The notes under the pieces were generated by a model. The model saw only the letters and a program-made list of their open reading frames with translations. It ran no database searches and was not told the origin of the DNA. A DNA stretch of 64,000 nucleotides from Phytohabitans houttuyneae (GTDB lineage Bacteria > Actinomycetota > Actinomycetes > Mycobacteriales > Micromonosporaceae), in NCBI RefSeq assembly GCF_011764425.1, contig NZ_BLPF01000001.1:62001-126000 (forward strand), read 5' to 3'. Shown piece after piece: positions 1 to 64,000 of this stretch. Within the stretch, counting starts at the first letter, position 1. The number at the start of each line of letters is the position of its first letter. Position numbers and translations under genes: made by a program.

Positions 1-585
1 GTACGGCAGCGACACCTCCTTGCGGAACGCGCGAAGCCCGGAGTTCAGGTCGGGGATCTTCGTGCCGGCGAGCACCTCGGCAAACTTGCGGATCGCCCAC
101 TTGGCCGGCACCCGCAGCGCCTTGTGGCTGCCCTGCTCGGACGTGCGCGCGCCGACGACCTGGTCGACGTGCTCGTTGTCGCGCAGGTACTGCACGAACT
201 CGGGGATCCGCTCGTTCGGGTACGACATGTCGGCGTCGGTCCACACGACGATGCCGCCCCTGGCCTCCTGCGAGCCGATGCGGCGGGCGGTGCCGGAGCC
301 GCCGTTGCGCTGGAACGCCATCAGGCGCATGTGCGGGAAGCGCGGCTCGGCCTCGCGGAGCACGGCGAGCGTGTTGTCCGTCGACTTGTCGTCGATGACG
401 AGAAGCTCGTACGTGAACTCGCTCGCGTCCATCGACTTCGTGATCCGCTCGATCTCGGCCACGACGTGGGTCTGCTCGTTGTAGCAGGGAAGGACGATGG
501 TCACGTCGAGCGTGGCCGGCTCAGGTGGCGTTGGTGCCATGGATGGGCGCCCCTCGGCGGTCCGTACCGTCTGCTCGATAATCAT
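1..585 (-). CDS. Family 2 glycosyltransferase, dolichyl-phosphate-mannose synthase-like (3' end outside window)
   Basis: Translation on the minus strand gives a GT2 (GT-A fold) N-terminus: a VTIVLPCYNE strand-loop, then LLVIDDKSTDNT, then a WTDADMSYP segment holding the DxD-type metal/nucleotide site, and further on PDLNSGLRAFRK, typical of polyprenyl-phosphate mannosyl/glucosyltransferases. About 195 residues are visible before the window ends. I chose the ATG at 585 because it overlaps the stop of the upstream membrane-protein gene as ATGA; an in-frame ATG at 540 is the alternative. In the family, a sugar is moved from a nucleotide donor to a polyprenyl phosphate at the inner membrane face. 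The coupling to a YfhO-like multi-span protein supports a joint role in lipid-linked sugar transfer (inference). The donor sugar cannot be read from the sequence. Confidence 0.85.
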   Translation of the reverse strand, partial: MIIEQTVRTAEGRPSMAPTPPEPATLDVTIVLPCYNEQTHVVAEIERITKSMDASEFTYELLVIDDKSTDNTLAVLREAEPRFPHMRLMAFQRNGGSGTARRIGSQEARGGIVVWTDADMSYPNERIPEFVQYLRDNEHVDQVVGARTSEQGSHKALRVPAKWAIRKFAEVLAGTKIPDLNSGLRAFRKEVSLPY

Positions 586-3501
586 CGACTCGTCACAATC
601 TGGCTCTGGCGTGCGGCGCCGAAGCCCTCGGATGTGGAACGGCGGCGGTCCCGGACGCGTCCGACCACCACCACCATGACGATGGCGATGACCATGAGCA
701 TAGAGACCCAGCCGCCGAGATTAGCGTATGGCGCGGCATATTCGACGCGCACCACGTGCTCCCCCGCGGGGACGGCGACGGCCACGAGGCCGTGGTCAGC
801 CGGGCGCAGCTCGGCCGGCGTGCCGTCGACCGTGGCGGTGAACTGACCCTGCACGGCGTCGGCCACGACAAGGTACCCGGCGCCCCGCGCGGAGACCGAC
901 ACCTCGATGCGGTCCGTGCCGTCCTCGTCGATCCGGAGGTCGGCCCCGGCGCCCTGCGCCGGCGGGCCCGGCGTGTCGAGCACGACCTGGTCGGGGCGGA
1001 GCGTGCCGCTCGCCTCGCGGTCGACCCGGGCCACCCCGTCCGGCTCGACGATCGCCTCGCTCGCCCAGCGGATCCGCGGCGCCGCGTCCAGCCGCTCGTA
1101 CACGACCGCCGGGAACGCCTGGACGAGCTTGAGCCCGTCGCCGGCCGCGGTGGTGGTCTCGAGCGCGACCTCCCCGTCGATCCCCTCGGCGCGCAGCGGC
1201 CCGTCGACCCCGCTCGTGCTGAACTCCACGGTCAGCTCGCTGCCCGCCGGCACGTCCTCGGCCGCCACCGGGAAGTCGAACGGCTGTCCCTCGACGAGCC
1301 TCGCGGCGAGGCGCTGTGACCGGGCCACCTCCCGCCCGCCGGAGTCCTTGAGCACCGCCACGACCACCGAGTCGGGCGCGCGGGCGGGCAGCGGACCGAC
1401 CGGCCGGATGACCACCGCGCGCAGCGGCCCCTCGGTCGTGAGGCTGGCCGGGCCCTCCCCACGACGACCGGGGTGCCGCCCTTGGGCGCCGGCGTGCGCC
1501 GCCCGAACACCCGGTCGGACGGGCTGGTCACGAAGTAGCGGACGCCCAGCCGGTCGAGGACGGGGCTGCTCGCCACGTCCGCCCGCGCGGGCAGGTCCAG
1601 CCAGGTGGACGATTCGAGCTGCTTTGTCGGTATGCCCTGCACAAGCTCGGCGAAGCGCCGGTTGACGAACTGGTGGCCGCTGAGCGCCCGCAGCCGCAGC
1701 TGCGAGTCGGCGCCGATCTGCATGCCGCCCCAGGTGCCGGAGAAACGGTCGTGGCCGATGTGCTCCATGAGGTACCGGTGCGTCTGCGTGACCGGGAAGA
1801 ACGTGTCCTTGTCCACCCGCGGCAGGTACGGCACGGTGAGCGTGAGCGCCTGCGCCGCCGCGAGCACGGGCAGCGTGGCGGCCGCGCCCACGCGGACCCG
1901 GCCCCACAGCGGACCCCGCCGGCCGCCCGACCACCAGGCCAGCACCACGGCAGCCACCGCGACCGCGAGGAAGATGACGCCGACCAGCACCTCGCCGTCG
2001 AGCTGCCGCATCCGCTCCGCCTGCTGCACCGCGTCGGCGCGGCCAACCGTGGTGACCTGCCGCGCCTGGAAGAGGATCACCAGGCCGGCCGCGCCGAAGG
2101 CGGTCGACACGCCCGCGGCGTACCAGAGGCGTCGGCGGCGCCCGCCCGCGACGGCGCCGGCCTCCCGGCGGCGCAGGACCACCTCCAGTCCGATGGCCGC
2201 GAGGGCGGCGATCAGCAGCCACACGACGCTGCGCGCGCGGCCGACGAAGTTGGTGGAGAAGACCGGCAGGTGGTGCACGACGCCGGCGCCCGGTGCCGTG
2301 TAGATGACCGCCACCCAGATGCCCAGGGCCAGGACGAGGAAGCTCCAGGTGCCGCGGGGCAGGAACGCGCGGGCCGCCCAGGGAGCGGCGACGGCGACCA
2401 CGATAAGCACGAGCCCCGCCGCGCCGACGTAGGACATCGACTCCACGAGGTTGACCGGCAGGTACCACTCCGGCGGGCGGGACGGTGCGACCGAGCCGAG
2501 CGCCCACGGCGCGATCGAGGTGATCAGGCTGGCGGCGGAGAGGTGCTCGTCGGACTGCTGCTCACGGCCGGCGATGAGCACCTGCGACATCTGCCGGGCG
2601 AACGGCAGCAGCTGGAACGCGACGAGCGCCACGGCGCCGGCCAGCCCGGCTGCGGCCCCGGCGACCACGCCGAGGGCGCGGCGGGCCTGTCCGGGGTAGG
2701 CGGCGAACGCGCGTACCAGCAGGTATGGGGCGGCCGTGAACAGCGTGAACGCGGTGACCGCCGGGAAGCCGCCGGCCAGCATGCCGCCGACCGCGAGGCT
2801 GACCAGGGCGGCGTCCCGCACCCGCCGCTGCTGCACCAGCCGCTCGAGCGCCCAGAACACCGCCGGTATGAACGCCGCGGTGCGGGTGTGCGGCCAGTTC
2901 GTCCACATGATCATGAAGGCGCTGCTGGCGAAGACGAGCCCGCCCAGCACCGCCGCCGGCCGCCCCAGCCGCAGCCGGCGCAGGAAGAGAAACGTCATTA
3001 TCCCGCAGAAGACGGTCTCCAGGACCTTTACGTATCCCGGTGCGAGCGCGTCGGGCAGCAGGTAGTACGGAAGGGTGAGCGGGTTGGCGAGCCCGAGCGT
3101 GGGGATCGACCCGAGCGGGACACCGCCCACCACGTACGGGTTCCACGCCGCGACGTGCCCCTCTTTCAGCTCGTTGGCGAAGAGGATCGTGTCCGGAATG
3201 ACCGCGTTGTACGTGTCGTCCATGTAGGTGTTCTGCACCGGGATGCCCGCGAACCCCGTGTCCTGGTACGGGCTGCGCAGCTGCAGCTCGTCCGTCGGCG
3301 CGAGCACCGAGCCACCCCACAGCGGCGAGCCGACCGTGCCGAGCGTGAAGAGGACGAACGCCAGCACCCCGACCGTGGTGAGCAGATCGGGCCGCCACCA
3401 CCGGCGGCGACCGGCCGGCTCGTCCCCTCCGCCGCCGGCCTCTCCGGCGCGGATGGCGGGGCGCTCGCTGAAGGCCCCGCGACCGAGTGCTGTGTGGTCA
3501 T
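582..3501 (-). CDS. YfhO-like multi-span membrane protein, two apparent frameshifts
   Basis: A large polytopic membrane protein with about a dozen hydrophobic segments, the motifs AAWNPYVVGG and MWTNWPHTR, and a C-terminal soluble beta-rich part ending in a final membrane span. It matches the intact paralogue at 21319-24222 along its length, including the SPLWGG and WNPYVMGG region and the closing ADHGLVAVAVPAG motif. The reading frame breaks twice: near 1457-1460, where the frame passes from TPVVVG to EGPASLTT, and near 3424-3427, between an N-terminus starting MTTQHSVAG and RRRWWRPDLL. Adding one base to each C run gives 973 codons against 967 in the paralogue. YfhO-type proteins are linked to glycosylation of cell-wall polymers. 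The next gene, a GT2, overlaps by ATGA. The start ATG at 3501 follows a purine-rich GAAGAAGG. Confidence 0.75.
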
Positions 3502-3593
3502 CGCCTTCTTCCGTGTGGCCGCCGCCCCGCTCCGTCGCAAGGCCTCGTGGAGAATAACGGCGCTGAGCGCCGGACGGATGACTCGCTCCACAT

Positions 3594-5314
3594 CTAAAGC
3601 CCGACGATCGCCGCGGACTCGCCCGGCAGGTCCACCACCTCGCCGTCGACCACCGCGCCGACGTCGGTGACCAGCAGCGTGGCGCGGGCGGCGGCCGGCA
3701 GCACCAGCCGCTGGGGGTGTGGCGCAAAGTTGGCGGCGACCACCGTGCCGCCGCGGCGGACCACGAGCGACCGGTCCCCCGGCGACGCCTCCACCCGGTC
3801 CAGGCGAGGGTCGGTGAGGTCGGGCCGCCGGCGGCGCAGCGCGATCAGGGCGCGGTAGAAGTCGTACATCTCGCGGTGGGCGGGCTTTTCCAGCTCGGCC
3901 CACTCCAGGTGCGAGCGGGCGAACGTCGCGGGGTCCTGCGGGTCGGGCACCTCGTCGCTCAGCCACCCGTGCGCGGCGAACTCCCGGCGCCGCCCGGTGG
4001 CGACCGCCGCGGCCAGCTCAGGCTCGGGGTGGCTGGTGAAAAACTGCCACGGGGTACGCGCGCCCCACTCCTCACCCATGAAGAGCATCGGCGTGAACGG
4101 GCTGGTCAGGAGCAGCACCGCGCCGACTTTGAGCAGCCCGGGGCTGAGCGTCTCGGCCATCCGGTCACCGGTCGCCCGGTTTCCGATCTGGTCGTGGTTC
4201 TGCAGGTAGGCCAGGAAGCGGTACCCGGGGGTCCGCTCCCGGTCGACCGGCCGCCCGTGCACCCGCTTGCGGAAGGCGGACCAGGTGCCGGCGTGGAAGA
4301 AGGCGCCTCGCAGGACGGTCGCCAGGCACTCGGCCCCGCCGAAGTCGGCGTAGTAGCCCTGCCGCTCGCCGGTCAGCAGCGTGTGCAGCGCGTGGTGCAC
4401 GTCGTCGTCCCACTGCGCGTGCAGCCCGTACCCGCCGGCCTCGCGGGGAGTGATCAGGCGGGGATCGTTCAGGTCGGACTCGGCGATCAGCGTCAGGGGG
4501 CGGCCGAGGTGCGCGGCGAGCGCGTCCACCTCCGTGGCGAGCTCTTCCAGCAGGTGTACCGCCCGGTGGTCGACCAGCGCGTGCACGGCGTCCAGCCGCA
4601 GCCCGTCGGCGTGGTAGTCACGCAGCCACATCAGCGCGCTGTCGATCACGTACCGCCGCACCCCGTCGGAGTGGGGCCCGTCGAGGTTGAGCGAGCGGCC
4701 CCAGGTGTTGGCGCCCTCGGCGAGGTAGGGCGCGAAGCGCGGCGCGTACGCGCCGGAGGGGCCGAAGTGGTTGTACACCGCGTCGACGATCACGGCGAGC
4801 CCGCGCTGGTGCGCCGCGTCGACGAAGCGCTTGAGCCCGTCCGGCCCGCCGTACGCCTCGTGCGGCGCGTACCAGCAGACGCCGTCGTAGCCCCAGTTGC
4901 AGGTGCCGTTGAACGCGTTCACCGGGAGCAGCTCGACAGTGGTCACGCCCAGGTCGGCGAGGTGGTCCAGGCGGGTCACCGCCGCGTCGAACGTGCCCTC
5001 CGGCGTGAACGTGCCCACGTGCAGCTCGTACACCACGCTGCCGGGCAGGGCGCGCCCGGTCCAGCCGGCGTCGGTCCAGCGGAAGGCGGCGTGGTCGTAC
5101 ACCCGGCTCGGCCCGTGCACCCCGTACGGCTGCCAGGGTGAGCGCGGGTCGGGCAGCGGCTCGTCCTCGTCGTCCAGCAAAAACGCGTAGTCGGCGGCGG
5201 GCGCCGTTGCCCGCCACCAACCGTCTTCGCCCGGGTGAGGTCGATGTCCCGCCCGCCGTCCAGGCGCGCACGCACCCGGGACCGCTCCGGCACCCATACG
5301 GCAAGCTCGGCCAT
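3594..5314 (-). CDS. treZ: Malto-oligosyltrehalose trehalohydrolase, one apparent frameshift
   Basis: A GH13 enzyme that releases trehalose from malto-oligosyltrehalose in the cytoplasm. Visible family features are the N-terminal sandwich domain (LAVWVPERSRV), GWWRATAP...DYAFLLD, the PDPRSPWQPYGVHGPSR signature, the barrel motifs DGLRLDAVHA (nucleophile Asp), LIAESDLNDP (acid Glu) and QNHDQIGNRATG (third acid), and a C-terminal beta domain. The N-terminal 30 codons, from the ATG at 5314, are in a different frame from the rest. One added base in the CCCGGG run at 5230-5235 joins them into 573 residues, the normal size. The partner TreY is not in the window. It lies 29 bp after glgB in the same direction, so trehalose production from glycogen-type glucans is likely. 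Confidence 0.9.
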
Positions 5315-5343
5315 GGGCCTATCCTGCCCGCAATCAGACGTTT

Positions 5344-7191
5344 TTATCCCGATTTGCGGAGCCACACCGCCGCGTACGGGCCGACGTGCACCTCGGCCGA
5401 GTGCGGCTGGCCGTCGGCTGCGGGGCCGTCCGCCTCGACCGCGCCGAGGTTGCCCACGCCGGAGCCGCCGTACACGTCGGCGTCGGTGTTGACGACCTCT
5501 TCCCAGCGGCCGCCCTCGGGCAGCCCGAGCCGGTAGCCGGTCCGCGGCACCCCGGAGAAGTTGACCACGCAGGCGAGCGTCTGGCCGTCGGCGTGCCGCA
5601 GGAACGACACGACGTTCGACGCGCGGTCGTCGTGCCGGATCCAGCCGAAGCCGTCCGCGCTCGTGTCGTTCGCCCACAGCGCCGGCGACTCGCGGTACAC
5701 CCGGTTGAGGTCGCGCAGCAGGGCGGGCGTGCCCTCGCCGGTCAGCGACCAGTCAAGCCCGCGCGCCTCGCTCCACTCCCGCTCGTCGGCCAGCTCGCAG
5801 CCCATGAAGAGCAGCTGCTTGCCCGGGAACGCCCACATGTACGCCAGGAACCCGCGCAGGCCCGCCAGCTTCTGCCACCGGTCGCCGGGCATCTTGCCGA
5901 TGAGCGAGCCCTTGCCGTGCACCACCTCGTCGTGGCTGATCGGCAGCAGGAACTGCTCGTCGAACGCGTACATGGACGGCCAGGTCAGCTCGTCGTGGTG
6001 GTAGGTGCGGTGCACCGGGTCCCGGCTCACGTAGCCGAGCGTGTCGTGCATCCAGCCCATGTTCCACTTCAGGCCGAAGCCCAGGCCGCCCCAGTCGACC
6101 GGCCGGGAGACCCCGGGCCACGCGGTCGACTCCTCGGCGATCATGACGACGCCGGGGTGGTTGCGGTACACGGTCGCGTTCAGCTCGCGCAGCAGGTCGA
6201 TGGCCTCCAGGTGCTCCCGGCCGCCGTACGCGTTCGGCTCCCACTGGCCGTGCTCGCGCGAGTAGTCCAGGTACAGCATCGAGGCGACCGCGTCCACGCG
6301 CAGGCCGTCGATGTGAAACTCCTCCAGCCAGTACAGCGCGTTGGCGACGAGGAAGTTGCGCACCTCCCACCGGCCGTAGTTGAACACCAGCGAGCCCCAG
6401 TCGGGGTGCTCGCCGCGGCGCGGGTCCTCGTGCTCGTACAGGAAGGTGCCGTCGAAGCGGGCCAGGGCCCACTCGTCCTTGGGGAAGTGCGCCGGCACCC
6501 AGTCCAGCAGCACGCCGACACCGGCCTGGTGCAGCTTGTCGACCAGGTACCGGAACTCGTCCGGCGTCCCGAACCGGGCCGTCGGCGCGTAATAGCCGGT
6601 CACCTGGTAGCCCCACGAGCCGCCGTACGGGTGCTCGGCGACCGGGAGCAGCTCGACGTGTGTGAAGCCGAGATCGGTCACGTACGCCACGAGCTGGTCG
6701 GCAAGGTCCACGTAGGACAGTCCGGGACGCCACGAGCCGAGGTGCACCTCGTACACGGACATCGGCCGGGCGTGGTGGTCCTTGGGGCGGGCGGCGACCC
6801 ACGCCTCGTCACCCCACGTGTAGGACGACTCCTCGATCACCGAGGCGGTGAGCGGGGGTGCCTCGGTCGCCCGCGCCAGCGGGTCGGCCTTGTCCACCCA
6901 GCGCCCGTCCGCACCGTGGATCTTGAACTTGTACCGGTTGCCGGCCCGGGCGCCGTCCACGTGGCCCGCCCAGACGCCGCTCGCACCGAGCCGCTCCAGC
7001 GGGACGCCCTCCCAGCCGGTGAAGTCGCCCGCGACCTGCACCTCGCGCGCGTTGGGGGCCCAGACCGCGAACCGCGTGCCCGCACCCTCGACGTGTGCGC
7101 CGAGCACCTCCCAGAGCCGCTCGTGGCGGCCCTGGCCGATGAGGAAAAGATCGAAGTCGCTGATCCGGGTGAGAGTACTCAGCGCCGTCAT
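5344..7191 (-). CDS. glgB: 1,4-alpha-glucan branching enzyme
   Basis: 615 residues with an N-terminal CBM48 ([19 protein letters not shown]) and a GH13 barrel. The barrel shows the branching-enzyme motifs [30 protein letters not shown] (nucleophile Asp), [12 protein letters not shown] (acid Glu) and [15 protein letters not shown]. It introduces alpha-1,6 branches into glycogen. It is shorter than many actinobacterial GlgB proteins because the extra N-terminal beta domain is minimal. The start ATG overlaps the stop of the upstream glycosyltransferase as ATGA. The order glycosyltransferase-glgB-treZ suggests coordinated synthesis of alpha-glucan and its conversion to trehalose. Confidence 0.95.
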
Positions 7192-8567
7192 GCCACCGCC
7201 AACAGGTTGCCCTCGCGGATGCTCATGGCCGGGCGGCCCTGTGCCATGCGGGCCTCGGCCTGCGCGGCGTTGAACGCCGGCGCCTGCGCGATGGCCGCGG
7301 AGTACACGGCCGCCGTGCGGGCCGCGATCGAAGCCCAGCCGTACCGCTCGTGCACCATCGCGCGGGCGCGCTTGGCCATCGTGCGGGCCTGGTCGGCGTC
7401 GGACAGCAGCGAGCCGACCGCGTCGGCCAGCGCGTCCGGGTCCTTGGCCGGGAAGGTGATGCCGTTGAAGCCGGGCTGCACGAACTCGGCCAGCCCACCG
7501 GTCGAGGCGACCGCGAGCGGCGCACCGGCCGCCGCGCCCTCAAGCGCGACCATGCCGAACGGCTCGTAGATGCTCGGCACCGCGAAGCAGTCGGAGGCGG
7601 CGATCAGTGCCGGCAGGTCGGTGCCGCCCAGGAACCCCGGGAAGGTCACCGTCTGGCTGAGGCCGTGGCGGTGGATGTCGGCCTCCAGCTCCGGCTTGTA
7701 CGGCCCGTCGCCGGCGATCACCAGGCGCAGGCCGGGGTGCCGGTCACGGAGCTTGGGCAGGCTGGCGATGAGGTCCTGCACGCCCTTCTCGTACACGAGG
7801 CGGCCGGCGAACGTGAGCAGCGGACCGTCACCGGCGAACCGCCGGCGGGCGGACTCGACCGCGTCCGTGGGCACCTGCCAGCGGTCGGTCTCCACCCCGT
7901 TCGCGACCACGTCGAGGCGCTCGGTCGGCAGGTCGAACAGGCGGTTGACCTCCCACTTCATGTACTCCGAGCAGACGATGACGCGGGCCGCCTCCTGGCC
8001 GAGCCACCACTCGACGGAGTGGATGGCCTTGTTCATCTCCTCGGGCAGCCAGCCCTGGTGCCGGCCCGCCTCGGTGGCGTGGATGGTCGCCACGAGCGGC
8101 AGGTCCAGGTGCTCCTTGAGGGTCATCGCGGTGTGCGTGACCAGCCAGTCGTGGGCGTGGATCACGTCGTACTCGCCGGACTCCGCGGCACGCAGCGCGG
8201 CCCGGGTCAGCGTGTGGTTGAACGCCATCGTCCAGGCCAGCAGCGAGGGCGTGGCCAGCGGGAAGACCGGCGGGTCCTCGGGAGCGCGGACGATCCGCAC
8301 GCCCTCGGAGTACTCCTCCAGCGGGGCGCCGGGAGCGTGGCGGGTGACGACCGTGACCTCGTGGCCGGCGGCGGCCAGGGTGGTCGAGAGGTGGTGCACG
8401 TGCCGCCCCAGGCCACCCACCAGGACCGGCGGGTACTCCCAGGAGAGCATCAGGATGCGGCGCCGGCCGTCGGGAGCGCCGCCACGGTGGCTCGGAGTCT
8501 GCGGGAAAGTCGGGGCGGTCGGGGAGGGACGGTAGGCGCCGTCGGTGGGGTCGACCCGCAGGGTCAC
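7188..8567 (-). CDS. GT4 glycosyltransferase, glycogen synthase/GlgM-like
   Basis: 459 residues with a GT-B fold. A disordered N-terminal 35 residues lead into [20 protein letters not shown] (glycine-rich donor loop), then [23 protein letters not shown] and the [15 protein letters not shown]-terminal signature of retaining GT4 enzymes. This family includes ADP-glucose-dependent alpha-glucan and maltose-1-phosphate synthases, and translational coupling to glgB supports an alpha-glucan role. Donor and acceptor cannot be assigned from the sequence. It opens a minus-strand run of five genes that continues through treZ to the left end of the window. Confidence 0.8.
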
Positions 8568-8992
8568 ACTCTTCTCCTTCTACGCGAAACAGGCAGGTGG
8601 GTACGCCAGCCGGCGCCTGTGGCGGCAGTGCGTGCGTGAAAGTAAGTCATTGGCCGAGCGGCCACGTATAGGAAAAGCCATCCGTGTTTCGCCCGCATTC
8701 CAGGGAGGTGTAAAGGTGAGGGACGACACGCCCGATGTGCCCCTTACCTGCCAGTAGCGTGTCCCAGCCCACCAGCCCACGTCACAACGCGGCCGGGGCA
8801 GCGCCAAACGGCCTCCGGCAAGCCCGAAGGAATGCACCGCTCGCCTGGTGGAGCGCGGGCGGGACGGAAGACACGCGTGTGACGGGGGTCGCCCTTGATG
8901 TGGGCGGGGTGACATGACAGCATCACCTGAAATCAAACTGAACAGTTTGGTTTGTTTGGCGGGCCCGACCCGGGCCCGCGCAACGGGGGCAC
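8568..8992. other. Divergent intergenic region between glucan genes and the TetR operon
   Basis: 425 bp without a convincing ORF. It must hold the promoter of the leftward glucan genes and of the rightward TetR operon. The only clear structure is the palindrome at 8930-8953, listed separately. I do not see a riboswitch-like or tRNA-like fold by eye. Confidence 0.6.
8930..8953. promoter_or_regulatory. Palindromic operator candidate upstream of tetR
   Basis: Two 11-bp arms separated by AA: AAATCAAACTG and CAGTTTGGTTT, matching at 10 of 11 positions. It is locally AT-rich in an otherwise GC-rich region and ends 40 bp before the TetR start. TetR repressors usually autoregulate through such a site, so this probably controls the whole operon (inference). 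Confidence 0.6.
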
Positions 8993-9619
8993 ATGGGGGG
9001 TGTCGTGGAGCTGGACTCGCGGCGGGCCCAGGCGAAGCGGGAGCAGATCCGCCAGGGCGCCCTCGCCGCGTTCCTCGAGTCCGGCGTGTCCGGCACGAGC
9101 ATGGACCACGTCGCGGCCTGTGCGGGCGTCTCCAAGCAGACGCTGTACGTGTACTTCCGCAGCAAAGAAGACCTGCTCGTCGACGTGCTGGGCAGCATCG
9201 TCGCGTCCCTCGACGAGCGAGCGCCCTTGCTCGCGGACCGCACCGTCACCGATCTGGAGCACCTGCGGGAGGTGCTCTCCGAGGTGGCCCGGGTGATGGT
9301 CACCCACCTGATGAGCGACGACAACCTGGCCCTCTTCCGCATCTTCATCGCGGAGATGGCGACCACACCGGGGCTGCTGGCGATCTGGAGGGAAACCGTG
9401 CCGGCCCGCTTCCTGGCCCGCGTGGAGGCCGTACTGGAGCGTGCCCGCGGAGCCGGGGTGATCCGCGACGTCGACCTCGACCTCGCCACCCGGCTCTTCA
9501 TCGGCCCGATGATGACCTTCGTCTTTCTCGATGGGCTGGCCCGTCCGGGTGAGGTCCTCGTTCCGAATCGCAAGCGGCTCGACGAGGTGGTCGAGCTCTA
9601 CCTGCGCGCCGTAACTTGA
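8993..9619 (+). CDS. TetR family transcriptional regulator
   Basis: 208 residues. The N-terminal HTH (SGVSGTSMDHVAACAGVSKQ, then TLYVYFRSKEDLL) is the standard TetR domain. The C-terminal half is an all-helical ligand domain with the pattern of the AcrR-type C domain. The stop is 21 bp before the start of the ferritin-like gene, so it is probably co-transcribed with it and with the following lipid-type genes. An acyl-CoA or fatty-acid ligand would be in keeping with the operon content (inference). Confidence 0.92.
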   Translation: MGGVVELDSRRAQAKREQIRQGALAAFLESGVSGTSMDHVAACAGVSKQTLYVYFRSKEDLLVDVLGSIVASLDERAPLLADRTVTDLEHLREVLSEVARVMVTHLMSDDNLALFRIFIAEMATTPGLLAIWRETVPARFLARVEAVLERARGAGVIRDVDLDLATRLFIGPMMTFVFLDGLARPGEVLVPNRKRLDEVVELYLRAVT

Positions 9620-9639
9620 GCCCCCGGAGGCCGGCCGAC

Positions 9640-10445
9640 ATGTCCTTTGACCTGGACCACTACAAACAGACCGCCAAGGCGGTCGAGGTTGACGACATCG
9701 ACTTCGATGACTTTCGTGACAAGCCGCTGAGCGCCGAGGCCATCCGCTGCCTGCACTACATGACGGACGTGGAGACGCACACGGTCTGCTACCTGCGCGA
9801 CCTGCTGGTCACCCCCTCGCACCAGAACCCCCGGATCACCGCGTTCCTGACGATGTGGAACTTCGAGGAGTACTGGCACGGCGACGTGATCGACCGGGTC
9901 CTCGCGGTGCACGCCGAGATCAACGGGCTGCCGCGGCACCGCTCGGTGCGGTTGGCACAGGGGTTCCGCGGAAACGTGATCGCACCGATCACCCAATGCC
10001 TCACCGCGGCCGTTTTCGGGGAGGACTTCATCGCCACGCACATGACGTGGGGCGCGGTCAACGAGTGGTCGGCGCACGCCGCCTACGGCAGGTTGATCGA
10101 GCTTGAGCAGCATGCGACGCTGACGAAGATTCTGCAGCGCATCCAGCAACAGGAGAGCCGACACTTGGCGTTCTACATGTCCGAGGCCCGGGAGCGGCTG
10201 GAAAAGAGCCGAAAGGCACAGCGGATCACCCGCTTCGCGCTTCGGAAGTTCTGGGCCCCGGTCGGCTCGACCATCACGCCGAAGGCCGAGACGCGCTTCG
10301 TCCTCAACCACCTGCTCGGCGGCGAAGGGGCAACAAGATGGTGCAGATGCTCGACTCCAAGGTCGACAAGCTTCCCGGCCAGCAGGGCCTGAGCCTGGTT
10401 TCCAAGGCCGTGCAGGCGTTCGGCGTCCGAGTGGCCACAGCGTGA
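9640..10445 (+). CDS. Ferritin-like diiron protein (acyl-ACP desaturase/oxygenase-like), one apparent frameshift
   Basis: 268 residues once corrected. The helical bundle carries paired metal motifs: an Asp/Glu-rich first helix (DVETHTVCYL), FEEYWHGDV (ExxH type), then EWSAHAAYGR and QQQESRHLAFY (ExxRH type), the arrangement of non-haem diiron carboxylate enzymes. ATG 9640 has GGAGG nine bases upstream. The frame breaks at GGGG 10327-10330; with one added G it continues as NKMVQMLDSKVDKLPGQQG to a TGA at 10443-10445, overlapping the next gene's GTG. The neighbouring acyl reductase suggests an acyl chain substrate, by desaturation or hydroxylation, but this is inference. It could instead be an N-oxygenase or a non-catalytic ferritin-like protein. 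Confidence 0.75.
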
Positions 10446-12705
10446 CGGACCACCTGCGGGGCAGCACATCCTCCTGACCGGCGGCACCGGGTTCCTCGGT
10501 CAGGCGCTGCTGGAAAAGCTGCTCTCGAGCTACCCGGAGACGCGGGTGACGCTGCTGATCCGGCGGCGCGGCAGCTCGTCCGGCACCGATCGCCTCAACA
10601 CGCTGCTCAAGCGGCCGGTCTTCGCCAAGTGGCGGCAGGCGGTCGGCGCGGAGGCGGCCGCGGCCATCGTCGCGGAGCGGGTGAGCGTGGTCGACGCCGA
10701 GCTGGGCAGCACCGACGTGCGCCTGCCGGCCGACATCGACGCGGTGATCCACGCGGCATCGACGGTCTCGTTCGACCCGCCGATCGACGACGCCTTCCGC
10801 ACCAACGTGCAGGGCGTGATCGACCTCTACGAGGCGGTCAAGGCCAGCGGCGCCACGCCGCACGTCGTGCACGTCTCCACGGCGTACGTGGCGGGAGCGC
10901 GCAAGGGTGTCGTGCCCGAGCGGTCGCTGGACCACAACGCCGACTGGCGGATCGAGCTGTCCTCGGCGCGGGCCGCGCGCGAGAGCGTGGAGTGGGACTC
11001 GCGCCGCCCCGCCGTGCTCAAGCGGGCCATCGCCGACGCCCGCAAGGACCACGGCAAGTCAGGGCCGCAGAGCACCGCGACCGCCGCCGAGCAGCGGCGG
11101 GTCGAGTGGGTGGAGAAACAGCTCGTCGAGTACGGGCGGCTGCGCGCGCAGAGCGTCGGCTGGCCGGACGTCTACACGTTCACCAAGGCGCTCGGCGAGC
11201 GGGTGGCCGAGGAGACGCTGACCGGCGCGATGCCGCTGTCGGTGGTACGCCCGGCGATCGTGGAGAGCGCGCTGCGCTACCCGTTCCCCGGCTGGATCGA
11301 CGGCTTCAAGATGGCCGACCCGCTGATCCTCGCGTTCGGCCGGGGCATCCTGCCGGAGTTTCCCGGCCTGCCGGACGGCGTCCTGGACGTGATCCCGGTC
11401 GACATCGTGGTCAACGCGACCCTCGCGGTGGCCGCCGCTCCCCCGCCGGTCGAGACGCCGGCGTACTACCACGTCGGCTCCGGCGCCCGTAACCCGCTCA
11501 CGTTCCGGGCCATGTACGACAGCGTCAAGGAGTACTTCACCGACCACCCGATGCCCGACGGCGGACGCGGCCAGATCAAGGTGCCGGAGTGGACGTTCCC
11601 CGGCGCGCGGCGGGTCGAGCGGCAGCTGCGCACCGGCGAGAAGGTGCTGTCGGTGGCGCAGAAGGCGCTGCTGTCCGCGCCGGCCAACAAGCGCACCCGG
11701 CGGTGGCAGGACGACCTGACCCGGCAGCAGGACCAGCTCGACTTCCTGCGCAAGTACGCCGACCTGTACGGCGTCTACACCGAGGCCGAGGTCATCTACA
11801 CCGACAACAAGCTGCTGGCGCTGCACCGCGCGCTGCCCGGCGACCGGGTCGAGGCGCACGGCTTCGACGCGGCGGCCATCGACTGGCACCACTACCTGCA
11901 GGAGGTGCACTACCCGGCGATCACCGCCACGATGCGCAAGGCGACGGTCGGGCGGCGCACCAGCAGCAACGCGCTGCCGGCGCTGCGCCAGTCGCCAAAC
12001 GGCGGCGACGTGGTGGCGGTGTTCGACCTGGAGGGCACGCTTGTCGCGTCCAACGTGATCGAGACGTACCTGCTGGCCCGCCTCTGCGACCTGCCCCGCT
12101 CCGGCTGGCCGGCCGAGGTCGCCGACCTGGTCCGCAAGCTCCCGCGCTACCTGTCGGCGGAGCGGCGCGACCGGGGCGAGTTCCTGCGCACGTTCATGCG
12201 GCGGTACGCCGGTGCCGACGAGGCGGGCCTGGCCCGCATCGTGCACGAGCGGCTCGGCGACGCGCTGCTGCGCCGCTCCCACCCCGAGGCCATCCGCCAG
12301 GTGCGCAAGCACCGCTCGGCCGGGCACCGCACGGTCCTGATCACGGGGACGGTCGACGTGCTCGTCCAGCCGATCGCCGGCCTCTTCGACGAGGTGGTGG
12401 CGAGCCGGCTGCACATGCGCGACGGCCGCTACTCCGGCTTCCTGGAGGCGCCGCCGCTGGTCGGCGAGGCCCGCGCGGCGTGGCTGCGGCGGTACGCGGA
12501 GAACTCCGGCGCCGACCTGCCGGCCAGCTACGCGTACGGCGACAGCTACTCGGACCGCCCGCTGCTGGAGGCGGTCGGCCACCCGGTCGCGGTCAACCCC
12601 GACCCGCACCTGTACCGGCACGCCAAGTCCCGCCGCTGGGCGGTGGCGCAGTGGAAGGCGTACACCCTGCCGGCCAGCGACGCCTTCCTGGAGACGGTGC
12701 CATGA
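10442..12705 (+). CDS. Fatty acyl reductase (SDR/NAD_binding_4) fused to HAD-IB hydrolase, one apparent frameshift
   Basis: 754 residues once corrected. The first ~480 residues form a Rossmann reductase of the acyl-CoA reductase/Male-sterility type: HILLTGGTGFLGQALLEKLL, a VIHAAS(T)VSFD segment, VHVSTAYVAG and YTFTKALGE (YxxxK). The last ~220 residues are a HAD-IB phosphatase-like domain: VFDLEGTLVASN, LITGTVDVL and YGDSYSDRPLLEAVG. The likely start GTG 10442 overlaps the previous stop, but its frame needs one extra base in GGGG 10458-10461 to reach the Rossmann loop. The reductase part would reduce a thioester to aldehyde or alcohol with NAD(P)H. The HAD part may dephosphorylate a lipid or alcohol phosphate (inference). 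Confidence 0.8.
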
Positions 12706-12757
12706 AACACCCCGTGAACCCGCTCCGCTCCGCGTCGCGCTCTCCCGGGGGAAAGCC

Positions 12758-13951
12758 GTGAACCTCAACCTCGAGTACCACCGCTCGCCGATCCGCTACA
12801 TCACCGCGCGGACCGCGACCGGCACCATCGCGACGGGCCGCGCGGCCGGCTGGTGGGCGGCGAACATGTCGCCCGTCCGGCTCGTCAACCGCCCCGAGCC
12901 GCGCCTGCCCGGCCCCGGTTGGACGCGGGTCAAGCCGCTGCTGTCCGGCATCTGCGGCTCCGACCTGGGACTGCTGACCGGCCGCAACTCGCCGTACCTC
13001 AGCGCTTTGATCTCCTTGCCCTTCACACCGGGTCACGAGGTCGTCGGCGAGACCCTGGACGCGCTGCCCGACCTGCCGAAGGGCAGCCGCGTCGTGCTCG
13101 ACCCGGTGCTGGGCTGCGTGCCCCGCGACGTCAAGCTCTGCCCGGGCTGCGCGGCCGGCGAGCACAGCCGGTGCGACCACATCACCTCCGGGCGGGTCTC
13201 GGCGGCGCTGCAGACCGGCTTCTGCGCGGACACCGGCGGCGGCTGGAGCCGGATGTTCGTGGCGCACGCCAGCCAGCTGCACAAGGTGCCGGACGAGCTC
13301 GACGACGAGCGGGCCGTGCTCGTCGAGCCGCTGGCCACCGCGGTCCACTCGGTGCGCCGCGTGCCGATCCCGGACGGCGCGAGCGTGCTGGTCGTCGGCG
13401 CCGGCACGGTGGGGCTGTTCACCACGCTCGCGCTGCGCGAGTACACGAAGGCCGGCCCGATCTACGTGATCGCGCGCTACGGCCACCAGCGCGAGCGGGC
13501 GCGCGAGATGGGCGCCACCGAGGTGCTCTCCTCGGACCGGGCGGCGCGGGCGCTGCGCCGGGCGACGGGCGGCTTCCTGGCCCGGCCCGAGCAGGGCGCC
13601 GAGTTCCTGCTCGGCGGCACCGACATCGCCTTCGACTGCACGGCCGGCTCGGGCCTGGACACCGCGCTGCGGGTGGTCCGGGCCGGCGGTACCGTGCTGC
13701 TGTCCGGAATGCCCAACGCCAGCGTCGACCTCACGCCGGCCTGGTTCCGTGAGCTCAACATCGTCGGGGCGTACGCCTCGGGTGGCAACGACTTCCCGGA
13801 CGCGATGGCGCTCGCCAAGTCCGCGCCGCTGAACGGCTACGTCGACGCCGTGTATCCGCTGTCCCGTTGGCGGGACGCGATCGGGCACGCCAGCTCCGCG
13901 GGGCGGCTCGGCTCGATCAAGGTGGCGTTCGACCCGACCAAGGATCAATAG
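12758..13951 (+). CDS. Zinc-dependent medium-chain alcohol dehydrogenase
   Basis: 397 residues from a GTG start. It shows CGSDLGLL and GHEVVGE for the catalytic zinc, a structural-zinc cysteine cluster (LCPGCAAGEHSRC), VLVVGAGTVGLF for the dinucleotide loop and a C-terminal catalytic lobe. It follows the reductase-HAD gene by 52 bp and precedes the LarA-like gene by 13 bp, so it sits inside the operon. In context it could interconvert the aldehyde/alcohol made by the reductase, or oxidise a hydroxyacid-type intermediate. The substrate cannot be read from sequence. The long N-terminal extension before the zinc motif (about 60 residues) is slightly unusual. Confidence 0.9.
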   Translation: MNLNLEYHRSPIRYITARTATGTIATGRAAGWWAANMSPVRLVNRPEPRLPGPGWTRVKPLLSGICGSDLGLLTGRNSPYLSALISLPFTPGHEVVGETLDALPDLPKGSRVVLDPVLGCVPRDVKLCPGCAAGEHSRCDHITSGRVSAALQTGFCADTGGGWSRMFVAHASQLHKVPDELDDERAVLVEPLATAVHSVRRVPIPDGASVLVVGAGTVGLFTTLALREYTKAGPIYVIARYGHQRERAREMGATEVLSSDRAARALRRATGGFLARPEQGAEFLLGGTDIAFDCTAGSGLDTALRVVRAGGTVLLSGMPNASVDLTPAWFRELNIVGAYASGGNDFPDAMALAKSAPLNGYVDAVYPLSRWRDAIGHASSAGRLGSIKVAFDPTKDQ

Positions 13952-13964
13952 GGGGACCCTCGAT

Positions 13965-15542
13965 ATGAGTAGGCCTGGTTTCGTGCTGGAAGTCGATGAG
14001 AGGACTCCAGCGCTGCTGATGCACGAGGGCGAGGGGTTCCGCCTGGAAAAGCTGCCGCTGGGCAGCCGCGTCATCTATCCGCCGGAGTCGCTGCCGGGCA
14101 TGCGCGACGTCGACGGTGAGATCCGCCGCGCGCTGGACAACCCGCTCGGCCGCGAGCCGCTGCGGGAGCTGCTGTTCGCCGGCATGAAGCTGACGATCGT
14201 CTTCGACGACCTGTCGATCCCGCTGCCGCCGATGCGCACGCCCGACATCCGCCAGCGGGTGATCGAGCAGGTGCTGGAGCTGGCCGCGGCCAAGGGCGTC
14301 GACGACGTCGAGCTGATCGCCGGCAACGCGCTGCACCGCCGCATGACGCCGGCCGAGCTCAAGCGGACGGTCGGCGAGCGCGTCTACCGCTCCTTCTTCC
14401 CGCGCCACCTGCGCAACCACGACGCCGAGGACAAGGCCAACCTTGTCGAGATCGGACACACCAAGCACGGCGAGGTCGTCGAGATCAACCGGCGGGCGGC
14501 CGAGAGCGACCTCATCGTGTACGTCAACGTGTCGCTCACCGCGATGAGCGGCGGCCCGAAGTCGGTGTCGGTGGGGCTCGCCTCGTACCGCAGCCTCAAG
14601 CACCACCACAACGTGCACACGCTGCGGCACTCGCGCTCGTTCAACGACCCGCCGAACTCGGCCATGCACCACTCCTACGACCGCATGGCCGGCCTGCTCG
14701 GCGACAATCTCAAGATCTTCCAGATCGAGACGACGCTCAACAACGACACGTTCCCCTCGCAGGTGGGCTTCCTGAACAAGCGCGAGTGGGAGTGGACGCT
14801 CAAGGACCAGGCGGCGTACCTGGCGGTGAAGCGGGCCAACGACCTCGCCCCGCCGAAGCGGCGGCGTCAGCTGTGGCACAAGACCGCCTCGCCGTACGGC
14901 GTCACGTCGGTCACCGCGGGAGACCCGATCCAGGTGCACGAGGTGACGATGCGCAACGTGCTGCGGCAGCAGCTGACCGAAGTGGACGGTCCGGCGGACA
15001 TCGGGATCTGGGGCCTGCCGTACATCTGCCCGTACAACGTCAACTCGATCATGAACCCGATCCTGGTGATGTCGCTCGGGCTCGGCTACTTCTTCAACCT
15101 GTACCGCAACCAGCCGATCGTCCGCCCCGGCGGCGTGGCCATCTACTACCACCCGGTGCGCAACGAGTTCCACCCCGTGCACCACCCCAGCTACATCGAC
15201 TTCTTCGAAGAGGTGCTCGCCGAGACCACCGACCCGGTGGCGATCGAGACGAAGTTCGAGGAGCAGTTCGCCACCGACCCGTGGTACATCCACCTGTACC
15301 GCAACAGCTACGCCTACCACGGCGTACACCCGCTCTACATGTGGTACTGGGGCGCGCACGCGCTGGAGCACCTCGGCGACGTCATCTTCGTCGGTGGTGA
15401 CCGCAAGACCACGGCGCGCATGGGCTTCCGCTCCGCGTCCACTTTGGATGACGCGCTGGAGATGGCCCGCGAGCGGGTGGGCAGCTCGCCGACGATCAAC
15501 TACCTGCACGCCCCGCCGCTGACGATGGCGGACGTACGGTGA
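13965..15542 (+). CDS. LarA-like (DUF2088) nickel-pincer-nucleotide protein, divergent
   Basis: 525 residues, about 100 longer than lactate racemase LarA. The DUF2088 core is visible: an FDDLSIP segment where LarA has its Asp-x-Thr-Arg-Pro loop, NALHRRMTPAELK (His124, matching LarA His108), and SGGPKSVSVG (Lys199) followed by HHHN, whose third His (215) lies 16 residues after the Lys. That is exactly the spacing of LarA Lys184 and His200, which bind the nickel-pincer cofactor. The second catalytic His of LarA (His174, ten residues before the Lys) appears to be Val189, and the Arg of the Thr-Arg-Pro loop is missing. These are by-eye alignments. It probably binds the cofactor but may not be a lactate racemase. 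larE, larB and larC are in this window. Confidence 0.8.
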   Translation: MSRPGFVLEVDERTPALLMHEGEGFRLEKLPLGSRVIYPPESLPGMRDVDGEIRRALDNPLGREPLRELLFAGMKLTIVFDDLSIPLPPMRTPDIRQRVIEQVLELAAAKGVDDVELIAGNALHRRMTPAELKRTVGERVYRSFFPRHLRNHDAEDKANLVEIGHTKHGEVVEINRRAAESDLIVYVNVSLTAMSGGPKSVSVGLASYRSLKHHHNVHTLRHSRSFNDPPNSAMHHSYDRMAGLLGDNLKIFQIETTLNNDTFPSQVGFLNKREWEWTLKDQAAYLAVKRANDLAPPKRRRQLWHKTASPYGVTSVTAGDPIQVHEVTMRNVLRQQLTEVDGPADIGIWGLPYICPYNVNSIMNPILVMSLGLGYFFNLYRNQPIVRPGGVAIYYHPVRNEFHPVHHPSYIDFFEEVLAETTDPVAIETKFEEQFATDPWYIHLYRNSYAYHGVHPLYMWYWGAHALEHLGDVIFVGGDRKTTARMGFRSASTLDDALEMARERVGSSPTINYLHAPPLTMADVR

Positions 15543-15555
15543 AGGGGTTCTCTTC

Positions 15556-16470
15556 ATGGGCCTGATGAAGGACATCCGCACCCTCACCGGCGGCCGTGAC
15601 TGGCGCGGCCGCTCGCGCACCCCGCGGTCCGCGGTCGCGCACGAGCCGCCGGAGCCGCCGCGCGAGTTCCCGACCGGCTGGGCGCGCACCCAGGCGGCGC
15701 AGACCGCGCGTCGGGCGCTGCAGCGCGGGGTGCTGACCCCGCTGACGTGGAGCCAGACCCGCCCGGAGATCCAGGGACGCGACCGGCTGGCCGCGCTCAA
15801 GGGGCCGGTGGTGTTCGTGGCCAACCACAGCAGCCACCTGGACACCCCGCTGATCCTCGGCTCGCTCCCCCGCCACCTGGGCGAACGCGTCGCGGTCGGC
15901 GCGGCGGCCGACTACTTCTTCGACGCCCGCCTGCGCGCGGTCGTGACGGCCCTGGTCTTCAACGCCTTCCCGGTCGAACGCCACCGCTCGCGCCGCCTGC
16001 GCAGCCTGGCGCCGATGCTGCTGGCCCGCGGGTGGAGCCTGCTGCTCTTCCCGGAGGGCACCCGCAGCGAGGACGGCTGGATGTCGCCGCTCCGGCTGGG
16101 CGCGGCACACCTCTGCGTGACCCAGGGCGTGCCGATGGTCCCGATCGGCCTGCGCGGCACGTACGCGGCGATGCCCCGCGGCCGCAACTGGCCCATCCCG
16201 GGCCGCGCCCGCGTGGTCGTCCGGTACGGCACGCCGCTGCACCCGCAGGCCGGCGAGGGCGCCCGCGCGTTCAACGCCCGCATGGCCGACTCGATCGCCC
16301 AGCTGTGGGCCGAGGAGGAGCTCGGCTGGTACGGCTCGCTGCGCGCCCAGGCCAAGGGCGAGCTCGCGCTGCCGAGCGGCCAGCAGTATCCCGCCGGCTC
16401 GTGGCGCCGCACCTGGGAGTCGACGCGCCCCCTCGGCGACCGCGCGCCACGGCCCGCCTGGGACGACTGA
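15556..16470 (+). CDS. PlsC-like 1-acyl-glycerol-3-phosphate acyltransferase family protein
   Basis: 304 residues with the acyltransferase motifs FVANHSSHLDTP (NHx4D), FPVERH and LLFPEGTRS, and the later VPMVPIGLRG block. The N-terminal 80 residues are basic and without a clear membrane span. It lies 13 bp after the LarA-like gene and ends the operon. In the family it transfers an acyl chain from acyl-CoA/ACP to a lysophospholipid or similar alcohol at the membrane. Here it could esterify the alcohol generated upstream (inference). A repeat of the 3'-associated family begins 30 bp after its stop. Confidence 0.88.
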   Translation: MGLMKDIRTLTGGRDWRGRSRTPRSAVAHEPPEPPREFPTGWARTQAAQTARRALQRGVLTPLTWSQTRPEIQGRDRLAALKGPVVFVANHSSHLDTPLILGSLPRHLGERVAVGAAADYFFDARLRAVVTALVFNAFPVERHRSRRLRSLAPMLLARGWSLLLFPEGTRSEDGWMSPLRLGAAHLCVTQGVPMVPIGLRGTYAAMPRGRNWPIPGRARVVVRYGTPLHPQAGEGARAFNARMADSIAQLWAEEELGWYGSLRAQAKGELALPSGQQYPAGSWRRTWESTRPLGDRAPRPAWDD

Positions 16471-17125
16471 AGGACCCAAAACCCAAGAGCCGGATCCGGG
16501 CTACCGCGACGTCCGCGGTGGTCCGGACCGCTGCTCCCGCGGCCTCACCCTCCGCCCCGGTCAACCACCCAGCCCACGCCGCCGGCCACGACCCCGTCGA
16601 TCCGCCCCATCGTGGTACCTGCCCGCCGCACGAACCATGGCCGACGCCGCTGGCAGCATGATCACTATGCGGAGCGGCCGCGCGACGGCATGCCAACGCT
16701 CCGACGGTGTCAGAGAGCGGCGACAGGCCAGGAGGCAGATCGAGATCTTGGTGAGTTGGCGTTGCCATTTCGCGCTAACTTGCCAAGATCTGCGCGAGCT
16801 GGCCCCGCGCGCTGTGTCCAACCCGCGCCCGCCCACGGATCCCTTGACCGGCGTCACCAGCAGGCGCCACCAGCCTATCGTGGTACCTGGCTGCACCTTT
16901 AGGCGCAGTAAGTACCACGACCACCAGGTCGCCTCCCCGATCAAGGAACCTACGACCGTGCCCGCGGAGCGGGACGGGCGGACGGGCGCCGGGCGGGATG
17001 GGCTTGGCGGGCGGACCCGGCAGCGGAGGTCGGGGAACTCGGCGAGCCCTGGCGAGCCGCCGACCTCCGCGGTGCCCGCGGGAGCATGCGGTCCGCAGCT
17101 GGCGCGGACGCGGGCAGATATGTCC
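16471..17125. repeat. Repeat-rich intergenic region (families A, B, C, D)
   Basis: 655 bp with no supported gene. It contains, in order, a copy of repeat family A at about 16500-16556, a 49-bp imperfect palindrome of family B at 16743-16791 (AGATCTTGG...CCAAGATCT), a family D segment at about 16845-16925 (CCTTGACCGGC followed by a TCGTGGTAC/GTACCACGA hairpin), and a family C copy at about 17020-17100. The same four motifs recur elsewhere in the window in intergenic DNA only. Confidence 0.7.
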
Positions 17126-17533
17126 TCAAAGGGCGAGCAGCCGCTCGATCCGCGGGGCGTCGGCGGTGCGGAGCCGGACCTCCACGCGGCCGGAGCGGGA
17201 TGGGTTGGTCGTGCCCGCGTCGTACGCGAAGAGGATGCGGTCGGGGCGGTCGGCGCGCGCCTCGATCGTGGCCCGCACCGGGTCGGCGAGTGGCACGTCG
17301 ATGTGGCGGAAGCGGCCGGCCCAGACCAGGAGGCGGTCGGTGCTGATGGCGACGGCGCCGGACACCGCCTGCTTGCGCCAGTTGGCGCGCTGGCCCGGGG
17401 CGCGGAAGTGGCGGTACGTGACCGAGCCGGACAGGCCCTCCGCCAGCAGGACGAGGCCGTTGGCCGTGAGGTCGGCGCGGAGCTGGTCGGGCAGGCGGCC
17501 GGGGCCGAGGACGAGGCGGAGGAACGGGTTCAC
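17126..17533 (-). CDS. Conserved hypothetical protein
   Basis: 135 residues, no signal peptide or membrane segment. The composition is beta-rich (LVLLAEGLSGSVTYRHFRAP, then AISTDRLLVWAGRFRHIDVP), compatible with a small PH-like or split-barrel fold, but I do not recognise the family. It is downstream of the UbiB-like gene on the same strand with a 33-bp gap, so the two may be co-transcribed. The start ATG lies at 17533; no strong alternative is apparent. Confidence 0.6.
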   Translation of the reverse strand: MNPFLRLVLGPGRLPDQLRADLTANGLVLLAEGLSGSVTYRHFRAPGQRANWRKQAVSGAVAISTDRLLVWAGRFRHIDVPLADPVRATIEARADRPDRILFAYDAGTTNPSRSGRVEVRLRTADAPRIERLLAL

Positions 17534-17566
17534 ACCGCCGACCCTAGGGGCCGCCCGCTACCGGCG

Positions 17567-19546
17567 TCAGTCGCGGCGGAAGATCACCACGAGCACGCGG
17601 AGGATGAGCACGACGGCGACGACCAGCAGGCCGTAGCCGAGCAGCGGGAAGAGGCCCAGGCTGTCGCTCAGCTCGGGGCCCTTGCCCATGCCGAGCAGGA
17701 GTACCGCCATCACGCCGGCCGCCGCCCCGATGACGGTCAGCAGCGAGCGGTGCAGCAGGCCGGTCACCAGCAGGCGGTCCTGGTCGTCGGCGAAGAGGCG
17801 CACGTTCACGCGCAGCCGCCCCTGTTCGAGTGCCTCGCCGATCCGGTCGACGCGCCGGGGCAGGCGGCGCAGCACCGGCAGCAGCGCGGCGAGCTCCTCC
17901 TCCAGCGTGCCGGGCAGGCGGTCGGGCGCGAGCGCCTCGGCGATGCGCCGCCCGCCGGCCGAGCGCGCGTAGCCGACGAGGTCGAAGCCGGGCATCAGCA
18001 GCCCCAGCGTGCCCTCGAGCGTGGCGAAGGCGCGGAACACGGCGGCGACCGGCGGTGGCACGCCCAGCCCGTACGAGGTGAATGTGCGCAGCAGGCCGGC
18101 GACGGCGGTGGCGCCGGCTGTGCTGCCGGGGGCGGCGTACCGGACGATCAGCGCGCCCAGTGCCCGCTGCAGCTCGCGTTCGTCCACTGTGTCCGGACGG
18201 TCGACGAGCTGCAGGAGGGCGTCGCTGACCGCCACCGAGTCGCCCCGCCCCAGCGCGCCGAGCAGCTGACCGATCGCCACGCGGGTCGCGGTGTCGAGGC
18301 GCCCCACCGAGCCGAGGTCGAGCATGCCGAGCGCGCCGTCGTCGGCGACGAGCAGGTTGCCCGGGTGCAGGTCCACATGGAACAGTCCGTGCACCAGCAC
18401 CTGGTCCAGCATCGTGTCGAGCAGCCCGGCGGCGATCGCGGCGCGGCGTTCGTCGCCGAGCCGTTCGAGCAGGGGCGCGGCGGCGCCGAGCGGCGTGCCC
18501 GGCAGGCGCTGCATCACCAGGACCCGCTCGGAGCTGAGCGCAGGGTACGGCACCGGCACGCCGACGCCCCGGTCCGGCGAGGCGGCCAGGACCGCGGCCA
18601 TGGCCTGGAGGTTGTCCCGCTCGACGGTGAAGTCCAGCTCCTCCCGCAGCGCCTCGGCGAACCCGCCGACCAGCCGCCGCGCGCCGAAGGAACGGCTCCA
18701 CGCGGTGCGCGCTTCGAGGGTCCGCGCGAGTCGCTCCAGGATGTCGAGGTCGCGCTCGACGACCGCGGCGACACCCGGGCGCCGTACCTTGACCACGACC
18801 TCGGTGCCGTCCGGCAGCCGGGCCGCGTGCACCTGCGCGACCGAGGCGGCGGCGAGCGGCTCGGGGTCGATCCACGCGAACGCCTCGTCGACCGGCCGCC
18901 CCAGCTCGGCCGCGAGCACGCCGGCCACCTCGTCCCACGGCACCGGCGCCACCCGGTCCTGCAGCGTGGTGAGCTCGTCGACGAACTCCGCCGGCAGCAT
19001 GTCCCGCCGCGTGGACAGCTGCTGGCCGAGCTTGACGAACGTCATGCCGCCCTCGTCGAGCGCCATCCGCAGCGACCGGCCGAGCCGCCGCCGGGAGGCG
19101 GCCGACCCGGGGCCGGGCCCGCCCCGTTCGCGCAGGAACCGTCCCAGCCCGTGCCGCAGCGCGATCCGCGTGATCGTCCAGTAGCGGCGCACTCGGGCCA
19201 CCCGCCGTCCCGCGCCCCGCCACAGCTCCAGCGGGCCGGGCAGCGAGCCGGTCGGCAGCAGCACCTCCAGGATCACCAGCGCCACCATCGCCAGCAGCGC
19301 CGCGATGACGATCGACACGGCCGAGAGCAGGATCGCCTCGCCGCCGCCGACGGTCGCGGGGTCCGGTGGCGCGAACCCCTGGATGATCGGCGGGGTGAGG
19401 AAGAGCACGAGGACGGCGGCCAGGATCGTGCGCACGGGGCCGAGCCGCACCCCCAGCAGCCGCCGGATGACGACCGCGAGCAACCACACGGTCACGGCCA
19501 TCGTGGGCACGAACACAATCACCGAGATCGTCGTCTCCACGGTCAC
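17567..19546 (-). CDS. ABC1/UbiB-family atypical kinase-like membrane protein
   Basis: 659 residues. The N-terminal ~100 residues hold two or three hydrophobic spans, the UbiB domain follows, and two further spans close the C-terminus. Family motifs are visible: MTFVKLGQQLSTR (KxGQ), ASVAQVHAA, VVVKVRRPG (nucleotide-binding Lys), HVDLHPGNLLV (catalytic-loop Asp) and LDLGSVG where DFG would lie. UbiB proteins act as ATPases or kinases in isoprenoid quinone and lipid handling at the membrane. There is no quinone gene nearby, so the substrate is unknown. The N-terminal spans ahead of the kinase domain are an addition relative to the classic UbiB layout. Confidence 0.85.
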   Translation of the reverse strand: MTVETTISVIVFVPTMAVTVWLLAVVIRRLLGVRLGPVRTILAAVLVLFLTPPIIQGFAPPDPATVGGGEAILLSAVSIVIAALLAMVALVILEVLLPTGSLPGPLELWRGAGRRVARVRRYWTITRIALRHGLGRFLRERGGPGPGSAASRRRLGRSLRMALDEGGMTFVKLGQQLSTRRDMLPAEFVDELTTLQDRVAPVPWDEVAGVLAAELGRPVDEAFAWIDPEPLAAASVAQVHAARLPDGTEVVVKVRRPGVAAVVERDLDILERLARTLEARTAWSRSFGARRLVGGFAEALREELDFTVERDNLQAMAAVLAASPDRGVGVPVPYPALSSERVLVMQRLPGTPLGAAAPLLERLGDERRAAIAAGLLDTMLDQVLVHGLFHVDLHPGNLLVADDGALGMLDLGSVGRLDTATRVAIGQLLGALGRGDSVAVSDALLQLVDRPDTVDERELQRALGALIVRYAAPGSTAGATAVAGLLRTFTSYGLGVPPPVAAVFRAFATLEGTLGLLMPGFDLVGYARSAGGRRIAEALAPDRLPGTLEEELAALLPVLRRLPRRVDRIGEALEQGRLRVNVRLFADDQDRLLVTGLLHRSLLTVIGAAAGVMAVLLLGMGKGPELSDSLGLFPLLGYGLLVVAVVLILRVLVVIFRRD

Positions 19547-19594
19547 CGACGATATCCGCCCGCGAGGCCGGCGCCCGGCATCGCAAGGGAGTGC

Positions 19595-20287
19595 TTACAC
19601 CTCGATGGCGCCGCCGATGTGCCGGAGGTGGTCGCGGAGGGTCCAGTCGGGCTGGGTGGCGCGCCGCTCCAGGAACTCGGCGAACCGCAGCTGGCCGCGC
19701 AGCGTCTCGCCGGCGCGGATGCGGTCGGCCTGAGCGCGCTCGGTGTCGCGGATCCGCTCGGCGTGGTCGAGCACCTCCGGCAGGCGCGTGAGGGGCACGA
19801 AGAGCACGCCGTCCTCGTCGCCGAAGACGAGGTCGTCGCGGGTGACCCGCCACGGCCCGACCTGGGCCGACTCCAGCGCGCCGTCCGGGCGGGGGTCGAG
19901 GCGGAGCGGGCCGGTCGGCAGGGAGCCGAGGCTGAAGACCGGCAGGCCGATCGCGCGTACGTCGGCGGTGTCGCGGTGCAGGCCCCAGATGACCGCGCCG
20001 GCGAGGCCCGCGGTCTTGGCCTCCAGCACCGCCAGGTCGCCGACGCAGCTCTCGTCGAGGCGGCCGCCGTTGTCCACGACAAGCACGTCGCCCGGCGCGG
20101 CCGACTCGTACGCCTCCAGGAACACGTCCACGCTGCCCACGTGCCGCACCGGCGCGACGCGCCCGGCGACCCGGTCGCCGGGCACGACCGCGCGCAGGCC
20201 GGCGGGGCCGCAGCGGACCGGCACACCGGCGCGGATGCAGCCGTCCGCCACGTGTGCCGTGGTCAGGGCAGAGAACCGGGGATCCAT
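19595..20287 (-). CDS. RraA-like / HMG aldolase family protein
   Basis: 230 residues with the RraA fold motifs: TAHVADGCIRAG, VVDNGGRLDESCVGDL, GAVIWGLHRDTADVR (the GxxxDGxxRD-type metal/substrate loop, with Trp where Asp is common) and GDEDGVLFVP. Members are 4-hydroxy-4-methyl-2-oxoglutarate/oxaloacetate aldolases or RNase E regulators, and the missing loop Asp makes classic aldolase activity uncertain. The ATG at 20287 overlaps the stop of the upstream MarR-GNAT gene as TGATG, so translational coupling is likely. A longer in-frame reading to 20674 runs through the upstream gene and is not needed. Confidence 0.8.
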   Translation of the reverse strand: MDPRFSALTTAHVADGCIRAGVPVRCGPAGLRAVVPGDRVAGRVAPVRHVGSVDVFLEAYESAAPGDVLVVDNGGRLDESCVGDLAVLEAKTAGLAGAVIWGLHRDTADVRAIGLPVFSLGSLPTGPLRLDPRPDGALESAQVGPWRVTRDDLVFGDEDGVLFVPLTRLPEVLDHAERIRDTERAQADRIRAGETLRGQLRFAEFLERRATQPDWTLRDHLRHIGGAIEV

Positions 20288-21141
20288 CACAGCTCCTTCG
20301 TAAACCAGTGGTGCGCGTACGGCTCGTCGTTGAAGGCGGGCACCTCCCGGTAGCCGGCGGACCGGTACAGGGCGATCGCCTCGGTCAGGGCGCGGTTGGT
20401 CTCCAGGCGCAGCGTGCCGACCCCGCGGGCGCGCGCGGTCGCCTCCAGCTCGGCCAGCAGCCGCCGGCCCAGGCCGAGGCCGCGTACGGACGGGGCGACC
20501 CACATCCGCTTCACCGCCGCCCACGAATCGTGCACGCGCAGCGCGGCGCAGCCGACCGGCTCGGTGTGGAGGGTGGCCACCAGCAGCAGCGCGCCGTCGG
20601 CCGGGATGCTGCGGGACGGGTCGAAGCCGGTGTCGAAGCGGGCGGCGAGCTCGGCCACGTACGCCGCGACGCACGCGCGGGCCTCGGGCGCCTGGGGGTC
20701 GGTCTCCGCCACGCGGACCATCGACGCGACGAGGAGGCGCTCGACCTCACCCATCGCGGCCACCAGCCGGCCGCGCTGCGCCTCGTCGAGCGGGGTGAGG
20801 ATGTCGGTGGCGAGATCGTCGGAACGGCGGTCGAGCTCGTCCCGCTCGGCGGCGCCGGCCGGGGTCAGCCGGACCGTGCGGACCCGCCCGTCGTCCGCGG
20901 CGGTGACCTCGACGAGCCCGTCGGCGCGCAGGGCGGCGAGCAGGCGGCTCAGGTAGCCGGAGTCCAGGTCGAGCCGGGCCCGCAGCGCGCGGACCTCGCT
21001 CCCCCCGTCGCCGACCTCCCAGAGCACGCGGCACTGGCCGAGCGGGCGGCCGCGGGCGAGGTAGGCGTCGTCGAGCGCGCCGATCCGCTGGGTGACGGTG
21101 CGGTTGAAGCGCCGCACCCGCTCCACCAGCGAGGAGTCCAT
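20287..21141 (-). CDS. MarR-GNAT fusion regulator/acetyltransferase
   Basis: 284 residues. Residues ~1-140 are a MarR winged helix (LGQCRVLWEVGD, LDLDSGYLSRLLAALRADGL, DGRVRTVRLTPAG). Residues ~150-284 are a GNAT domain with the acetyl-CoA loop VRGLGLGRRLLAELE and the AIALYRSAGY block. Such fusions are common in actinobacteria and combine DNA binding with N-acetylation. A 10-bp perfect inverted repeat overlaps the start codon (separate entry), which fits autoregulation and also raises the chance of a leaderless transcript. It is coupled to the RraA-like gene downstream. Confidence 0.9.
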   Translation of the reverse strand: MDSSLVERVRRFNRTVTQRIGALDDAYLARGRPLGQCRVLWEVGDGGSEVRALRARLDLDSGYLSRLLAALRADGLVEVTAADDGRVRTVRLTPAGAAERDELDRRSDDLATDILTPLDEAQRGRLVAAMGEVERLLVASMVRVAETDPQAPEARACVAAYVAELAARFDTGFDPSRSIPADGALLLVATLHTEPVGCAALRVHDSWAAVKRMWVAPSVRGLGLGRRLLAELEATARARGVGTLRLETNRALTEAIALYRSAGYREVPAFNDEPYAHHWFTKEL

Positions 21142-21163
21142 TCTCTGACCTTAGTCAGAGAAT
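21140..21163. promoter_or_regulatory. Perfect palindrome over the marR-GNAT start codon
   Basis: Arms ATTCTCTGAC and GTCAGAGAAT are exact reverse complements separated by CTTA. The left arm overlaps the start codon of the minus-strand MarR-GNAT gene (21141-21139). This is the size and symmetry of a MarR operator. Confidence 0.65.
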
Positions 21164-21189
21164 CCTGCGAAAAGCCAGAGGCAGCTGTC

Positions 21190-21295
21190 TTCCCGGGTCC
21201 GCGTCAGCTGCGGACCGCCGCTCCCGCCGGAGACCGCGCAGGCCGGCGGCTCGCAGCGCTCGCCGAAACCCCCGGCCTCCGCTGCCACGCCCGCG
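21190..21295 (-). repeat. Repeat family C copy
   Basis: Minus-strand copy of the element also found near 17020-17100 and 34008-34075. It carries the GCTCCCGC...GGCGGCTCG...CGCTCGCCG...CCTCCGCTGCC pattern and a GTCCGC/GCGGAC inverted pair at its left end. It fills the gap between the YfhO-like gene and the MarR-GNAT promoter. Confidence 0.5.
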
Positions 21296-21318
21296 CGGCA
21301 AGACCGCGACCACCCGAT

Positions 21319-24222
21319 CTACGGCGTCGGGTCTTCGCGGGGTCGCGGTGGCCGCTGCACCGGAAGGGTCGGCCGGCGGCGGCGCAGCCACCACCACTCG
21401 GCGAGGACGGCGAGCAGCAGGAGCGCGCCGGTGGCGACGGTCAACCAGCGGCCCAGGTCGTGGCCGCGCGGCGCGTACCTGAAGTGCACGGTGTGCGCAC
21501 CCGCCGGCACCGCCACCGCCGCCAGGCCGTGGTCGGCGCGGACCAGGTCGGCCGCCTTGCCGTCGACGGTCACCTGCCACGTCGGCTGGATCGCGTCGGC
21601 GAGCACCAGGTAGCCGGCGCCCTCCGCCTCGACCGCCACCTCCATGTCGTCGAAGCCGTCCTGCACCCACCGCACCTGCGCCGGCTGGCCGGTCGCGGCC
21701 GGGCCGTCGCGGTCGAGCAGCACCTCGTCCGGCGCGACGGTGCCGGCGGCGAGGCGCTCGAGCCGGCGTTCGCCGGAGGGCTCCACCGTGGCGTGCGACG
21801 CCCACCGCACGCGGGGCATGGCGCGGGTCCGCTCGTAGATGACCGCCTTGTCCGCGTAGACAAGCCGCAGGCCGTCGTCGGCCGGGGCCACGACGGACAG
21901 CGCCGGCTTGCCCGCGCGACCGGCCACCGCCATCGCCGGCCCGTCGCGGAGGGTGATCTCCGCGGTCAGCGGGCCGCGCGCGCCCTCGCCGGCCACCGGG
22001 ATGAAGAACGGCTTGCCCGCGGCGATGCCGCGGTCGTAGCGCTCGGCCTCCGCGACGACGGTGCCGGCCGCGTCCTTCACGACGATCCCGATCCGGGTAC
22101 GGCGCGTCTGGCGGATGCCCGGCGTGACCGGCGTGACGGCGATGGCGCGCAGCGGGCCGCCACCCGGCACGGCGACGCTCACCGCCTGTCCGGGCTGCAG
22201 GCGCACCTCACCGCCGTCGCCCGCGTCCACCCGCTGCGTGCCGTACGGCACGAGCTGCGGCGGCGTCACGTAGTGGGTCACGCTCACCCGGTCAAGGATG
22301 GGGCTGGTCGGCGGGTTTCCGCCTTCGAGCGGCTCGGTGCGCAGGTACGTGGCGGGCTTGGGCGGCGGGCTGAACTGCCGCCCCGGCATCGCCTCCAGCA
22401 GCTCGCCGAACCGCTCGTCCACAAAGGAGTGTCCGTGCAGCGCGCGCAGCTTGTGCTGCATGTGTATGCCGCCGAACAGCGCGTTGTTGCTGCCGAACCA
22501 CCGCTCGTGCCCCAGGTGCCCGGCCAGGTACGTGTGCACCCCGGTCACCGGGTAGAAGGTCTCCCGCTCGGTGCGCGGGTAGTACGGCCGTACCCAGATC
22601 AGGGCCTGGACCGCGATGAGCATCGGGATGAGCGCGGCGACCGCCACCCGGAAGGTGACCCGCCGCGGGCCCCACCACAGCAGCATGGCGCACGCCACGG
22701 CGACCCCGACGAACGCCAGCCCCTGCAGCACCTCCTCGTTGAGCTGGCCGACGTAGTGGCCGCCACGCATGGAGACGCGGTCCCGGTTGGCGTCGTACGC
22801 GAACTGGCGCCCCGCGAGGTAGACGGCGACGCCGCCCGCGGCGACCACCGCCCACACGGCCACGCCGTAGAGCTTGCGGGCGTGCGCGGTGGCTTCGCGG
22901 CGGCGGCGCAGCAGCACCTCGAAGCCGACCGCGGCGAGCATCGCGACGAGGAAGCCGAAGATGCTCCGGGCCCGCTCGACGGAGTTGTCGGAGAAGAGGT
23001 AGGGCAGCTTCTGCAGCAGCCACAGCAGCGGCCCGCCGCTGAAGACCACGATGCCCCAGAAAAGCGTGGCGCCGACGAGGAACGGCCACGTGGCCCGCGG
23101 CAGCACCGCGCGGCCGGAACGGGCCAGCGCGATCGCGGCGACGGCGAGCACGAGGACGGCCGCACCGACGTACGAGACCTCCTCCAGGAAGATCCGCACG
23201 TGGTAGTAGTTCGGCGGGTTGGCCGGGTCGGTGGTGCCGAACGCGTACGGCGCGATCGTGGTCAGCAGCAGGTCGAACGGGATGTGCTGGTCCGAGGTCT
23301 GCTCCCGGCCGCGCACGAGCACCGTGGACATCACGCTCGCCCACGGCACGAGCTGGGCCGCCACGAGCAGCACGCCGGCGACCACGCCACCGGCGGCGAG
23401 CGAGAGCGTGGCCGCTATCCGGCGCGGGGCGCCCGGATTCTCCGCCAGCGCGCGCACGACGAGGTAGAACGCGCCGGTGAACAGCGCGTACCCGGTGATG
23501 GCCGGAAAGCCGCCGAGCAGCAGCGCCGCCACCACCAGCGCGACGAGCGCCAGCTCGCGGACGCGGCGATGTCGCACCACCCGCTCCAGCGCCCAGAAGA
23601 GCGCCGGGATGAACGCGGCCACCCGCGACTGCGGCCAGTTGGTCCACACCACCATGAACGCGCTCGTGGCGTACGCGAGGCCGCCGACGAGCGCCGCCGC
23701 CCGGCCCAGGCGCAGCAGCCGTAAGAACAGGTACGCCCCGCCGACCGCCACCAGGATCTCGAGCAGCTTGACGAACGCGGGTGCCAGCCACGCCGGCAGG
23801 AACCAGAACGGCAGCGCCACCGGAGAGGCCAGCCCCGGGTTTGTCGTACCGGCGAGCGGCGTACCGCCCATCACGTACGGGTTCCACGACGGGTACTCGC
23901 CGTCACGCACCGCGTCGCCGAACAGTCCAGCGGTGGGGATCGCGCCGTCGACGGTGTCGCCGAGGTCGAGCGTCTGCTGCCCGATGTCGCGGAACTGCCC
24001 GTCCGTGTACGGGCTGACGTGGTTGAGCAACCCCGTCTCGACGAGCGACGTGCGCCCCCACAGCGGCGAGCCGATGCCGAGCACCGCGAACGCGGCGATG
24101 GCGACCACGACCGCGCACACGACCGGATCGGGGAGGCGCCGCCACCAGCGCGCCGGGCGGTCAGGCGGCGGGGCGGACGGGGTGTCGGTGCGCTCGACAG
24201 CGCCAATCGTGGTGGTGGCCAT
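21319..24222 (-). CDS. YfhO-like multi-span membrane protein (intact paralogue)
   Basis: 967 residues in one frame. A cytoplasmic N-terminus (MATTTIGAVERTDTPSAPPP) precedes about a dozen hydrophobic segments with WNPYVMGG, VVWTNWPQSRVAAFIPALFW and PRTERETFYPVTG, then a beta-rich exoplasmic part with VRWASHATVEPSG and a final span near residue 930. It is a full-length paralogue of the frameshifted gene at 582-3501, and the resemblance includes the C-terminal motif ADHGLAAVAVPAGAH. YfhO proteins take part in glycosylation of cell-envelope polymers. Here the copy stands alone with a 56-bp gap to the kinase gene, which reads in the same direction. Confidence 0.8.
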   Translation of the reverse strand: MATTTIGAVERTDTPSAPPPDRPARWWRRLPDPVVCAVVVAIAAFAVLGIGSPLWGRTSLVETGLLNHVSPYTDGQFRDIGQQTLDLGDTVDGAIPTAGLFGDAVRDGEYPSWNPYVMGGTPLAGTTNPGLASPVALPFWFLPAWLAPAFVKLLEILVAVGGAYLFLRLLRLGRAAALVGGLAYATSAFMVVWTNWPQSRVAAFIPALFWALERVVRHRRVRELALVALVVAALLLGGFPAITGYALFTGAFYLVVRALAENPGAPRRIAATLSLAAGGVVAGVLLVAAQLVPWASVMSTVLVRGREQTSDQHIPFDLLLTTIAPYAFGTTDPANPPNYYHVRIFLEEVSYVGAAVLVLAVAAIALARSGRAVLPRATWPFLVGATLFWGIVVFSGGPLLWLLQKLPYLFSDNSVERARSIFGFLVAMLAAVGFEVLLRRRREATAHARKLYGVAVWAVVAAGGVAVYLAGRQFAYDANRDRVSMRGGHYVGQLNEEVLQGLAFVGVAVACAMLLWWGPRRVTFRVAVAALIPMLIAVQALIWVRPYYPRTERETFYPVTGVHTYLAGHLGHERWFGSNNALFGGIHMQHKLRALHGHSFVDERFGELLEAMPGRQFSPPPKPATYLRTEPLEGGNPPTSPILDRVSVTHYVTPPQLVPYGTQRVDAGDGGEVRLQPGQAVSVAVPGGGPLRAIAVTPVTPGIRQTRRTRIGIVVKDAAGTVVAEAERYDRGIAAGKPFFIPVAGEGARGPLTAEITLRDGPAMAVAGRAGKPALSVVAPADDGLRLVYADKAVIYERTRAMPRVRWASHATVEPSGERRLERLAAGTVAPDEVLLDRDGPAATGQPAQVRWVQDGFDDMEVAVEAEGAGYLVLADAIQPTWQVTVDGKAADLVRADHGLAAVAVPAGAHTVHFRYAPRGHDLGRWLTVATGALLLLAVLAEWWWLRRRRPTLPVQRPPRPREDPTP

Positions 24223-24278
24223 GTCGGCCGGGACGCTATCACGTCAAGCTGTACCGGCAGGTCCCGCCGGGCCGCCCG

Positions 24279-25739
24279 CTAACCGGTCGTGAGCGGCGTG
24301 GATTCGACGGCGGGCGGGGCGCTGCCCTCGGTGTCGTCGCCCGGCGGGCTGGGCTCGCCGGCACCGCCGCCCTCGCTCTCGCTCGTCTCCGGCGCGTCGG
24401 GCGAAGTGGTCTGCTCGTTCGACGGCGGCGGGGCCTCCTCGCTCTCCTCCGGCCCGCTCGTGCCCTCCCCGCCCGTCGGCGCCTGGCTCGGCGTCGCGCC
24501 GCCGCCGGTGTTGCGCGGGCGGTCCGGCTGCTCCTGCCCGGCCGGCTGGCTCGTGGAGCTGCCCGGCGTCGCGGAAGGCGCGGTCGTGGTGCCGCCGTCG
24601 GCCGGCGGGTTGTTGCCGTCCGGCAGGAAGAGCACAAGCGCCAGCAGGACGAGCAGGCCGGCGCCGGCGACCACGCCCGCGATGGTCGCGTTCCGGCGCT
24701 TGTTGCCGCCGCCGGCCGGCCGCAGTGGCCGCAGTGCGCCCGTCTCCCGCAGCGGGACGGGTGCGACCGGCACCGTGGCCCGCCCGCCGCCGGTACGCCC
24801 GTTGGCGCCCACGGCCATCGGCGCGGTCGCCTCCGGGTCGTCACCGGGCACCATCTCCGCCGTCGACTCCAGCCCGCCCGCACCGACCGCGGACAGCGCC
24901 GCCGCGGCGAACGAGGCGCCGCCGCGGTACCGGTCGGCCGGGTCCTTCTCCAGAGCGCGGAGCACGACCGCGCGCACCGCCGGCGGTACGTCAGCGGGCA
25001 GCTCGGGCGGCGGCGTGTCCAGGTGCATCATCGCGATCGCGACCGGGTTGTCCCCCATGAACGGCGGGTGCCCGGCCAGCGCGTGGTACGCGACCGCGCC
25101 CAGCGCGTACACGTCGGTGGCCGCCGAGACGGGCTGCTGGCGGGCCTGCTCGGGAGCCATGTAGAGCGCGGTGCCGAGCACGGCCGCGTTGGTGCCGGTG
25201 ACGCTGGTGACGGCCGCCGACCGGGCCACGCCGAAGTCCAGCAGCACCACGCTCCCGTTCGGCCGCAGCAGCAGGTTGCTGGGCTTCACGTCGCGGTGGA
25301 CGATGCCGCCCTCGTGCACCGCGTCGAGCGCGCGGGCCGCCTCGGACACGATCCGCATGGTTTCGGCGGCGGGCAGCCGCTCCTCGCGGGCCAGCCGTTC
25401 GGACAGCGGCTCGCCGTCGACGAACTCCATCACCAGGTACGTGGCGCGGGTGCCCTCGGGCAGCTCGCAGTCGCCACGGTCGTACACCTGTACGACGCCG
25501 GGATGGCGCACGGCGGCGAGCATCCGCGACTCGGCGAGGAAGCGCGCCCCGAAGCCGGGGTCGGCGGAAAGGCTGGGCAGCAGCACCTTGACCGCGACGG
25601 TGCGGCCAAGGGCGAGGTCGGTGGCCCGCCACACGTCGCCCATCCCACCGGTGGCGACGCGCTCCTCGAGGCGGTATCGGTCGTCGAGGGACACTCCGGA
25701 ACGCAGCACGGTCCCCTCCCTACCCAGAACCGGCGACAT
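24279..25739 (-). CDS. Transmembrane Ser/Thr protein kinase (PASTA-less)
   Basis: 486 residues. Residues ~20-280 form a Hanks-type kinase: VATGGMGDVWRA (P-loop), VAVKVLLP (Lys), HRDVKPSNLLL (catalytic Asp), LDFGVARS (DFG) and GTALYMAPEQ. A juxtamembrane stretch leads to one membrane span (GVVAGAGLLVLLALVLFL) near residue 360, followed by a ~120-residue extracytoplasmic tail rich in Pro, Ser, Thr, Gly and Glu with no PASTA repeats. Such kinases phosphorylate cell-envelope and division proteins, and the disordered tail may contact the wall. The start at 25739 is the first ATG; an in-frame start about 12 codons later (VLRSG) is possible. Confidence 0.92.
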   Translation of the reverse strand: MSPVLGREGTVLRSGVSLDDRYRLEERVATGGMGDVWRATDLALGRTVAVKVLLPSLSADPGFGARFLAESRMLAAVRHPGVVQVYDRGDCELPEGTRATYLVMEFVDGEPLSERLAREERLPAAETMRIVSEAARALDAVHEGGIVHRDVKPSNLLLRPNGSVVLLDFGVARSAAVTSVTGTNAAVLGTALYMAPEQARQQPVSAATDVYALGAVAYHALAGHPPFMGDNPVAIAMMHLDTPPPELPADVPPAVRAVVLRALEKDPADRYRGGASFAAAALSAVGAGGLESTAEMVPGDDPEATAPMAVGANGRTGGGRATVPVAPVPLRETGALRPLRPAGGGNKRRNATIAGVVAGAGLLVLLALVLFLPDGNNPPADGGTTTAPSATPGSSTSQPAGQEQPDRPRNTGGGATPSQAPTGGEGTSGPEESEEAPPPSNEQTTSPDAPETSESEGGGAGEPSPPGDDTEGSAPPAVESTPLTTG

Positions 25740-25828
25740 CCATCCATGGCGAATGGTCTTCGACTCCGCGCCGGCAACAGCTCACCGCTCAGCAACGCGG
25801 TCACCAGTCCCTTCCAGGACTGCTGAAC

Positions 25829-26658
25829 TCAGGCGCGGCGCCACCGCTCCGGGTCGGCGAGCAGCTCGTTCATCGACCCGGAGCGGAACGGCTCCACCGC
25901 CACCTCGGCCCCGTCGAAGCCGGCCGCCCGGATCGCCGCGTGCAGGGCGGCGTCATGGCGCGCGGCATCCACGAGGTGCGGGTCGACTTCGAGACGCGCG
26001 GTCGCGCCGAGGTCCCGTACCCGGACATTATGGACGTGATGGGCGGCGAGCAAGCGGCGCGCGGCGGCCTCCGCGCGCTCCACCCGGGCCAGCCGGGCCG
26101 GTGTGATCGAAACGCCGTAGGCGATGCGGCTGGACAGGCACGCGGCGGCGGGCTTGTCCGCGGTCCGCAGGTCCCAGGCCCGCGCGACGGCGCGGACCGC
26201 CGCCTTGTCCAAACCAAGATCAGCCAATGGGGTACGCGCGCCGCGCTCGGCCGCCGCCCGGATGCCGGGCCGGAAGCCCGCGGCGATGTCGGAGGCGTTC
26301 GTGCCGGTGGCCACCTCGTCGAACCCATGCTCCGCCGCCACCCGCCGCGCGGTGTCCAGCAGCGTGCTCTTGCAGAAGTAGCAGCGGCGCGGCCCGTTTT
26401 CCCGGTAGCCCGCCACGTCCATCTCGCGCGTCTCCACCGCGTAGTGCGTGACGCCCAGCCGCGCGCAGAACTCTGCCGCCTCGGCCACCTCCGCCCCGGC
26501 ACCGCGGGCGAGACCGCCGTGACGGCCGCCACGCCGCCGGGGCCCAGCGCACGCGCCGCGGCGGCCAGGACCACGCTGGAGTCGACGCCGCCGGAGAACG
26601 CCACCAGCGTCCGGCCGTATCCTGCGATTTCGGTGACCAGGCGGTCGGAGGGCAGCAT
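25829..26658 (-). CDS. larE: LarE, ATP-dependent sulfur transferase of nickel-pincer nucleotide synthesis, one apparent frameshift
   Basis: 276 residues once corrected, the family-typical length. The PP-loop motif VAFSGGVDSSVVL lies near residue 20, followed by RRCYFCKSTLLDT (CxxC), ATGTNASDIAAGFRPG and KPAAACLSSRIAYG (third Cys). LarE adenylates the dicarboxylate made by LarB and inserts sulfur. Three conserved cysteines point to the variant reported to use an iron-sulfur cluster rather than sacrificing a protein cysteine (inference from motif). The frame breaks at CCCC 26494-26497 between VTAVSPAVPG and AEVAEAAEFC. Its ATG at 26658 overlaps the ATG of larB on the other strand. Confidence 0.88.
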
Positions 26659-27352
26659 GACTGAACGGTACCCAACGGGGAGCGGAGCGGAGATCGCGGA
26701 TCTCGGTTTCGCCCGCCTCGACCTGCAGCGCGCCGCGCGCACCGGCGACCCGGAGGTGGTCTTCGGCCGGGGCAAGACGCCGTCGCAGGTGGTCGCGGCG
26801 CTGGCCGCGCTGCACGAGGCGCACCCCGAGGGAGCCGTGCTCGCCACCCGCCTCGACGATGACGCGCTCGCCCTGTGCCGGGCCGAGCTGCCCGACGCCG
26901 ACCTGGACGAGGTGGCCCGGACGGCGGTGCTGGGCAAGCCGCGCACCTCCCAGGGCCGGGTCGCGGTCGTCGGCGCCGGCACGGCCGACCTGCCGGTCGT
27001 CCGCGAGTGCGTCACGACGGTACGCGTCTTCGGCGCCGACCCCGACCTGATCGTCGACGTGGGCGTCGCCGGCTTGCACCGCCTGCTCGCCCAGCGCGAC
27101 CGCATCGACTCGGCCGACGTGGTCGTCGCCGTGGCCGGCATGGAGGCCGCTCTCCCCTCGGTGATCGGCGGCCTGACGGGCGCGCCACTGATCGCGGTGC
27201 CCACGAGCGTCGGGTACGGCTGGCACCTGGACGGCCTCACCGCCTGGCTGGCAACGCTCAACAGCTGCGCGCCCGGCGTGCTGACCGTCAACGTCGACAA
27301 CGGCTTCGGCGCCGGCGTGGCCGCCGCCCGAATCGCCCGGCGCGCCCGGTGA
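26657..27352 (+). CDS. larB: LarB, pyridinium carboxylase/hydrolase of nickel-pincer nucleotide synthesis
   Basis: 231 residues. It starts with the short conserved LGFARLDLQRAAR and PEVVFGRGKTPSQVV segment, continues into a PurE-like domain (VAVVGAGTADLPVVREC, VVVAVAGMEAALPSVIGGL, VPTSVGYG) and closes with NVDNGFGAGVAAA. LarB carboxylates nicotinic acid adenine dinucleotide and hydrolyses its phosphoanhydride, the first step of the cofactor pathway. The stop overlaps the GTG of larC (GTGA), so translation is coupled. The start codon at 26657 overlaps that of larE on the opposite strand. Confidence 0.93.
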   Translation: MTERYPTGSGAEIADLGFARLDLQRAARTGDPEVVFGRGKTPSQVVAALAALHEAHPEGAVLATRLDDDALALCRAELPDADLDEVARTAVLGKPRTSQGRVAVVGAGTADLPVVRECVTTVRVFGADPDLIVDVGVAGLHRLLAQRDRIDSADVVVAVAGMEAALPSVIGGLTGAPLIAVPTSVGYGWHLDGLTAWLATLNSCAPGVLTVNVDNGFGAGVAAARIARRAR

Positions 27353-28566
27353 GCGCCGCACGTGTCTTGTGGGTCGACGCCTCCAACGGCGCGGCCGGCG
27401 ACATGCTGCTTGCCGCGCTGCTCGACGCGGGCGCCTCGCTCGACACCGTGCGCGCCGGCCTGGCGCGCCTCGGCGTGCCGGTGGCCGTCGACGTGACCGC
27501 GGTACGCCGCCACGGCTTCCGCGCCGCGCACGTGCGGGTGGACGCGCCGGAGACGGATGTCCACCGTGGACTGTCCGATGTGCTCGCCGTGCTCTCCCGC
27601 CTGGATGGGCCGGCACACGACTTCGCGGCCGGCGTCTTCACCCGGCTCGCCGAGGCGGAGGCGCGCGTACACGGCTCCACGGTGGACGAGGTGCACTTCC
27701 ACGAGGTCGGCGCGCTCGACGCGATCGCCGACGTGGCGGGCTGCGCGCTGGCCCTGCACGACCTGGGCCTGCTGGACGCCCCGTCCCGCGTGGTGTCGCC
27801 GGTCGCGGTCGGCTCCGGCACGGTACGCACCGCGCACGGCCCGCTGCCCGTACCCGCGCCCGCCGTCGTCGAGCTCCTGACCGCCGCCGGCGCCCCGCTG
27901 GCCGCGCACACCGCCACGATGGAGCTGTGCACGCCCACCGGCGCCGCGCTGCTGACGGCGCTGGCCACGGCGTGGGGCCCGCCGCCGGCGATGACCCCGT
28001 CGGCGGTGGGCGTGGGCGCCGGTACCGCCGACCCGCCCGGCCACGCCAACGTGCTCCGCGTGCTCGCCGGCACCACCGCCGCACAGGCCGCCGCGGACTG
28101 GCAGGAGGGCGAGCTCTTCCAGGTCGAGGCCACAGTGGACGACCTCGACCCGCGGGTGTGGCCGGACCTGCTGGAGGAGCTGCGGTCGGTGGGCGCCGCG
28201 GACGCCTGGTGCGTACCCGCCCTGATGCGCAAGGGCCGCCCCGGCCAGGTGCTGACCGTGCTCGTGGACGCCGCCCGCCTGGACCTCGCCTGCCGCGTGG
28301 TCTACACCTGGACGACGACGCTCGGCGTCCGCGTCCACCCGGTGCGCCGCCGCGCCCTGCGCCGCGACTCGGTGACGGTCGAGGTGACCGGCGGCGCGGT
28401 GCGGGTCAAGCGCGCCTTCCTGGGCGCGGAGGTGGTGACGGCGCAGCCCGAGTACGACGACGCGCTGGCCGCCGCACGCACCGCCGGCGTGCCGGTCACG
28501 GCGGTCATCGACGCGGCCCGCGCCGCCGCTTCCCCGCAAGCCCCCGAGCCTGGCCCACGACACTGA
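27349..28566 (+). CDS. larC: LarC, nickel insertase of nickel-pincer nucleotide synthesis
   Basis: 405 residues from a GTG start overlapping the larB stop. Visible blocks are VLWVDASNGAAGDMLLAALL, EVHFHEVGALDAIADV (metal-rich segment), ELCTPTGAALL, SAVGVGAGTADPPGHANVLR and a C-terminal LFQVEATVDDLDPRVW with MRKGRPGQVL. LarC is a CTP-dependent cyclometallase that inserts nickel into the sulfurated nucleotide. In Lactiplantibacillus LarC is split and joined by ribosomal frameshifting; here it is one uninterrupted frame. With larE and larB it completes the cofactor pathway. Confidence 0.93.
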   Translation: MSAARVLWVDASNGAAGDMLLAALLDAGASLDTVRAGLARLGVPVAVDVTAVRRHGFRAAHVRVDAPETDVHRGLSDVLAVLSRLDGPAHDFAAGVFTRLAEAEARVHGSTVDEVHFHEVGALDAIADVAGCALALHDLGLLDAPSRVVSPVAVGSGTVRTAHGPLPVPAPAVVELLTAAGAPLAAHTATMELCTPTGAALLTALATAWGPPPAMTPSAVGVGAGTADPPGHANVLRVLAGTTAAQAAADWQEGELFQVEATVDDLDPRVWPDLLEELRSVGAADAWCVPALMRKGRPGQVLTVLVDAARLDLACRVVYTWTTTLGVRVHPVRRRALRRDSVTVEVTGGAVRVKRAFLGAEVVTAQPEYDDALAAARTAGVPVTAVIDAARAAASPQAPEPGPRH

Positions 28567-28577
28567 GGAGAAGCGCC

Positions 28578-29063
28578 GTGACGGCAACGGACACGTACGA
28601 GCGGTTCATCGCGCTCCTGGACGAGCACGGCGCGCGGTACCGGCTCATCGAGCACGCGCCCGAGGGACGCACCGAGCTGGTGAGCAAGCTACGCGGCAAC
28701 ACCCTTGCCGCGGCCGCCAAATGCCTGGTCATCATGGTGAAGCTGGGCAAGAAGACCACCCGGTACGTCCTCGCCGTCGTGCCCGGCGACGCCAAAGTGG
28801 ACATCGCCGCGGTGCGCGACCTGCTCGGCGGCACGTACGCGTCGTTCGCCTCGGCGGACAAGGCGGAGGCGCTCGCGGGCAGCGCCAGCGGCACGATCCT
28901 GCCGGTGAGCTTCCACCCCGACCTGGAGCTGATCGTGGACCCGGGCCTGGTCACCCACCCGGAGATCTTCTTCAACGCGGCCCGCCTGGACCGGTCGGTC
29001 GCCCTGGCCACCGACGACTACCTCCGCGTCGCCAACCCCCGCCTCACCCCGATCGCCGCCTGA
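28578..29063 (+). CDS. YbaK/EbsC-type aminoacyl-tRNA deacylase-like protein
   Basis: 161 residues from GTG 28578 with GAGGAG upstream. The YbaK/ProX core is visible: a RYRLIEHAPEGRT beta-hairpin, AAAAKCLVIMVKLGKKTTRYVLAVVPGD, and SGTILPVSFHPDLELIVDPGL. The family hydrolyses mischarged aminoacyl-tRNAs such as Cys-tRNA(Pro). It is only 11 bp after larC and on the same strand, so it probably shares the larBC transcript, although no functional link to the nickel cofactor is known to me. Confidence 0.82.
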   Translation: MTATDTYERFIALLDEHGARYRLIEHAPEGRTELVSKLRGNTLAAAAKCLVIMVKLGKKTTRYVLAVVPGDAKVDIAAVRDLLGGTYASFASADKAEALAGSASGTILPVSFHPDLELIVDPGLVTHPEIFFNAARLDRSVALATDDYLRVANPRLTPIAA

Positions 29064-29150
29064 TCAGCTCTTGCCAGACGATCATCACGCAGAGTAACGT
29101 CAACACTACCTGCCGCTGACCAGACAAGCTCCCAGCCCTGGGAGGCAGCA

Positions 29151-29657
29151 GTGTTTCGCGAATCCAGCGCCCTGGCGGCCGTCGCCGTCCTGATCGCCGC
29201 CGCCGGGTGCAACCAGTCGCCGGACCAGCCGGCGGGCCAGGCCGCGCCGCCCACACAGACCGCGCCGGCGGCACCGCCCCCGGCGTCGACCGCACCGGCG
29301 GCGCCCCCGAGCTCGGCCGCGCCGGCGCCGCCCGCCCAGCCCGTGCCGCCACAGGTCGTGCCGGTGCCCGTACCGGTGCCGGTGCCGCATCCGGTGCCGT
29401 ACGCGGTGCCGGAGGGGTACGCCCCGCTCGGGCAGCTCGCCACCGTCACCCAGGAGGCCAACCTGCGGGCCGAGCCCAACACGACGTCCACGGTGCTGGC
29501 CGAGCTGCCCGCCGGCAGCACTGTCGACGTGTTGTGCTGGGTGACCGGCGAGCCGACGTTCGGCACCGACAAGTACGGGTCGATGTGGCTCAGCGTCTCC
29601 ACCGGCGGCTTTGTCCACTCGCACCTGACAAGCCCGGTGGACGTAGCCGCCTGCTGA
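29151..29657 (+). CDS. Secreted SH3-domain lipoprotein
   Basis: 168 residues. The GTG start has GGAGG ten bases upstream. A short hydrophobic signal ends in a lipobox (LIAAAGC), predicting lipid attachment at Cys 21. A long Pro/Ala/Thr-rich linker of about 70 residues with PVPVPVPVP follows. The C-terminal ~75 residues resemble a bacterial SH3 domain (ATVTQEANLRAEPNTTSTVL, GSTVDVLCWVTGE, WLSVSTGGFVHS). Such domains bind peptidoglycan, so it is likely a surface-anchored wall-binding protein. No enzymatic domain is present. Confidence 0.8.
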   Translation: MFRESSALAAVAVLIAAAGCNQSPDQPAGQAAPPTQTAPAAPPPASTAPAAPPSSAAPAPPAQPVPPQVVPVPVPVPVPHPVPYAVPEGYAPLGQLATVTQEANLRAEPNTTSTVLAELPAGSTVDVLCWVTGEPTFGTDKYGSMWLSVSTGGFVHSHLTSPVDVAAC

Positions 29658-30025
29658 GCGCGGGCCGGGCGCGACTCCCCGCCGCGAGCGGCGAAAAGCC
29701 GCGCCCGGCGGCGCAAACCTGGAGTGCTTTCGGGTCGAGGTGGGCGATCCGTCCACAATCGAGCGGGGTGGTCGCCGTTGCCTGATGCCGATCAAGAAAG
29801 CTGACAGATCCGCCGGAGTCGGCCGCCCGGGCGATCTGGGCGACCGCAGGGGTGAACAACGGTCTGGACCACACTGGGTCCTTGACCGGCATCAACAAGC
29901 GCCCCCATAGAGCAGATCGTGGTCGTTTGCTGCCCCTGTAGGGGCAGCAAACGACCACGATCTCAACGGCACCCAGGGGATGAGCTCGCCCACCGCGGAG
30001 GGTGAGGCCGCGGGAGCATTGGTCT
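29658..30025. other. Intergenic region with perfect hairpin (family D) and family A half-copy
   Basis: 368 bp without a supported gene. It contains a perfect inverted repeat at 29914-29963 (separate entry), preceded by the CCTTGACCGGC element also seen at 16.85 kb, and a half-copy of repeat family A at about 29996-30022 lying directly behind the stop of the minus-strand metalloprotease gene. Confidence 0.65.
29914..29963. repeat. Perfect 23-bp-arm hairpin with TGTA loop
   Basis: Left arm 29914-29936 begins AGATCGTGGTCGTTTGC and ends TGCCCC. Right arm 29941-29963 is its exact reverse complement, and the spacer is TGTA. No T-run follows on either side, so it is not a plain intrinsic terminator. 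The arm length and exactness suggest a mobile palindromic element or a strong transcript hairpin between convergent genes. Confidence 0.75.
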
Positions 30026-31264
30026 CTAGTAGCCGTACCTCGACTTCAGGTGCCGCCACCAGTCACGGAACATCCACCGGTCGAACTCGGTGATCTGCGA
30101 CGCGCTGCCCGCCTTCATGATGAACCCCTGCCCCGGCAGCGGGTCCCAGTCGTAGAAGTCGTCCAGGCCGTACGTGTGTCCGAGTTCGTGCAGGAAGATG
30201 TGGATGTTCTCGGAGTTGCGGGCGTTCACGAAGTACTCGCGACCCATCCGCTGGCCCCAGTCACCGCCCGCACCGCCGCCGAAGCCGTCGGTCAGCCACA
30301 GCGAGTGGTCGTAGTGGCGGGACGCGCCGCCTGGGCAGTTGGGGTAGTTGCCGCTCTGGTTGAAGAAGCGGCCGCACGGCTCCGAGCACTGTGGAGCGTT
30401 TTCGCGGATGTTGTTGACGTAGATGTCGACCGAGCTGTCCGTCCACTGTAGCTGGTTGCGGTCACGCACCGCCCAGCCGACGACGTTCACCGGCACGTCC
30501 GTGTACGGCCAGTTGTTGTGGCCGACCATCACGTCCATCCACTTCTTGTACTGCCGCTTCAGCGCCGCGTGGATCTCGTCCCGCAGCTGCGCCGACACGG
30601 TCGCCGACGAGTCCCACCGCACGCAGTAGTTGATGTAACCGCGGTTGGCGAACAGCTGGTCCCAGCCGTAGTTGCGGAACCCGTACAGGTTGCCGTTGTT
30701 GTACGTCTGCTCCTGGTGCGTCCACACCGCGTTGAGCGGCTGCACCAGGTTGGACGGTGGGTTCCACCCGCTGCTCGGCGGCGCCGTGGTGACCGGCGGC
30801 GCGGTGGTGGCGGGCGGCGTCGTCGGCGGCCGCGTCGTGGGCGGGGCGGTCGTGGGGGTGCCCGGCGAGCCGGTGCACGCCACACCGTTCAGCGAAAACG
30901 CCGTCGGGTTCGTGTTCGTGGTGCTGAACTGGCCGTTGAACCCGAACGCCGCCGAGCCGTTGGTGCCCATCGCACCGTTCCAGCTCACGTTCGTCGCGGT
31001 GACCGCGGCGCCGCTCTGGGTGACCGACGCGTTCCACGCCTGCGCCACCGACTGCCCGGTCGGGAACGACCAGGTGAGGCGCCACCCGTTGACGGGGTCG
31101 CCGAGGTTGCTGATCGCCACGTTCGCCGTGAAGCCGCCGCTCCACTGGGATGTGACGGTGTAGTTCACCCGGCAGGCGACCGCCGCTTCGGCCGCCGTCG
31201 CCACCAGCAGACCGCCGGCGAGCGACGCCACGACGGCGCCGGACGTCAGGACTGCACGTCTCAT
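30026..31264 (-). CDS. Secreted zinc metalloprotease with N-terminal CBM2 domain
   Basis: 412 residues. A Sec signal (RRAVLTSGAVVASLAGGLL...TAAEA) is followed by a family 2 carbohydrate-binding module (CRVNYTVTSQWSGGF to LNGVAC, with the WNASVTQSG and SWNG motifs) and a Thr/Pro linker (TTAPPTTRPPTTPPATTAPP). The catalytic part ends with HIFLHELGHTYGLDDFYDW, where HExxH plus a later Asp marks a zincin; CSEPCGRFF and CPGG cysteines may form disulfides. AGGAG lies just ahead of two consecutive ATGs; the one at 31264 has the better spacing. It would be exported and bind cellulose or chitin while cleaving protein. It is divergent from another CBM2 protein. Confidence 0.88.
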   Translation of the reverse strand: MRRAVLTSGAVVASLAGGLLVATAAEAAVACRVNYTVTSQWSGGFTANVAISNLGDPVNGWRLTWSFPTGQSVAQAWNASVTQSGAAVTATNVSWNGAMGTNGSAAFGFNGQFSTTNTNPTAFSLNGVACTGSPGTPTTAPPTTRPPTTPPATTAPPVTTAPPSSGWNPPSNLVQPLNAVWTHQEQTYNNGNLYGFRNYGWDQLFANRGYINYCVRWDSSATVSAQLRDEIHAALKRQYKKWMDVMVGHNNWPYTDVPVNVVGWAVRDRNQLQWTDSSVDIYVNNIRENAPQCSEPCGRFFNQSGNYPNCPGGASRHYDHSLWLTDGFGGGAGGDWGQRMGREYFVNARNSENIHIFLHELGHTYGLDDFYDWDPLPGQGFIMKAGSASQITEFDRWMFRDWWRHLKSRYGY

Positions 31265-31370
31265 CATGCTCCTTCGCATGTTCGTGCGACCTCGCCCGGC
31301 GACCGCTACATAGTTTGATGCCCATACATAATTGCCCGGTGCTATCGTGCCGTCAACGATCGGAGTGAAT

Positions 31371-32867
31371 ATGTTTAGACCTCGATGGCTTGCGGGCCTG
31401 GTGGCGATGGCTGCCGCCGTCCCGCTCGCCGCGGCGGCTCCAGCGAGGGCCGCCGTTCCCCTCGACCAGATAACCGTCTCCACCACGCAGGTCGCCTTCG
31501 GTCTGCAGCGCCCCACCGCGATTGCCGGCATCGACAGCGGCCGCCTCCTCATCACCGAGAAGGTCGGCACCGTGCGGCTGTACGATCCCACCTCCGGCCT
31601 CGCGACGGCGCCCGTCCTCGACATCGGCTCGAAAGTCGATGTATCCGGCAACGAGCGCGGCCTGCTCGGCATCGCGCCGGCGCCCGACTTCGCGACAAGC
31701 CAGACGGTGTACGTGGCGTACACCGCCCTCCCCGACGGCACCCTCACCCTCTCGCGGGTCCGCCTCGGCAACGCGGCCAGCGAGCAGGTACTGCTGACCC
31801 AGGCGCACAGCGAGTTCTCCAACCACAACGGCGGCCAGGTGGCGTTCGGCGGCGACGGCTACCTCTACTGGAGCCTCGGCGACGGCGGCGCGGCCGACGA
31901 CGTGCTCGCCAGCGGCCAGAACCTCGGCACGCTGCTCGGCAAGATCGTGCGGCTGGACGTGAGCCGGACCTGCGGCACCCAGCCGTACTGCGTGCCGGCC
32001 GACAACCCGTTCGTCGGCCGGGCCGGCGCCCGCCCGGAGATCTGGACGTGGGGCCTGCGCAACCCGTGGCGCTTCTCGTTCGACACCCGCCCCGGCGGCG
32101 ACAACTCGCTGTGGATCGCCGACGTCGGCCAGGGCACGTGGGAGGAGGTCGACCACCTCGGCGCGGCACAGGGCGGCGCCAACCTCGGCTGGTCCTGCCG
32201 CGAGGGCCGCGTGGTCTTCAACGCCGAGCGGTGCATCGCCGGCGAAACGTACGTCGACCCGGTGCACGTCCACCAGACCTCGGTCGACGGCTGCGCGGTC
32301 ATCGGCGGCTTCGTGTACCGCGGCGCCCAGTTCGCGGACATCGCCGGCGGCACCTACTTCCACACCGACTACTGCTCGGCGTCCGTGTGGGGCATCCGCA
32401 AGATGGCCGACGGCAGCCACCAGAGCCTCAAGCTGACCACGCTCGACATCGTGCAGCCGACCAGCCTGGGCGTCGACTCCAACGGCGAGCTGTACCTCGT
32501 CAACGACCTGCCCGGCCAGCTGCACAAGATCTCGTTCGGCCGCGTGGCGCCGCCGGTCGCGTGCCGCGTCACGTACGACACGCAGGTCTGGGGCACCGGC
32601 TTCCGGGCCACCGTCAAGCTCACCAACACCGGCACGGAGCCGGTGAACGGCTGGACCGTCGGCTGGGCCTTCCCCGGCGCCCAGCGGGTCGGCAGCGCCT
32701 GGAACGCGAGCATCACGCAGAGCGGCGCCACCGTCTCCGCGCGGAACGCGAGCTGGAACGGCGCCATCGCACCCGGCGCGACGGTCGAGTTCGGCTTCCT
32801 GGGCACGCCGGGCGGAGCTCAGCCCGCACCCGCCGCGTTCACGCTCAACGGCAACGCCTGCGGGTAG
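31371..32867 (+). CDS. Secreted PQQ-type sugar dehydrogenase (GSDH/sorbosone fold) with C-terminal CBM2
   Basis: 498 residues. A signal peptide (PRWLAGLVAMAAAVPLAAAA) precedes a six-bladed propeller of the soluble glucose/sorbosone dehydrogenase type: LQRPTAIAGI, ERGLLGIAPAPDF, HNGGQVAFGGDGYLYWSLGD, EIWTWGLRNPWRFSFD and WIADVGQGTWEEVD are all classic. The last ~105 residues are a CBM2 (CRVTYDTQVWGTGF ... WNASITQSGA ... LNGNACG). It would oxidise sugars or polysaccharide ends with PQQ or a similar cofactor outside the cell; no PQQ synthesis gene is in the window. It shares a 106-bp divergent promoter region with the CBM2 metalloprotease. A strong hairpin follows the stop. Confidence 0.9.
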   Translation: MFRPRWLAGLVAMAAAVPLAAAAPARAAVPLDQITVSTTQVAFGLQRPTAIAGIDSGRLLITEKVGTVRLYDPTSGLATAPVLDIGSKVDVSGNERGLLGIAPAPDFATSQTVYVAYTALPDGTLTLSRVRLGNAASEQVLLTQAHSEFSNHNGGQVAFGGDGYLYWSLGDGGAADDVLASGQNLGTLLGKIVRLDVSRTCGTQPYCVPADNPFVGRAGARPEIWTWGLRNPWRFSFDTRPGGDNSLWIADVGQGTWEEVDHLGAAQGGANLGWSCREGRVVFNAERCIAGETYVDPVHVHQTSVDGCAVIGGFVYRGAQFADIAGGTYFHTDYCSASVWGIRKMADGSHQSLKLTTLDIVQPTSLGVDSNGELYLVNDLPGQLHKISFGRVAPPVACRVTYDTQVWGTGFRATVKLTNTGTEPVNGWTVGWAFPGAQRVGSAWNASITQSGATVSARNASWNGAIAPGATVEFGFLGTPGGAQPAPAAFTLNGNACG

Positions 32868-32873
32868 AAAAGT

Positions 32874-32911
32874 CCGGCGGCCGGGCCCATGGTCCCGAGC
32901 CCGGCCGCCGG
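32874..32911. terminator. Bidirectional hairpin between convergent genes
   Basis: A 13-bp perfect stem, CCGGCGGCCGGGC paired with GCCCGGCCGCCGG, with a 12-nt loop. It lies 6 bp after the sugar-dehydrogenase stop and 9 bp before the convergent aldo/keto reductase stop. Position and GC stem fit a shared terminator, although T-runs are lacking. Confidence 0.7.
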
Positions 32912-32920
32912 GCCCCTCGG

Positions 32921-33919
32921 CTAAGCCCCGGCCGTGTCCAGGCGGGCCAGCTGCGCCTCGTCGAGCTTGACGTCGAGCGCCGGCAGCGCCGCCTCGAACT
33001 GCGCGACCGTGCGCGGCCCGAGCAGCGTCACCATGGCCGGGTCCGTCTGGTGCAGCAGCCACGCGATCACCAGCTGGTTGGGCGTGACACCCAGCTCCCC
33101 CGCCAGCTCGGTGAGCACCGCGAGCCGCGCCTCGGCGTCCGGCCCCTCGTACGCACCCATCATGTCGTGGCCGCGCCGCTTCTCCGGGTCGTCGTAGATG
33201 CCCTTCAGGATCGGCGAGTACGCCACGAGCGTCACGTCGCGGTTGGCCCGCAGGAAGTCCATCTGCTCGTCGTCCACGATGGACGCGTGCGACAGGCCCG
33301 CCCGCCGCCGCAGGTAGCTGTGCTGCTGCTGCAGCGCGACCGGCGCCACCCAGCCGTTGCGCTCGGCCACCTGCCGCACCCGCTCCAGCCGCCAGGTGCG
33401 CACGTTGGACCAGCCGATGTAGCGCACCTTGCCCGCCCGCACCACCTCGTCCAGCGCCTCGAGCGTCTCTTCGATCGGCGTGTCGCGGTCGTCGACGTGC
33501 ACGTAGTACAGGTCGATGTGGTCGATCCCGAGCCGCCGCAGGCTGTCGTCCACCGCGCGGCGCAGGGTGTCGCCGCCGGCACCCTCGTACTCCTTGCTCA
33601 CGACCTCCCACCCCGCGCCGCGCACCTCCTCGGCACGCTCGACCCACGCGCTGCCCTTGGTGGCGAGGAAGACGTCATCACGCCGGCCGCGCTTGGCAAA
33701 CCAGCGGCCCAGCAGCGCCTCGCTCTCACCACCCCGGTCACCGGGGCCGGTCCACCACGCGTAGCAGTTGGCCGTGTCGACGAAGCTCCCGCCCGCGGCG
33801 AGGTACCTGTCGAGAATCTCGAACGAGTCGGCCTCATTGGTGCGCGTCCCCATGAGCATCGCGCCCAGGGCGAGCTGGCTGACCCGCTCGCCCGTGTTTC
33901 CGAGTGCAACGGTATCCAT
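32921..33919 (-). CDS. Aldo/keto reductase
   Basis: 332 residues with the AKR barrel motifs LGNTGERVSQLALGAMLMG, FVDTANCYAWW (catalytic Tyr and Asp region), FLATKGSAW (Lys), YYVHVDDRDTPIEETL (His) and a C-terminal coenzyme loop (LLGPRTVAQFEAAL). NADPH-dependent reduction of an aldehyde or ketone is expected. It is monocistronic and convergent with the CBM2 sugar dehydrogenase. The substrate is not inferable; it is not part of the fucose operon. Confidence 0.9.
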   Translation of the reverse strand: MDTVALGNTGERVSQLALGAMLMGTRTNEADSFEILDRYLAAGGSFVDTANCYAWWTGPGDRGGESEALLGRWFAKRGRRDDVFLATKGSAWVERAEEVRGAGWEVVSKEYEGAGGDTLRRAVDDSLRRLGIDHIDLYYVHVDDRDTPIEETLEALDEVVRAGKVRYIGWSNVRTWRLERVRQVAERNGWVAPVALQQQHSYLRRRAGLSHASIVDDEQMDFLRANRDVTLVAYSPILKGIYDDPEKRRGHDMMGAYEGPDAEARLAVLTELAGELGVTPNQLVIAWLLHQTDPAMVTLLGPRTVAQFEAALPALDVKLDEAQLARLDTAGA

Positions 33920-35101
33920 GCCGAAGACCGTAGAAGTTAGAGCGCACACGAAGTCAAAACCATCCCGACCAAGATTTACCCCGGTCCGCGCCAGTCACCG
34001 GCCGCACGCTCCCGCGGGCACCGCTCCGGCCGGCGGCTCGCCAGGGCTCGCCGACTTCCCCGACCTCCGCTGCCAAGTCCGCCCCACAAGCCCTCTCGCA
34101 CCCGCACCGATACGCGATCACCACTTCCGGACACGCCCCACCGCTCCAGCACCCGTGCCCGATCCTGCCCTCAATCCGCAGCGCGATCCCAGCCCTCCGT
34201 TCTCGCGTGATCGTGGTCTCCAGAGCAACAAATCGCCCAAAACGGCTATTCAGACCGTGCTCACGTCTGCTGAGCCCACGATCACGCGCGACGGCCGTGG
34301 GGGATGCAGCCGAGCCCGGGCGGCCCGGTGAGCAGGCAGCGACCACAGGCTCCCACCTGACGCCCGGAGCGCCCTCACTGTCCATCATGGTCAGGACCGT
34401 TACTGCCGCAACCATGCTCCACGCGGGGCGGCAAGCTGGCCCCGTCACCGGACCGAATTCCGCACCTGGCGGCACCGGTTGATCTTCGACTCGGACTGCG
34501 GGCCAGATAGGTGCGAACATCCTCCCCCGCGCCCTCGCCAGCCGACTCCAACAGATCTCGGCGAGTCAGCGTCCTCGACTCTCGGAGTTGGGATTGCTTC
34601 CCGTCCGACAGCGTCCGGTGTCTTCCCATCTCGCGATGTCCGCGCCGTCTGGCACCGTCGTCGCGGTCTGTGACTGTCGATCGGTTGGGGTCCGGTGAGC
34701 TTCGAGATCTTGGTGAGTTAGCGCCGCCATTTCGACGCTAACTTGCCAAGATCTGCCGGAGCGGGCTCCCAATTGAGCTGGGCGACCACGGAAGGTGAGG
34801 CGGCGACCGCGGCACAGCGGCAGCTCACATCCAACTCGGCGTCGGACTTCAAGAGCGCTCACCTGACCGCGAAAAGGCTCCAGACGACGAAACCCGGAAA
34901 GTCGACGCGTCGAAATGGCGCACTTACTCACCAAGATCTGCATCTTGCTTGGCTTCCGGGGGCGGCGCCCGCGTCGACGCCCACTGTGGACGGCTTCGGG
35001 CGCGGGCGATCGGCGCGGGGTTCGCCAAGCGCGGAGGGTGAGGCCGCGGGAGCAACGGTCCGGACCACCGCGGACATCGCGGCAGCTCGCCTCAAAAGGT
35101 C
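33920..35101. repeat. 1.2-kb repeat-dense intergenic region
   Basis: No gene is supported. It holds a family C copy (34008-34075, minus), an imperfect hairpin at about 34203-34293 (GCGTGATCGTGG / CCACGATCACGC), a family B palindrome at 34705-34754, a second half-copy at about 34912-34939, a stretch at about 34752-34905 that is an inverted homologue of 56125-56285, and a family A copy at about 35031-35095 ending next to the gntR stop. Short ORFs here have no family signature. Confidence 0.7.
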
Positions 35102-35773
35102 TTAAAGGGCGCGCCGCAACCAGTCCTCGACGCCGGCGACGTGCACGGTGGCCCAGGAGCGGGCCAGCTCGGGCTGGCGGGACGCGATCGCCTCCAGGAT
35201 CGCGGCGTGCTGCTCGCGGGTCTTCGCGACCGCGCCCTCCTGGGTCAGGCCGCGCCAGATGCGGGCGCGGGTGGTCGGCCCGGAGAGGCTGTCGATGAGC
35301 GAGCAGAGCACGTTGTTGCCGGAGCCGGCGGCGATGCGGCGGTGAAACTCCAGGTCGTTGGCGACCAGCGCGTCGATCGTCGGGTCTTCGCCGAGCTCGG
35401 CCAGCACCGTACGCAGGCCGTCCACCTCGGCGTCGGTCATGCGCTGGGCGGCCAGGGCCGTGGCGGACGGTTCGAGGATCCGCCGCACCTCGAAGAACTC
35501 CAGCACCGTGTCGTCGCGGTGGAAGTCGACCACGAAGCTCAGCGCGTCGAGCAGGAGGCCGGGCGCGAGGCTCGTCACGTACGTGCCGTCGCCCTGGCGC
35601 ACGTCCAGCACGCGGATCAGTGAAAGCGCCTTGACCGCCTCGCGCAGCGAGTTGCGCGACAGGCCCAGCCGCTCGGCGAGGTCGGCCTCGCGCGGCAACC
35701 GGTCGCCGGGGCGCATCTCGCCCGACACGATCATGCCTTTGATCTTTTCGATCGCCTCGTCGGTGACCGCCAT
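35102..35773 (-). CDS. GntR/FadR family regulator of the fucose operon
   Basis: 223 residues. The N-terminal winged helix reads GEMRPGDRLPREADLAERLG and LSRNSLREAVKALSLIRVLD. The C-terminal FCD helical ligand domain has the metal-binding pattern NDLEFHRRIA with later His (EQHAAIL, TVHVAGVEDW). It is the last gene of the minus-strand L-fucose operon, 18 bp after the lactonase, so it probably senses an operon intermediate such as L-fuconate (inference). A family A repeat lies immediately behind its stop. Confidence 0.9.
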   Translation of the reverse strand: MAVTDEAIEKIKGMIVSGEMRPGDRLPREADLAERLGLSRNSLREAVKALSLIRVLDVRQGDGTYVTSLAPGLLLDALSFVVDFHRDDTVLEFFEVRRILEPSATALAAQRMTDAEVDGLRTVLAELGEDPTIDALVANDLEFHRRIAAGSGNNVLCSLIDSLSGPTTRARIWRGLTQEGAVAKTREQHAAILEAIASRQPELARSWATVHVAGVEDWLRRAL

Positions 35774-35791
35774 ATGTCGCCTCCTCCGGGG

Positions 35792-36646
35792 CTACGGTCG
35801 TAGATCGTACGTCCGGAGGGCCGTTCCGCCGAACACCGCGTCCCGCTCGGCCGGTGACAGCGGCGGCAGCGCGTCGGCCAGCGCGTCCTTGACCCGCTCG
35901 TAGGAGGCGGCGAGCAGGCACACCGGCCAGTCCGAGCCGAACATCACCCGATCGGGTCCGAAGGCGTCCACCGCCACCGCCACGTACGGGCAGAGGTCTC
36001 CCACCGTCCACGCGCTCCAGTCGGCCTCGGTGACCAGGCCGGAGAGCTTCGCGGTCACGTTGGGGTGTGCGGCGAGGGCGGCCAGCGGGCCGCGCCACCG
36101 CGCGAAGCCGGCGGCGCCCTCCACGATCGGCGGCTTGCCGAGGTGGTCGAGCACGAGGCTGACCTCCGGCAGGTCGCCGGCGAGGCGGGCCGCCGCGGTG
36201 AGCTGGTCCGCCCGCAGCACCAGGTCGAAGGGGAGTCCGGCAGCCGCGATGGTACGCAGCCCGCGGCGCACCCCGGCCCGGTCCAGGTAACCCGGGTCCG
36301 ACTCCCCCTGCACCTGCGCCCGGATGCCGGCCAGCCGCTCGCCGCCGGGCAGTGCGCGGTAGCCGGCGATCGTGTCGGCGAGCGCCGGGTCCTCCGGGTC
36401 GGCCCACGCGACCACGCCGGCGATGAGCGGCGAGGTCCGCGCGTACCCGAGCAGCAGCTCGGCCTCGGCGGTGTCGCAGCGCCCGCCCTCGACCAGCACG
36501 GTGCGGGCCACGCCGCTGCCCTCGACCGCGGCGGCCAGGTCGCCGGGGCCGAACGTGTGGCGGATCGGTGCCAGCGCGGGCTCGTCCAGCCACGTGTACC
36601 CCTGGTCGGCGCCCCAGAGGTGGTGGTGCGCGTCCACGACCGTCAT
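35792..36646 (-). CDS. Amidohydrolase-2 family lactonase, probable L-fuconolactonase
   Basis: 284 residues. The TIM-barrel metal motifs are visible: VVDAHHHLWG at the N-terminus, SLVLDHLGKPP (His) and VMFGSDWPVC (Asp) near the C-terminus. COG3618-type enzymes hydrolyse sugar lactones. Position between an aldo/keto reductase and a GntR regulator in a fucose gene set supports L-fucono-1,5-lactone hydrolysis. The start ATG overlaps the stop of the upstream reductase (ATGA). Confidence 0.85.
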   Translation of the reverse strand: MTVVDAHHHLWGADQGYTWLDEPALAPIRHTFGPGDLAAAVEGSGVARTVLVEGGRCDTAEAELLLGYARTSPLIAGVVAWADPEDPALADTIAGYRALPGGERLAGIRAQVQGESDPGYLDRAGVRRGLRTIAAAGLPFDLVLRADQLTAAARLAGDLPEVSLVLDHLGKPPIVEGAAGFARWRGPLAALAAHPNVTAKLSGLVTEADWSAWTVGDLCPYVAVAVDAFGPDRVMFGSDWPVCLLAASYERVKDALADALPPLSPAERDAVFGGTALRTYDLRP

Positions 36647-37620
36647 GCCACACCGCCCGGCACCGGTGCGTCGGGGCGGAGCAGGCCCTCGGCGACGAGG
36701 TCGGCCCACAGCTCCTTCGGCGGCGGGTCGGCGTCGGCGAGGGCGGCGTTGCGGCGCACCTGGTCGGGGTCCTGCGCCCCCACCACGACGCACGCCACCG
36801 CGGGGTGCGCGGCCGCGAAGGCGATGGCCGCGGCCGGCAGCGACGTGCCGTGCCGCGCGCAGACGGCGGCGAGCGCGCGGGCGCGGTCGAGCACAGTGGA
36901 CGGAGCGGCCTCGTACTCGTACGGCAGGCCCTCGTGCGGCCGGTCCTCGGCGAGCAGCCCGCTGTTGAAGACGCCGGCGATCACCGCGCCCACCCCGCGC
37001 CGCTCGCACTCCGGCAGCAGCGTGTCGAGGGCCGGCTGTTCGAGCAGCGTGTACCGGCCGGCGATCATCACGAAGTCGACGTCGGTGTCGCGGGCGAAGC
37101 GATGCAGCGCGTCCCACCGCTTGCTGCCCACGCCGACCGCCCGCACCACGCCCTGGGCGCGCAGCTCGGCGAGGGCCGGGTACGCCTCGTCGAGGGCCGC
37201 CGGCATGTGGTCCTCGGGGTCGTGGACGAGCACGAGGTCCACCCAGTCGAGGCCGAGGCGGGCGAGGCTGCTGTCGAGCGTGCGGCGTACCCCGTCGGCG
37301 GTGAAGTCCCACACCCGGCGCTGGTCGGCGGGCACCGCGAAGCCCTCGCTGTCGCGGCGGCCGGCGCCTCCCGGGTCGGGCACGAGGCGGCGGCCGACCT
37401 TGGTGCTGAGCACGTACTCGGCGCGGGGGAAAGTGCGGACGGCGGCGCCCAGACGGCGCTCGGAGAGGCCGAGCCCGTAGTGCGGGGCGGTGTCGAAGTA
37501 GCGGACGCCTGCGTCCCAGGCGGCGGCGACGGTGCGGGCGGCGGTGGCGTCGTCGATCTCGTGGTAGAGGTTGCCGAGCTGGGCGCAGCCCAGGCCCAGC
37601 CGGCCGAGCGCGAGTGTCAC
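36643..37620 (-). CDS. Aldo/keto reductase, probable L-fucose dehydrogenase
   Basis: 325 residues from a GTG overlapping the mutarotase stop (GTGA). Barrel motifs: LGLGCAQLGNLYHEID, VRYFDTAPHYGLGLSERRLG (Asp and catalytic Tyr), YVLSTKVGR (Lys), DLVLVHDPEDH (His), and FNSGLLAEDRP. It resembles the D-threo-aldose/L-fucose 1-dehydrogenase group, which oxidises the sugar to its lactone with NAD(P)+. The same operon holds mutarotase, lactonase, dehydratase and keto-acid dehydrogenase, consistent with this step. Confidence 0.85.
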   Translation of the reverse strand: MTLALGRLGLGCAQLGNLYHEIDDATAARTVAAAWDAGVRYFDTAPHYGLGLSERRLGAAVRTFPRAEYVLSTKVGRRLVPDPGGAGRRDSEGFAVPADQRRVWDFTADGVRRTLDSSLARLGLDWVDLVLVHDPEDHMPAALDEAYPALAELRAQGVVRAVGVGSKRWDALHRFARDTDVDFVMIAGRYTLLEQPALDTLLPECERRGVGAVIAGVFNSGLLAEDRPHEGLPYEYEAAPSTVLDRARALAAVCARHGTSLPAAAIAFAAAHPAVACVVVGAQDPDQVRRNAALADADPPPKELWADLVAEGLLRPDAPVPGGVA

Positions 37621-37973
37621 GGCAGCTCCCAGACCAGCTTGATCCCCGAGTCGGTGCCGGAGTAGTCGTCCTCGACGTCGAGGAGCTCGGCCATGCGGGC
37701 CTGCCACGGCACGTTTGCCGGGTGGTCGCGGAGGGTGTCGCGCATCTTCCGGTAGTCCTCGACCTCGACCACGTGGAACAGGTCGCGGCCGTCGCGCCAG
37801 ATCCGCCAGGTGTGGACGCCGGCCTCCCGCAGCGCGGCGTCGAGCTCCGCCGGGATCGTCGCGTGGACCTCCTCGTACTCGCTTTCCTTGCCCGCCTTCA
37901 GCCGGGTGTGGAGCGCAATACGTTGGAACGGCCGTCCGGTGGTGCCTGATGGTTCGCGCGCAAGATCGCTCAC
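37617..37973 (-). CDS. Sugar mutarotase of the RhaM family, probable L-fucose mutarotase
   Basis: 118 residues. Motifs: RIALHTRLKAGKESEYEEVH, WRIWRDGRDLFHVVEVEDY and MAELLDVEDD, which are the L-rhamnose/L-fucose mutarotase signatures (catalytic His and Tyr, substrate-binding Trp-Arg). It interconverts alpha and beta anomers to feed the dehydrogenase. The GTG start at 37973 has GGAGG seven bases upstream. The 46-bp gap to the SDR gene is the only sizeable gap in the operon. Confidence 0.88.
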   Translation of the reverse strand: MSDLAREPSGTTGRPFQRIALHTRLKAGKESEYEEVHATIPAELDAALREAGVHTWRIWRDGRDLFHVVEVEDYRKMRDTLRDHPANVPWQARMAELLDVEDDYSGTDSGIKLVWELP

Positions 37974-38019
37974 GGCGGATCCTCCGATGTTTGTGGTCGC
38001 CGCGACGTCGCGGCGACGC

Positions 38020-38768
38020 TTAGGGCTGCCGCAGCCGCAGGCCCTGCATCCCGCCGTCGACGGCGAGGACGGTGCCGGTGGTGGCGCCGGCGGCCGGGCT
38101 GGCCAGGTACGCGATAGCGGCGGCCACCTCCTCGGCGCTGACCAGGCGTCCCGTGGGCTGGCGGGCACGCAGCGCGGCGAGCTCGGCCTCCGGATCGGCG
38201 GAGGTGTCGAGCAGGCGGCGCACCCACGGCGTGTCGACGGTGCCGGGGTTGACGCAGTTGACCCGGATGCCCTCGCGCACGTGGTCGGCGGCCATGGCCA
38301 GGGTCAGCGACTGCACGGCACCCTTGCTGGCGCTGTAGAGCGCCCGCGCGGGCAGGCCGGCGGTGGCCGCGATCGAGCAGGTGTTGACGATCGCGGCGTG
38401 CTCGGACGCGCGCAGGTGCGGCAGCGCCGCCCGGGTGACCCGCACGATGCCGACCACGTTGACGTCGAGGACGCGCAGCCACTCCTCGTCCGGGTTGGTC
38501 TCGACGGTCCCCTGCGCGCCGATCCCGGCGTTGTTGACAAGCACGTCGAGGCCGCCCAGCGCGTCCGCCGCCGCGGCGACCCCGGCGCGCACCGACGTGT
38601 CGTCGCGCACGTCGGAGCCGAATCCCAGCAGGGGCTCGGGGAGCCCCTCCGGCTTGAGGTCGAGGCAGGCCACGCGGGCCCCCGGGCGGCGAGCAGCCGG
38701 GCCGTCGCCAGCCCGATGCCGGACGCGCCGCCGGTGACCACCGCCTTCAAGCCGCCGAAGTCATTCAC
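38020..38768 (-). CDS. SDR oxidoreductase, probable 2-keto-3-deoxy-L-fuconate dehydrogenase, one apparent frameshift
   Basis: 249 residues once corrected. It shows [21 protein letters not shown] (coenzyme loop), [10 protein letters not shown], the [13 protein letters not shown] active site (YxxxK) and [10 protein letters not shown]. The frame breaks in the CCCCC run at 38679-38683, between LLAARG and [12 protein letters not shown]. The GTG start at 38768 overlaps the end of the dehydratase gene by 8 bp. In context it would oxidise 2-keto-3-deoxy-L-fuconate with NAD+. The final hydrolase or aldolase step is not in the window. Confidence 0.82.
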
Positions 38769-40110
38769 TTCCAGGCCCCGGCGTCAACGTGGAGCGAAGC
38801 GGAGCGTTGTCGTCTGGTGATTTCCACATTGGACCGTCCGGGAAAGCGTAAGTTGCCAGTGTCTCCGGCCGCATCGTAGCGCTGAATCCAGGCGCTGTCG
38901 GCGTGACGTACCGGCCGTCCCGCACGACGACCGGATCGGCGAAGTGTTCGTGCAGGTGGTCCACGTACTCGATCACGCGGTCGTCCATGCTCGCCGACAC
39001 CGCCACGAAGTCGAACATGGACAGATGCTGGACCAGCTCGCACAGCCCCACCCCGCCGGCGTGCGGGCAGACCGGCACGCCGTACTTGGCGGCCAGCAGC
39101 AGGATCGCCACGTTCTCGTTCACGCCGGCGACCCGGGCCGCGTCGATCTGCACGTACGACACGGCGCCGAGCTGGAGCAGCTGCTTGAACATCACCCTGT
39201 TCTGCACGTGCTCGCCGGTCGCCACCCCGATCGGCGCGATCTGGCGGGCGATCGTGGCGTGGCCGAGCACGTCGTCGGGGCTGGTGGGCTCCTCCACCCA
39301 CCACGGATCGAACTCCGCCAGCGCCCGCACCCACTCCACCGCGGGCCCCACGTCCCACCGCTGGTTGGCGTCGATGGCGATGCGCACGTCGGGTCCGCAC
39401 ACGTCGCGGGCGATCCGCATGCGCCGCACGTCGTCCGCGAGGTCGTCGCCGACCTTGAGCTTGACCTGCGTGAAGCCCTGCTCGACGGCCTCCTTGCAGA
39501 GGCGGCGCAGCTTGTCGTCGTCGTATCCCAGCCAGCCCGGCGACGTCGTGTAGGCGGGGAACCCGGAGGCGAGCAGCGACTTTTCCCGCTCGGCCCGCCC
39601 CGGCTCGGCGCGGCGCAGGATCGAAAGGGCCTCGTCGGGGGTGAGCGCGTCGCTCAGGTACCGGAAGTCGACCAGCTCGACCAGCTCCTCGGGCGACATG
39701 CGGGCCAGCAGCTGCCACAGCGGCAGGCCGGCGCGCTTCGCCTTGAGGTCCCAGAGCGCGTTGATCACGGCGGCGACCGCCATGTGGATCACGCCCTTCT
39801 CCGGGCCCAGCCAGCGCAGCTGCGAGTCGTGCACCAGCTCCCGCCACACGCCGCCCAGGTCGTCGAGCGTGCCGTCCAGGTCCCGGTCGACCAGGTACGG
39901 CGCCAGCGCCTTGATCGCCGCCGACTGCACGTCGTTGCCCCGGCCGATGGTGAACGCGAAGCCGTGCCCCTCGTGGCCGTCCCCCGCGTCGGTGCGCAGC
40001 ACCACGTAGGCGGCGGAGTAGTCAGGATCGGGGTTCATCGCGTCAGAGCCGTCCAGCTCCCGGGATGTCGGAAACCGGATGTCGAAAGTGTCCAGCGCGA
40101 CGATCCTCAT
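38761..40110 (-). CDS. L-fuconate dehydratase (enolase superfamily)
   Basis: 449 residues with the enolase-superfamily layout: N-terminal capping domain, then barrel acids at QVKLKVGDD (KxK catalytic Lys), [10 protein letters not shown] (metal Asp), [10 protein letters not shown] (metal Glu), GEHVQNRV (metal Glu/His) and the C-terminal [14 protein letters not shown] block characteristic of L-fuconate dehydratases. It removes water from L-fuconate to give 2-keto-3-deoxy-L-fuconate. The ATG at 40110 is chosen over upstream in-frame codons because the intergenic region and operator candidate start there. First gene of the operon. Confidence 0.92.
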
Positions 40111-40175
40111 ACATCGGATGTTTACCAGTCCCCGGAGCCGGCACAAGGGCGCGCGGCTGTGGGATAGTGGCCGCG
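40111..40175. promoter_or_regulatory. Divergent promoter region with ACATCGGATGT palindrome
   Basis: The 65-bp gap between the leftward dehydratase gene and the rightward GNAT gene starts with ACATCGGATGT (40111-40121), two 5-bp arms around G. A related CGATGTTTG sequence lies ahead of the mutarotase gene (about 37986). Both could be GntR half-sites; this is weak evidence. Confidence 0.4.
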
Positions 40176-40625
40176 ATGATCACCATCGGCCAGCTGCGAC
40201 CCGAGGACCGCGCCGCCTGGGAGGTCCTGGCCCGCGGTTACAAGGCGTTCTACGAGACGCCGGTGCCCGACGAGGGGTACGCCCAGACCTGGCGCCGCCT
40301 GCTCGGCCCGGAAGACCTGCACGGCGCCGGCGCGTGGCTGGACGGCCGGTTGGTCGGGATCGCGCACTACCTGTTCCACGCGACGATCTGGCAGCCCGAC
40401 TACTGCTACCTGCAGGACCTCTTCGTCGACGAGTCGACCCGCGGCAAGGGCGCGGCCCGCGCGCTGATCGAGCACGTCGCGCAGCGGGCGCGCGAGCGCG
40501 GCGCGGCCCGCCTCTACTGGACGACGAAACAGGACAACACCACGGCACGCGCGCTCTACGACAAGATCGCGCGCTTCACCGGCTTCATCCGCTACGACTA
40601 CGCTGGATCGATCACCAACCCTTAG
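40176..40625 (+). CDS. GNAT family N-acetyltransferase
   Basis: 149 residues. GNAT motifs: [43 protein letters not shown] (acetyl-CoA pyrophosphate loop) and [20 protein letters not shown]. It is a stand-alone acetyltransferase with unknown acceptor. A family A repeat begins 8 bp after its stop, in the same orientation. Confidence 0.9.
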
Positions 40626-40632
40626 CCTTTTT

Positions 40633-40690
40633 GAGCTGCCGCGACGTCCGTCGTGGTCCGGACCGTTGCTCCCGCGGCCTCACCGCGCGC
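40633..40690 (+). repeat. Family A 3'-associated repeat
   Basis: Copy of the TTGAGCTRCCGCGACGTCCG...GGTCCGGACCG...CCCGCGGCCTCACC element, 8 bp after the GNAT stop and in gene orientation. It contains the perfect palindrome GGTCCGGACC and two CCGCGG-like arms that can pair. Confidence 0.7.
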
Positions 40691-40777
40691 GGTGGTGCCG
40701 GTCGAGAACAAAACCCCCCTCGCGTGCCGAAAGGTCCGGCGGCCCCGTGTCGGCCGGCCCCTTGGGCAGCGCAGGAG

Positions 40778-40858
40778 CTAGGCGGAAAGATCCTTCCGCA
40801 TCGCCTCCTGGGAGTCGCCTGGAAACGTCGCGTGCTGGGCGGACAGCAGCCGGTCCAT
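40778..40858 (-). CDS. Candidate 26-residue microprotein
   Basis: ATG 40858 is preceded by GGAGGAACACG, a near-ideal ribosome-binding site. It opens a 26-codon frame beginning MDRLLSAQHATFPG and ending EAMRKDLSA before a TAG. It is divergent from the HTH-nSTAND-WD40 gene. The composition is mixed amphipathic, without cysteine or a lanthionine pattern. I do not recognise a family. It could be a real small protein, a leader peptide or chance; the strong ribosome-binding site and tidy stop are the only support. Confidence 0.4.
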   Translation of the reverse strand: MDRLLSAQHATFPGDSQEAMRKDLSA

Positions 40859-40950
40859 CGTGTTCCTCCACCGTTTCGAAAATGCCTGCATCCGCGGCCC
40901 GATTCCGGGGCCGGAAATGCCGTTCGCCGATGTGTATAGTCGCCGGCTAG

Positions 40951-40981
40951 TTGTCCAGAAACGCCTTGTCGCGCTGGACAA
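40951..40981. promoter_or_regulatory. Inverted repeat upstream of HTH-nSTAND-WD40 gene
   Basis: Arms TTGTCCAG and CTGGACAA, exact reverse complements with a 15-bp spacer, lie 30 bp before the GTG start. The gene encodes an N-terminal HTH, so autoregulation through this site is possible (inference). Confidence 0.45.
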
Positions 40982-41011
40982 ACAAAAGCCGCGTCGCATC
41001 GGGGGAGCGCC

Positions 41012-44000
41012 GTGGGACGGCCGGAGCGGGAGATCGATCCAGACGGCGGGCCGCTGGCGCGGTTCGCGCTCGACCTGCGCGAGCTGCGTGCCGCGGCCGG
41101 GCGGCCGAGCTACCGGGAGCTGGCCCGGCGCGCGCGCTTCTCGGTGACCGCGCTCTCCGAGGCGGCGGGCGGCGACGTGCTGCCGACGCTGGCGGTCACG
41201 TTGGCGTACGTGCGGGCGTGCGGCGGCGACGCCGAGGCGTGGGAGGAGCGGTGGCGGGCGCTCGCCGCCGACCTCGGGCTCGCCACGGCGGGCGGCGAGG
41301 GCGACGAGGAGGCGCCCTACCTCGGACTTTCCGCCTTCGAGGCGCGTGACGCGGAGCGCTTCTTCGGCCGCGAGCAGCTCGTGGCGGAGCTGCGCGACCG
41401 CATCGCCGCCGCGCCGTTCCTCGCGGTGTTCGCACCCTCCGGCGCCGGAAAGTCGTCGCTGCTGCGGGCCGGCCTGATCCCCGCCGTCCCGAAGGACTGG
41501 GTGACGGTCCTGCTGACCCCCGGTGCGACGCCGGTCAAGGAGCTGGTGGAGCGGCTCGGCGGCGCGGACACCGACGCCGACGCGGTCCGGGCGGCTGTCC
41601 GGGAGGCGCTTGCCGGCCGGCCGGAGGAGGCACGGCTCCTGCTGGTCGTCGACCAGTTCGAGGAGGTCTTCACGCTCTGCGCCGACGAGCGGGAGCGGGC
41701 CACGTTCATCGACCTGGTGATGACGATCACGGCCGAGCCCGCCGCCCGCGTGGTGATCGGCGCGCGGGCCGACTTCTACGCGCGGTGTGCGGCGTACCCC
41801 GTGCTGGTGGAAGCCCTCCGCGACCGCCAGGTCCTGGTCGGGCCGATGGGCGACGACGACCTGCGCCGGGTGGTCGCGGGCCCGGGGCGCAGCGCGGGCC
41901 TGAAGGTGGAGGCGGCGCTGGTGGAGGCGGCGGTGGCCGACGCGCGCGGCCAGGCCGGCGCGCTCCCGCTGCTGTCGCACGCGATGCTGGAGACCTGGCG
42001 GCGGCGCCGCGCCGGCGCGCTGACCCTCGCCGGCTACCTGGCCGGCGGCGGGGTGACCGGTGCGATCGCGCAGACGGCCGAGCGGGTGTACGGCGGGTTC
42101 GACCCCGACCGGCAGCGCCTGGCGCGTGACGTCTTCCTGCGGCTGACCGCGTTCGGCGAGGGCACCGAGGACACCCGGCGGCACGCCACCCCCGGCGAGC
42201 TGCTCGACGGCCCCGACGCGGCCGCGCTCGGCGCGGTGCTGGCCGAGCTGACCGAGGCCCGCCTGATCACCCGCGACGAGCAGCGGGTGACGGTCGCGCA
42301 CGAGGCGCTGATCCGCAGCTGGCCGCGGCTGCAGGGCTGGCTGGCCGAGGACCGGGAGGCGCTGCGGGCGCACCGCCGGCTCACCGACGCCGCCCTGGAG
42401 TGGGAGCGGCAGGGGCACGACGACGGCGCGCTGTACCGCGGCGCGCGGCTGGACGCGTGGGACGGGCGCGACGAGGCGGGCCTGAACAACACCGAGCGGG
42501 CCTTCCTCGCCGCCAGCCGCCGCCAGCTGGCGCGGGAGCGGTCCGCCGCCCGCCGCCGCACCCGGCTCGCGCTCGCGGCGCTGACGGCGGCGGTCGCGGT
42601 GGTGAGCCTGCTCGCCGCGGTCGGGTTCGTGCAGGCGCGCCGGGCCGACACAGAGCGCGACATCGCCGTCTCCCGGCAGCTCATCGCCGAGGCGCGCAGC
42701 GAGGCGCGGCTCGACCCGGAGCAGGCGCTCGACCTGGCCCGCCGGGCGTACGCGCTGAACCCGTCCAACGAGACCGACATGGCGCTGCGCCAGGCGGTGG
42801 CCGACCGGCTGGCCCGCGCCGTGCTGCCAGTGGGTAGCCAGCAGGCGATCGGGGTCGCCTTCAGCGCGGACGGGCGGCGGCTCGCCTCGTCCGATGTGGA
42901 TGGTCTGGTGCGCGTCTGGGACCGGTCCGGCGACGGTGTCGTGGGCGCACCCGTCTACTACCACGGCTTCCACCAGCAGGCGTGGGCGCCGGTCTTCAGC
43001 CGGGACGGCGCGCGGCTCGCGGCGGGGAGCGTCGAGGGCACGATCCGGATCTGGGACGCGCGGCGCCGCAACACGCTGGCGGTACTCACCGGACACAGTG
43101 GACAGGTGTGGTCGGTCGCGTTCGCGCCGGACGGGCGGTGGCTGGCGAGCGCGGGCGAAGACGGCACGGTACGCGTGTGGGACACCGCCGCGCCGGGCAC
43201 GAAGCCGCTGGTGCTGCGCGGGCACGACGGCCCCGCGCTCGGCGTCGCGTTCGCACCGGATGGGCGGCGCCTGGCCAGCGGCGGCACCGACGGCACGGTG
43301 CGGCTCTGGGACGTGCCGGCGCGGCGGCAGCTGACCGTCCTGAGAGGACACGAGGACCCGGTCAAGAGCGTCGCCTTCACCGCCGACGGCGCGCGCCTGG
43401 CCAGCGCCAGCACGGACGGCACCGCGCGGGTGTGGCCGCTGCGCGGTGGCACTGCGGTGGTGCTCCGCGGCCACCAGGGCACGGTGGAGTCCGTCGCGGT
43501 CAGCCCGGACGGCCACTGGGTCGCCACCGGCAGCGACGACCGCACGGTCCGGGTGTGGAACTCGGCCGGCGGCCCCGCCGTCACCCTCCGCGGCCACCAG
43601 GGCACGGTGTGGTCGGTGACGTTCAGCCCGGACGGCTCGCGGCTGGCCAGCGCCGGCGGCGACGGCACCGTCCGCCTCTGGGACCCGCGCGGCCCCGGCG
43701 ACCCGCTGATCCTGCGCGGGCACGAGGGCGCGGTGTGGGCGGCCGCGTTCACCCCGAGCGGCGCGCGCGTGGTCAGCGGCGGCGCGGACGGCACGGTGCG
43801 GGTCTGGGCGGCCGACGGCACGCCCGCTCCCCGCTGCGGGGACACACCCAGGAGGTGCTCGGCCTCGCGGTCAGCCCGGACGGCCGCCGGGTGTCCAGCG
43901 CGAGCCGCGACACCACGATCCGGGTGTGGGACCTGGCCGGCGACGCGCCCCCGGTGGTGCTGCGCGGGCACACCGACGTGGCGTGGCTCGCCGTCTTCAG

Positions 44001-44616
44001 CCCCGACGGCCGGCGCCTGGCCAGCGCGAGCAAGGACGGCACGGTCCGCATCTGGGACGCGGCCGGCGGGCCGGCCACGCGCACCTGGCGGGCGGACGCG
44101 GAGCAGCCGCGGCACCTGGCGTGGAGCCCGGACGGCCGGCGCGTGGCGACCGCCGGCATGGACGGCACGGTCCGCATCTGGGACCCGGACGGCCCCACCG
44201 AACCGGTGGTGCTGCGCGGGCACAACGGCCTCGTGTGGGCGGTCGCCTACAGCCCGGACGGGCGGCATCTGGCCAGCTCCGGCAGTGACGGGACGGTGCG
44301 CGTCTGGTCCACCGAGCGCCCCGCCGCGGCGCCGCTCGTGCTGCGCGGGCACCAGGGCTTCGTGTGGAACGTGGCGTACAGCCCGGACGGCCGCTGGATA
44401 GCCGGCACCGGGCAGGACGGCACGCTGCGGATCTGGCGGGCGACGGAGGAGGGCGAGCCGGTGACGTTCCCCGGCTTCGCCGCGTCGGTGGAGCAGGTGG
44501 CGTTCGCCCCGAGCGGCGACCGGCTCGTCACCACCCACGACGACGGCACCGTGCGGCTGTGGCGGTGCGTGGTCTGCGCGCCGATCGAGCACGTAGCCGC
44601 ACTCGCCGCGGGATGA
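41012..44616 (+). CDS. HTH-nSTAND ATPase-transmembrane-WD40 repeat protein, one apparent frameshift
   Basis: 1201 residues once corrected. Residues ~15-75 form an Xre-like HTH (FALDLRELRAAAGRPSYREL). Then come a short linker and an nSTAND P-loop NTPase (APSGAGKSSLLRAG Walker A, LLLVVDQFEEVF Walker B, ending near VTVAHEALIRSWPRLQGWL). One hydrophobic segment near residue 530 (LAALTAAVAVVSLLAAVGFV) follows. From ~600 to the end lie about 14 WD40 repeats with the FSPDGRRLASASxDGTVRVWD pattern. The frame breaks at CCCC 43829-43832 between repeats and resumes at PLRGHTQEVLGLAVSPDG. Such proteins act as signal-dependent ATPase platforms, and some serve in conflict systems. No effector domain is visible. 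Confidence 0.85.
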
Positions 44617-44635
44617 TGACCTTATCGTTTAGCCC

Positions 44636-45820
44636 GTGACGCACACGTCTGCACGGCGGCCCTGGTACCAGCCGATGGTGGCCCGCCAGCCCCACGAGCC
44701 GCACCGGGCGTCGACGCCGCTCGAGCTCTTCTTCGACCTGTGTTTCGTGGTCGCGGTGGCGCAGGCGGCCGGCGAGCTGCACCACGAGGTCGCCGAGGAC
44801 CACGTGTGGCACGCGATGCCGAGCTACCTGATGGTGTTCTTCGCGATCTGGTGGGCCTGGATGAACTTCACCTGGTTCGCCTCCGCCTACGACACCGACG
44901 ACGACGTGTACCGGCTCACGACGCTCGTGCAGGTCGCCGGCGCGCTGGTGCTGGCGGCCGGCGTGCCGCGCGCCTTCATCGACGCCGACTTCACGATCAT
45001 CACGATCGGGTACGTCATCATGCGGCTCGCCATGGTCGCGCAGTGGCTGCGCGTCGCCCGCACCGACGTGGAGCCGGGGCGGCGCGCGTGCGGCCGGCGG
45101 TACGCGATCGGCATCACGCTCGTGCAGGTGGGCTGGGTGCTGCGCCTGATGCTGCCGGACGAGCTGCTCGTGCCCGGCCTCGTACTGCTGGTGCTGGCCG
45201 AGCTCGCGGTGCCGATCTGGGCCGAGCGGGTGGCGGAGACGACGTGGCACCCGGAGCACATCGCCGAGCGGTACGGCCTGTTCACCATCATCGTGCTCGG
45301 CGAGTCCGTGCTGGCCGCCAGCATCGCGGTGCAGAGCGCGGTCGACGCGCACGAGGAACTGGCCGGGCTGCTGTGGGTGGCGGGCGGCGGCGTGGTGATC
45401 GTGTTCGCGATGTGGTGGCTCTACTTCGACCGCCCGGCCAGCGGCCTGCTCACGTCCATGCGCGTCGCCCTCCGCTGGGGTTACGGCCACTATCTGATCT
45501 TCGCGTCGGCGGCCGCTGTCGGCGCCGGGCTCGCGGTGGCGGTCGACTACGAGACGCACAAGGCGCACCTGGGCGGCGTCGCGGCGGGCTACGCGGTGGC
45601 GGTGCCGGTCGCCGTGTACCTGGCCAGCGTCTGGTTCCTGCACGCGCGCCCGCACCAGCACGGGTTGATCGTCGCGGCGTACCCGGTCACAGCCGTCCTG
45701 GTGCTGCTCGCGCCGCTCACCCCCGCGCCGGTGCCGGTGGTCGCGGTCGTGGTGGCCGCGCTGGTGGCGGTGACGGTGGCGGCCGGTCACCGGGAGCGCA
45801 GGCCGGTGGAGGCCGGGTAG
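44636..45820 (+). CDS. LtrA (low-temperature requirement A) family membrane protein
   Basis: 394 residues, about ten hydrophobic segments. It opens with the family motif TPLELFFDLCFVVAVAQAA and continues with IWWAWMNFTWFASAYDTDD and ERYGLFTIIVLGESVLA, the two hallmark blocks of LtrA. The function is unknown; the name comes from a Listeria cold-growth phenotype. The GTG start lies 19 bp after the WD40 gene, so co-transcription is likely. It is convergent with the next gene, 1 bp apart. Confidence 0.88.
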   Translation: MTHTSARRPWYQPMVARQPHEPHRASTPLELFFDLCFVVAVAQAAGELHHEVAEDHVWHAMPSYLMVFFAIWWAWMNFTWFASAYDTDDDVYRLTTLVQVAGALVLAAGVPRAFIDADFTIITIGYVIMRLAMVAQWLRVARTDVEPGRRACGRRYAIGITLVQVGWVLRLMLPDELLVPGLVLLVLAELAVPIWAERVAETTWHPEHIAERYGLFTIIVLGESVLAASIAVQSAVDAHEELAGLLWVAGGGVVIVFAMWWLYFDRPASGLLTSMRVALRWGYGHYLIFASAAAVGAGLAVAVDYETHKAHLGGVAAGYAVAVPVAVYLASVWFLHARPHQHGLIVAAYPVTAVLVLLAPLTPAPVPVVAVVVAALVAVTVAAGHRERRPVEAG

Positions 45821-45821
45821 C

Positions 45822-46139
45822 TCAGGCCGCGGGGGCTTCCCGGGCGCGCGGCACACGCGCCGCAGGCCGTCCCGCCACGGCGGCGGGGTGGTCGGCCGGC
45901 ATGCGCACCGGCACGTCCCAGAGCCGCGCGGCGGCCACCGGGTCCACCGTGGACTGGCGGGCGCGGCGCAGCAGCAGGTGGTCGGCGATGCGCCAGAGGG
46001 TGTCCTCCACCGCCGCGAGGTCGGCGGGGTCGAGGTCGGGCCGGCGCCGTGCGAGCCGCTCCCGCTCGGCCCGCACGATCAGCTCCACGCGGTCCGCCAG
46101 GTCGTCGTGCCAACATCCACCGTCGATCGACACGCCCAC
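45822..46139 (-). CDS. Small hypothetical protein
   Basis: 105 residues, GTG start. Charged helical sequence (LADRVELIVRAERERLARRR, then AAVEDTLWRIADHLLLRRAR), no signal or membrane segment, and a Pro/Ala-rich C-terminus. I do not recognise it. A TACTAC-N5-GTAGTA palindrome lies 7 bp upstream of the start, which supports a genuine regulated gene. Confidence 0.55.
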   Translation of the reverse strand: MGVSIDGGCWHDDLADRVELIVRAERERLARRRPDLDPADLAAVEDTLWRIADHLLLRRARQSTVDPVAAARLWDVPVRMPADHPAAVAGRPAARVPRAREAPAA

Positions 46140-46146
46140 ACTGTAA

Positions 46147-46163
46147 TACTACCAGGCGTAGTA
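46147..46163. promoter_or_regulatory. TACTAC-N5-GTAGTA palindrome
   Basis: Two exact 6-bp arms with a 5-bp spacer, AT-rich against the background, in the 105-bp divergent gap between two small genes. It resembles operators of the BlaI/MecI type used in actinobacteria (from memory; inference). No BlaI gene is in the window. Confidence 0.45.
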
Positions 46164-46244
46164 GTCATCGCCCCCAAGGGAAGATCGCGTGCGCCCGACG
46201 CCTCGCCGCGGAACCTCACGCCCGTTTGCGACGCCTAAGGCGGT

Positions 46245-47233
46245 GTGACTGGACAGGCCGGCATCGATATCGCCCCGGAAGCGGGTGTCGCCATGGCTGG
46301 GCGGCGGCGCGTCGGGCGTACCACATTTGTCGTCGCCGCGGCGGTGCTCGCGGTGTCCCTCGCGGCCGGCACCGCCGCGGTGCTGGGGTCGCCCGGCGCG
46401 GACAAGGCGGCCGCGCCACCCGCGGCGACCCCCGCGGGGATCGCGTGCCCCGCGGACCTCGCGGTGCCGGACGGCGCGCCCCGCCTCGCCGCGGACTTCT
46501 CCCCGTGGCCGTCACCGTCTGCCGCGACGAGACCCGTCGCCGCGCGGACGGCGGACTCGACCTGATCACCGTCGAACTGCGCGGCGACCGCGTGGCCGAG
46601 CTGACCGCCGCGCTTCGCCTCCCCGACCTCGACGCGACCCGCGGCGCGTGCCGGACGATGCTGCGCCGCAGCGTGGGGTGGTTCGCCCTGCACGACGCGG
46701 GCGGGCGATCCGTGCGGCCGCGCGCCCCGCTGGACGAGTGCGGCAACGCGCGGCGCGAGGCGGCCGAGGCGTTCGCCGCGCTGCCACTCACCCGCGTCGC
46801 CGACACCGTGGTGCGCGAGCTCGAGTCGGCCGGCGCGGCCGCCGCCGGCTGCGCCCAGGACTGGAAGAACATGATCGCGATCGACGCACCCACCGCCCGC
46901 CCCGGCCGCGGCGCCGACCTGGTGGGCGACGAGGTCCGGATCTGCGTGTACCGGGTGGGCGCGGACACCGGCCAGTTCGTGCGGGGCGAGCTCGTGGACC
47001 GCGGCGAGCGCCGCACCGCGATCGGGCGCGCGCTGGCGGCCGCGGGACCGGCGGGTGAATGCACGCGCACGGCGGAACGGTTCGCGGTGCTGCGGCCACC
47101 ATCGGCCGAAGGGGCCGAGGTGTATGTCGAACTTGATGGGTGCAACCGCGTCCTGCTCCCCGCGCCGGATGGTGCGGGTCGGCTGCTCGCCCAGGCCGGT
47201 CCGCGGCTGATCCGGCTGATCGACGAGCCGTAG
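46245..47233 (+). CDS. Hypothetical membrane-anchored or secreted protein, one apparent frameshift
   Basis: 329 residues once corrected. A cytoplasmic N-terminal ~30 residues lead into a single span (TFVVAAAVLAVSLAAGTAAVL) and then an exported domain with cysteines (GIACPADLAVPDG, VTVCRDETRRRADGG, ACRTML, CAQDW, EVRICVYRVG, YVELDGCNRVLLP). The frame breaks at CCCC 46501-46504 between LAADFS and VAVTVCRDETR. I do not recognise the family; several paired cysteines suggest disulfides. The GTG start is the only sensible one upstream of the span. Confidence 0.6.
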
Positions 47234-47680
47234 GCGGTCGGTTGGTCGTGGGTGGGCGCGGTGTTGGTCGGTGGCGCTTGGTGAAACGGGCATGGGCGGT
47301 GATCACCCTCGCGCGCTCGTCTCTCGACGTTGGATCAGCTCATCGGGCCGGTCGCGGTCGTAGCGGCGGGGTTGGCTGGCTGGTGGGCTGATGCCGGTGC
47401 AGGCCGTGCCGGGTAGCGTGCGGCGCCCGTCGTGGCTGGCCACGCTTGAGCTGCGTGCGCAACGCCCGGGCTTCGCTTTCAGATCAGTCTTGCCGGGCGG
47501 TGCTCGGGCGGCCGGCGAGCGCCTACCGGTCGTCGCCCGGGTCCGGCGCAGCCGCGCGTCGACCGGCCCTGCTCACCCGGTCGTCCGGGCTCGGCGCAGC
47601 CGGTCGGCCGGGCCCACAGCAGCCGGTCGTCCGGCGTCGGCGCAGGCCGGCGGGGATTTCCCAGGACAGGGCATAGTCTG
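47234..47680. other. Intergenic region with degenerate direct repeats
   Basis: 447 bp without a supported gene. At about 47520-47650 there are three or four degenerate copies of a CCGGTCGTC(C/G)GGG...CGGCGCAG unit of roughly 40 bp. The rest shows nothing I can name; it should include the lrp promoter. Confidence 0.5.
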
Positions 47681-48118
47681 GTGGCGGTGGATGAGATGGA
47701 CTGGGCGCTCCTGCGCGAGCTGCAGCGGGACGCCCGGCTGTCGTACAGCGAGCTGTCCCGCCGCGTGCACCTCTCCCCGCCCGCGGTGGCCGAGCGGGTG
47801 CGGCGGCTGGAGCGCATCGGCGTGGTGACGGGCTACCACGCCCACGTGGACCTGGCGAAGGCCGGCCGCCACGTGGTCGCCGTCATCCGCATGTCCTGCT
47901 ACGGCTCGCGGTGCGTGCTCCGCGACCCCGACGTGGCCGGCTGGCCGGAGGTGCTCGAGATCCACCGCGTCACCGGCGATGCCTGCTGCATCCTGAAGGT
48001 CGCCACGGGCGCGATGGAGGAGTTCGAGGCGGTCATCGACCGGCTGGCACCCTACGGGCAGCCGTCCAGCACGATGGTCCTCTCCACGCCGCTGTCCTGG
48101 CGACCCGTCGACCCCTAA
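47681..48118 (+). CDS. Lrp/AsnC family transcriptional regulator
   Basis: 145 residues. HTH in DEMDWALLRELQRDARLSYS and ELSRRVHLSPPAVAERVRRL, followed by a RAM/ligand domain (VVTGYHAHVDLAKAGRHV, HRVTGDACCILKVATGAMEE). The GTG start at 47681 gives the normal N-terminus; the GTG two codons later is an alternative. It is a monocistronic regulator responding to an amino acid or similar ligand. A long imperfect hairpin follows its stop. Confidence 0.92.
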   Translation: MAVDEMDWALLRELQRDARLSYSELSRRVHLSPPAVAERVRRLERIGVVTGYHAHVDLAKAGRHVVAVIRMSCYGSRCVLRDPDVAGWPEVLEIHRVTGDACCILKVATGAMEEFEAVIDRLAPYGQPSSTMVLSTPLSWRPVDP

Positions 48119-48124
48119 GACGGC

Positions 48125-48187
48125 GTTGACCAGGGAGCTGGTGGGACGGCGCGCCGCACGACACGCCCACCAACTCCCTGATCAACC
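48125..48187. terminator. Long imperfect hairpin after lrp
   Basis: About 21-bp arms, GTTGACCAGGGAGCTGGTGGG and its complement CCCACCAACTCCCTGATCAAC, with two mismatches and a GC-rich loop. It lies 7 bp after the lrp stop and ahead of the convergent ABC permease, so a shared terminator is likely. Confidence 0.6.
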
Positions 48188-48250
48188 GCGAAGGTCACCG
48201 CGAAGGTCGCCGCGGCGTCGCCGCGAAGCCGCGGGAAACGCGGGGCCGGG

Positions 48251-49078
48251 CTAGCGGGAGGCGGCCTTCTTGTAGCGGTTTACCGCCAGGGGGACCGAGA
48301 TCAGCAGGAGGACCACGACCCACGCCAGGCTTGTGACGACCGGGTGCTGCAAGGGCCAGGCGTCAGGGGCGGGGACGGCGGGGTTGGTGTTGCCGAACAG
48401 CTCGCGGGCGGCCTGGGTCACGGCGGACACCGGGTTCCACTCGGCGAAGGTCTTCAGCGGCCCGGGCAGGTCCGTCACGCCCACGAAGGTGTTGGCGATG
48501 AACGTCAGCGGGAAGATGAAGATGAAGCTGGCGTTGTTGACCACCTCGGGGCTGCGCACCGAGAGGCCCACGACCGCGAACACCCACGAGAACGCGTACG
48601 CGAACAGCAGCAGCAGCGCGAAGCCGCCCAGTGCCTCCAGCGGGGAGGAGTGGATGCGCCAGCCGACGATCAGGCCGGTCAGCGACATCACGATGATGAC
48701 GATGACGTTGTTGACCAGGTCGCTGGTGGTGCGGCCCACCAGCAGCGCGGAACGGGCCATCGGCAGCGAGCGGAAGCGGTCGACGATGCCCTTCTGGATG
48801 TCGTCGGCCAGGCCGTAGCCGGTGAGCGTCGATCCGAACAGGACGGTCTGGGTGAAGATGCCGGCCATCAGGTACTCCCGGTAGGAGACGCCGGGCACCT
48901 CGATCGCGCTGCCGAACACATATGCGAACAGCAGCACGAACATGATGGGCGACAGCGTGGAGAAGACCAGCAGGTCGGGCACACGCTTGATCTTGATGAG
49001 ATTGCGCCGCGCGACCGTGAGGCCGTCGCGGAAGGCCTTGAACGTCGGGTTGGCCATCGCGAACGTCGGCGTCGTCAT
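48251..49078 (-). CDS. ABC-2 type permease, DrrB-like
   Basis: 275 residues with six hydrophobic segments. ABC-2 features: RNLIKIKRVPDLLVFSTLSP at the N-terminus, MAGIFTQTVLFGSTLTGYGLADD, KGIVDRFRSLPMARSALLVGR and IANTFVGVTDLPGPLKTFAEWNPVSA. It is the membrane half of a drug or lipid exporter of the daunorubicin-resistance type. The ATG overlaps the stop of the ATPase gene (ATGA). Confidence 0.92.
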   Translation of the reverse strand: MTTPTFAMANPTFKAFRDGLTVARRNLIKIKRVPDLLVFSTLSPIMFVLLFAYVFGSAIEVPGVSYREYLMAGIFTQTVLFGSTLTGYGLADDIQKGIVDRFRSLPMARSALLVGRTTSDLVNNVIVIIVMSLTGLIVGWRIHSSPLEALGGFALLLLFAYAFSWVFAVVGLSVRSPEVVNNASFIFIFPLTFIANTFVGVTDLPGPLKTFAEWNPVSAVTQAARELFGNTNPAVPAPDAWPLQHPVVTSLAWVVVLLLISVPLAVNRYKKAASR

Positions 49079-50030
49079 GATGCCTTCTCCTCCTCGGCGG
49101 CGTGGCCGGTCAGCGTCAGGAACACGTCGTCGAGGCTCGGGCGCCGCAGCCCCACGTCGAGCACCTTGACCGCCTCGGCGTCGAGCCGCCGCAGGCTCTC
49201 CATCAGCGCGGACGCGCCACCGGTGACCGGGACCGTGAGGCGGCGGGCCGGCTCGTCGACGCTGATCTCGCCCGACGCGAGCGAGGAGAGCGCGGAGCGG
49301 GCGCTGTCGATGTCGGCGGGCGTGCTGACCGTCAGCTCGAGCCGCTCGCCACCCACCTGGTTTTTCAGGTCGTCGGAGGTGCCGAGCGCGATCACCTTGC
49401 CGTGGTCGATCACCGCGATCCGGCTGGCCAGGTGGTCGGCCTCCTCCAGGTACTGCGTGGTCAGCAGCAGCGTGCTCCCGGCCGCGACGAGCTCGGAGAT
49501 GACGTCCCACATGCCGAGGCGGCTGCGCGGGTCGAGGCCGGTGGTCGGCTCGTCGAGGAAGAGCACCGGCGGCTGCGCGACCAGCGCCCCGGCGAGGTCG
49601 AGGCGACGCCGCATGCCCCCGAATACCCCTTTACGGGGCGGTCGGCCGCGTCGTCCAGGTCGAAGCGGGTGAGCAGCTCGCGCGCCCGCTCGCGGCTTGC
49701 CTTGCCGGTGAAGCCGTAGAGCCGACCGACCATGTCGAGGTTTTCGAAGCCGGTGAGGTGCTCGTCGACCGCCGCATACTGCCCCGAGAGGCCGATCATG
49801 CCGCGGAGGCGGCGGGCGTCGGCGACCACGTCGAGGCCGGCGACACGCGCCCGCCCGGCGTCGGGCTTGAGCAGCGTCGTGAACACGCGCACCGCGGTAG
49901 TCTTACCCGCCCCGTTAGGCCCCAGCAGTCCCATCACGGTGCCCTGCGGAACCGAAAGATCCAAGCCATCGAGCGCCACCACAGCGCCGTATTTTTTGAC
50001 GAGGCCCTCTGCCTCGATCGCGATTTCCAT
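49075..50030 (-). CDS. ABC transporter ATPase, DrrA-like, one apparent frameshift
   Basis: 318 residues once corrected. Walker A (LLGPNGAGKTTAV), Q-loop (MIGLSGQYAAVDEHLTG), signature YSGGMRRRLDLAGAL, Walker B (PVLFLDEPTTGLDPRSR) and a DrrA-type C-terminal domain (VLDVGLRRPSLDDVFLTLTG). The frame breaks exactly inside the signature, at CCCCC 49616-49620; adding one base restores SGGM. Start: two adjacent ATGs at 50033 and 50030 follow GGAAGGGG, and the second has better spacing. It powers the DrrB-like permease; the substrate is unknown. Confidence 0.88.
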
Positions 50031-50111
50031 CATCACCCCTTCCGGAACGGCCCCATCGTGCCGCATCCCCCGACATTTCGCGGCCCATTTCACCCGCGCG
50101 GTCGTGGGTAA

Positions 50112-51196
<1,085 letters not shown>

Positions 51197-51250
51197 CAGC
51201 GTCCGCGCAGGGGTTACCACGATCCGGCGGCGGCGACGCGGGAACGGGAG

Positions 51251-53278
51251 TCAGCGCCAGCCGTCGTCGCGGCGGGGGCGAGGTCGGGGATCGCCCGGCG
51301 CGTAAAGGTCGGATGGCGGGAAGCCGTCCGCCCCGCGCCGGCGCTCGGTGCGCCCGTCGCGCTGGCTGGGCACCGGCCGGTCGCCGCGCGTGCGGTGCTC
51401 GGGCGCACGGCCGTCGCCGCCGCGCGGGCGGGTGTCCGGCCGGGTTGGGCGGTCGGTGGCGGGCGGCGGGTAGTAGTCGTCCGGCGCGCCGTAGCCGGTA
51501 GCCGGGCGCGGACCCGAGGGCGGGCGCGGTCCGCGGCGCGGTCCCGGCTCATGGGGCTGCGGGTCGACCGGGCGGTACACACCGTCCGAAACCTCCCCAC
51601 GGCCCGGCGCGCGCCGGCGCTCCGTGGTCCGGCGGCCGTCCGCCCGCTGATCCCGGCTCGCGCCGCGACGCCCGTCCCGCGCCGCGCCGGCACCACGACC
51701 GGCGTCCGGCACATCGTCACGAACCGGCCGGCGACGACCATCCAGCGTGCCGTCGGAAGCGGGCCCACCACGACCAGCGTCCCGGCGGCCCTCCGGCGCG
51801 CCGTCGAAAGCAGGACCACCACGACCGGCGTCCCGGCGGCGGCCATCCGGCGTGCCGTCGAAAGCGGGCCTACCGCGAGCGGACGGCGGCGCGCTCGCAC
51901 CGGGCCCACCGCGGGGGTCGAAGGGTGGGGCGGTGTCGTCGGGCGACCAGAGGCGTTCGTCCGTCGGGTGGCGGGGGCTGGGCGTGCGCCGCGGGGCGGG
52001 ATGGTCGGCGGTGGGGCGGGCGCGCGGGGTGGCGGCGCGGCGTTCGGCGAGGGCGGCGCGGCGGGCGCGGACCACCGCGCGGCGGCGGGTCGTGGCCAGC
52101 AGGATGACCAGGGCGACGGCCGCGACGGCGACGGTCAGGCCGATCACCGCGGCCGGGGACGAGCCGGGCAGGCTGTCGGAGGGGCGGGCGGCGCCGTCGG
52201 CGGCGGGCTGGTCGGCGGGCGGGGTGGGCTTCACGTCCAGCTCGCCGGGCTCGACGAGCCTGCCGACCGAGGCGTCGGCCGGGAGGGCGAAGCCCCAGTC
52301 GAGCAGCTTCGCGGTCTGCTCGGAGGCGCGGATCGGCCGCGCCTCGGCGCCGAGCACGGCGGCGACCAGCGTACGGTTGCCGCGCTTGGCAGCCCCGACG
52401 AACGAGTGGCGGGCCAGCGTCGTGAAGCCACTCTTGCCGCCGAGCGCGCCGGGGTACTTCTGCAGCAGCCCGTTGTCGTTCTGGATCTGGAAGCCGCGCG
52501 GGTCCTTGGGCGGCTGCGGCGGGATCTTGGCGGTCCTCGTCGCCACGTACTTGCGGAAGTCGGGCAGCCCGAACGCCGCGCGGGCGATCAGCACCAGGTC
52601 GTACGCGCTGGTGAACTGGCCCGGCCCGTCGAGCCCGGACGGCGTGACCGCGTGGGTCTGGAGGGCGCCGAGGTGGCGGGCCTCGGCGTTCATCATCGCG
52701 ACGCCGCCCGGCTGTCCCTTGTCGCCGCCGCCGACGCGGGCGAGCACGTTGGCCGCGTCGTTGCCGGAGTCGAAGAGCAGGCCGTACCAGAGGGTCTCGA
52801 TCGGGTACTTGCCGCCCTCCAGCAGGCCCACCGCCGAGCTGCCCCGCTCGATCTTGAGGTCGTCGCGGGTCACCTGGACGACCTGCTTGGGGTCGAGCTT
52901 GGGGATCATCGTGGCGGCGAGCAGCACCTTCTGGACGCTCGCCGGCGTCTCGTACCCGTGCGGGTTGCACCCGCCCAGCACCTGCCCCGTGTCGAGGTCG
53001 GCGACGAGCCACGTGCTGGCGGTGAGCTTCGGCGGTGCGGCGGCGCCGTCGGGGATGGCGAGGCCGCTCGTGGCCAGCGCCTCGCCACCGACCTGCGCGT
53101 GCGCGGGGTCGAGCGCGGGCGCCTTCGGCTTCGGCGGGCGCTGCGGGGGCGGCGACAGCTTTTCGGTGGGACACGGCACGACGGGCGCGGCCGCGGCCGG
53201 CGCGGGCCCGAACACCACAACGGGTGCCGCCGCCAGCACCGAGCCCACCAATGCCGCCGCCAGACCCCGTCCGTTCAT
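51251..53278 (-). CDS. D-alanyl-D-alanine carboxypeptidase (S11) with long cytoplasmic Arg/Pro/Gly tail
   Basis: 675 residues. Signal peptide (GRGLAAALVGSVLAAAPVVV), then an S11 penicillin-binding domain with ASVQKVLLAA (SxxK), FDSGNDAANVL (SxN) and GGKSGFTTLARHS (KSG in place of KTG). A membrane span near residue 400 (AVIGLTVAVAAVALVILL) leads to a ~250-residue disordered tail rich in Arg, Asp, Gly and Pro, containing three tandem DAGRGGPAFDG-like units (DNA about 51745-51875). It trims peptidoglycan stem peptides outside the membrane. Typical homologues end shortly after the span. An in-frame ATG at 53314 would lengthen the signal. Confidence 0.85.
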   Translation of the reverse strand: MNGRGLAAALVGSVLAAAPVVVFGPAPAAAAPVVPCPTEKLSPPPQRPPKPKAPALDPAHAQVGGEALATSGLAIPDGAAAPPKLTASTWLVADLDTGQVLGGCNPHGYETPASVQKVLLAATMIPKLDPKQVVQVTRDDLKIERGSSAVGLLEGGKYPIETLWYGLLFDSGNDAANVLARVGGGDKGQPGGVAMMNAEARHLGALQTHAVTPSGLDGPGQFTSAYDLVLIARAAFGLPDFRKYVATRTAKIPPQPPKDPRGFQIQNDNGLLQKYPGALGGKSGFTTLARHSFVGAAKRGNRTLVAAVLGAEARPIRASEQTAKLLDWGFALPADASVGRLVEPGELDVKPTPPADQPAADGAARPSDSLPGSSPAAVIGLTVAVAAVALVILLATTRRRAVVRARRAALAERRAATPRARPTADHPAPRRTPSPRHPTDERLWSPDDTAPPFDPRGGPGASAPPSARGRPAFDGTPDGRRRDAGRGGPAFDGAPEGRRDAGRGGPASDGTLDGRRRPVRDDVPDAGRGAGAARDGRRGASRDQRADGRRTTERRRAPGRGEVSDGVYRPVDPQPHEPGPRRGPRPPSGPRPATGYGAPDDYYPPPATDRPTRPDTRPRGGDGRAPEHRTRGDRPVPSQRDGRTERRRGADGFPPSDLYAPGDPRPRPRRDDGWR

Positions 53279-53339
53279 CGCGAACAGGCTAGCCAAACAG
53301 CCGAGCCGACGCATCCCCCAGCGAAAGCTGAGTCGTCAA

Positions 53340-53744
53340 TCAGGCGAGGAGCGAGCGCAGCTCGGCGTCCAGGTCGACGTGACCCGCCTCGCTGCCGCGC
53401 GGCACGATCGCCAGCATGTCTGCCGCGAACCGGCACAGCGGCAGCCGCGGCAGGTCTATGCCGAGCACGTCGCGCCCATTGCGCAGCACGACGCTCACCA
53501 CCGTGCCGCCGGGCTGGAGCCCGACCAGCACGTCGCCCTGCCCCGCCGTGCCGGTGAGGCCGGCGATCAGCAGGTCACGCGCAAACACCCAGCACGATGC
53601 GGCTGTGGCGTCGGCACTGACGATCAGATGGACCGCGTACGGATCGTCCGCCGCATAGCCGAGCCCGACGCTGACCCTGCCGTCCACCGTCGCCGAGTAC
53701 GCATGGCCCTCCAGGAGCTGCCATGCCGAGCGCTTCGTCGCCAA
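53340..53744 (-). CDS. SsgA/SsgB-like sporulation and cell-division protein
   Basis: 134 residues from a TTG start at 53744 with GAGGAGG just upstream. The SALP family pattern is clear: VSVGLGYAADDPYAVHLIVS, SCWVFARDLLIAGLTGTAGQ, GDVLVGLQPGG and the closing VPRGSEAGHVDLDAELRSLL. SsgA-like proteins recruit FtsZ or guide septation in sporulating actinomycetes. It is divergent from the radical SAM gene, with no other division gene nearby. Its presence supports a spore-forming mycelial host. Confidence 0.88.
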   Translation of the reverse strand: MATKRSAWQLLEGHAYSATVDGRVSVGLGYAADDPYAVHLIVSADATAASCWVFARDLLIAGLTGTAGQGDVLVGLQPGGTVVSVVLRNGRDVLGIDLPRLPLCRFAADMLAIVPRGSEAGHVDLDAELRSLLA

Positions 53745-53897
53745 CCCATCCTCCTCGTCGAAGACCTTATATGTACGTTGGCAACCGCGCTTCGGTTGAA
53801 TCCGAAAAGACACCTGGGTAAAGCACAGCGTGATCGGGGGCACACGCGGGGCGGATGATCGCACGGGCATGCCGGGCGAGGTGGCAGTCTTGGGGTC

Positions 53898-55217
53898 ATG
53901 CGGACGCGCACGGATCTTGTCGAAGACCTCATGGGTAGGTTCCCGCACATCCCGCGGGAGGCGGTGCTCAAGGAAGATCTGCTCCGCGGGGGCATGGCCT
54001 TCGATGACTCGGTGCTCACCGACGGCGACGGCGGCGAGGTCAAGCCGAAGTCGTACTTCATCTTCTCCTTCGACCACCGCACCCTCCCCGAGCTTGGCGC
54101 GGCCGCACTGCGCCGCCCGCCGGAGGAGGTCGTGCTCACCGGCGGGCCGTACGGACTGCGTCGCACCGTCGTGTCCGTGCGGGTCAATCCCGACAGCCCG
54201 TACCGAGTGATGGCGGGTGACGACGGCGTGGCGCGCCTCCACCTCGACGGGCGGCCCATCGCGGACGTCGGGTTGCCTCCGATGCCGGACTACTACCGCC
54301 ACACGCTGGCGAACGGCAAGTCGGTCATGGAGGTCGCGCCCACGATCCAGTGGGGCTACCTGATTTATCTGACGGTGTTCCGGGTGTGCCAGTACTTCGG
54401 CGCCAAGGAAGAGTGCCAGTACTGCGACATCAACCACAACTGGCGGCAGCACAAGGCGGCGGGGCGCCCCTACACGGGCGTCAAGCCGGTCGACGAGGTG
54501 CTCGAGGCGCTGGCGATCATCGACCGGTACGACACGGCCGGCACCTCGCACGCGTACACGCTCACCGGCGGCAGCGTGACGTCCAAGGTGGACGGCCTGG
54601 CGGAGGCCGACTTCTACGGGCGGTACGCGAAGGCGATCGAGGAGCGCTTCCCCGGCCGGTGGATCGGCAAGGTGGTGGCGCAGGCGCTGCCCCGGGCCGA
54701 TGTGCAGCGCTTCCGCGACTACGGCGTGCAGATCTACCACCCCAACTACGAGGTGTGGGACAAGCGCCTCTTCGAGCTCTACTGCCCCGGCAAGGAGCGC
54801 TACGTGGGCCGCGAGGAGTGGCACCGCCGCATCCTCGAGTCGGCCGAGGTCTTCGGGCCGCGCAACGTGATCCCCAACTTCGTGGCCGGCATCGAGATGG
54901 CCGAGCCCTTCGGCTTCACGACCGTGGACGAGGCGATTGACTCCACGACGGAGGGCCTGCAGTACTTCATGTCCCGCGGCATCCTCCCCCGCTTCACCAC
55001 GTGGTGTCCGGAACCGACCACGCCGCTCGGCCGCACAAACCCGCAGGGCGCGCCGTTGGAGTACCACATCCGGCTGCTGGAGGCGTACCGCGCGACGATG
55101 GAGGCCAACGGCCTTTCCAGCCCGCCGGGGTACGGCCCGCCCGGCGCCGGGAACGCGGTGTTCTCGGTGAGCTCGTTCATGGACACGCTGCCCGCCGACG
55201 CGCCCGTCTCGGCGTGA
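53898..55217 (+). CDS. Non-canonical radical SAM protein (Cx8Cx2C)
   Basis: 439 residues. The core holds VCQYFGAKEECQYCDINHNW, a three-cysteine cluster of spacing 8 and 2 rather than the classic 3 and 2, followed by SHAYTLTGGSVTSK (GGE-like glycine motif), IGKVVAQALPRADVQRFRDY, and NVIPNFVAGIEM late in the barrel, all compatible with a partial TIM-barrel radical SAM fold. An N-terminal ~140-residue domain precedes the cluster. I do not recognise the exact family. Its stop overlaps the GTG of the ThuA-like gene, so the two likely act together. Confidence 0.7.
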   Translation: MRTRTDLVEDLMGRFPHIPREAVLKEDLLRGGMAFDDSVLTDGDGGEVKPKSYFIFSFDHRTLPELGAAALRRPPEEVVLTGGPYGLRRTVVSVRVNPDSPYRVMAGDDGVARLHLDGRPIADVGLPPMPDYYRHTLANGKSVMEVAPTIQWGYLIYLTVFRVCQYFGAKEECQYCDINHNWRQHKAAGRPYTGVKPVDEVLEALAIIDRYDTAGTSHAYTLTGGSVTSKVDGLAEADFYGRYAKAIEERFPGRWIGKVVAQALPRADVQRFRDYGVQIYHPNYEVWDKRLFELYCPGKERYVGREEWHRRILESAEVFGPRNVIPNFVAGIEMAEPFGFTTVDEAIDSTTEGLQYFMSRGILPRFTTWCPEPTTPLGRTNPQGAPLEYHIRLLEAYRATMEANGLSSPPGYGPPGAGNAVFSVSSFMDTLPADAPVSA

Positions 55218-55840
55218 CCGTCCTGGTCTTCTCGCGGACGACGGGCTACCGGCACGAGTCGATCCCGGCCGGCGTGCAGGCCATGCGCGAGCTGCACCCC
55301 GCCGTGGTGGCCACGGAGGAGCCGGGAGCGCTGGAGGACCTCGCCGGCGTCGACGCCGTCGTCTTCATGAACACCAACGGCGAGGTGCTCACCGACGCCG
55401 GCCGCGCGGCGCTGGAGGCGTACGTGCGGGGCGGCGGCGGCTTCCTCGGCGTGCACTCGGCGGCCGCGACCGAGTACGGCTGGCCGTTCTATGGCGAGCT
55501 CGTCGGGGCGTGGTTCGACAAGCACCCGGCCGTGCAGCCCGCGACGATCGTCGTGTCCGATCCTGATCACCCGGCGACGGCGCATCTGCCGGCGCGGTGG
55601 GAGTGTGTCGACGAGTGGTACGACTTCCGCTCCCGCCCCGCCGCTCGTGTGCTGTTGCGGGTGGACGAGGCCACGTACGACGGCGGTGGGATGGGCGCGG
55701 ACCACCCGCTGGCCTGGTGCCACGAGCGGTTCGGCGGGCGGTCGTTTTATACGGCGCTGGGGCATACGGCGGAGTCGTATGTGGAGCCGGCTTTCCGTGA
55801 GCACCTGTCGAACGCGCTCCGCTGGGTGACCGGCCACTAA
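55214..55840 (+). CDS. ThuA-like (trehalose utilisation-type) protein
   Basis: 208 residues from a GTG overlapping the radical SAM stop (GTGA). Class I amidotransferase-like fold: VLVFSRTTGYRHESIPAGV, VVFMNTNGEVLTDAGRAAL, GGGFLGVHSAAATEYGWPF, ADHPLAWCHERFGGRSFYTA and LGHTAESY. ThuA family proteins act in disaccharide or trehalose-related metabolism, although catalysis is poorly defined. Here the coupling to a radical SAM protein is more informative than the family name. A hairpin follows the stop. Confidence 0.85.
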   Translation: MTVLVFSRTTGYRHESIPAGVQAMRELHPAVVATEEPGALEDLAGVDAVVFMNTNGEVLTDAGRAALEAYVRGGGGFLGVHSAAATEYGWPFYGELVGAWFDKHPAVQPATIVVSDPDHPATAHLPARWECVDEWYDFRSRPAARVLLRVDEATYDGGGMGADHPLAWCHERFGGRSFYTALGHTAESYVEPAFREHLSNALRWVTGH

Positions 55841-56741
55841 TCTATGGCTCGCCGGGTTCCCCGGCGAACCAGGCCCTGCCAGGCGCAGGGTTTCTGGGTC
55901 CGCCCGCCCAGCGGGCAGGCCCAGAAACGTTAGTGGTCACCGCAATAGGCGGTTCGTCTGCGATCAGGGTGGGCGGGGTTCTCGCCCGTCGCGGTGGCCC
56001 TTGTCCACGGCGAGCGCCTCGCGTTTCGTCGACCTTGGGGTTGGTCAGGCGGAGGCCCCGGAACCGCCACGGTGCCATCGGTGATCCTCAGCTGAATACC
56101 GACGCCCGGCCGTCAGTGTCCTCGACTTTCGGAGTTCTTCGTCGTCTGGAGTCCTTTCACGGCCGGGTGAGCCTTCTCCACGAGTCCGACCCCCAGTTAG
56201 ATGTGAGCTGCCGCTATACCCACGGTAGGCGCCTCACGCTCCGCGGTCGCCCAGCTCAAACCAGGAGCCCGCTCCAGCAGATCTTGGCAAGTTGGCGTCG
56301 AAATAATGCGCAAACTCACCAAGATCTCGACGCTCACACCGCCTGCACCTGATCGACAGTCACAGACCGCGACGAGAGCAGCCTCCCGCACTCCCGCCTC
56401 GAAAAGATCTCCAGAAGCGCAGGTAGTGGAAGATCAGACAGCTGGATCTTGCATCCTGCCTGGTCAATGCCATAGCCCGTAAACCGGCTAACGCGGCGGA
56501 GACACCGCGAGCCGGGAAGACACGGAAGCTGTCGCAGGGAAGCAAACCCAACTCCGAAAGTCGAGGCGTTGAAATGGCGCCACAACTCCACTAGATCTCG
56601 AAGGTTGTGCCACTCACCGACGGTGACAGAGCGGCGGATCCCGGCAGCGCAGGTCGGGAAGGTCGGCGCGCGAGCCCGACGGTCTAACGCGGCCGCGACG
56701 GACCGTCATGATCAGCGCAAACCGGCATAGCATATCCAGAC
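55841..56741. repeat. 0.9-kb repeat-dense intergenic region with terminal hairpin
   Basis: A near-perfect 18-bp hairpin at 55890-55928 (GTTTCTGGG / CCCAGAAAC) lies about 50 bp behind the ThuA stop. At about 56125-56285 lies an inverted homologue of 34752-34905, followed by a family B palindrome at 56279-56327, a GATCGACAGTCACAGACCGCGAC block (also at 34.66 kb, inverted), a second degenerate half at about 56562-56598 and a partial family C copy near 56640. No gene is supported. Confidence 0.65.
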
Positions 56742-58166
56742 ATGGGCATTGATGAGAGAACATCTCGACGGGCCTTCATGGCGTCCGCGTCCGCGGCCGC
56801 TGCTGTGCCGCTGATCGTCGGCGCGGCTCCGGCGTCGGCCGGCGGGCACGGGACACCACCCGGGCCGGGCCGCCCCATCCACCCCCAACGGCCGAGCCGC
56901 GCGCTGCGGGCGCTGCTCGACGACATCGACCGCCGCCGGATCGAGGCCACCGTGCGCCGCCTCGTCGCGTTCGGCACCCGGCACACCCTCTCCAGCCAGG
57001 ACGACCCGGTCCGCGGGATCGGCGCCGCCCGCGACTGGATCTTCGACCAGCTCAGCGGGTACGCGGCGGCCTCCGGCGGGCGCATGACCGTGGAGAAGCA
57101 GTCGTACACGCAGGAGCCGGGACCGCGCATCCCGGTGCCGACCGTGATCTCCAATGTGGTGGCCACGCTGCGCGGCACCGCGTCGCCCGAGCGGGTGTAC
57201 GTGATCTCCGGGCACTACGACTCCCGCGTCACCGACGTCCTCAACGCGACCGCCGACGCGCCCGGCGCCAACGACGACGCCTCCGGCGTGGCGGTGGTGA
57301 TGGAGCTCGCGCGGCTCTTCGCCACGCGGCCGCCGGCGGCGACGCTGGTGTTCACCGCAGTGGCCGGCGAGGAGCAGGGCCTGTTCGGCTCGGGGTTCCA
57401 GGCCCGCCAGTACAAGGCGGCCGGCGCCGACGTGCAGGGCATGTTCAGCAACGACATCGTCGGCTCCAGCCTCGCCGACGACGGCACCCGCGACCCGCGC
57501 ACGGTGCGGCTCTTCGCCGAGGGCGTCCCGACAGCTGAGACGCCGGCCGAGGCTTCGGTGCGCCAATCGGTCGGAGGCGAAAACGATTCGCCATCGCGCC
57601 AGCTCGCGCGCTTCGTGCAGGACGTCGCAGAAAACGACGCGACTGGAATGAATGTGCGCATTATCTATCGCCGTGACCGCTATTTGCGTGGAAGCGACCA
57701 CATCTCGTACCTCCAGCAGGGTTACCCCGCGGCCCGCTTCACCGAGCCGAACGAAGATTTTCGCCACCAACATCAGGATGTGCGGGTCGAGGACGGCGTG
57801 CAGTTCGGCGACCTGCCCGAGTTCTGCGACTTCGGGTTCATCACGCGGGTCGCCAAGGTCAACGGCGCCGCATTGTGGTCGCTGGCCAACGGCCCGGGCA
57901 CACCCAAGAGCGTCAACATCCTCACCGCCGCGCTCACCAACGACACGACTTTGCGCTGGCAGCGTGGCACGGACCCGGATCTGGCCGGGTACGAGGTGGT
58001 GTGGCGGGAGACCACCGCTCCGGAGTGGACACACGTGATTCCGGTCGGCGACGTCACCACGGCCACGATCGACTTGTCGAAGGACAACGTTTTCTTCGGC
58101 GTACGGGCGGTGGACCGCGATGGTCTGCGCAGTCCGGTCGCTTTCCCCACCCCCGCATCAAGCTGA
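56742..58166 (+). CDS. Tat-secreted M28 family metallopeptidase
   Basis: 474 residues. A twin-arginine signal (TSRRAFMASASAAAAVPL) predicts Tat export. The M28 core shows VISGHYDSRVTD (zinc His and Asp), PGANDDASGVAV (bridging Asp), VAGEEQGLFGS (catalytic Glu, zinc Glu), a later Asp in FSNDIVGSS, and a C-terminal His in NEDFRHQHQD. An aminopeptidase role outside the cell is expected. The last ~90 residues resemble a fibronectin-III-like domain (LRWQRGTDPDLAGYEVVW). A stem-loop follows the stop. Confidence 0.92.
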   Translation: MGIDERTSRRAFMASASAAAAVPLIVGAAPASAGGHGTPPGPGRPIHPQRPSRALRALLDDIDRRRIEATVRRLVAFGTRHTLSSQDDPVRGIGAARDWIFDQLSGYAAASGGRMTVEKQSYTQEPGPRIPVPTVISNVVATLRGTASPERVYVISGHYDSRVTDVLNATADAPGANDDASGVAVVMELARLFATRPPAATLVFTAVAGEEQGLFGSGFQARQYKAAGADVQGMFSNDIVGSSLADDGTRDPRTVRLFAEGVPTAETPAEASVRQSVGGENDSPSRQLARFVQDVAENDATGMNVRIIYRRDRYLRGSDHISYLQQGYPAARFTEPNEDFRHQHQDVRVEDGVQFGDLPEFCDFGFITRVAKVNGAALWSLANGPGTPKSVNILTAALTNDTTLRWQRGTDPDLAGYEVVWRETTAPEWTHVIPVGDVTTATIDLSKDNVFFGVRAVDRDGLRSPVAFPTPASS

Positions 58167-58468
58167 TTGGGCGGTTCCCGCCTATTCGGTCAGTTCAGGT
58201 TCTTCGGTGCTTTCCGGCCGCGCGAAATGCGCGGCCGGACCCATTTCTCCCTCACGCCGAGAATCATGTTTCCGACAGTCCACACTCTTCGTTGCGGGAA
58301 CCCAGTGGAGATCATTGACGCCCGTTAAGATGACGCGCAATTCACCGCCGTGTTACGTATCGATTGCTATCTGTACGCAATGGACGCGGTGATGAGCGCG
58401 GCAGCGTGGCCGCGCCCATGCGGTGAGGTGGCGTCCTTTGGCGCCGCAGGCGCGAGCGAGGTGGCTGG
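58167..58468. other. Intergenic region before the RamR-like gene
   Basis: 302 bp. Besides the terminator hairpin at 58214-58238 it holds an AT-richer stretch around 58320-58385 that may contain the promoter of the regulator gene. No ORF with family signature. Confidence 0.5.
58214..58238 (+). terminator. Intrinsic terminator-like hairpin after the M28 peptidase
   Basis: 10-bp perfect stem CCGGCCGCGC / GCGCGGCCGG with loop GAAAT, followed by ACCCATTTCTCC, weakly T-rich. It lies 48 bp behind the peptidase stop. Confidence 0.7.
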
Positions 58469-59083
58469 TTGATCCGGGTCCTGCTGGGCCAGAGGGGCCG
58501 TTTGGTCCGCGAGGCACTGTCCGCTGTCATGACGGCCGAAGACGATCTCGAGGTCGTGGCTGAGCTCTCCCGCTCCGACGAGGTGCTCCCGATCGCCCGC
58601 CGGGACCATCCGCACGTCGCGGTGCTCGACATCGCCCTGCCCGGTCCTGTCGCGGTCACCGAGCTGTGCCCGACCCTCTGCGACGCGGTGCCCACCTGCG
58701 GCGTCCTGATCCTGCTCGACCGCCAGGCCGGCGCCGGAGTGGGCCGCTCGCTGGCCCGCCTCGCACCGCGCGTGGGCTTCCTCGGCGCCGAGACCTCGCC
58801 CTACGACCTTGTCGAGAGCGTACGCCAGCTGGCCCGGGGCGAGCCCGTGCTGGACGCCGAGGTCGCGGTCGCCGCACTCACCGCCAGCGAAAACCCGCTG
58901 ACCGACCGCGAGTGCGAGGTGCTCCGCATGGCGCTCGACGGGGCACCGGCCAAGGAGATCGCGCAGAAGCTTTACCTCAGCGCCGGCACCGTCCGCAACT
59001 ACCTGTCCCGCATCCTCGCCAAGACCGGCGCCCGCACCCGCATCGAGGCGATCCGCATCGCCCAGGACGCCGGCTGGATCTGA
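58469..59083 (+). CDS. RamR/AmfR-like LuxR-type response regulator
   Basis: 204 residues. An N-terminal receiver (IRVLLGQRGRLVREALSAV, AVLDIALPG with the phospho-acceptor-like Asp 54) lacks the usual pair of acidic residues after the first strand (it reads LLGQRG), as in pseudo-receivers of the RamR type. The C-terminal LuxR HTH reads NPLTDRECEVLRMALDGAPA, KEIAQKLYLSAGTVRNYLSR and ILAKTGARTR. It is convergent with the lanthipeptide transporter genes, as expected for the activator of a ram/amf-type locus. A start GTG/TTG slightly upstream is possible. Target promoters are not visible inside the window. Confidence 0.85.
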   Translation: MIRVLLGQRGRLVREALSAVMTAEDDLEVVAELSRSDEVLPIARRDHPHVAVLDIALPGPVAVTELCPTLCDAVPTCGVLILLDRQAGAGVGRSLARLAPRVGFLGAETSPYDLVESVRQLARGEPVLDAEVAVAALTASENPLTDRECEVLRMALDGAPAKEIAQKLYLSAGTVRNYLSRILAKTGARTRIEAIRIAQDAGWI

Positions 59084-59106
59084 TCTCGACCCATCAAAGA
59101 TCCATT

Positions 59107-59166
59107 GAGCTACCGCGACGTCCGCCGTGGTCCGGACCGTTGCTCCCGCGGCCTCACCCTCCGCGT
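59107..59166 (+). repeat. Family A 3'-associated repeat
   Basis: Copy of the GAGCTACCGCGACGTCCG...GGTCCGGACC...CCTCACCCTCCGC element, 23 bp behind the ramR-like stop, in gene orientation, in the gap between convergent genes. Confidence 0.7.
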
Positions 59167-59200
59167 TTGGTCGCGCCAAGTGCAAACCCACTGCCGCGCC

Positions 59201-60892
59201 TCAGGGGGTGGGGGCCGGAGCGTCGGCGGCGGACCAGTGGCCGACCAGCTCGCGGTACAGCGGCGAGCTTTCCAGCAGGCCCTCGTGGTCGCCCAGCGCG
59301 GCACCCGTGCCGTCCAGGACCAGCACCCGCCGCGCCCTGAACGCCGAGCTGATCCGGTGGGCGATCACGACCAGCGTGCCCTCGCGGGCGGCGAACGCCT
59401 CCTCGGCCACCCGCTCCGCCGCCGGGTCGAGGTGGCAGGTGGCCTCGTCGAGCACCGCGACGGGTGCGGGTGAGAGGTAGGCGCGCACGAGCGCCAGCTG
59501 CTGGCGCTCCCCCGCCGAGAGCTCGGCCGGGCGCAGGTCGGCGTCCAGCCCGCCAAGGCGGGACACCAGCGCCGCCGCGCCGACGGCCTCGGCCGCGGCG
59601 AGGACGGTGGGATCGGGCACGTCGGGGCGCAGGTAGGTGAGGTTGTCGCGGACGGTGCCGGCGAACGCGTACGCCTCCTGCGGGATCAGGACCCGCGCCG
59701 ACTCCGGCACCTCGACCGCGGCGCACCCGCCGACCAGCACGGTGCCGGCGTCCGGGCGGAGCAGGCCGCACACCAGGCCCGCGAGCGTGGACTTGCCGAT
59801 GCCGCTGGGGCCGACGACCGCCAGGTGATCGCCTTCGGGCAGGTCGAGGTCGAGGCCGCGGAGCACGGGTTCGGCGTGCGGCCCGTACGCGAAGGTGACC
59901 CCGCGCAGCGCCACCGCGTAGCCGAGCGGGATGGCCGGCCGGGGTGGTGGGGCGGGCTGGTCGGCGGCGTCCAGGATCCGTCCGAGCGTCACCACGAAGC
60001 GCAGCCCGCTGCCGCCCAGGCCGGAGAAGAGGCGGGCGAGGGCGGGCTGGAGTCCGAACAGGACGTACGTCAGTCCACCCAGGACGGCGCCGGCGGTCAC
60101 GCCCCCGTCGACAAGCCACGGTCCGGCGGCCAGCACGGCGACCAGGGGCAGCCACCCGCCGACCGCGAAGCACAGCGTGCGGAGCACGGCCAGCCACGCG
60201 AGGCCCCGCTCGGCCGCGGCCTGCTCGGCGATCGGCCCGGCGACCATGCGGGCGGCGTGCTCCTCGGCGCCGCGGGCGGCGATGTCGCGGGTGGCGGCGA
60301 GCACGGTACCGGCGGCGGTGGCGACCCGCTCGTCGGCCCGCACGGCGGCGCGGTAGCGGCCGGCGGCCACCCCGAGCGTGGCCAGGAACAGCGCGCAGCC
60401 CAGCAGGAACGGCGGCAGGATCAGCAGCGCGACCTGCGGCGCGATGGTGAGCAGGCCGGCCGTGGCGCCGACGACCGTGACGAGGAAGCCGCGGCAGACG
60501 ACGATCAGGCCCGCGTACCTGTCCCGGACGATCTCCACCTGCCGGGTCAGCCGCGACACGGCGCCGTCGTCGGCCCGGCCTGCGGCCCCCGCCCGCAGCG
60601 CACCCGACACCACCCGCCGGACGAGGTCGTCGCGGACCGGTTCGACGAGGTCGCCGAGGGCGGCGAAGACCTGCCGCGCGCCGACCGCGCCCGCCAGCCC
60701 GGAGAGCAGGAGCGCGCCGAGCCAGGCCAGCCCGACCAGCGGGCGGCCGGCGAGGAAGCCGTCGTCGACCGCGTGCGCGACCGCCAGGCCGAGCACCGCG
60801 GAGGGCAGCGCCTCCGGCACCGACCAGGCCACGAGCCGGAGCAGCGGTCGCCGCCGCAGCCCCGTGACCGCGTACCGCAGCTCGCGCCTCAT
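59201..60892 (-). CDS. ABC half-transporter of the lanthipeptide locus (RamB-like)
   Basis: 563 residues. The N-terminal ~310 residues are a six-helix exporter domain (LLRLVAWSVPEALPSAVLGL, LAVLRTLCFAVGGWLPLVA). The ATPase has Walker A VVGPSGIGKSTLAGL, Q-loop LIPQEAYAF, signature ELSAGERQQLALVRAYL and Walker B VAVLDEATCHLDP. The Cys-for-Ser change in the D-loop neighbourhood and the generally degenerate N-terminal helices are typical of the second subunit in ram-type pairs. It probably forms a heterodimer with the adjacent half-transporter to export the modified peptide. Confidence 0.88.
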   Translation of the reverse strand: MRRELRYAVTGLRRRPLLRLVAWSVPEALPSAVLGLAVAHAVDDGFLAGRPLVGLAWLGALLLSGLAGAVGARQVFAALGDLVEPVRDDLVRRVVSGALRAGAAGRADDGAVSRLTRQVEIVRDRYAGLIVVCRGFLVTVVGATAGLLTIAPQVALLILPPFLLGCALFLATLGVAAGRYRAAVRADERVATAAGTVLAATRDIAARGAEEHAARMVAGPIAEQAAAERGLAWLAVLRTLCFAVGGWLPLVAVLAAGPWLVDGGVTAGAVLGGLTYVLFGLQPALARLFSGLGGSGLRFVVTLGRILDAADQPAPPPRPAIPLGYAVALRGVTFAYGPHAEPVLRGLDLDLPEGDHLAVVGPSGIGKSTLAGLVCGLLRPDAGTVLVGGCAAVEVPESARVLIPQEAYAFAGTVRDNLTYLRPDVPDPTVLAAAEAVGAAALVSRLGGLDADLRPAELSAGERQQLALVRAYLSPAPVAVLDEATCHLDPAAERVAEEAFAAREGTLVVIAHRISSAFRARRVLVLDGTGAALGDHEGLLESSPLYRELVGHWSAADAPAPTP

Positions 60893-60923
60893 CGCGCCTC
60901 CCCCTCGGTGTCGGGGCGGGCGC

Positions 60924-62597
60924 TCACTGGAACACCTCGCGGTACTCCGGGTCGTCCCACAGGTCCGCGTGCCGGCCCATCGCGCGCACGCGGCCGCCGG
61001 CCAGCCACACCACCGCGTCCGCGCGGGCGGCGGTGGCCGCGCGGTGGGTGACCACCAATCGGGTACGGCCACCGCCCGACCCGGTCAGCGCGGCGGCGAT
61101 CCGCACCTCGGTCGCGGTGTCCACACTGGACGTGGCGTCGTCGAGCACGAGCAGGCGCTCGGCGTGCCAGGCGCGGGCCAGCCCCAGCCGCTGCGCCTCA
61201 CCGCCGGACATGGGCGCGTCGGCGAGCGGTGTGTCGTACCCCTCGGGCAGCCGGCTGACGAAGTCGTGTGCGTGGGTGGCGTGCGCCGCCGCGCGTACCC
61301 GGTCGCGGGGAAGGCCGAGCCCGACGGCGTCGGCGACCGTCCCACCCACCAGGACCGGCCGCTCGAAGGCGCAGCCGATCGCCGTGCGCAGCGCGGCCCG
61401 GTCGAGGTCGGGCAGCGGCACGCCGTCGAGGAGCACGCGGCCGGCGTCGGGGTCGCGCAGGCGGGCGGCGAGGGCGGCGAGGACCGACTTGCCGGAGCCG
61501 GACCGGCCCACCACCGCGACGGTCGCGCCGCCCGGAAGCACCAGGTCGACGCCGTCGAGCAGCGCGGCGCCGTCGTCACCGCGGGCCGCGACGCCCTGGA
61601 ACTCCACGGTGCCAGGCCCGTCCGGCACCGCCGACCGTCCATGCTGGACAGTGGGTGTGTCGAGCACCTCGGCCGCGCGCCGCGCGCCGGCCCGGGCGCG
61701 CGCCAGCCCGCCGAGCACGCCGGTGAGGCTGCCGAGACCCGCCCCGATCGTCGCGTACCGGCTGGCGGCGAAGAGGTCACCCGCGCTGATCCGCCCGTCG
61801 GCGAGCGCGAGGCCACCGGCGGCCAGGACGGCCACCAGGACCAGCGGCCCCACGACGGCGGCCTGTGCGCTGGAGCGGGCCAGCACCCGCCAGGTGTCCG
61901 CACCCTGCCGGCGCAGTTCGTCGAGCGGGGCGAGCACGCGCCGCTCCTCGGCCTCGACGGTGCCGGCGGCCGCGATGGTGCGCACGCCCACGAGCGACTC
62001 GGCGAGGCGGGCGGCGAGGCGGCCCTGGGTGCGCTGGTACGCGGAGACGACCGCCGCCGTCTGCCGCGTGAACGCCCGCAGCACGAGCCCGACCAGCGCG
62101 AGCCCGGCCAGGAACACGAGGGCCAGCCAGGGGTCGATGAGGGTCAGCAGCACCAGCGCGCCGGCCGGCGGCAGCAGCGCGGTCGCGACGGAGATCGTTA
62201 CAAGGCCGGCCTGTGCGGCGTCCGTGGCGTTGCTGGAGACGCGGCTGACGAGGTCGCCGGCGTCGAACGCCCGTCCGGCCCTCGGCCCGACCGCGAGCGT
62301 GTGCCGGACCAGGCGGTCGCGCAGCCACGCGGTGACGCCGGCGCTGTTGGCCGCGCCCGCGAACGCTCCGCCGACGTCGGCGAGCATGCTGAGCAGGATG
62401 AGTCCGCATGCGACAACGACCCAGCGTGCGGTGGACCCGTCACCGGCCACGACCGCGTCGATCGCCCGGCCCAGCACGACCGGCAGGGCGAGCGTGACGC
62501 CGGAGCCGACGACAGCGCAAAAGGCGATGACCGGCAGCCAGGCACCACCCTTTCGGACCAGCACGGCGAAGGTCGCCGACACATAGACTCCCTTCAT
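60924..62597 (-). CDS. ABC half-transporter of the lanthipeptide locus (RamA-like)
   Basis: 557 residues. Exporter membrane domain (GVTLALPVVLGRAIDAVVAG, LLPPAGALVLLTLIDPWLAL), then an ATPase with Walker A VVGRSGSGKSVLAAL, signature MSGGEAQRLGLARAW, Walker B LLVLDDATSSVD and the switch His (VVTHR). The start at 62597 is 65 bp downstream of the precursor stop, after a GC-rich hairpin. It is followed by the second half-transporter after a 31-bp gap. Heterodimer export of the lanthipeptide is likely. Confidence 0.88.
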   Translation of the reverse strand: MKGVYVSATFAVLVRKGGAWLPVIAFCAVVGSGVTLALPVVLGRAIDAVVAGDGSTARWVVVACGLILLSMLADVGGAFAGAANSAGVTAWLRDRLVRHTLAVGPRAGRAFDAGDLVSRVSSNATDAAQAGLVTISVATALLPPAGALVLLTLIDPWLALVFLAGLALVGLVLRAFTRQTAAVVSAYQRTQGRLAARLAESLVGVRTIAAAGTVEAEERRVLAPLDELRRQGADTWRVLARSSAQAAVVGPLVLVAVLAAGGLALADGRISAGDLFAASRYATIGAGLGSLTGVLGGLARARAGARRAAEVLDTPTVQHGRSAVPDGPGTVEFQGVAARGDDGAALLDGVDLVLPGGATVAVVGRSGSGKSVLAALAARLRDPDAGRVLLDGVPLPDLDRAALRTAIGCAFERPVLVGGTVADAVGLGLPRDRVRAAAHATHAHDFVSRLPEGYDTPLADAPMSGGEAQRLGLARAWHAERLLVLDDATSSVDTATEVRIAAALTGSGGGRTRLVVTHRAATAARADAVVWLAGGRVRAMGRHADLWDDPEYREVFQ

Positions 62598-62604
62598 AGA
62601 AAGC

Positions 62605-62642
62605 CCGCGGCCCGGGCGACCGACATTCGTCCGGGACCGCGG
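62605..62642 (-). terminator. Attenuator-like hairpin between precursor and transporter genes
   Basis: Imperfect inverted repeat with CCGCGG outer arms and CCCGG inner arms, 20 bp behind the precursor stop and 8 bp ahead of the transporter ATG. On the minus strand it is followed by GCTTTCT. A partial terminator here would keep precursor transcript in excess over transporter transcript (inference). Confidence 0.5.
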
Positions 62643-62662
62643 TTCTCACTGGTGCCGCTGGA

Positions 62663-62815
62663 TCAGTTCTGGCAGAGCAGGACGCTCAGGTCGCTCTCGT
62701 GGCACAGCGTGACGCTGAGGTCACTTTCGGCGCAGCTCTTGCTGGTGCCGCTGTGGCCGCCGCCGCCGTCGGTCTCGAGTACCTGGGTCATCGCCTGCAG
62801 GTCGAGCAGAGCCAT
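62663..62815 (-). CDS. Class III lanthipeptide precursor (RamS/AmfS-like)
   Basis: 50 codons, ATG with GGGAGGA upstream. The leader begins MALLDLQAM, matching the conserved leader motif of class III precursors (LFDLQSM in RamS). A Gly-rich stretch (GGGG) lies before the core. The core holds two copies of Ser-x-x-Ser-x-x-x-Cys: SDLSVTLC at residues 31-38 and SDLSVLLC at 41-48, the pattern that forms labionin or lanthionine rings, ending QN. Cleavage would fall in the Gly/Ser/Thr-rich part around residues 20-28. By comparison with SapB, the product would be a surface-active morphogenetic peptide. An extra Cys 28 lies just before the first ring motif. Confidence 0.93.
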   Translation of the reverse strand: MALLDLQAMTQVLETDGGGGHSGTSKSCAESDLSVTLCHESDLSVLLCQN

Positions 62816-62832
62816 GGTGATTCCTCCCATTA

Positions 62833-64000
62833 CTACGGTGTTACCTGACCCGCACCGGTCGGCGCGGGAGACTGTGGGGCCGAGCCGCCTTGCGCTCGCT
62901 CCGCTCGCTGAACGTCCAGGGCGCCAGCGCGATCCGGACTCGTCGCTTCGCTCCTCGGACCGGATCTTGCCGGCCCCTGGACGAAGCGCCGCGCGCCCGG
63001 GTGGAGCAGTGGTGCGTGCACCGGCTCGCCGTGCAGCGCGGCGCCGAGCGCCAGCAGCACGCCGGCGGTGCCGGTGGCGAGATCCATCGACAGGCGCATG
63101 AGCGACGTGCCGGGGAAGGCGAACCCGTCGCCGTAGGGCACGGCGTGCCAGCCCAGGTTGCGGACCTGCTTGGCCACTCGCGGGTCGGTGGCCGGGTCGG
63201 CGCTGCGGGCGGCCAGGTAGAGCAGGATCCCGGCGCGGCCCGAGAACAGGCCCGGGAAGACGTACATCGTGGACTGCGCGGCGAGCTCCGCACCCCGTGC
63301 CGCCTCGGCGAACTCGTCGTCGTGGCGCCGCGCGAGGTACTCGTCCAGCGCCAGCCCGACGCCCACGCTGCCCGAGTCGAGGTACGGCATCGTGCGCCAC
63401 CCCTCGTTGACGTGCAGCTCGCCGGTCTCCCGGGTGACGCAGCGGCGCAGGTCCTGCCGCAGGGCCACGGCGGCGTGGTCGAGGTACGCCGGGTCGCCGG
63501 TGTCGTCGAACGCGCGGATCAGCAGCAGCGCCGGACCCGACGAACCCCGCATCAGCCCGGCCAGCGGGTTTTCCCGGCCGCTCGTCTCCGGTACGGAATC
63601 GACGGTGCCGAGGCGCTCGGCGACGAGCTCGGCGGCCCGATGCGCGGCGAGGCGCAGCGCCGGCTCGCCGGTGTGATCGGCGAAGTGCAGCAGGTTGAGC
63701 CCGATTCCCGCGAGGCCGCCCTGCAGGTCCAGGCCGAGCGACTGCCACTCCTCCCGCAGGCACAGGTCGACCGCGTCGAGCGCCGCCTGCCGGTGGCCGA
63801 GGTGGTCGAGGACGAACGCGGCGCCGTGCAGCCCGTCGAAGAGGCCGGGACTCGTCCCGCTCTCCGGCCGGCGCACCTTGGCGAGGAACCACTGCTCAAG
63901 CCGCTCGTCGCGGCCGGCGCCGGTGACCGAGAGCGCGTACAGCACGCCGGCGGCGCCGTGCGACAGGTTGATCCGGCCGCCTTCGGAGAACTGCTGGACG
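62833..64000 (-). CDS. Class III lanthipeptide synthetase, C-terminal cyclase domain (RamC/LanKC-like, partial)
   Basis: About 389 residues are visible before the window ends; the kinase and lyase parts lie outside. The LanC-like barrel reads NLSHGAAGVLYALSVTG, GLFDGLHGAAFVLDHLG, LQGGLAGIGLNLLHFAD, LMRGSSGPALLLIRAFD, DSGSVGVGLALDEYL, GLFSGRAGILLYLAA and GTAGVLLALGAALHG. The zinc-ligand Cys and His of true LanC are absent, as in class III enzymes. The C-terminal ~50 residues are low-complexity and encoded partly by a palindromic repeat at 62914-62982. It would phosphorylate, eliminate and cyclise the 50-residue precursor. Confidence 0.88.
   Translation of the reverse strand, partial: VQQFSEGGRINLSHGAAGVLYALSVTGAGRDERLEQWFLAKVRRPESGTSPGLFDGLHGAAFVLDHLGHRQAALDAVDLCLREEWQSLGLDLQGGLAGIGLNLLHFADHTGEPALRLAAHRAAELVAERLGTVDSVPETSGRENPLAGLMRGSSGPALLLIRAFDDTGDPAYLDHAAVALRQDLRRCVTRETGELHVNEGWRTMPYLDSGSVGVGLALDEYLARRHDDEFAEAARGAELAAQSTMYVFPGLFSGRAGILLYLAARSADPATDPRVAKQVRNLGWHAVPYGDGFAFPGTSLMRLSMDLATGTAGVLLALGAALHGEPVHAPLLHPGARRFVQGPARSGPRSEATSPDRAGALDVQRAERAQGGSAPQSPAPTGAGQVTP
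62914..62982. repeat. Palindromic repeat inside the end of the lanthipeptide synthetase gene
   Basis: Outer arms GTCCAGGG (62914-62921) and CCCTGGAC (62975-62982), and inner arms GATCCG / CGGATC at 62931-62936 and 62961-62966, surround an internal GTCGCTTCGCTCCTC stretch. It lies in the low-complexity C-terminal tail of the coding region and has the look of an extragenic palindromic element read into the ORF. Confidence 0.55.

What the first reader, a model, noticed from the sequence alone, without database searches (positions are those of the whole stretch)
8993..16470. Undescribed lipid-type operon built around a LarA-like nickel-pincer protein
Six genes in one direction (TetR, diiron ferritin-like, acyl reductase-HAD fusion, zinc dehydrogenase, LarA-like, PlsC) with gaps of 0-52 bp. 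Each family is known, but I know of no described pathway combining a nickel-pincer enzyme with an acyl reductase and an acyltransferase. A possible scheme: the diiron enzyme oxidises an acyl chain, the reductase makes an aldehyde or alcohol, the HAD domain removes a phosphate, the dehydrogenase and LarA-like protein adjust a hydroxyl centre, and PlsC esterifies the product.
Basis: partly seen in the sequence, partly recalled or inferred. Interest (0 to 1): 0.88.

Follow-up and report, generated by a model that had tools for sequence, protein, structure and literature searches.

The report
Nickel-pincer lipid-alcohol operon of actinobacteria
This is a conserved block of genes in many actinobacteria that joins a rare nickel-cofactor protein to enzymes for making fatty alcohols and attaching fatty acids, and it points to a still unknown lipid and to an unusual use of the nickel cofactor.

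Summary
The six genes are present and operon-like in this Phytohabitans genome. They reduce to a four-gene core: fatty acyl reductase-HAD fusion, polyol-type zinc dehydrogenase, LarA homologue, PlsC acyltransferase. The core stands in order on one strand in 68 of 80 named actinobacterial loci; 9 of the other 12 are cut by contig ends. TetR and the diiron gene are accessory. The LarA homologue belongs to the catalogued family LarAH14, whose Frankia member showed none of seven tested activities. In 103 distinct copies the cofactor lysine, nickel histidine and first catalytic histidine are invariant, while the second catalytic histidine is N, T or S and the substrate arginine is L, I, V or C. It therefore probably binds the nickel-pincer cofactor but is not an ordinary alpha-hydroxyacid racemase. 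Best reading: a TetR-controlled operon for a fatty-alcohol-derived, acylated lipid, with LarAH14 doing one-sided hydride chemistry on a neutral alcohol. The product is unknown and no activity was shown. Boldest open reading: ether-lipid formation by transient oxidation.

The parts
8934..8949 (.). Palindrome CAAACTGAACAGTTTG, likely TetR operator
   Evidence: Perfect 7-2-7 repeat; exact in five of six Phytohabitans species upstream of tetR, varied in the sixth; one site in the 11.3 Mb genome for CAAACTGNNCAGTTTG; 0.01 expected in the window with up to 2 mismatches
8993..9619 (+). TetR-family regulator (accessory)
   Evidence: Pfam TetR_N, TetR_C_7; adjacent in the six Phytohabitans genomes
9640..10445 (+). 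Ferritin-like diiron protein (accessory), frame break near 10330
   Evidence: Invariant E45, E77xxH80, E142, E172xxH175 in 7 aligned homologues; FA_desaturase_2 at E up to 1 in 7 of 7, best 1.7e-4
10442..12705 (+). Alcohol-forming-type fatty acyl reductase fused to HAD-IB phosphatase (core)
   Evidence: PDB 7eoz fatty acyl-CoA reductase E 9e-52 over residues 23-520; HAD-IB TIGR01490 115 bits, cut-off 98.3; motifs kept; frame break near the start
12758..13951 (+). Zinc dehydrogenase of the sorbitol/ketose-reductase type (core)
   Evidence: 1e3j ketose reductase E 1e-24; zinc-ligand positions kept in 96-97 of 102 loci, with 2 departures at the structural cysteines and the rest unaligned
13965..15542 (+). 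LarAH14 nickel-pincer protein (core)
   Evidence: NF052592 894.6 bits, cut-off 740; residues
15556..16470 (+). PlsC-type acyltransferase (core)
   Evidence: Acyltransferase, 5kym PlsC E 7e-14; H91, D96, E167, R170 in 98 of 98, G168 in 97 of 98
25868..26646 (-). LarE, NPN sulfur insertase, in two frames
   Evidence: TIGR00268 matches on G000:C1:87868-88494 and 88479-88646; 206.6 bits for the longer part
26717..27352 (+). LarB, NPN biosynthesis
   Evidence: NF033503 253.5 bits, cut-off 175
27352..28566 (+). LarC, NPN nickel insertion
   Evidence: TIGR00299 186.9 bits (cut-off 90) and NF052512 120.9 bits (cut-off 50)

Best explanation
A TetR-controlled operon makes a fatty-alcohol-derived, acylated lipid with the help of a nickel-pincer enzyme. 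SHOWN by sequence: gene order, conservation, linkage to the NPN genes larB/C/E in part of the relatives, intact catalytic motifs of the reductase, HAD, dehydrogenase and acyltransferase, intact NPN-holding residues of LarAH14, and loss of its second catalytic His and carboxylate Arg. INFERRED: the FAR domain reduces an acyl thioester to a fatty alcohol (or aldehyde); the HAD domain removes a phosphate from the intermediate; LarAH14 takes and gives back a hydride on one face of a secondary alcohol in a neutral, greasy substrate (so no racemisation), working with the polyol-type dehydrogenase that handles the matching ketone; PlsC adds an acyl chain; where present, the diiron protein desaturates or hydroxylates the chain. 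The product is unknown.
For: Four-gene core in order in 68 of 80 named loci, 19 of 26 phylum-wide loci and 12 of 13 close-relative loci; these three sets overlap in part. A FAR-HAD orthologue (564-1741 bits; two in two pieces, one cut by a contig end) in 14 of 14 genomes with LarAH14; in the 47 others the best match is 96 bits. A lar gene in the fetched DNA of 25 of 106 loci, in several different arrangements; 15 of the 44 named loci with at least 20 kb fetched. Same-strand larE-larB-larC directly before FAR-HAD in Wenjunlia, S. aculeolatus and two further Streptomyces. LarC in 76 of 86 LarAH14 genomes against 168 of 310 others; strong LarB in 76 of 86. H108, K184, H200 equivalents invariant in 103 distinct copies; R75 position L/I/V/C and H174 position N/T/S in all 103. 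FAR matches a solved fatty acyl-CoA reductase over its whole length. One genome that lost the NPN residues (G047) has no LarC and only weak LarE-like matches (LarB not searched there).
Against: No activity or structure: the Frankia LarAH14 was inactive in seven assays (PMC7583248), though none used lipid alcohols. In 81 of 106 loci no lar gene lies in the fetched DNA. Seven of 86 LarAH14 genomes are over cut-off but lack LarC, strong LarB and strong LarE; 6.3 are expected to miss a given locus by incompleteness, but three of the seven are at least 95% complete. LarC is also in 14 of 47 relatives without LarAH14, and this genome has a second LarA-type protein, so the NPN genes are not tied to LarAH14 alone. 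G047 keeps the operon after losing the NPN residues. In 5 of 26 phylum loci PlsC or ADH was not detected. Fatty alcohol as product is inferred from homology only. The H174 assignment rests on gapped alignments; no structure model could be obtained.
Confidence: 0.55

Rival explanations
1. LarAH14 is a one-way racemase or epimerase of an alpha-hydroxyacid (for example a 2-hydroxy fatty acid or sugar acid) and the operon makes or recycles a hydroxy-acid lipid, as the first reader and the LarA family name suggest.
For: The LarA superfamily members characterised in PMC11770544 act on 2-hydroxy acids (passages); PMC12611868 proposes one-way racemisation for single-His homologues (section 2.5); NCBIfam names the family hydroxyacid isomerase.
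Against: The position of R75, which binds the substrate carboxylate, is L/I/V/C in 103 of 103 distinct copies and the H174 position is never His; in residues 350-390 no position has Lys in more than 39 of 106 loci, so K298 has no conserved counterpart; Frankia LarAH14 inactive in seven assays.
Confidence: 0.2
2. LarAH14 is a non-enzymatic or NPN-free scaffold or binding protein in a lipid operon; the cofactor link is a relic.
For: G047 keeps the gene after losing the H, K and H residues; seven LarAH14 genomes lack LarC, strong LarB and strong LarE.
Against: 103 of 103 distinct copies keep K184, H200 and H108 equivalents; physical linkage of larB/C/E in different arrangements; the number of NPN-less genomes fits incompleteness (7 against 6.3 expected).
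Confidence: 0.1
3. The operon is catabolic: it breaks down an environmental lipid, with PlsC re-esterifying released chains.
For: A long-chain acyl-CoA ligase-like gene lies in the fetched DNA of 8 loci, five of them Nocardioides, which would suit either direction; TetR control is common for both directions (recalled).
Against: Fatty acyl reductase and PlsC run in the biosynthetic direction in known systems (recalled). Only ten neighbour clusters were annotated, so a missing beta-oxidation or lipase gene is not excluded.
Confidence: 0.12

Closest known systems
LarAH14 of Frankia (Desguin 2020 group 14; NCBIfam NF052592)
   Same: Same family model, 894.6 bits against cut-off 740; Frankia-type loci L073, L074, L090, L098 carry FAR-HAD, ADH, LarA and PlsC (FAR-HAD only as a partial hit in L073)
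   Different: The Frankia protein was assayed alone and showed none of seven activities. The operon, its lipid enzymes and larEBC inside it were not in the sections and passages I read; the supplementary gene-context table could not be read.
Single-histidine LarA homologues LarASp (PDB 9q2u, 9q3k) and LarABw (9q3j), group 17
   Same: H108, K184, H200 and the NPN-ribose Asp kept, second His replaced; 9q2u is the best PDB match, E 7e-36
   Different: They sit by glycolysis and sugar genes and have Lys at the R75 position; LarAH14 has L/I/V/C there and stands in a lipid gene set
Lactate and malate racemases LarA, Mar2
   Same: Lar_N domain, NPN-binding Lys and His
   Different: LarAH14 lacks H174 and R75, used in alpha-hydroxyacid racemisation
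AGPS-type ether-lipid route (fatty alcohol, GNPAT, AGPS; described in PMC9702350, passages)
   Same: A fatty-alcohol maker, a PlsC-fold acyltransferase, a ketose-type reductase and a phosphatase have possible counterparts in the operon
   Different: No AGPS-like domain among the six genes; no ether lipid shown; comparison by analogy only

Membership tests
LarAH14/15/16 (NF052592) | Score over curated cut-off | tested here: met
   894.6 bits, cut-off 740
NPN-dependent LarA proteins | NPN-linking Lys184, Ni His200, catalytic His108 | tested here: met
   K199, H215, H124 in window; invariant in 103 distinct copies; L035 (G047), outside that set, has lost them
NPN-dependent LarA proteins | LarB, LarC, LarE in the genome | tested here: met
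   In the window itself; LarE has a frame break
NPN-dependent LarA proteins | NPN and nickel bound by the protein | not testable with these tools
   Needs protein
LarA alpha-hydroxyacid racemases | Second catalytic His174 | tested here: not met
   N/T/S in 103 of 103 distinct copies; Ser in the window
LarA alpha-hydroxyacid racemases | Arg75 for substrate carboxylate | tested here: not met
   L/I/V/C in 103 of 103 distinct copies; the profile alignment is gapped here, the phmmer alignment is not
LarA alpha-hydroxyacid racemases | Racemase activity | not testable with these tools
   Frankia LarAH14 negative in 7 assays (PMC7583248)
Alcohol-forming fatty acyl reductase | Rossmann GxxGxxG, YxxxK, full-length FAR match | tested here: met
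   Sterile domain only below its cut-off
HAD-IB phosphatase | DxD/E, GDSxxD motifs | tested here: met
   D545 in 97 of 98 (1 unaligned), D 58 or E 39 at 547, D717 and D721 98 of 98
Acyl-ACP desaturase | Diiron ligand set | tested here: met
Acyl-ACP desaturase | Pfam FA_desaturase_2 over cut-off | tested here: not met
   19.8 bits, cut-off 22.7
AGPS-dependent ether-lipid pathway | AGPS (FAD) in the operon | tested here: not met
   No such domain among the six genes; rest of genome not searched

The most novel reading that the evidence does not exclude
LarAH14 is an ether-lipid-forming enzyme that borrows a hydride: NPN transiently oxidises C2-OH of a 1-acyl-glycerol phosphate to a ketone, the acyl group is exchanged for the fatty alcohol made by the FAR domain, and the hydride is returned to the same face, so one histidine is enough. 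PlsC, the ketose-type dehydrogenase and the HAD phosphatase finish an alkyl-acyl glycerolipid. This would be a nickel route to ether lipids that needs no AGPS, and, as far as the papers I saw say, the first NPN reaction other than stereo-inversion.
Probability: 0.06. Interest if true: 0.93.

Novelty: new variant of a known kind. Interest (0 to 1): 0.72.

Why it matters
Single-histidine LarA homologues are an open problem: they are built to hold a nickel cofactor known for stereo-inversion but lack a residue of the standard reaction, and the papers seen report no substrate for them. This operon places one such family, widely across Actinomycetota, in a lipid context with its cofactor genes and a likely dedicated repressor site, so the substrate search shifts from hydroxyacids towards neutral lipid alcohols and can be run as ordinary gene deletion plus lipidomics.

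Tried and rejected
Rejected: chance adjacency; classical racemase. Other neighbours: the two largest non-core clusters (25 and 21 loci) are opposite-strand ORFs that overlie the core genes and were taken as shadow ORFs of my simple ORF caller. Of the remaining clusters I had ten representatives annotated: LarB (19 loci), LarC (17), LarE (17), a TetR (12), an acyl-CoA ligase (8), and lineage-bound ones such as hisA-trpF (13) and an MFS transporter (15), mainly Kribbella, and two (8 each) mainly in Actinomadura; the other clusters were not annotated. Promoter and terminator scan of 8560-17100: 0 and 2 found against 0.2 and 2.4 in shuffles, so it neither supports nor refutes one transcript. PDB search with the diiron alignment gave no clear natural match (best natural chain E 0.02).

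Literature: no paper holds both 'nickel-pincer' and 'fatty acyl', both 'lactate racemase' and 'fatty acyl-CoA reductase', or the five terms; DUF2088 gave one paper. Searches (1 paper; 15 listed of 73; 7 of 7; 12 listed of 86) showed nothing on this operon in the titles and abstract starts listed; two searches gave the LarA papers used. So 'not described' holds only for this open-licence library and these searches. Supplements could not be read. Papers seen: PMC7583248 (sections 5 and 8 and passages), PMC12611868 (outline and abstract, part 1 of 3 of section 4, sections 9 and 10, one data-availability passage), PMC11770544, PMC11868695 and PMC9702350 (passages); others only in listings.

Structure prediction was tried for A2 and A3: the machine was busy each time, so no model and no fold search was run. 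Rows dropped before counts: the 103 distinct copies come from L037-L116 and L147-L172 (106 loci, 3 duplicates), so L024-L036, among them L035 with lost residues, are not in that count. L030 was left out of diiron alignment A3 because its stretch held a stop. In one search six of eight LarA-type rows were used; L002 and L021 had given a wrong reading frame. L147-L172 are 26 loci chosen by me from the 86 over cut-off. LarE was searched only in the 61 relatives and in 12 chosen genomes.

Full report
Setting. The window is G000 C1:62001-126000. Contigs of its same-genus relatives G002 and G003 have the lengths and match positions of the named chromosomes of Phytohabitans suffuscus (LarA 98%) and P. 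flavus (96%), so the genus is Phytohabitans. The six genes of the finding are there, on one strand and close together.

Frame breaks. The diiron gene changes frame near 10330: the C-terminal part seen in a sister species (L025) continues in another frame and ends at 10445. FAR-HAD has its Rossmann motif upstream of its first in-frame start, so it probably starts at the GTG that overlaps the diiron stop, with a second frame break just after. LarE in the window is also split. Other relatives show splits elsewhere (diiron in L024; LarE in G001 and G002; FAR-HAD in G004 and G047). Assembly errors in high-GC DNA are the simplest reading; real mutation is not excluded.

Conservation. A protein search of 61 genomes (the window's own and 60 relatives) found a LarA match in 17; 14 of these hold an orthologue at 58-100% identity, the other 3 only matches of 31-36%. 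Around the orthologues the order FAR-HAD, ADH, LarA, PlsC is kept in 12 of 13 fetched loci, the thirteenth being cut by a contig end. Of these 80, 68 have all four genes in order on one strand, 9 are cut by a contig end, and in 3 one gene was not detected (L061 PlsC; L068 and L069 ADH). They include Micromonosporaceae, Actinomadura, Streptomyces, Frankia, Kribbella, Nocardioides, Nitriliruptorales and an Acidimicrobiales MAG. In a draw of 396 Actinomycetota genomes 86 are over the LarAH14 cut-off; of 26 such loci fetched, 19 have the full core, 2 are cut, and in 5 one gene was not detected (L147 PlsC, L163 ADH, L167-L169 PlsC). The three sets overlap in part: L147, L148 and L160 carry the same LarA as L061, L063 and L062. 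Fourteen weaker homologues (24-42% identity) do not have the core. A FAR-HAD orthologue (564-1741 bits) occurs in 14 of 14 relatives with LarAH14; in the 47 without it the best match is 96 bits, to the HAD part. Median gaps, measured from aligned ends and so slightly too large, are 33.5-60.5 bases.

Accessory genes. TetR and the diiron gene stand beside the core in the six Phytohabitans genomes. A diiron relative also lies near the operon in L043, L045, L057, three Actinomadura loci and L030, that is in a minority of loci. In Wenjunlia (L057) and S. aculeolatus (L043) the order on one strand is TetR, then after 0.2-0.4 kb diiron, LarE, LarB, LarC, FAR-HAD, ADH, LarA, PlsC. Their TetR has a different C-terminal family from the window's. 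A palindrome at 8934-8949 upstream of tetR is exact in five of six Phytohabitans species and varied in the sixth, and occurs once in the genome. This suggests a dedicated regulator; binding is untested.

Cofactor link. NPN is made by LarB, LarC and LarE. All three lie in the window at 25868-28566. In a clustering of called ORFs from 116 loci, larB (19 loci), larC (17) and larE (17) were the largest extra clusters after two clusters of opposite-strand ORFs that overlie the core genes and were set aside. With protein queries at least one lar gene is in the fetched DNA in 25 of 106 loci (23 of 80 named; 15 of the 44 named with at least 20 kb), in different positions and orientations, which suggests repeated linkage; in 81 it is not near. 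LarC is in 76 of 86 LarAH14 genomes and 168 of 310 others (Fisher p 1.6e-9, not corrected for kinship); strong LarB is in 76 of 86 and both in 73. In the 61 relatives LarC is in 12 of 14 with LarAH14 and 14 of 47 without. Of the ten LarAH14 genomes lacking LarC, three have strong LarB and strong LarE, and seven have none of the three. Incompleteness alone predicts 6.3 genomes missing a given locus, but three of the seven are at least 95% complete. A second, distant LarA-type protein exists in this genome (L002), so LarAH14 need not be the only NPN user.

Active site. Against PDB 5huq the N-domain aligns so that D72 is D82, R75 is I85, H108 is H124, K184 is K199 and H200 is H215 (residue roles from PMC7583248 and PMC12611868). 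Profile alignment with LarA-type homologues puts position 190 at H174. In 103 distinct copies H124, K199 and H215 are invariant; position 85 is L 75, I 25, V 2, C 1; position 190 is N 89, T 12, S 2. So the cofactor-holding set is intact and the racemase set is not. PMC12611868 states that groups 14 and 15 lack H174. In G047 the H, K and H are all changed, and the genome shows no LarC and only weak LarE-like matches; LarB was not searched there, the genome is 86% complete, and its FAR-HAD is split, so the operon may be decaying. It is one case.

Partner enzymes. FAR-HAD residues 23-520 match a solved fatty acyl-CoA reductase end to end, and the HAD part matches HAD-IB phosphatases. ADH is nearest to ketose reductase and sorbitol dehydrogenase. 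PlsC is nearest to a solved 1-acyl-glycerol-phosphate acyltransferase. Motifs are kept in nearly all aligned loci. The diiron protein has a full ligand set and only weak similarity to named families.

How it most likely works. The parts point to a lipid with a fatty-alcohol-derived chain and an added acyl chain. A LarA protein without its second acid-base and without its carboxylate arginine, but with the tested cofactor residues, suggests one-sided hydride transfer on a neutral alcohol; the neighbouring polyol-type dehydrogenase suggests a secondary alcohol of glycerol type. Returning the hydride to the same face would be transient oxidation, as in S-adenosylhomocysteine hydrolase (recalled). 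The ether-lipid version is the boldest form of this and has no direct evidence.

Novelty. The protein family was known; the parts of the papers that I read do not describe the operon, and my searches found no description. The published gene-context table was not readable, so some neighbours may already be listed there.

Noticed in passing
window 9616-10445, 10393-10546, 26479-26494: Frame breaks in the diiron gene, at the start of FAR-HAD and in larE; some relatives show breaks at other places. Probably assembly errors.
   Followed up: partly
L035 (G047:C69:2500-22000): An operon copy whose LarA lost the H, K and H of the NPN site, in a genome without LarC and with only weak LarE-like matches; FAR-HAD there is split.
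   Followed up: partly
G239, G270, G142, G164, G218, G320, G351: LarAH14 over cut-off but no LarC, no strong LarB and no strong LarE; three of these genomes are at least 95% complete.
   Followed up: partly
L002 (G000:C1:1799061-1802558): A second LarA-type protein in the same genome with HESVGFSGGDK and PDGTR motifs, unlike LarAH14.
   Followed up: no
L173-L179, L183, L185, L186: Homologues at 32-42% identity that share the NPN residues, the hydrophobic R75 position and the lack of H174, but lie outside any such operon (L184 has Ser for the Lys); L180-L182 have lost the NPN residues.
   Followed up: no
window 8959-8979: A 9-3-9 G+C palindrome between the operator and tetR, reported only for this species among the six upstream regions compared.
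   Followed up: no
L068, L069, L163, L167-L169: Operon versions in which the zinc dehydrogenase (first three) or the PlsC next to LarA (last three) was not detected.
   Followed up: partly
L103, L105, L108, L109, L110, L153, L159, L169: A long-chain acyl-CoA ligase-like gene in the fetched DNA around the operon, five of the eight loci being Nocardioides.
   Followed up: no
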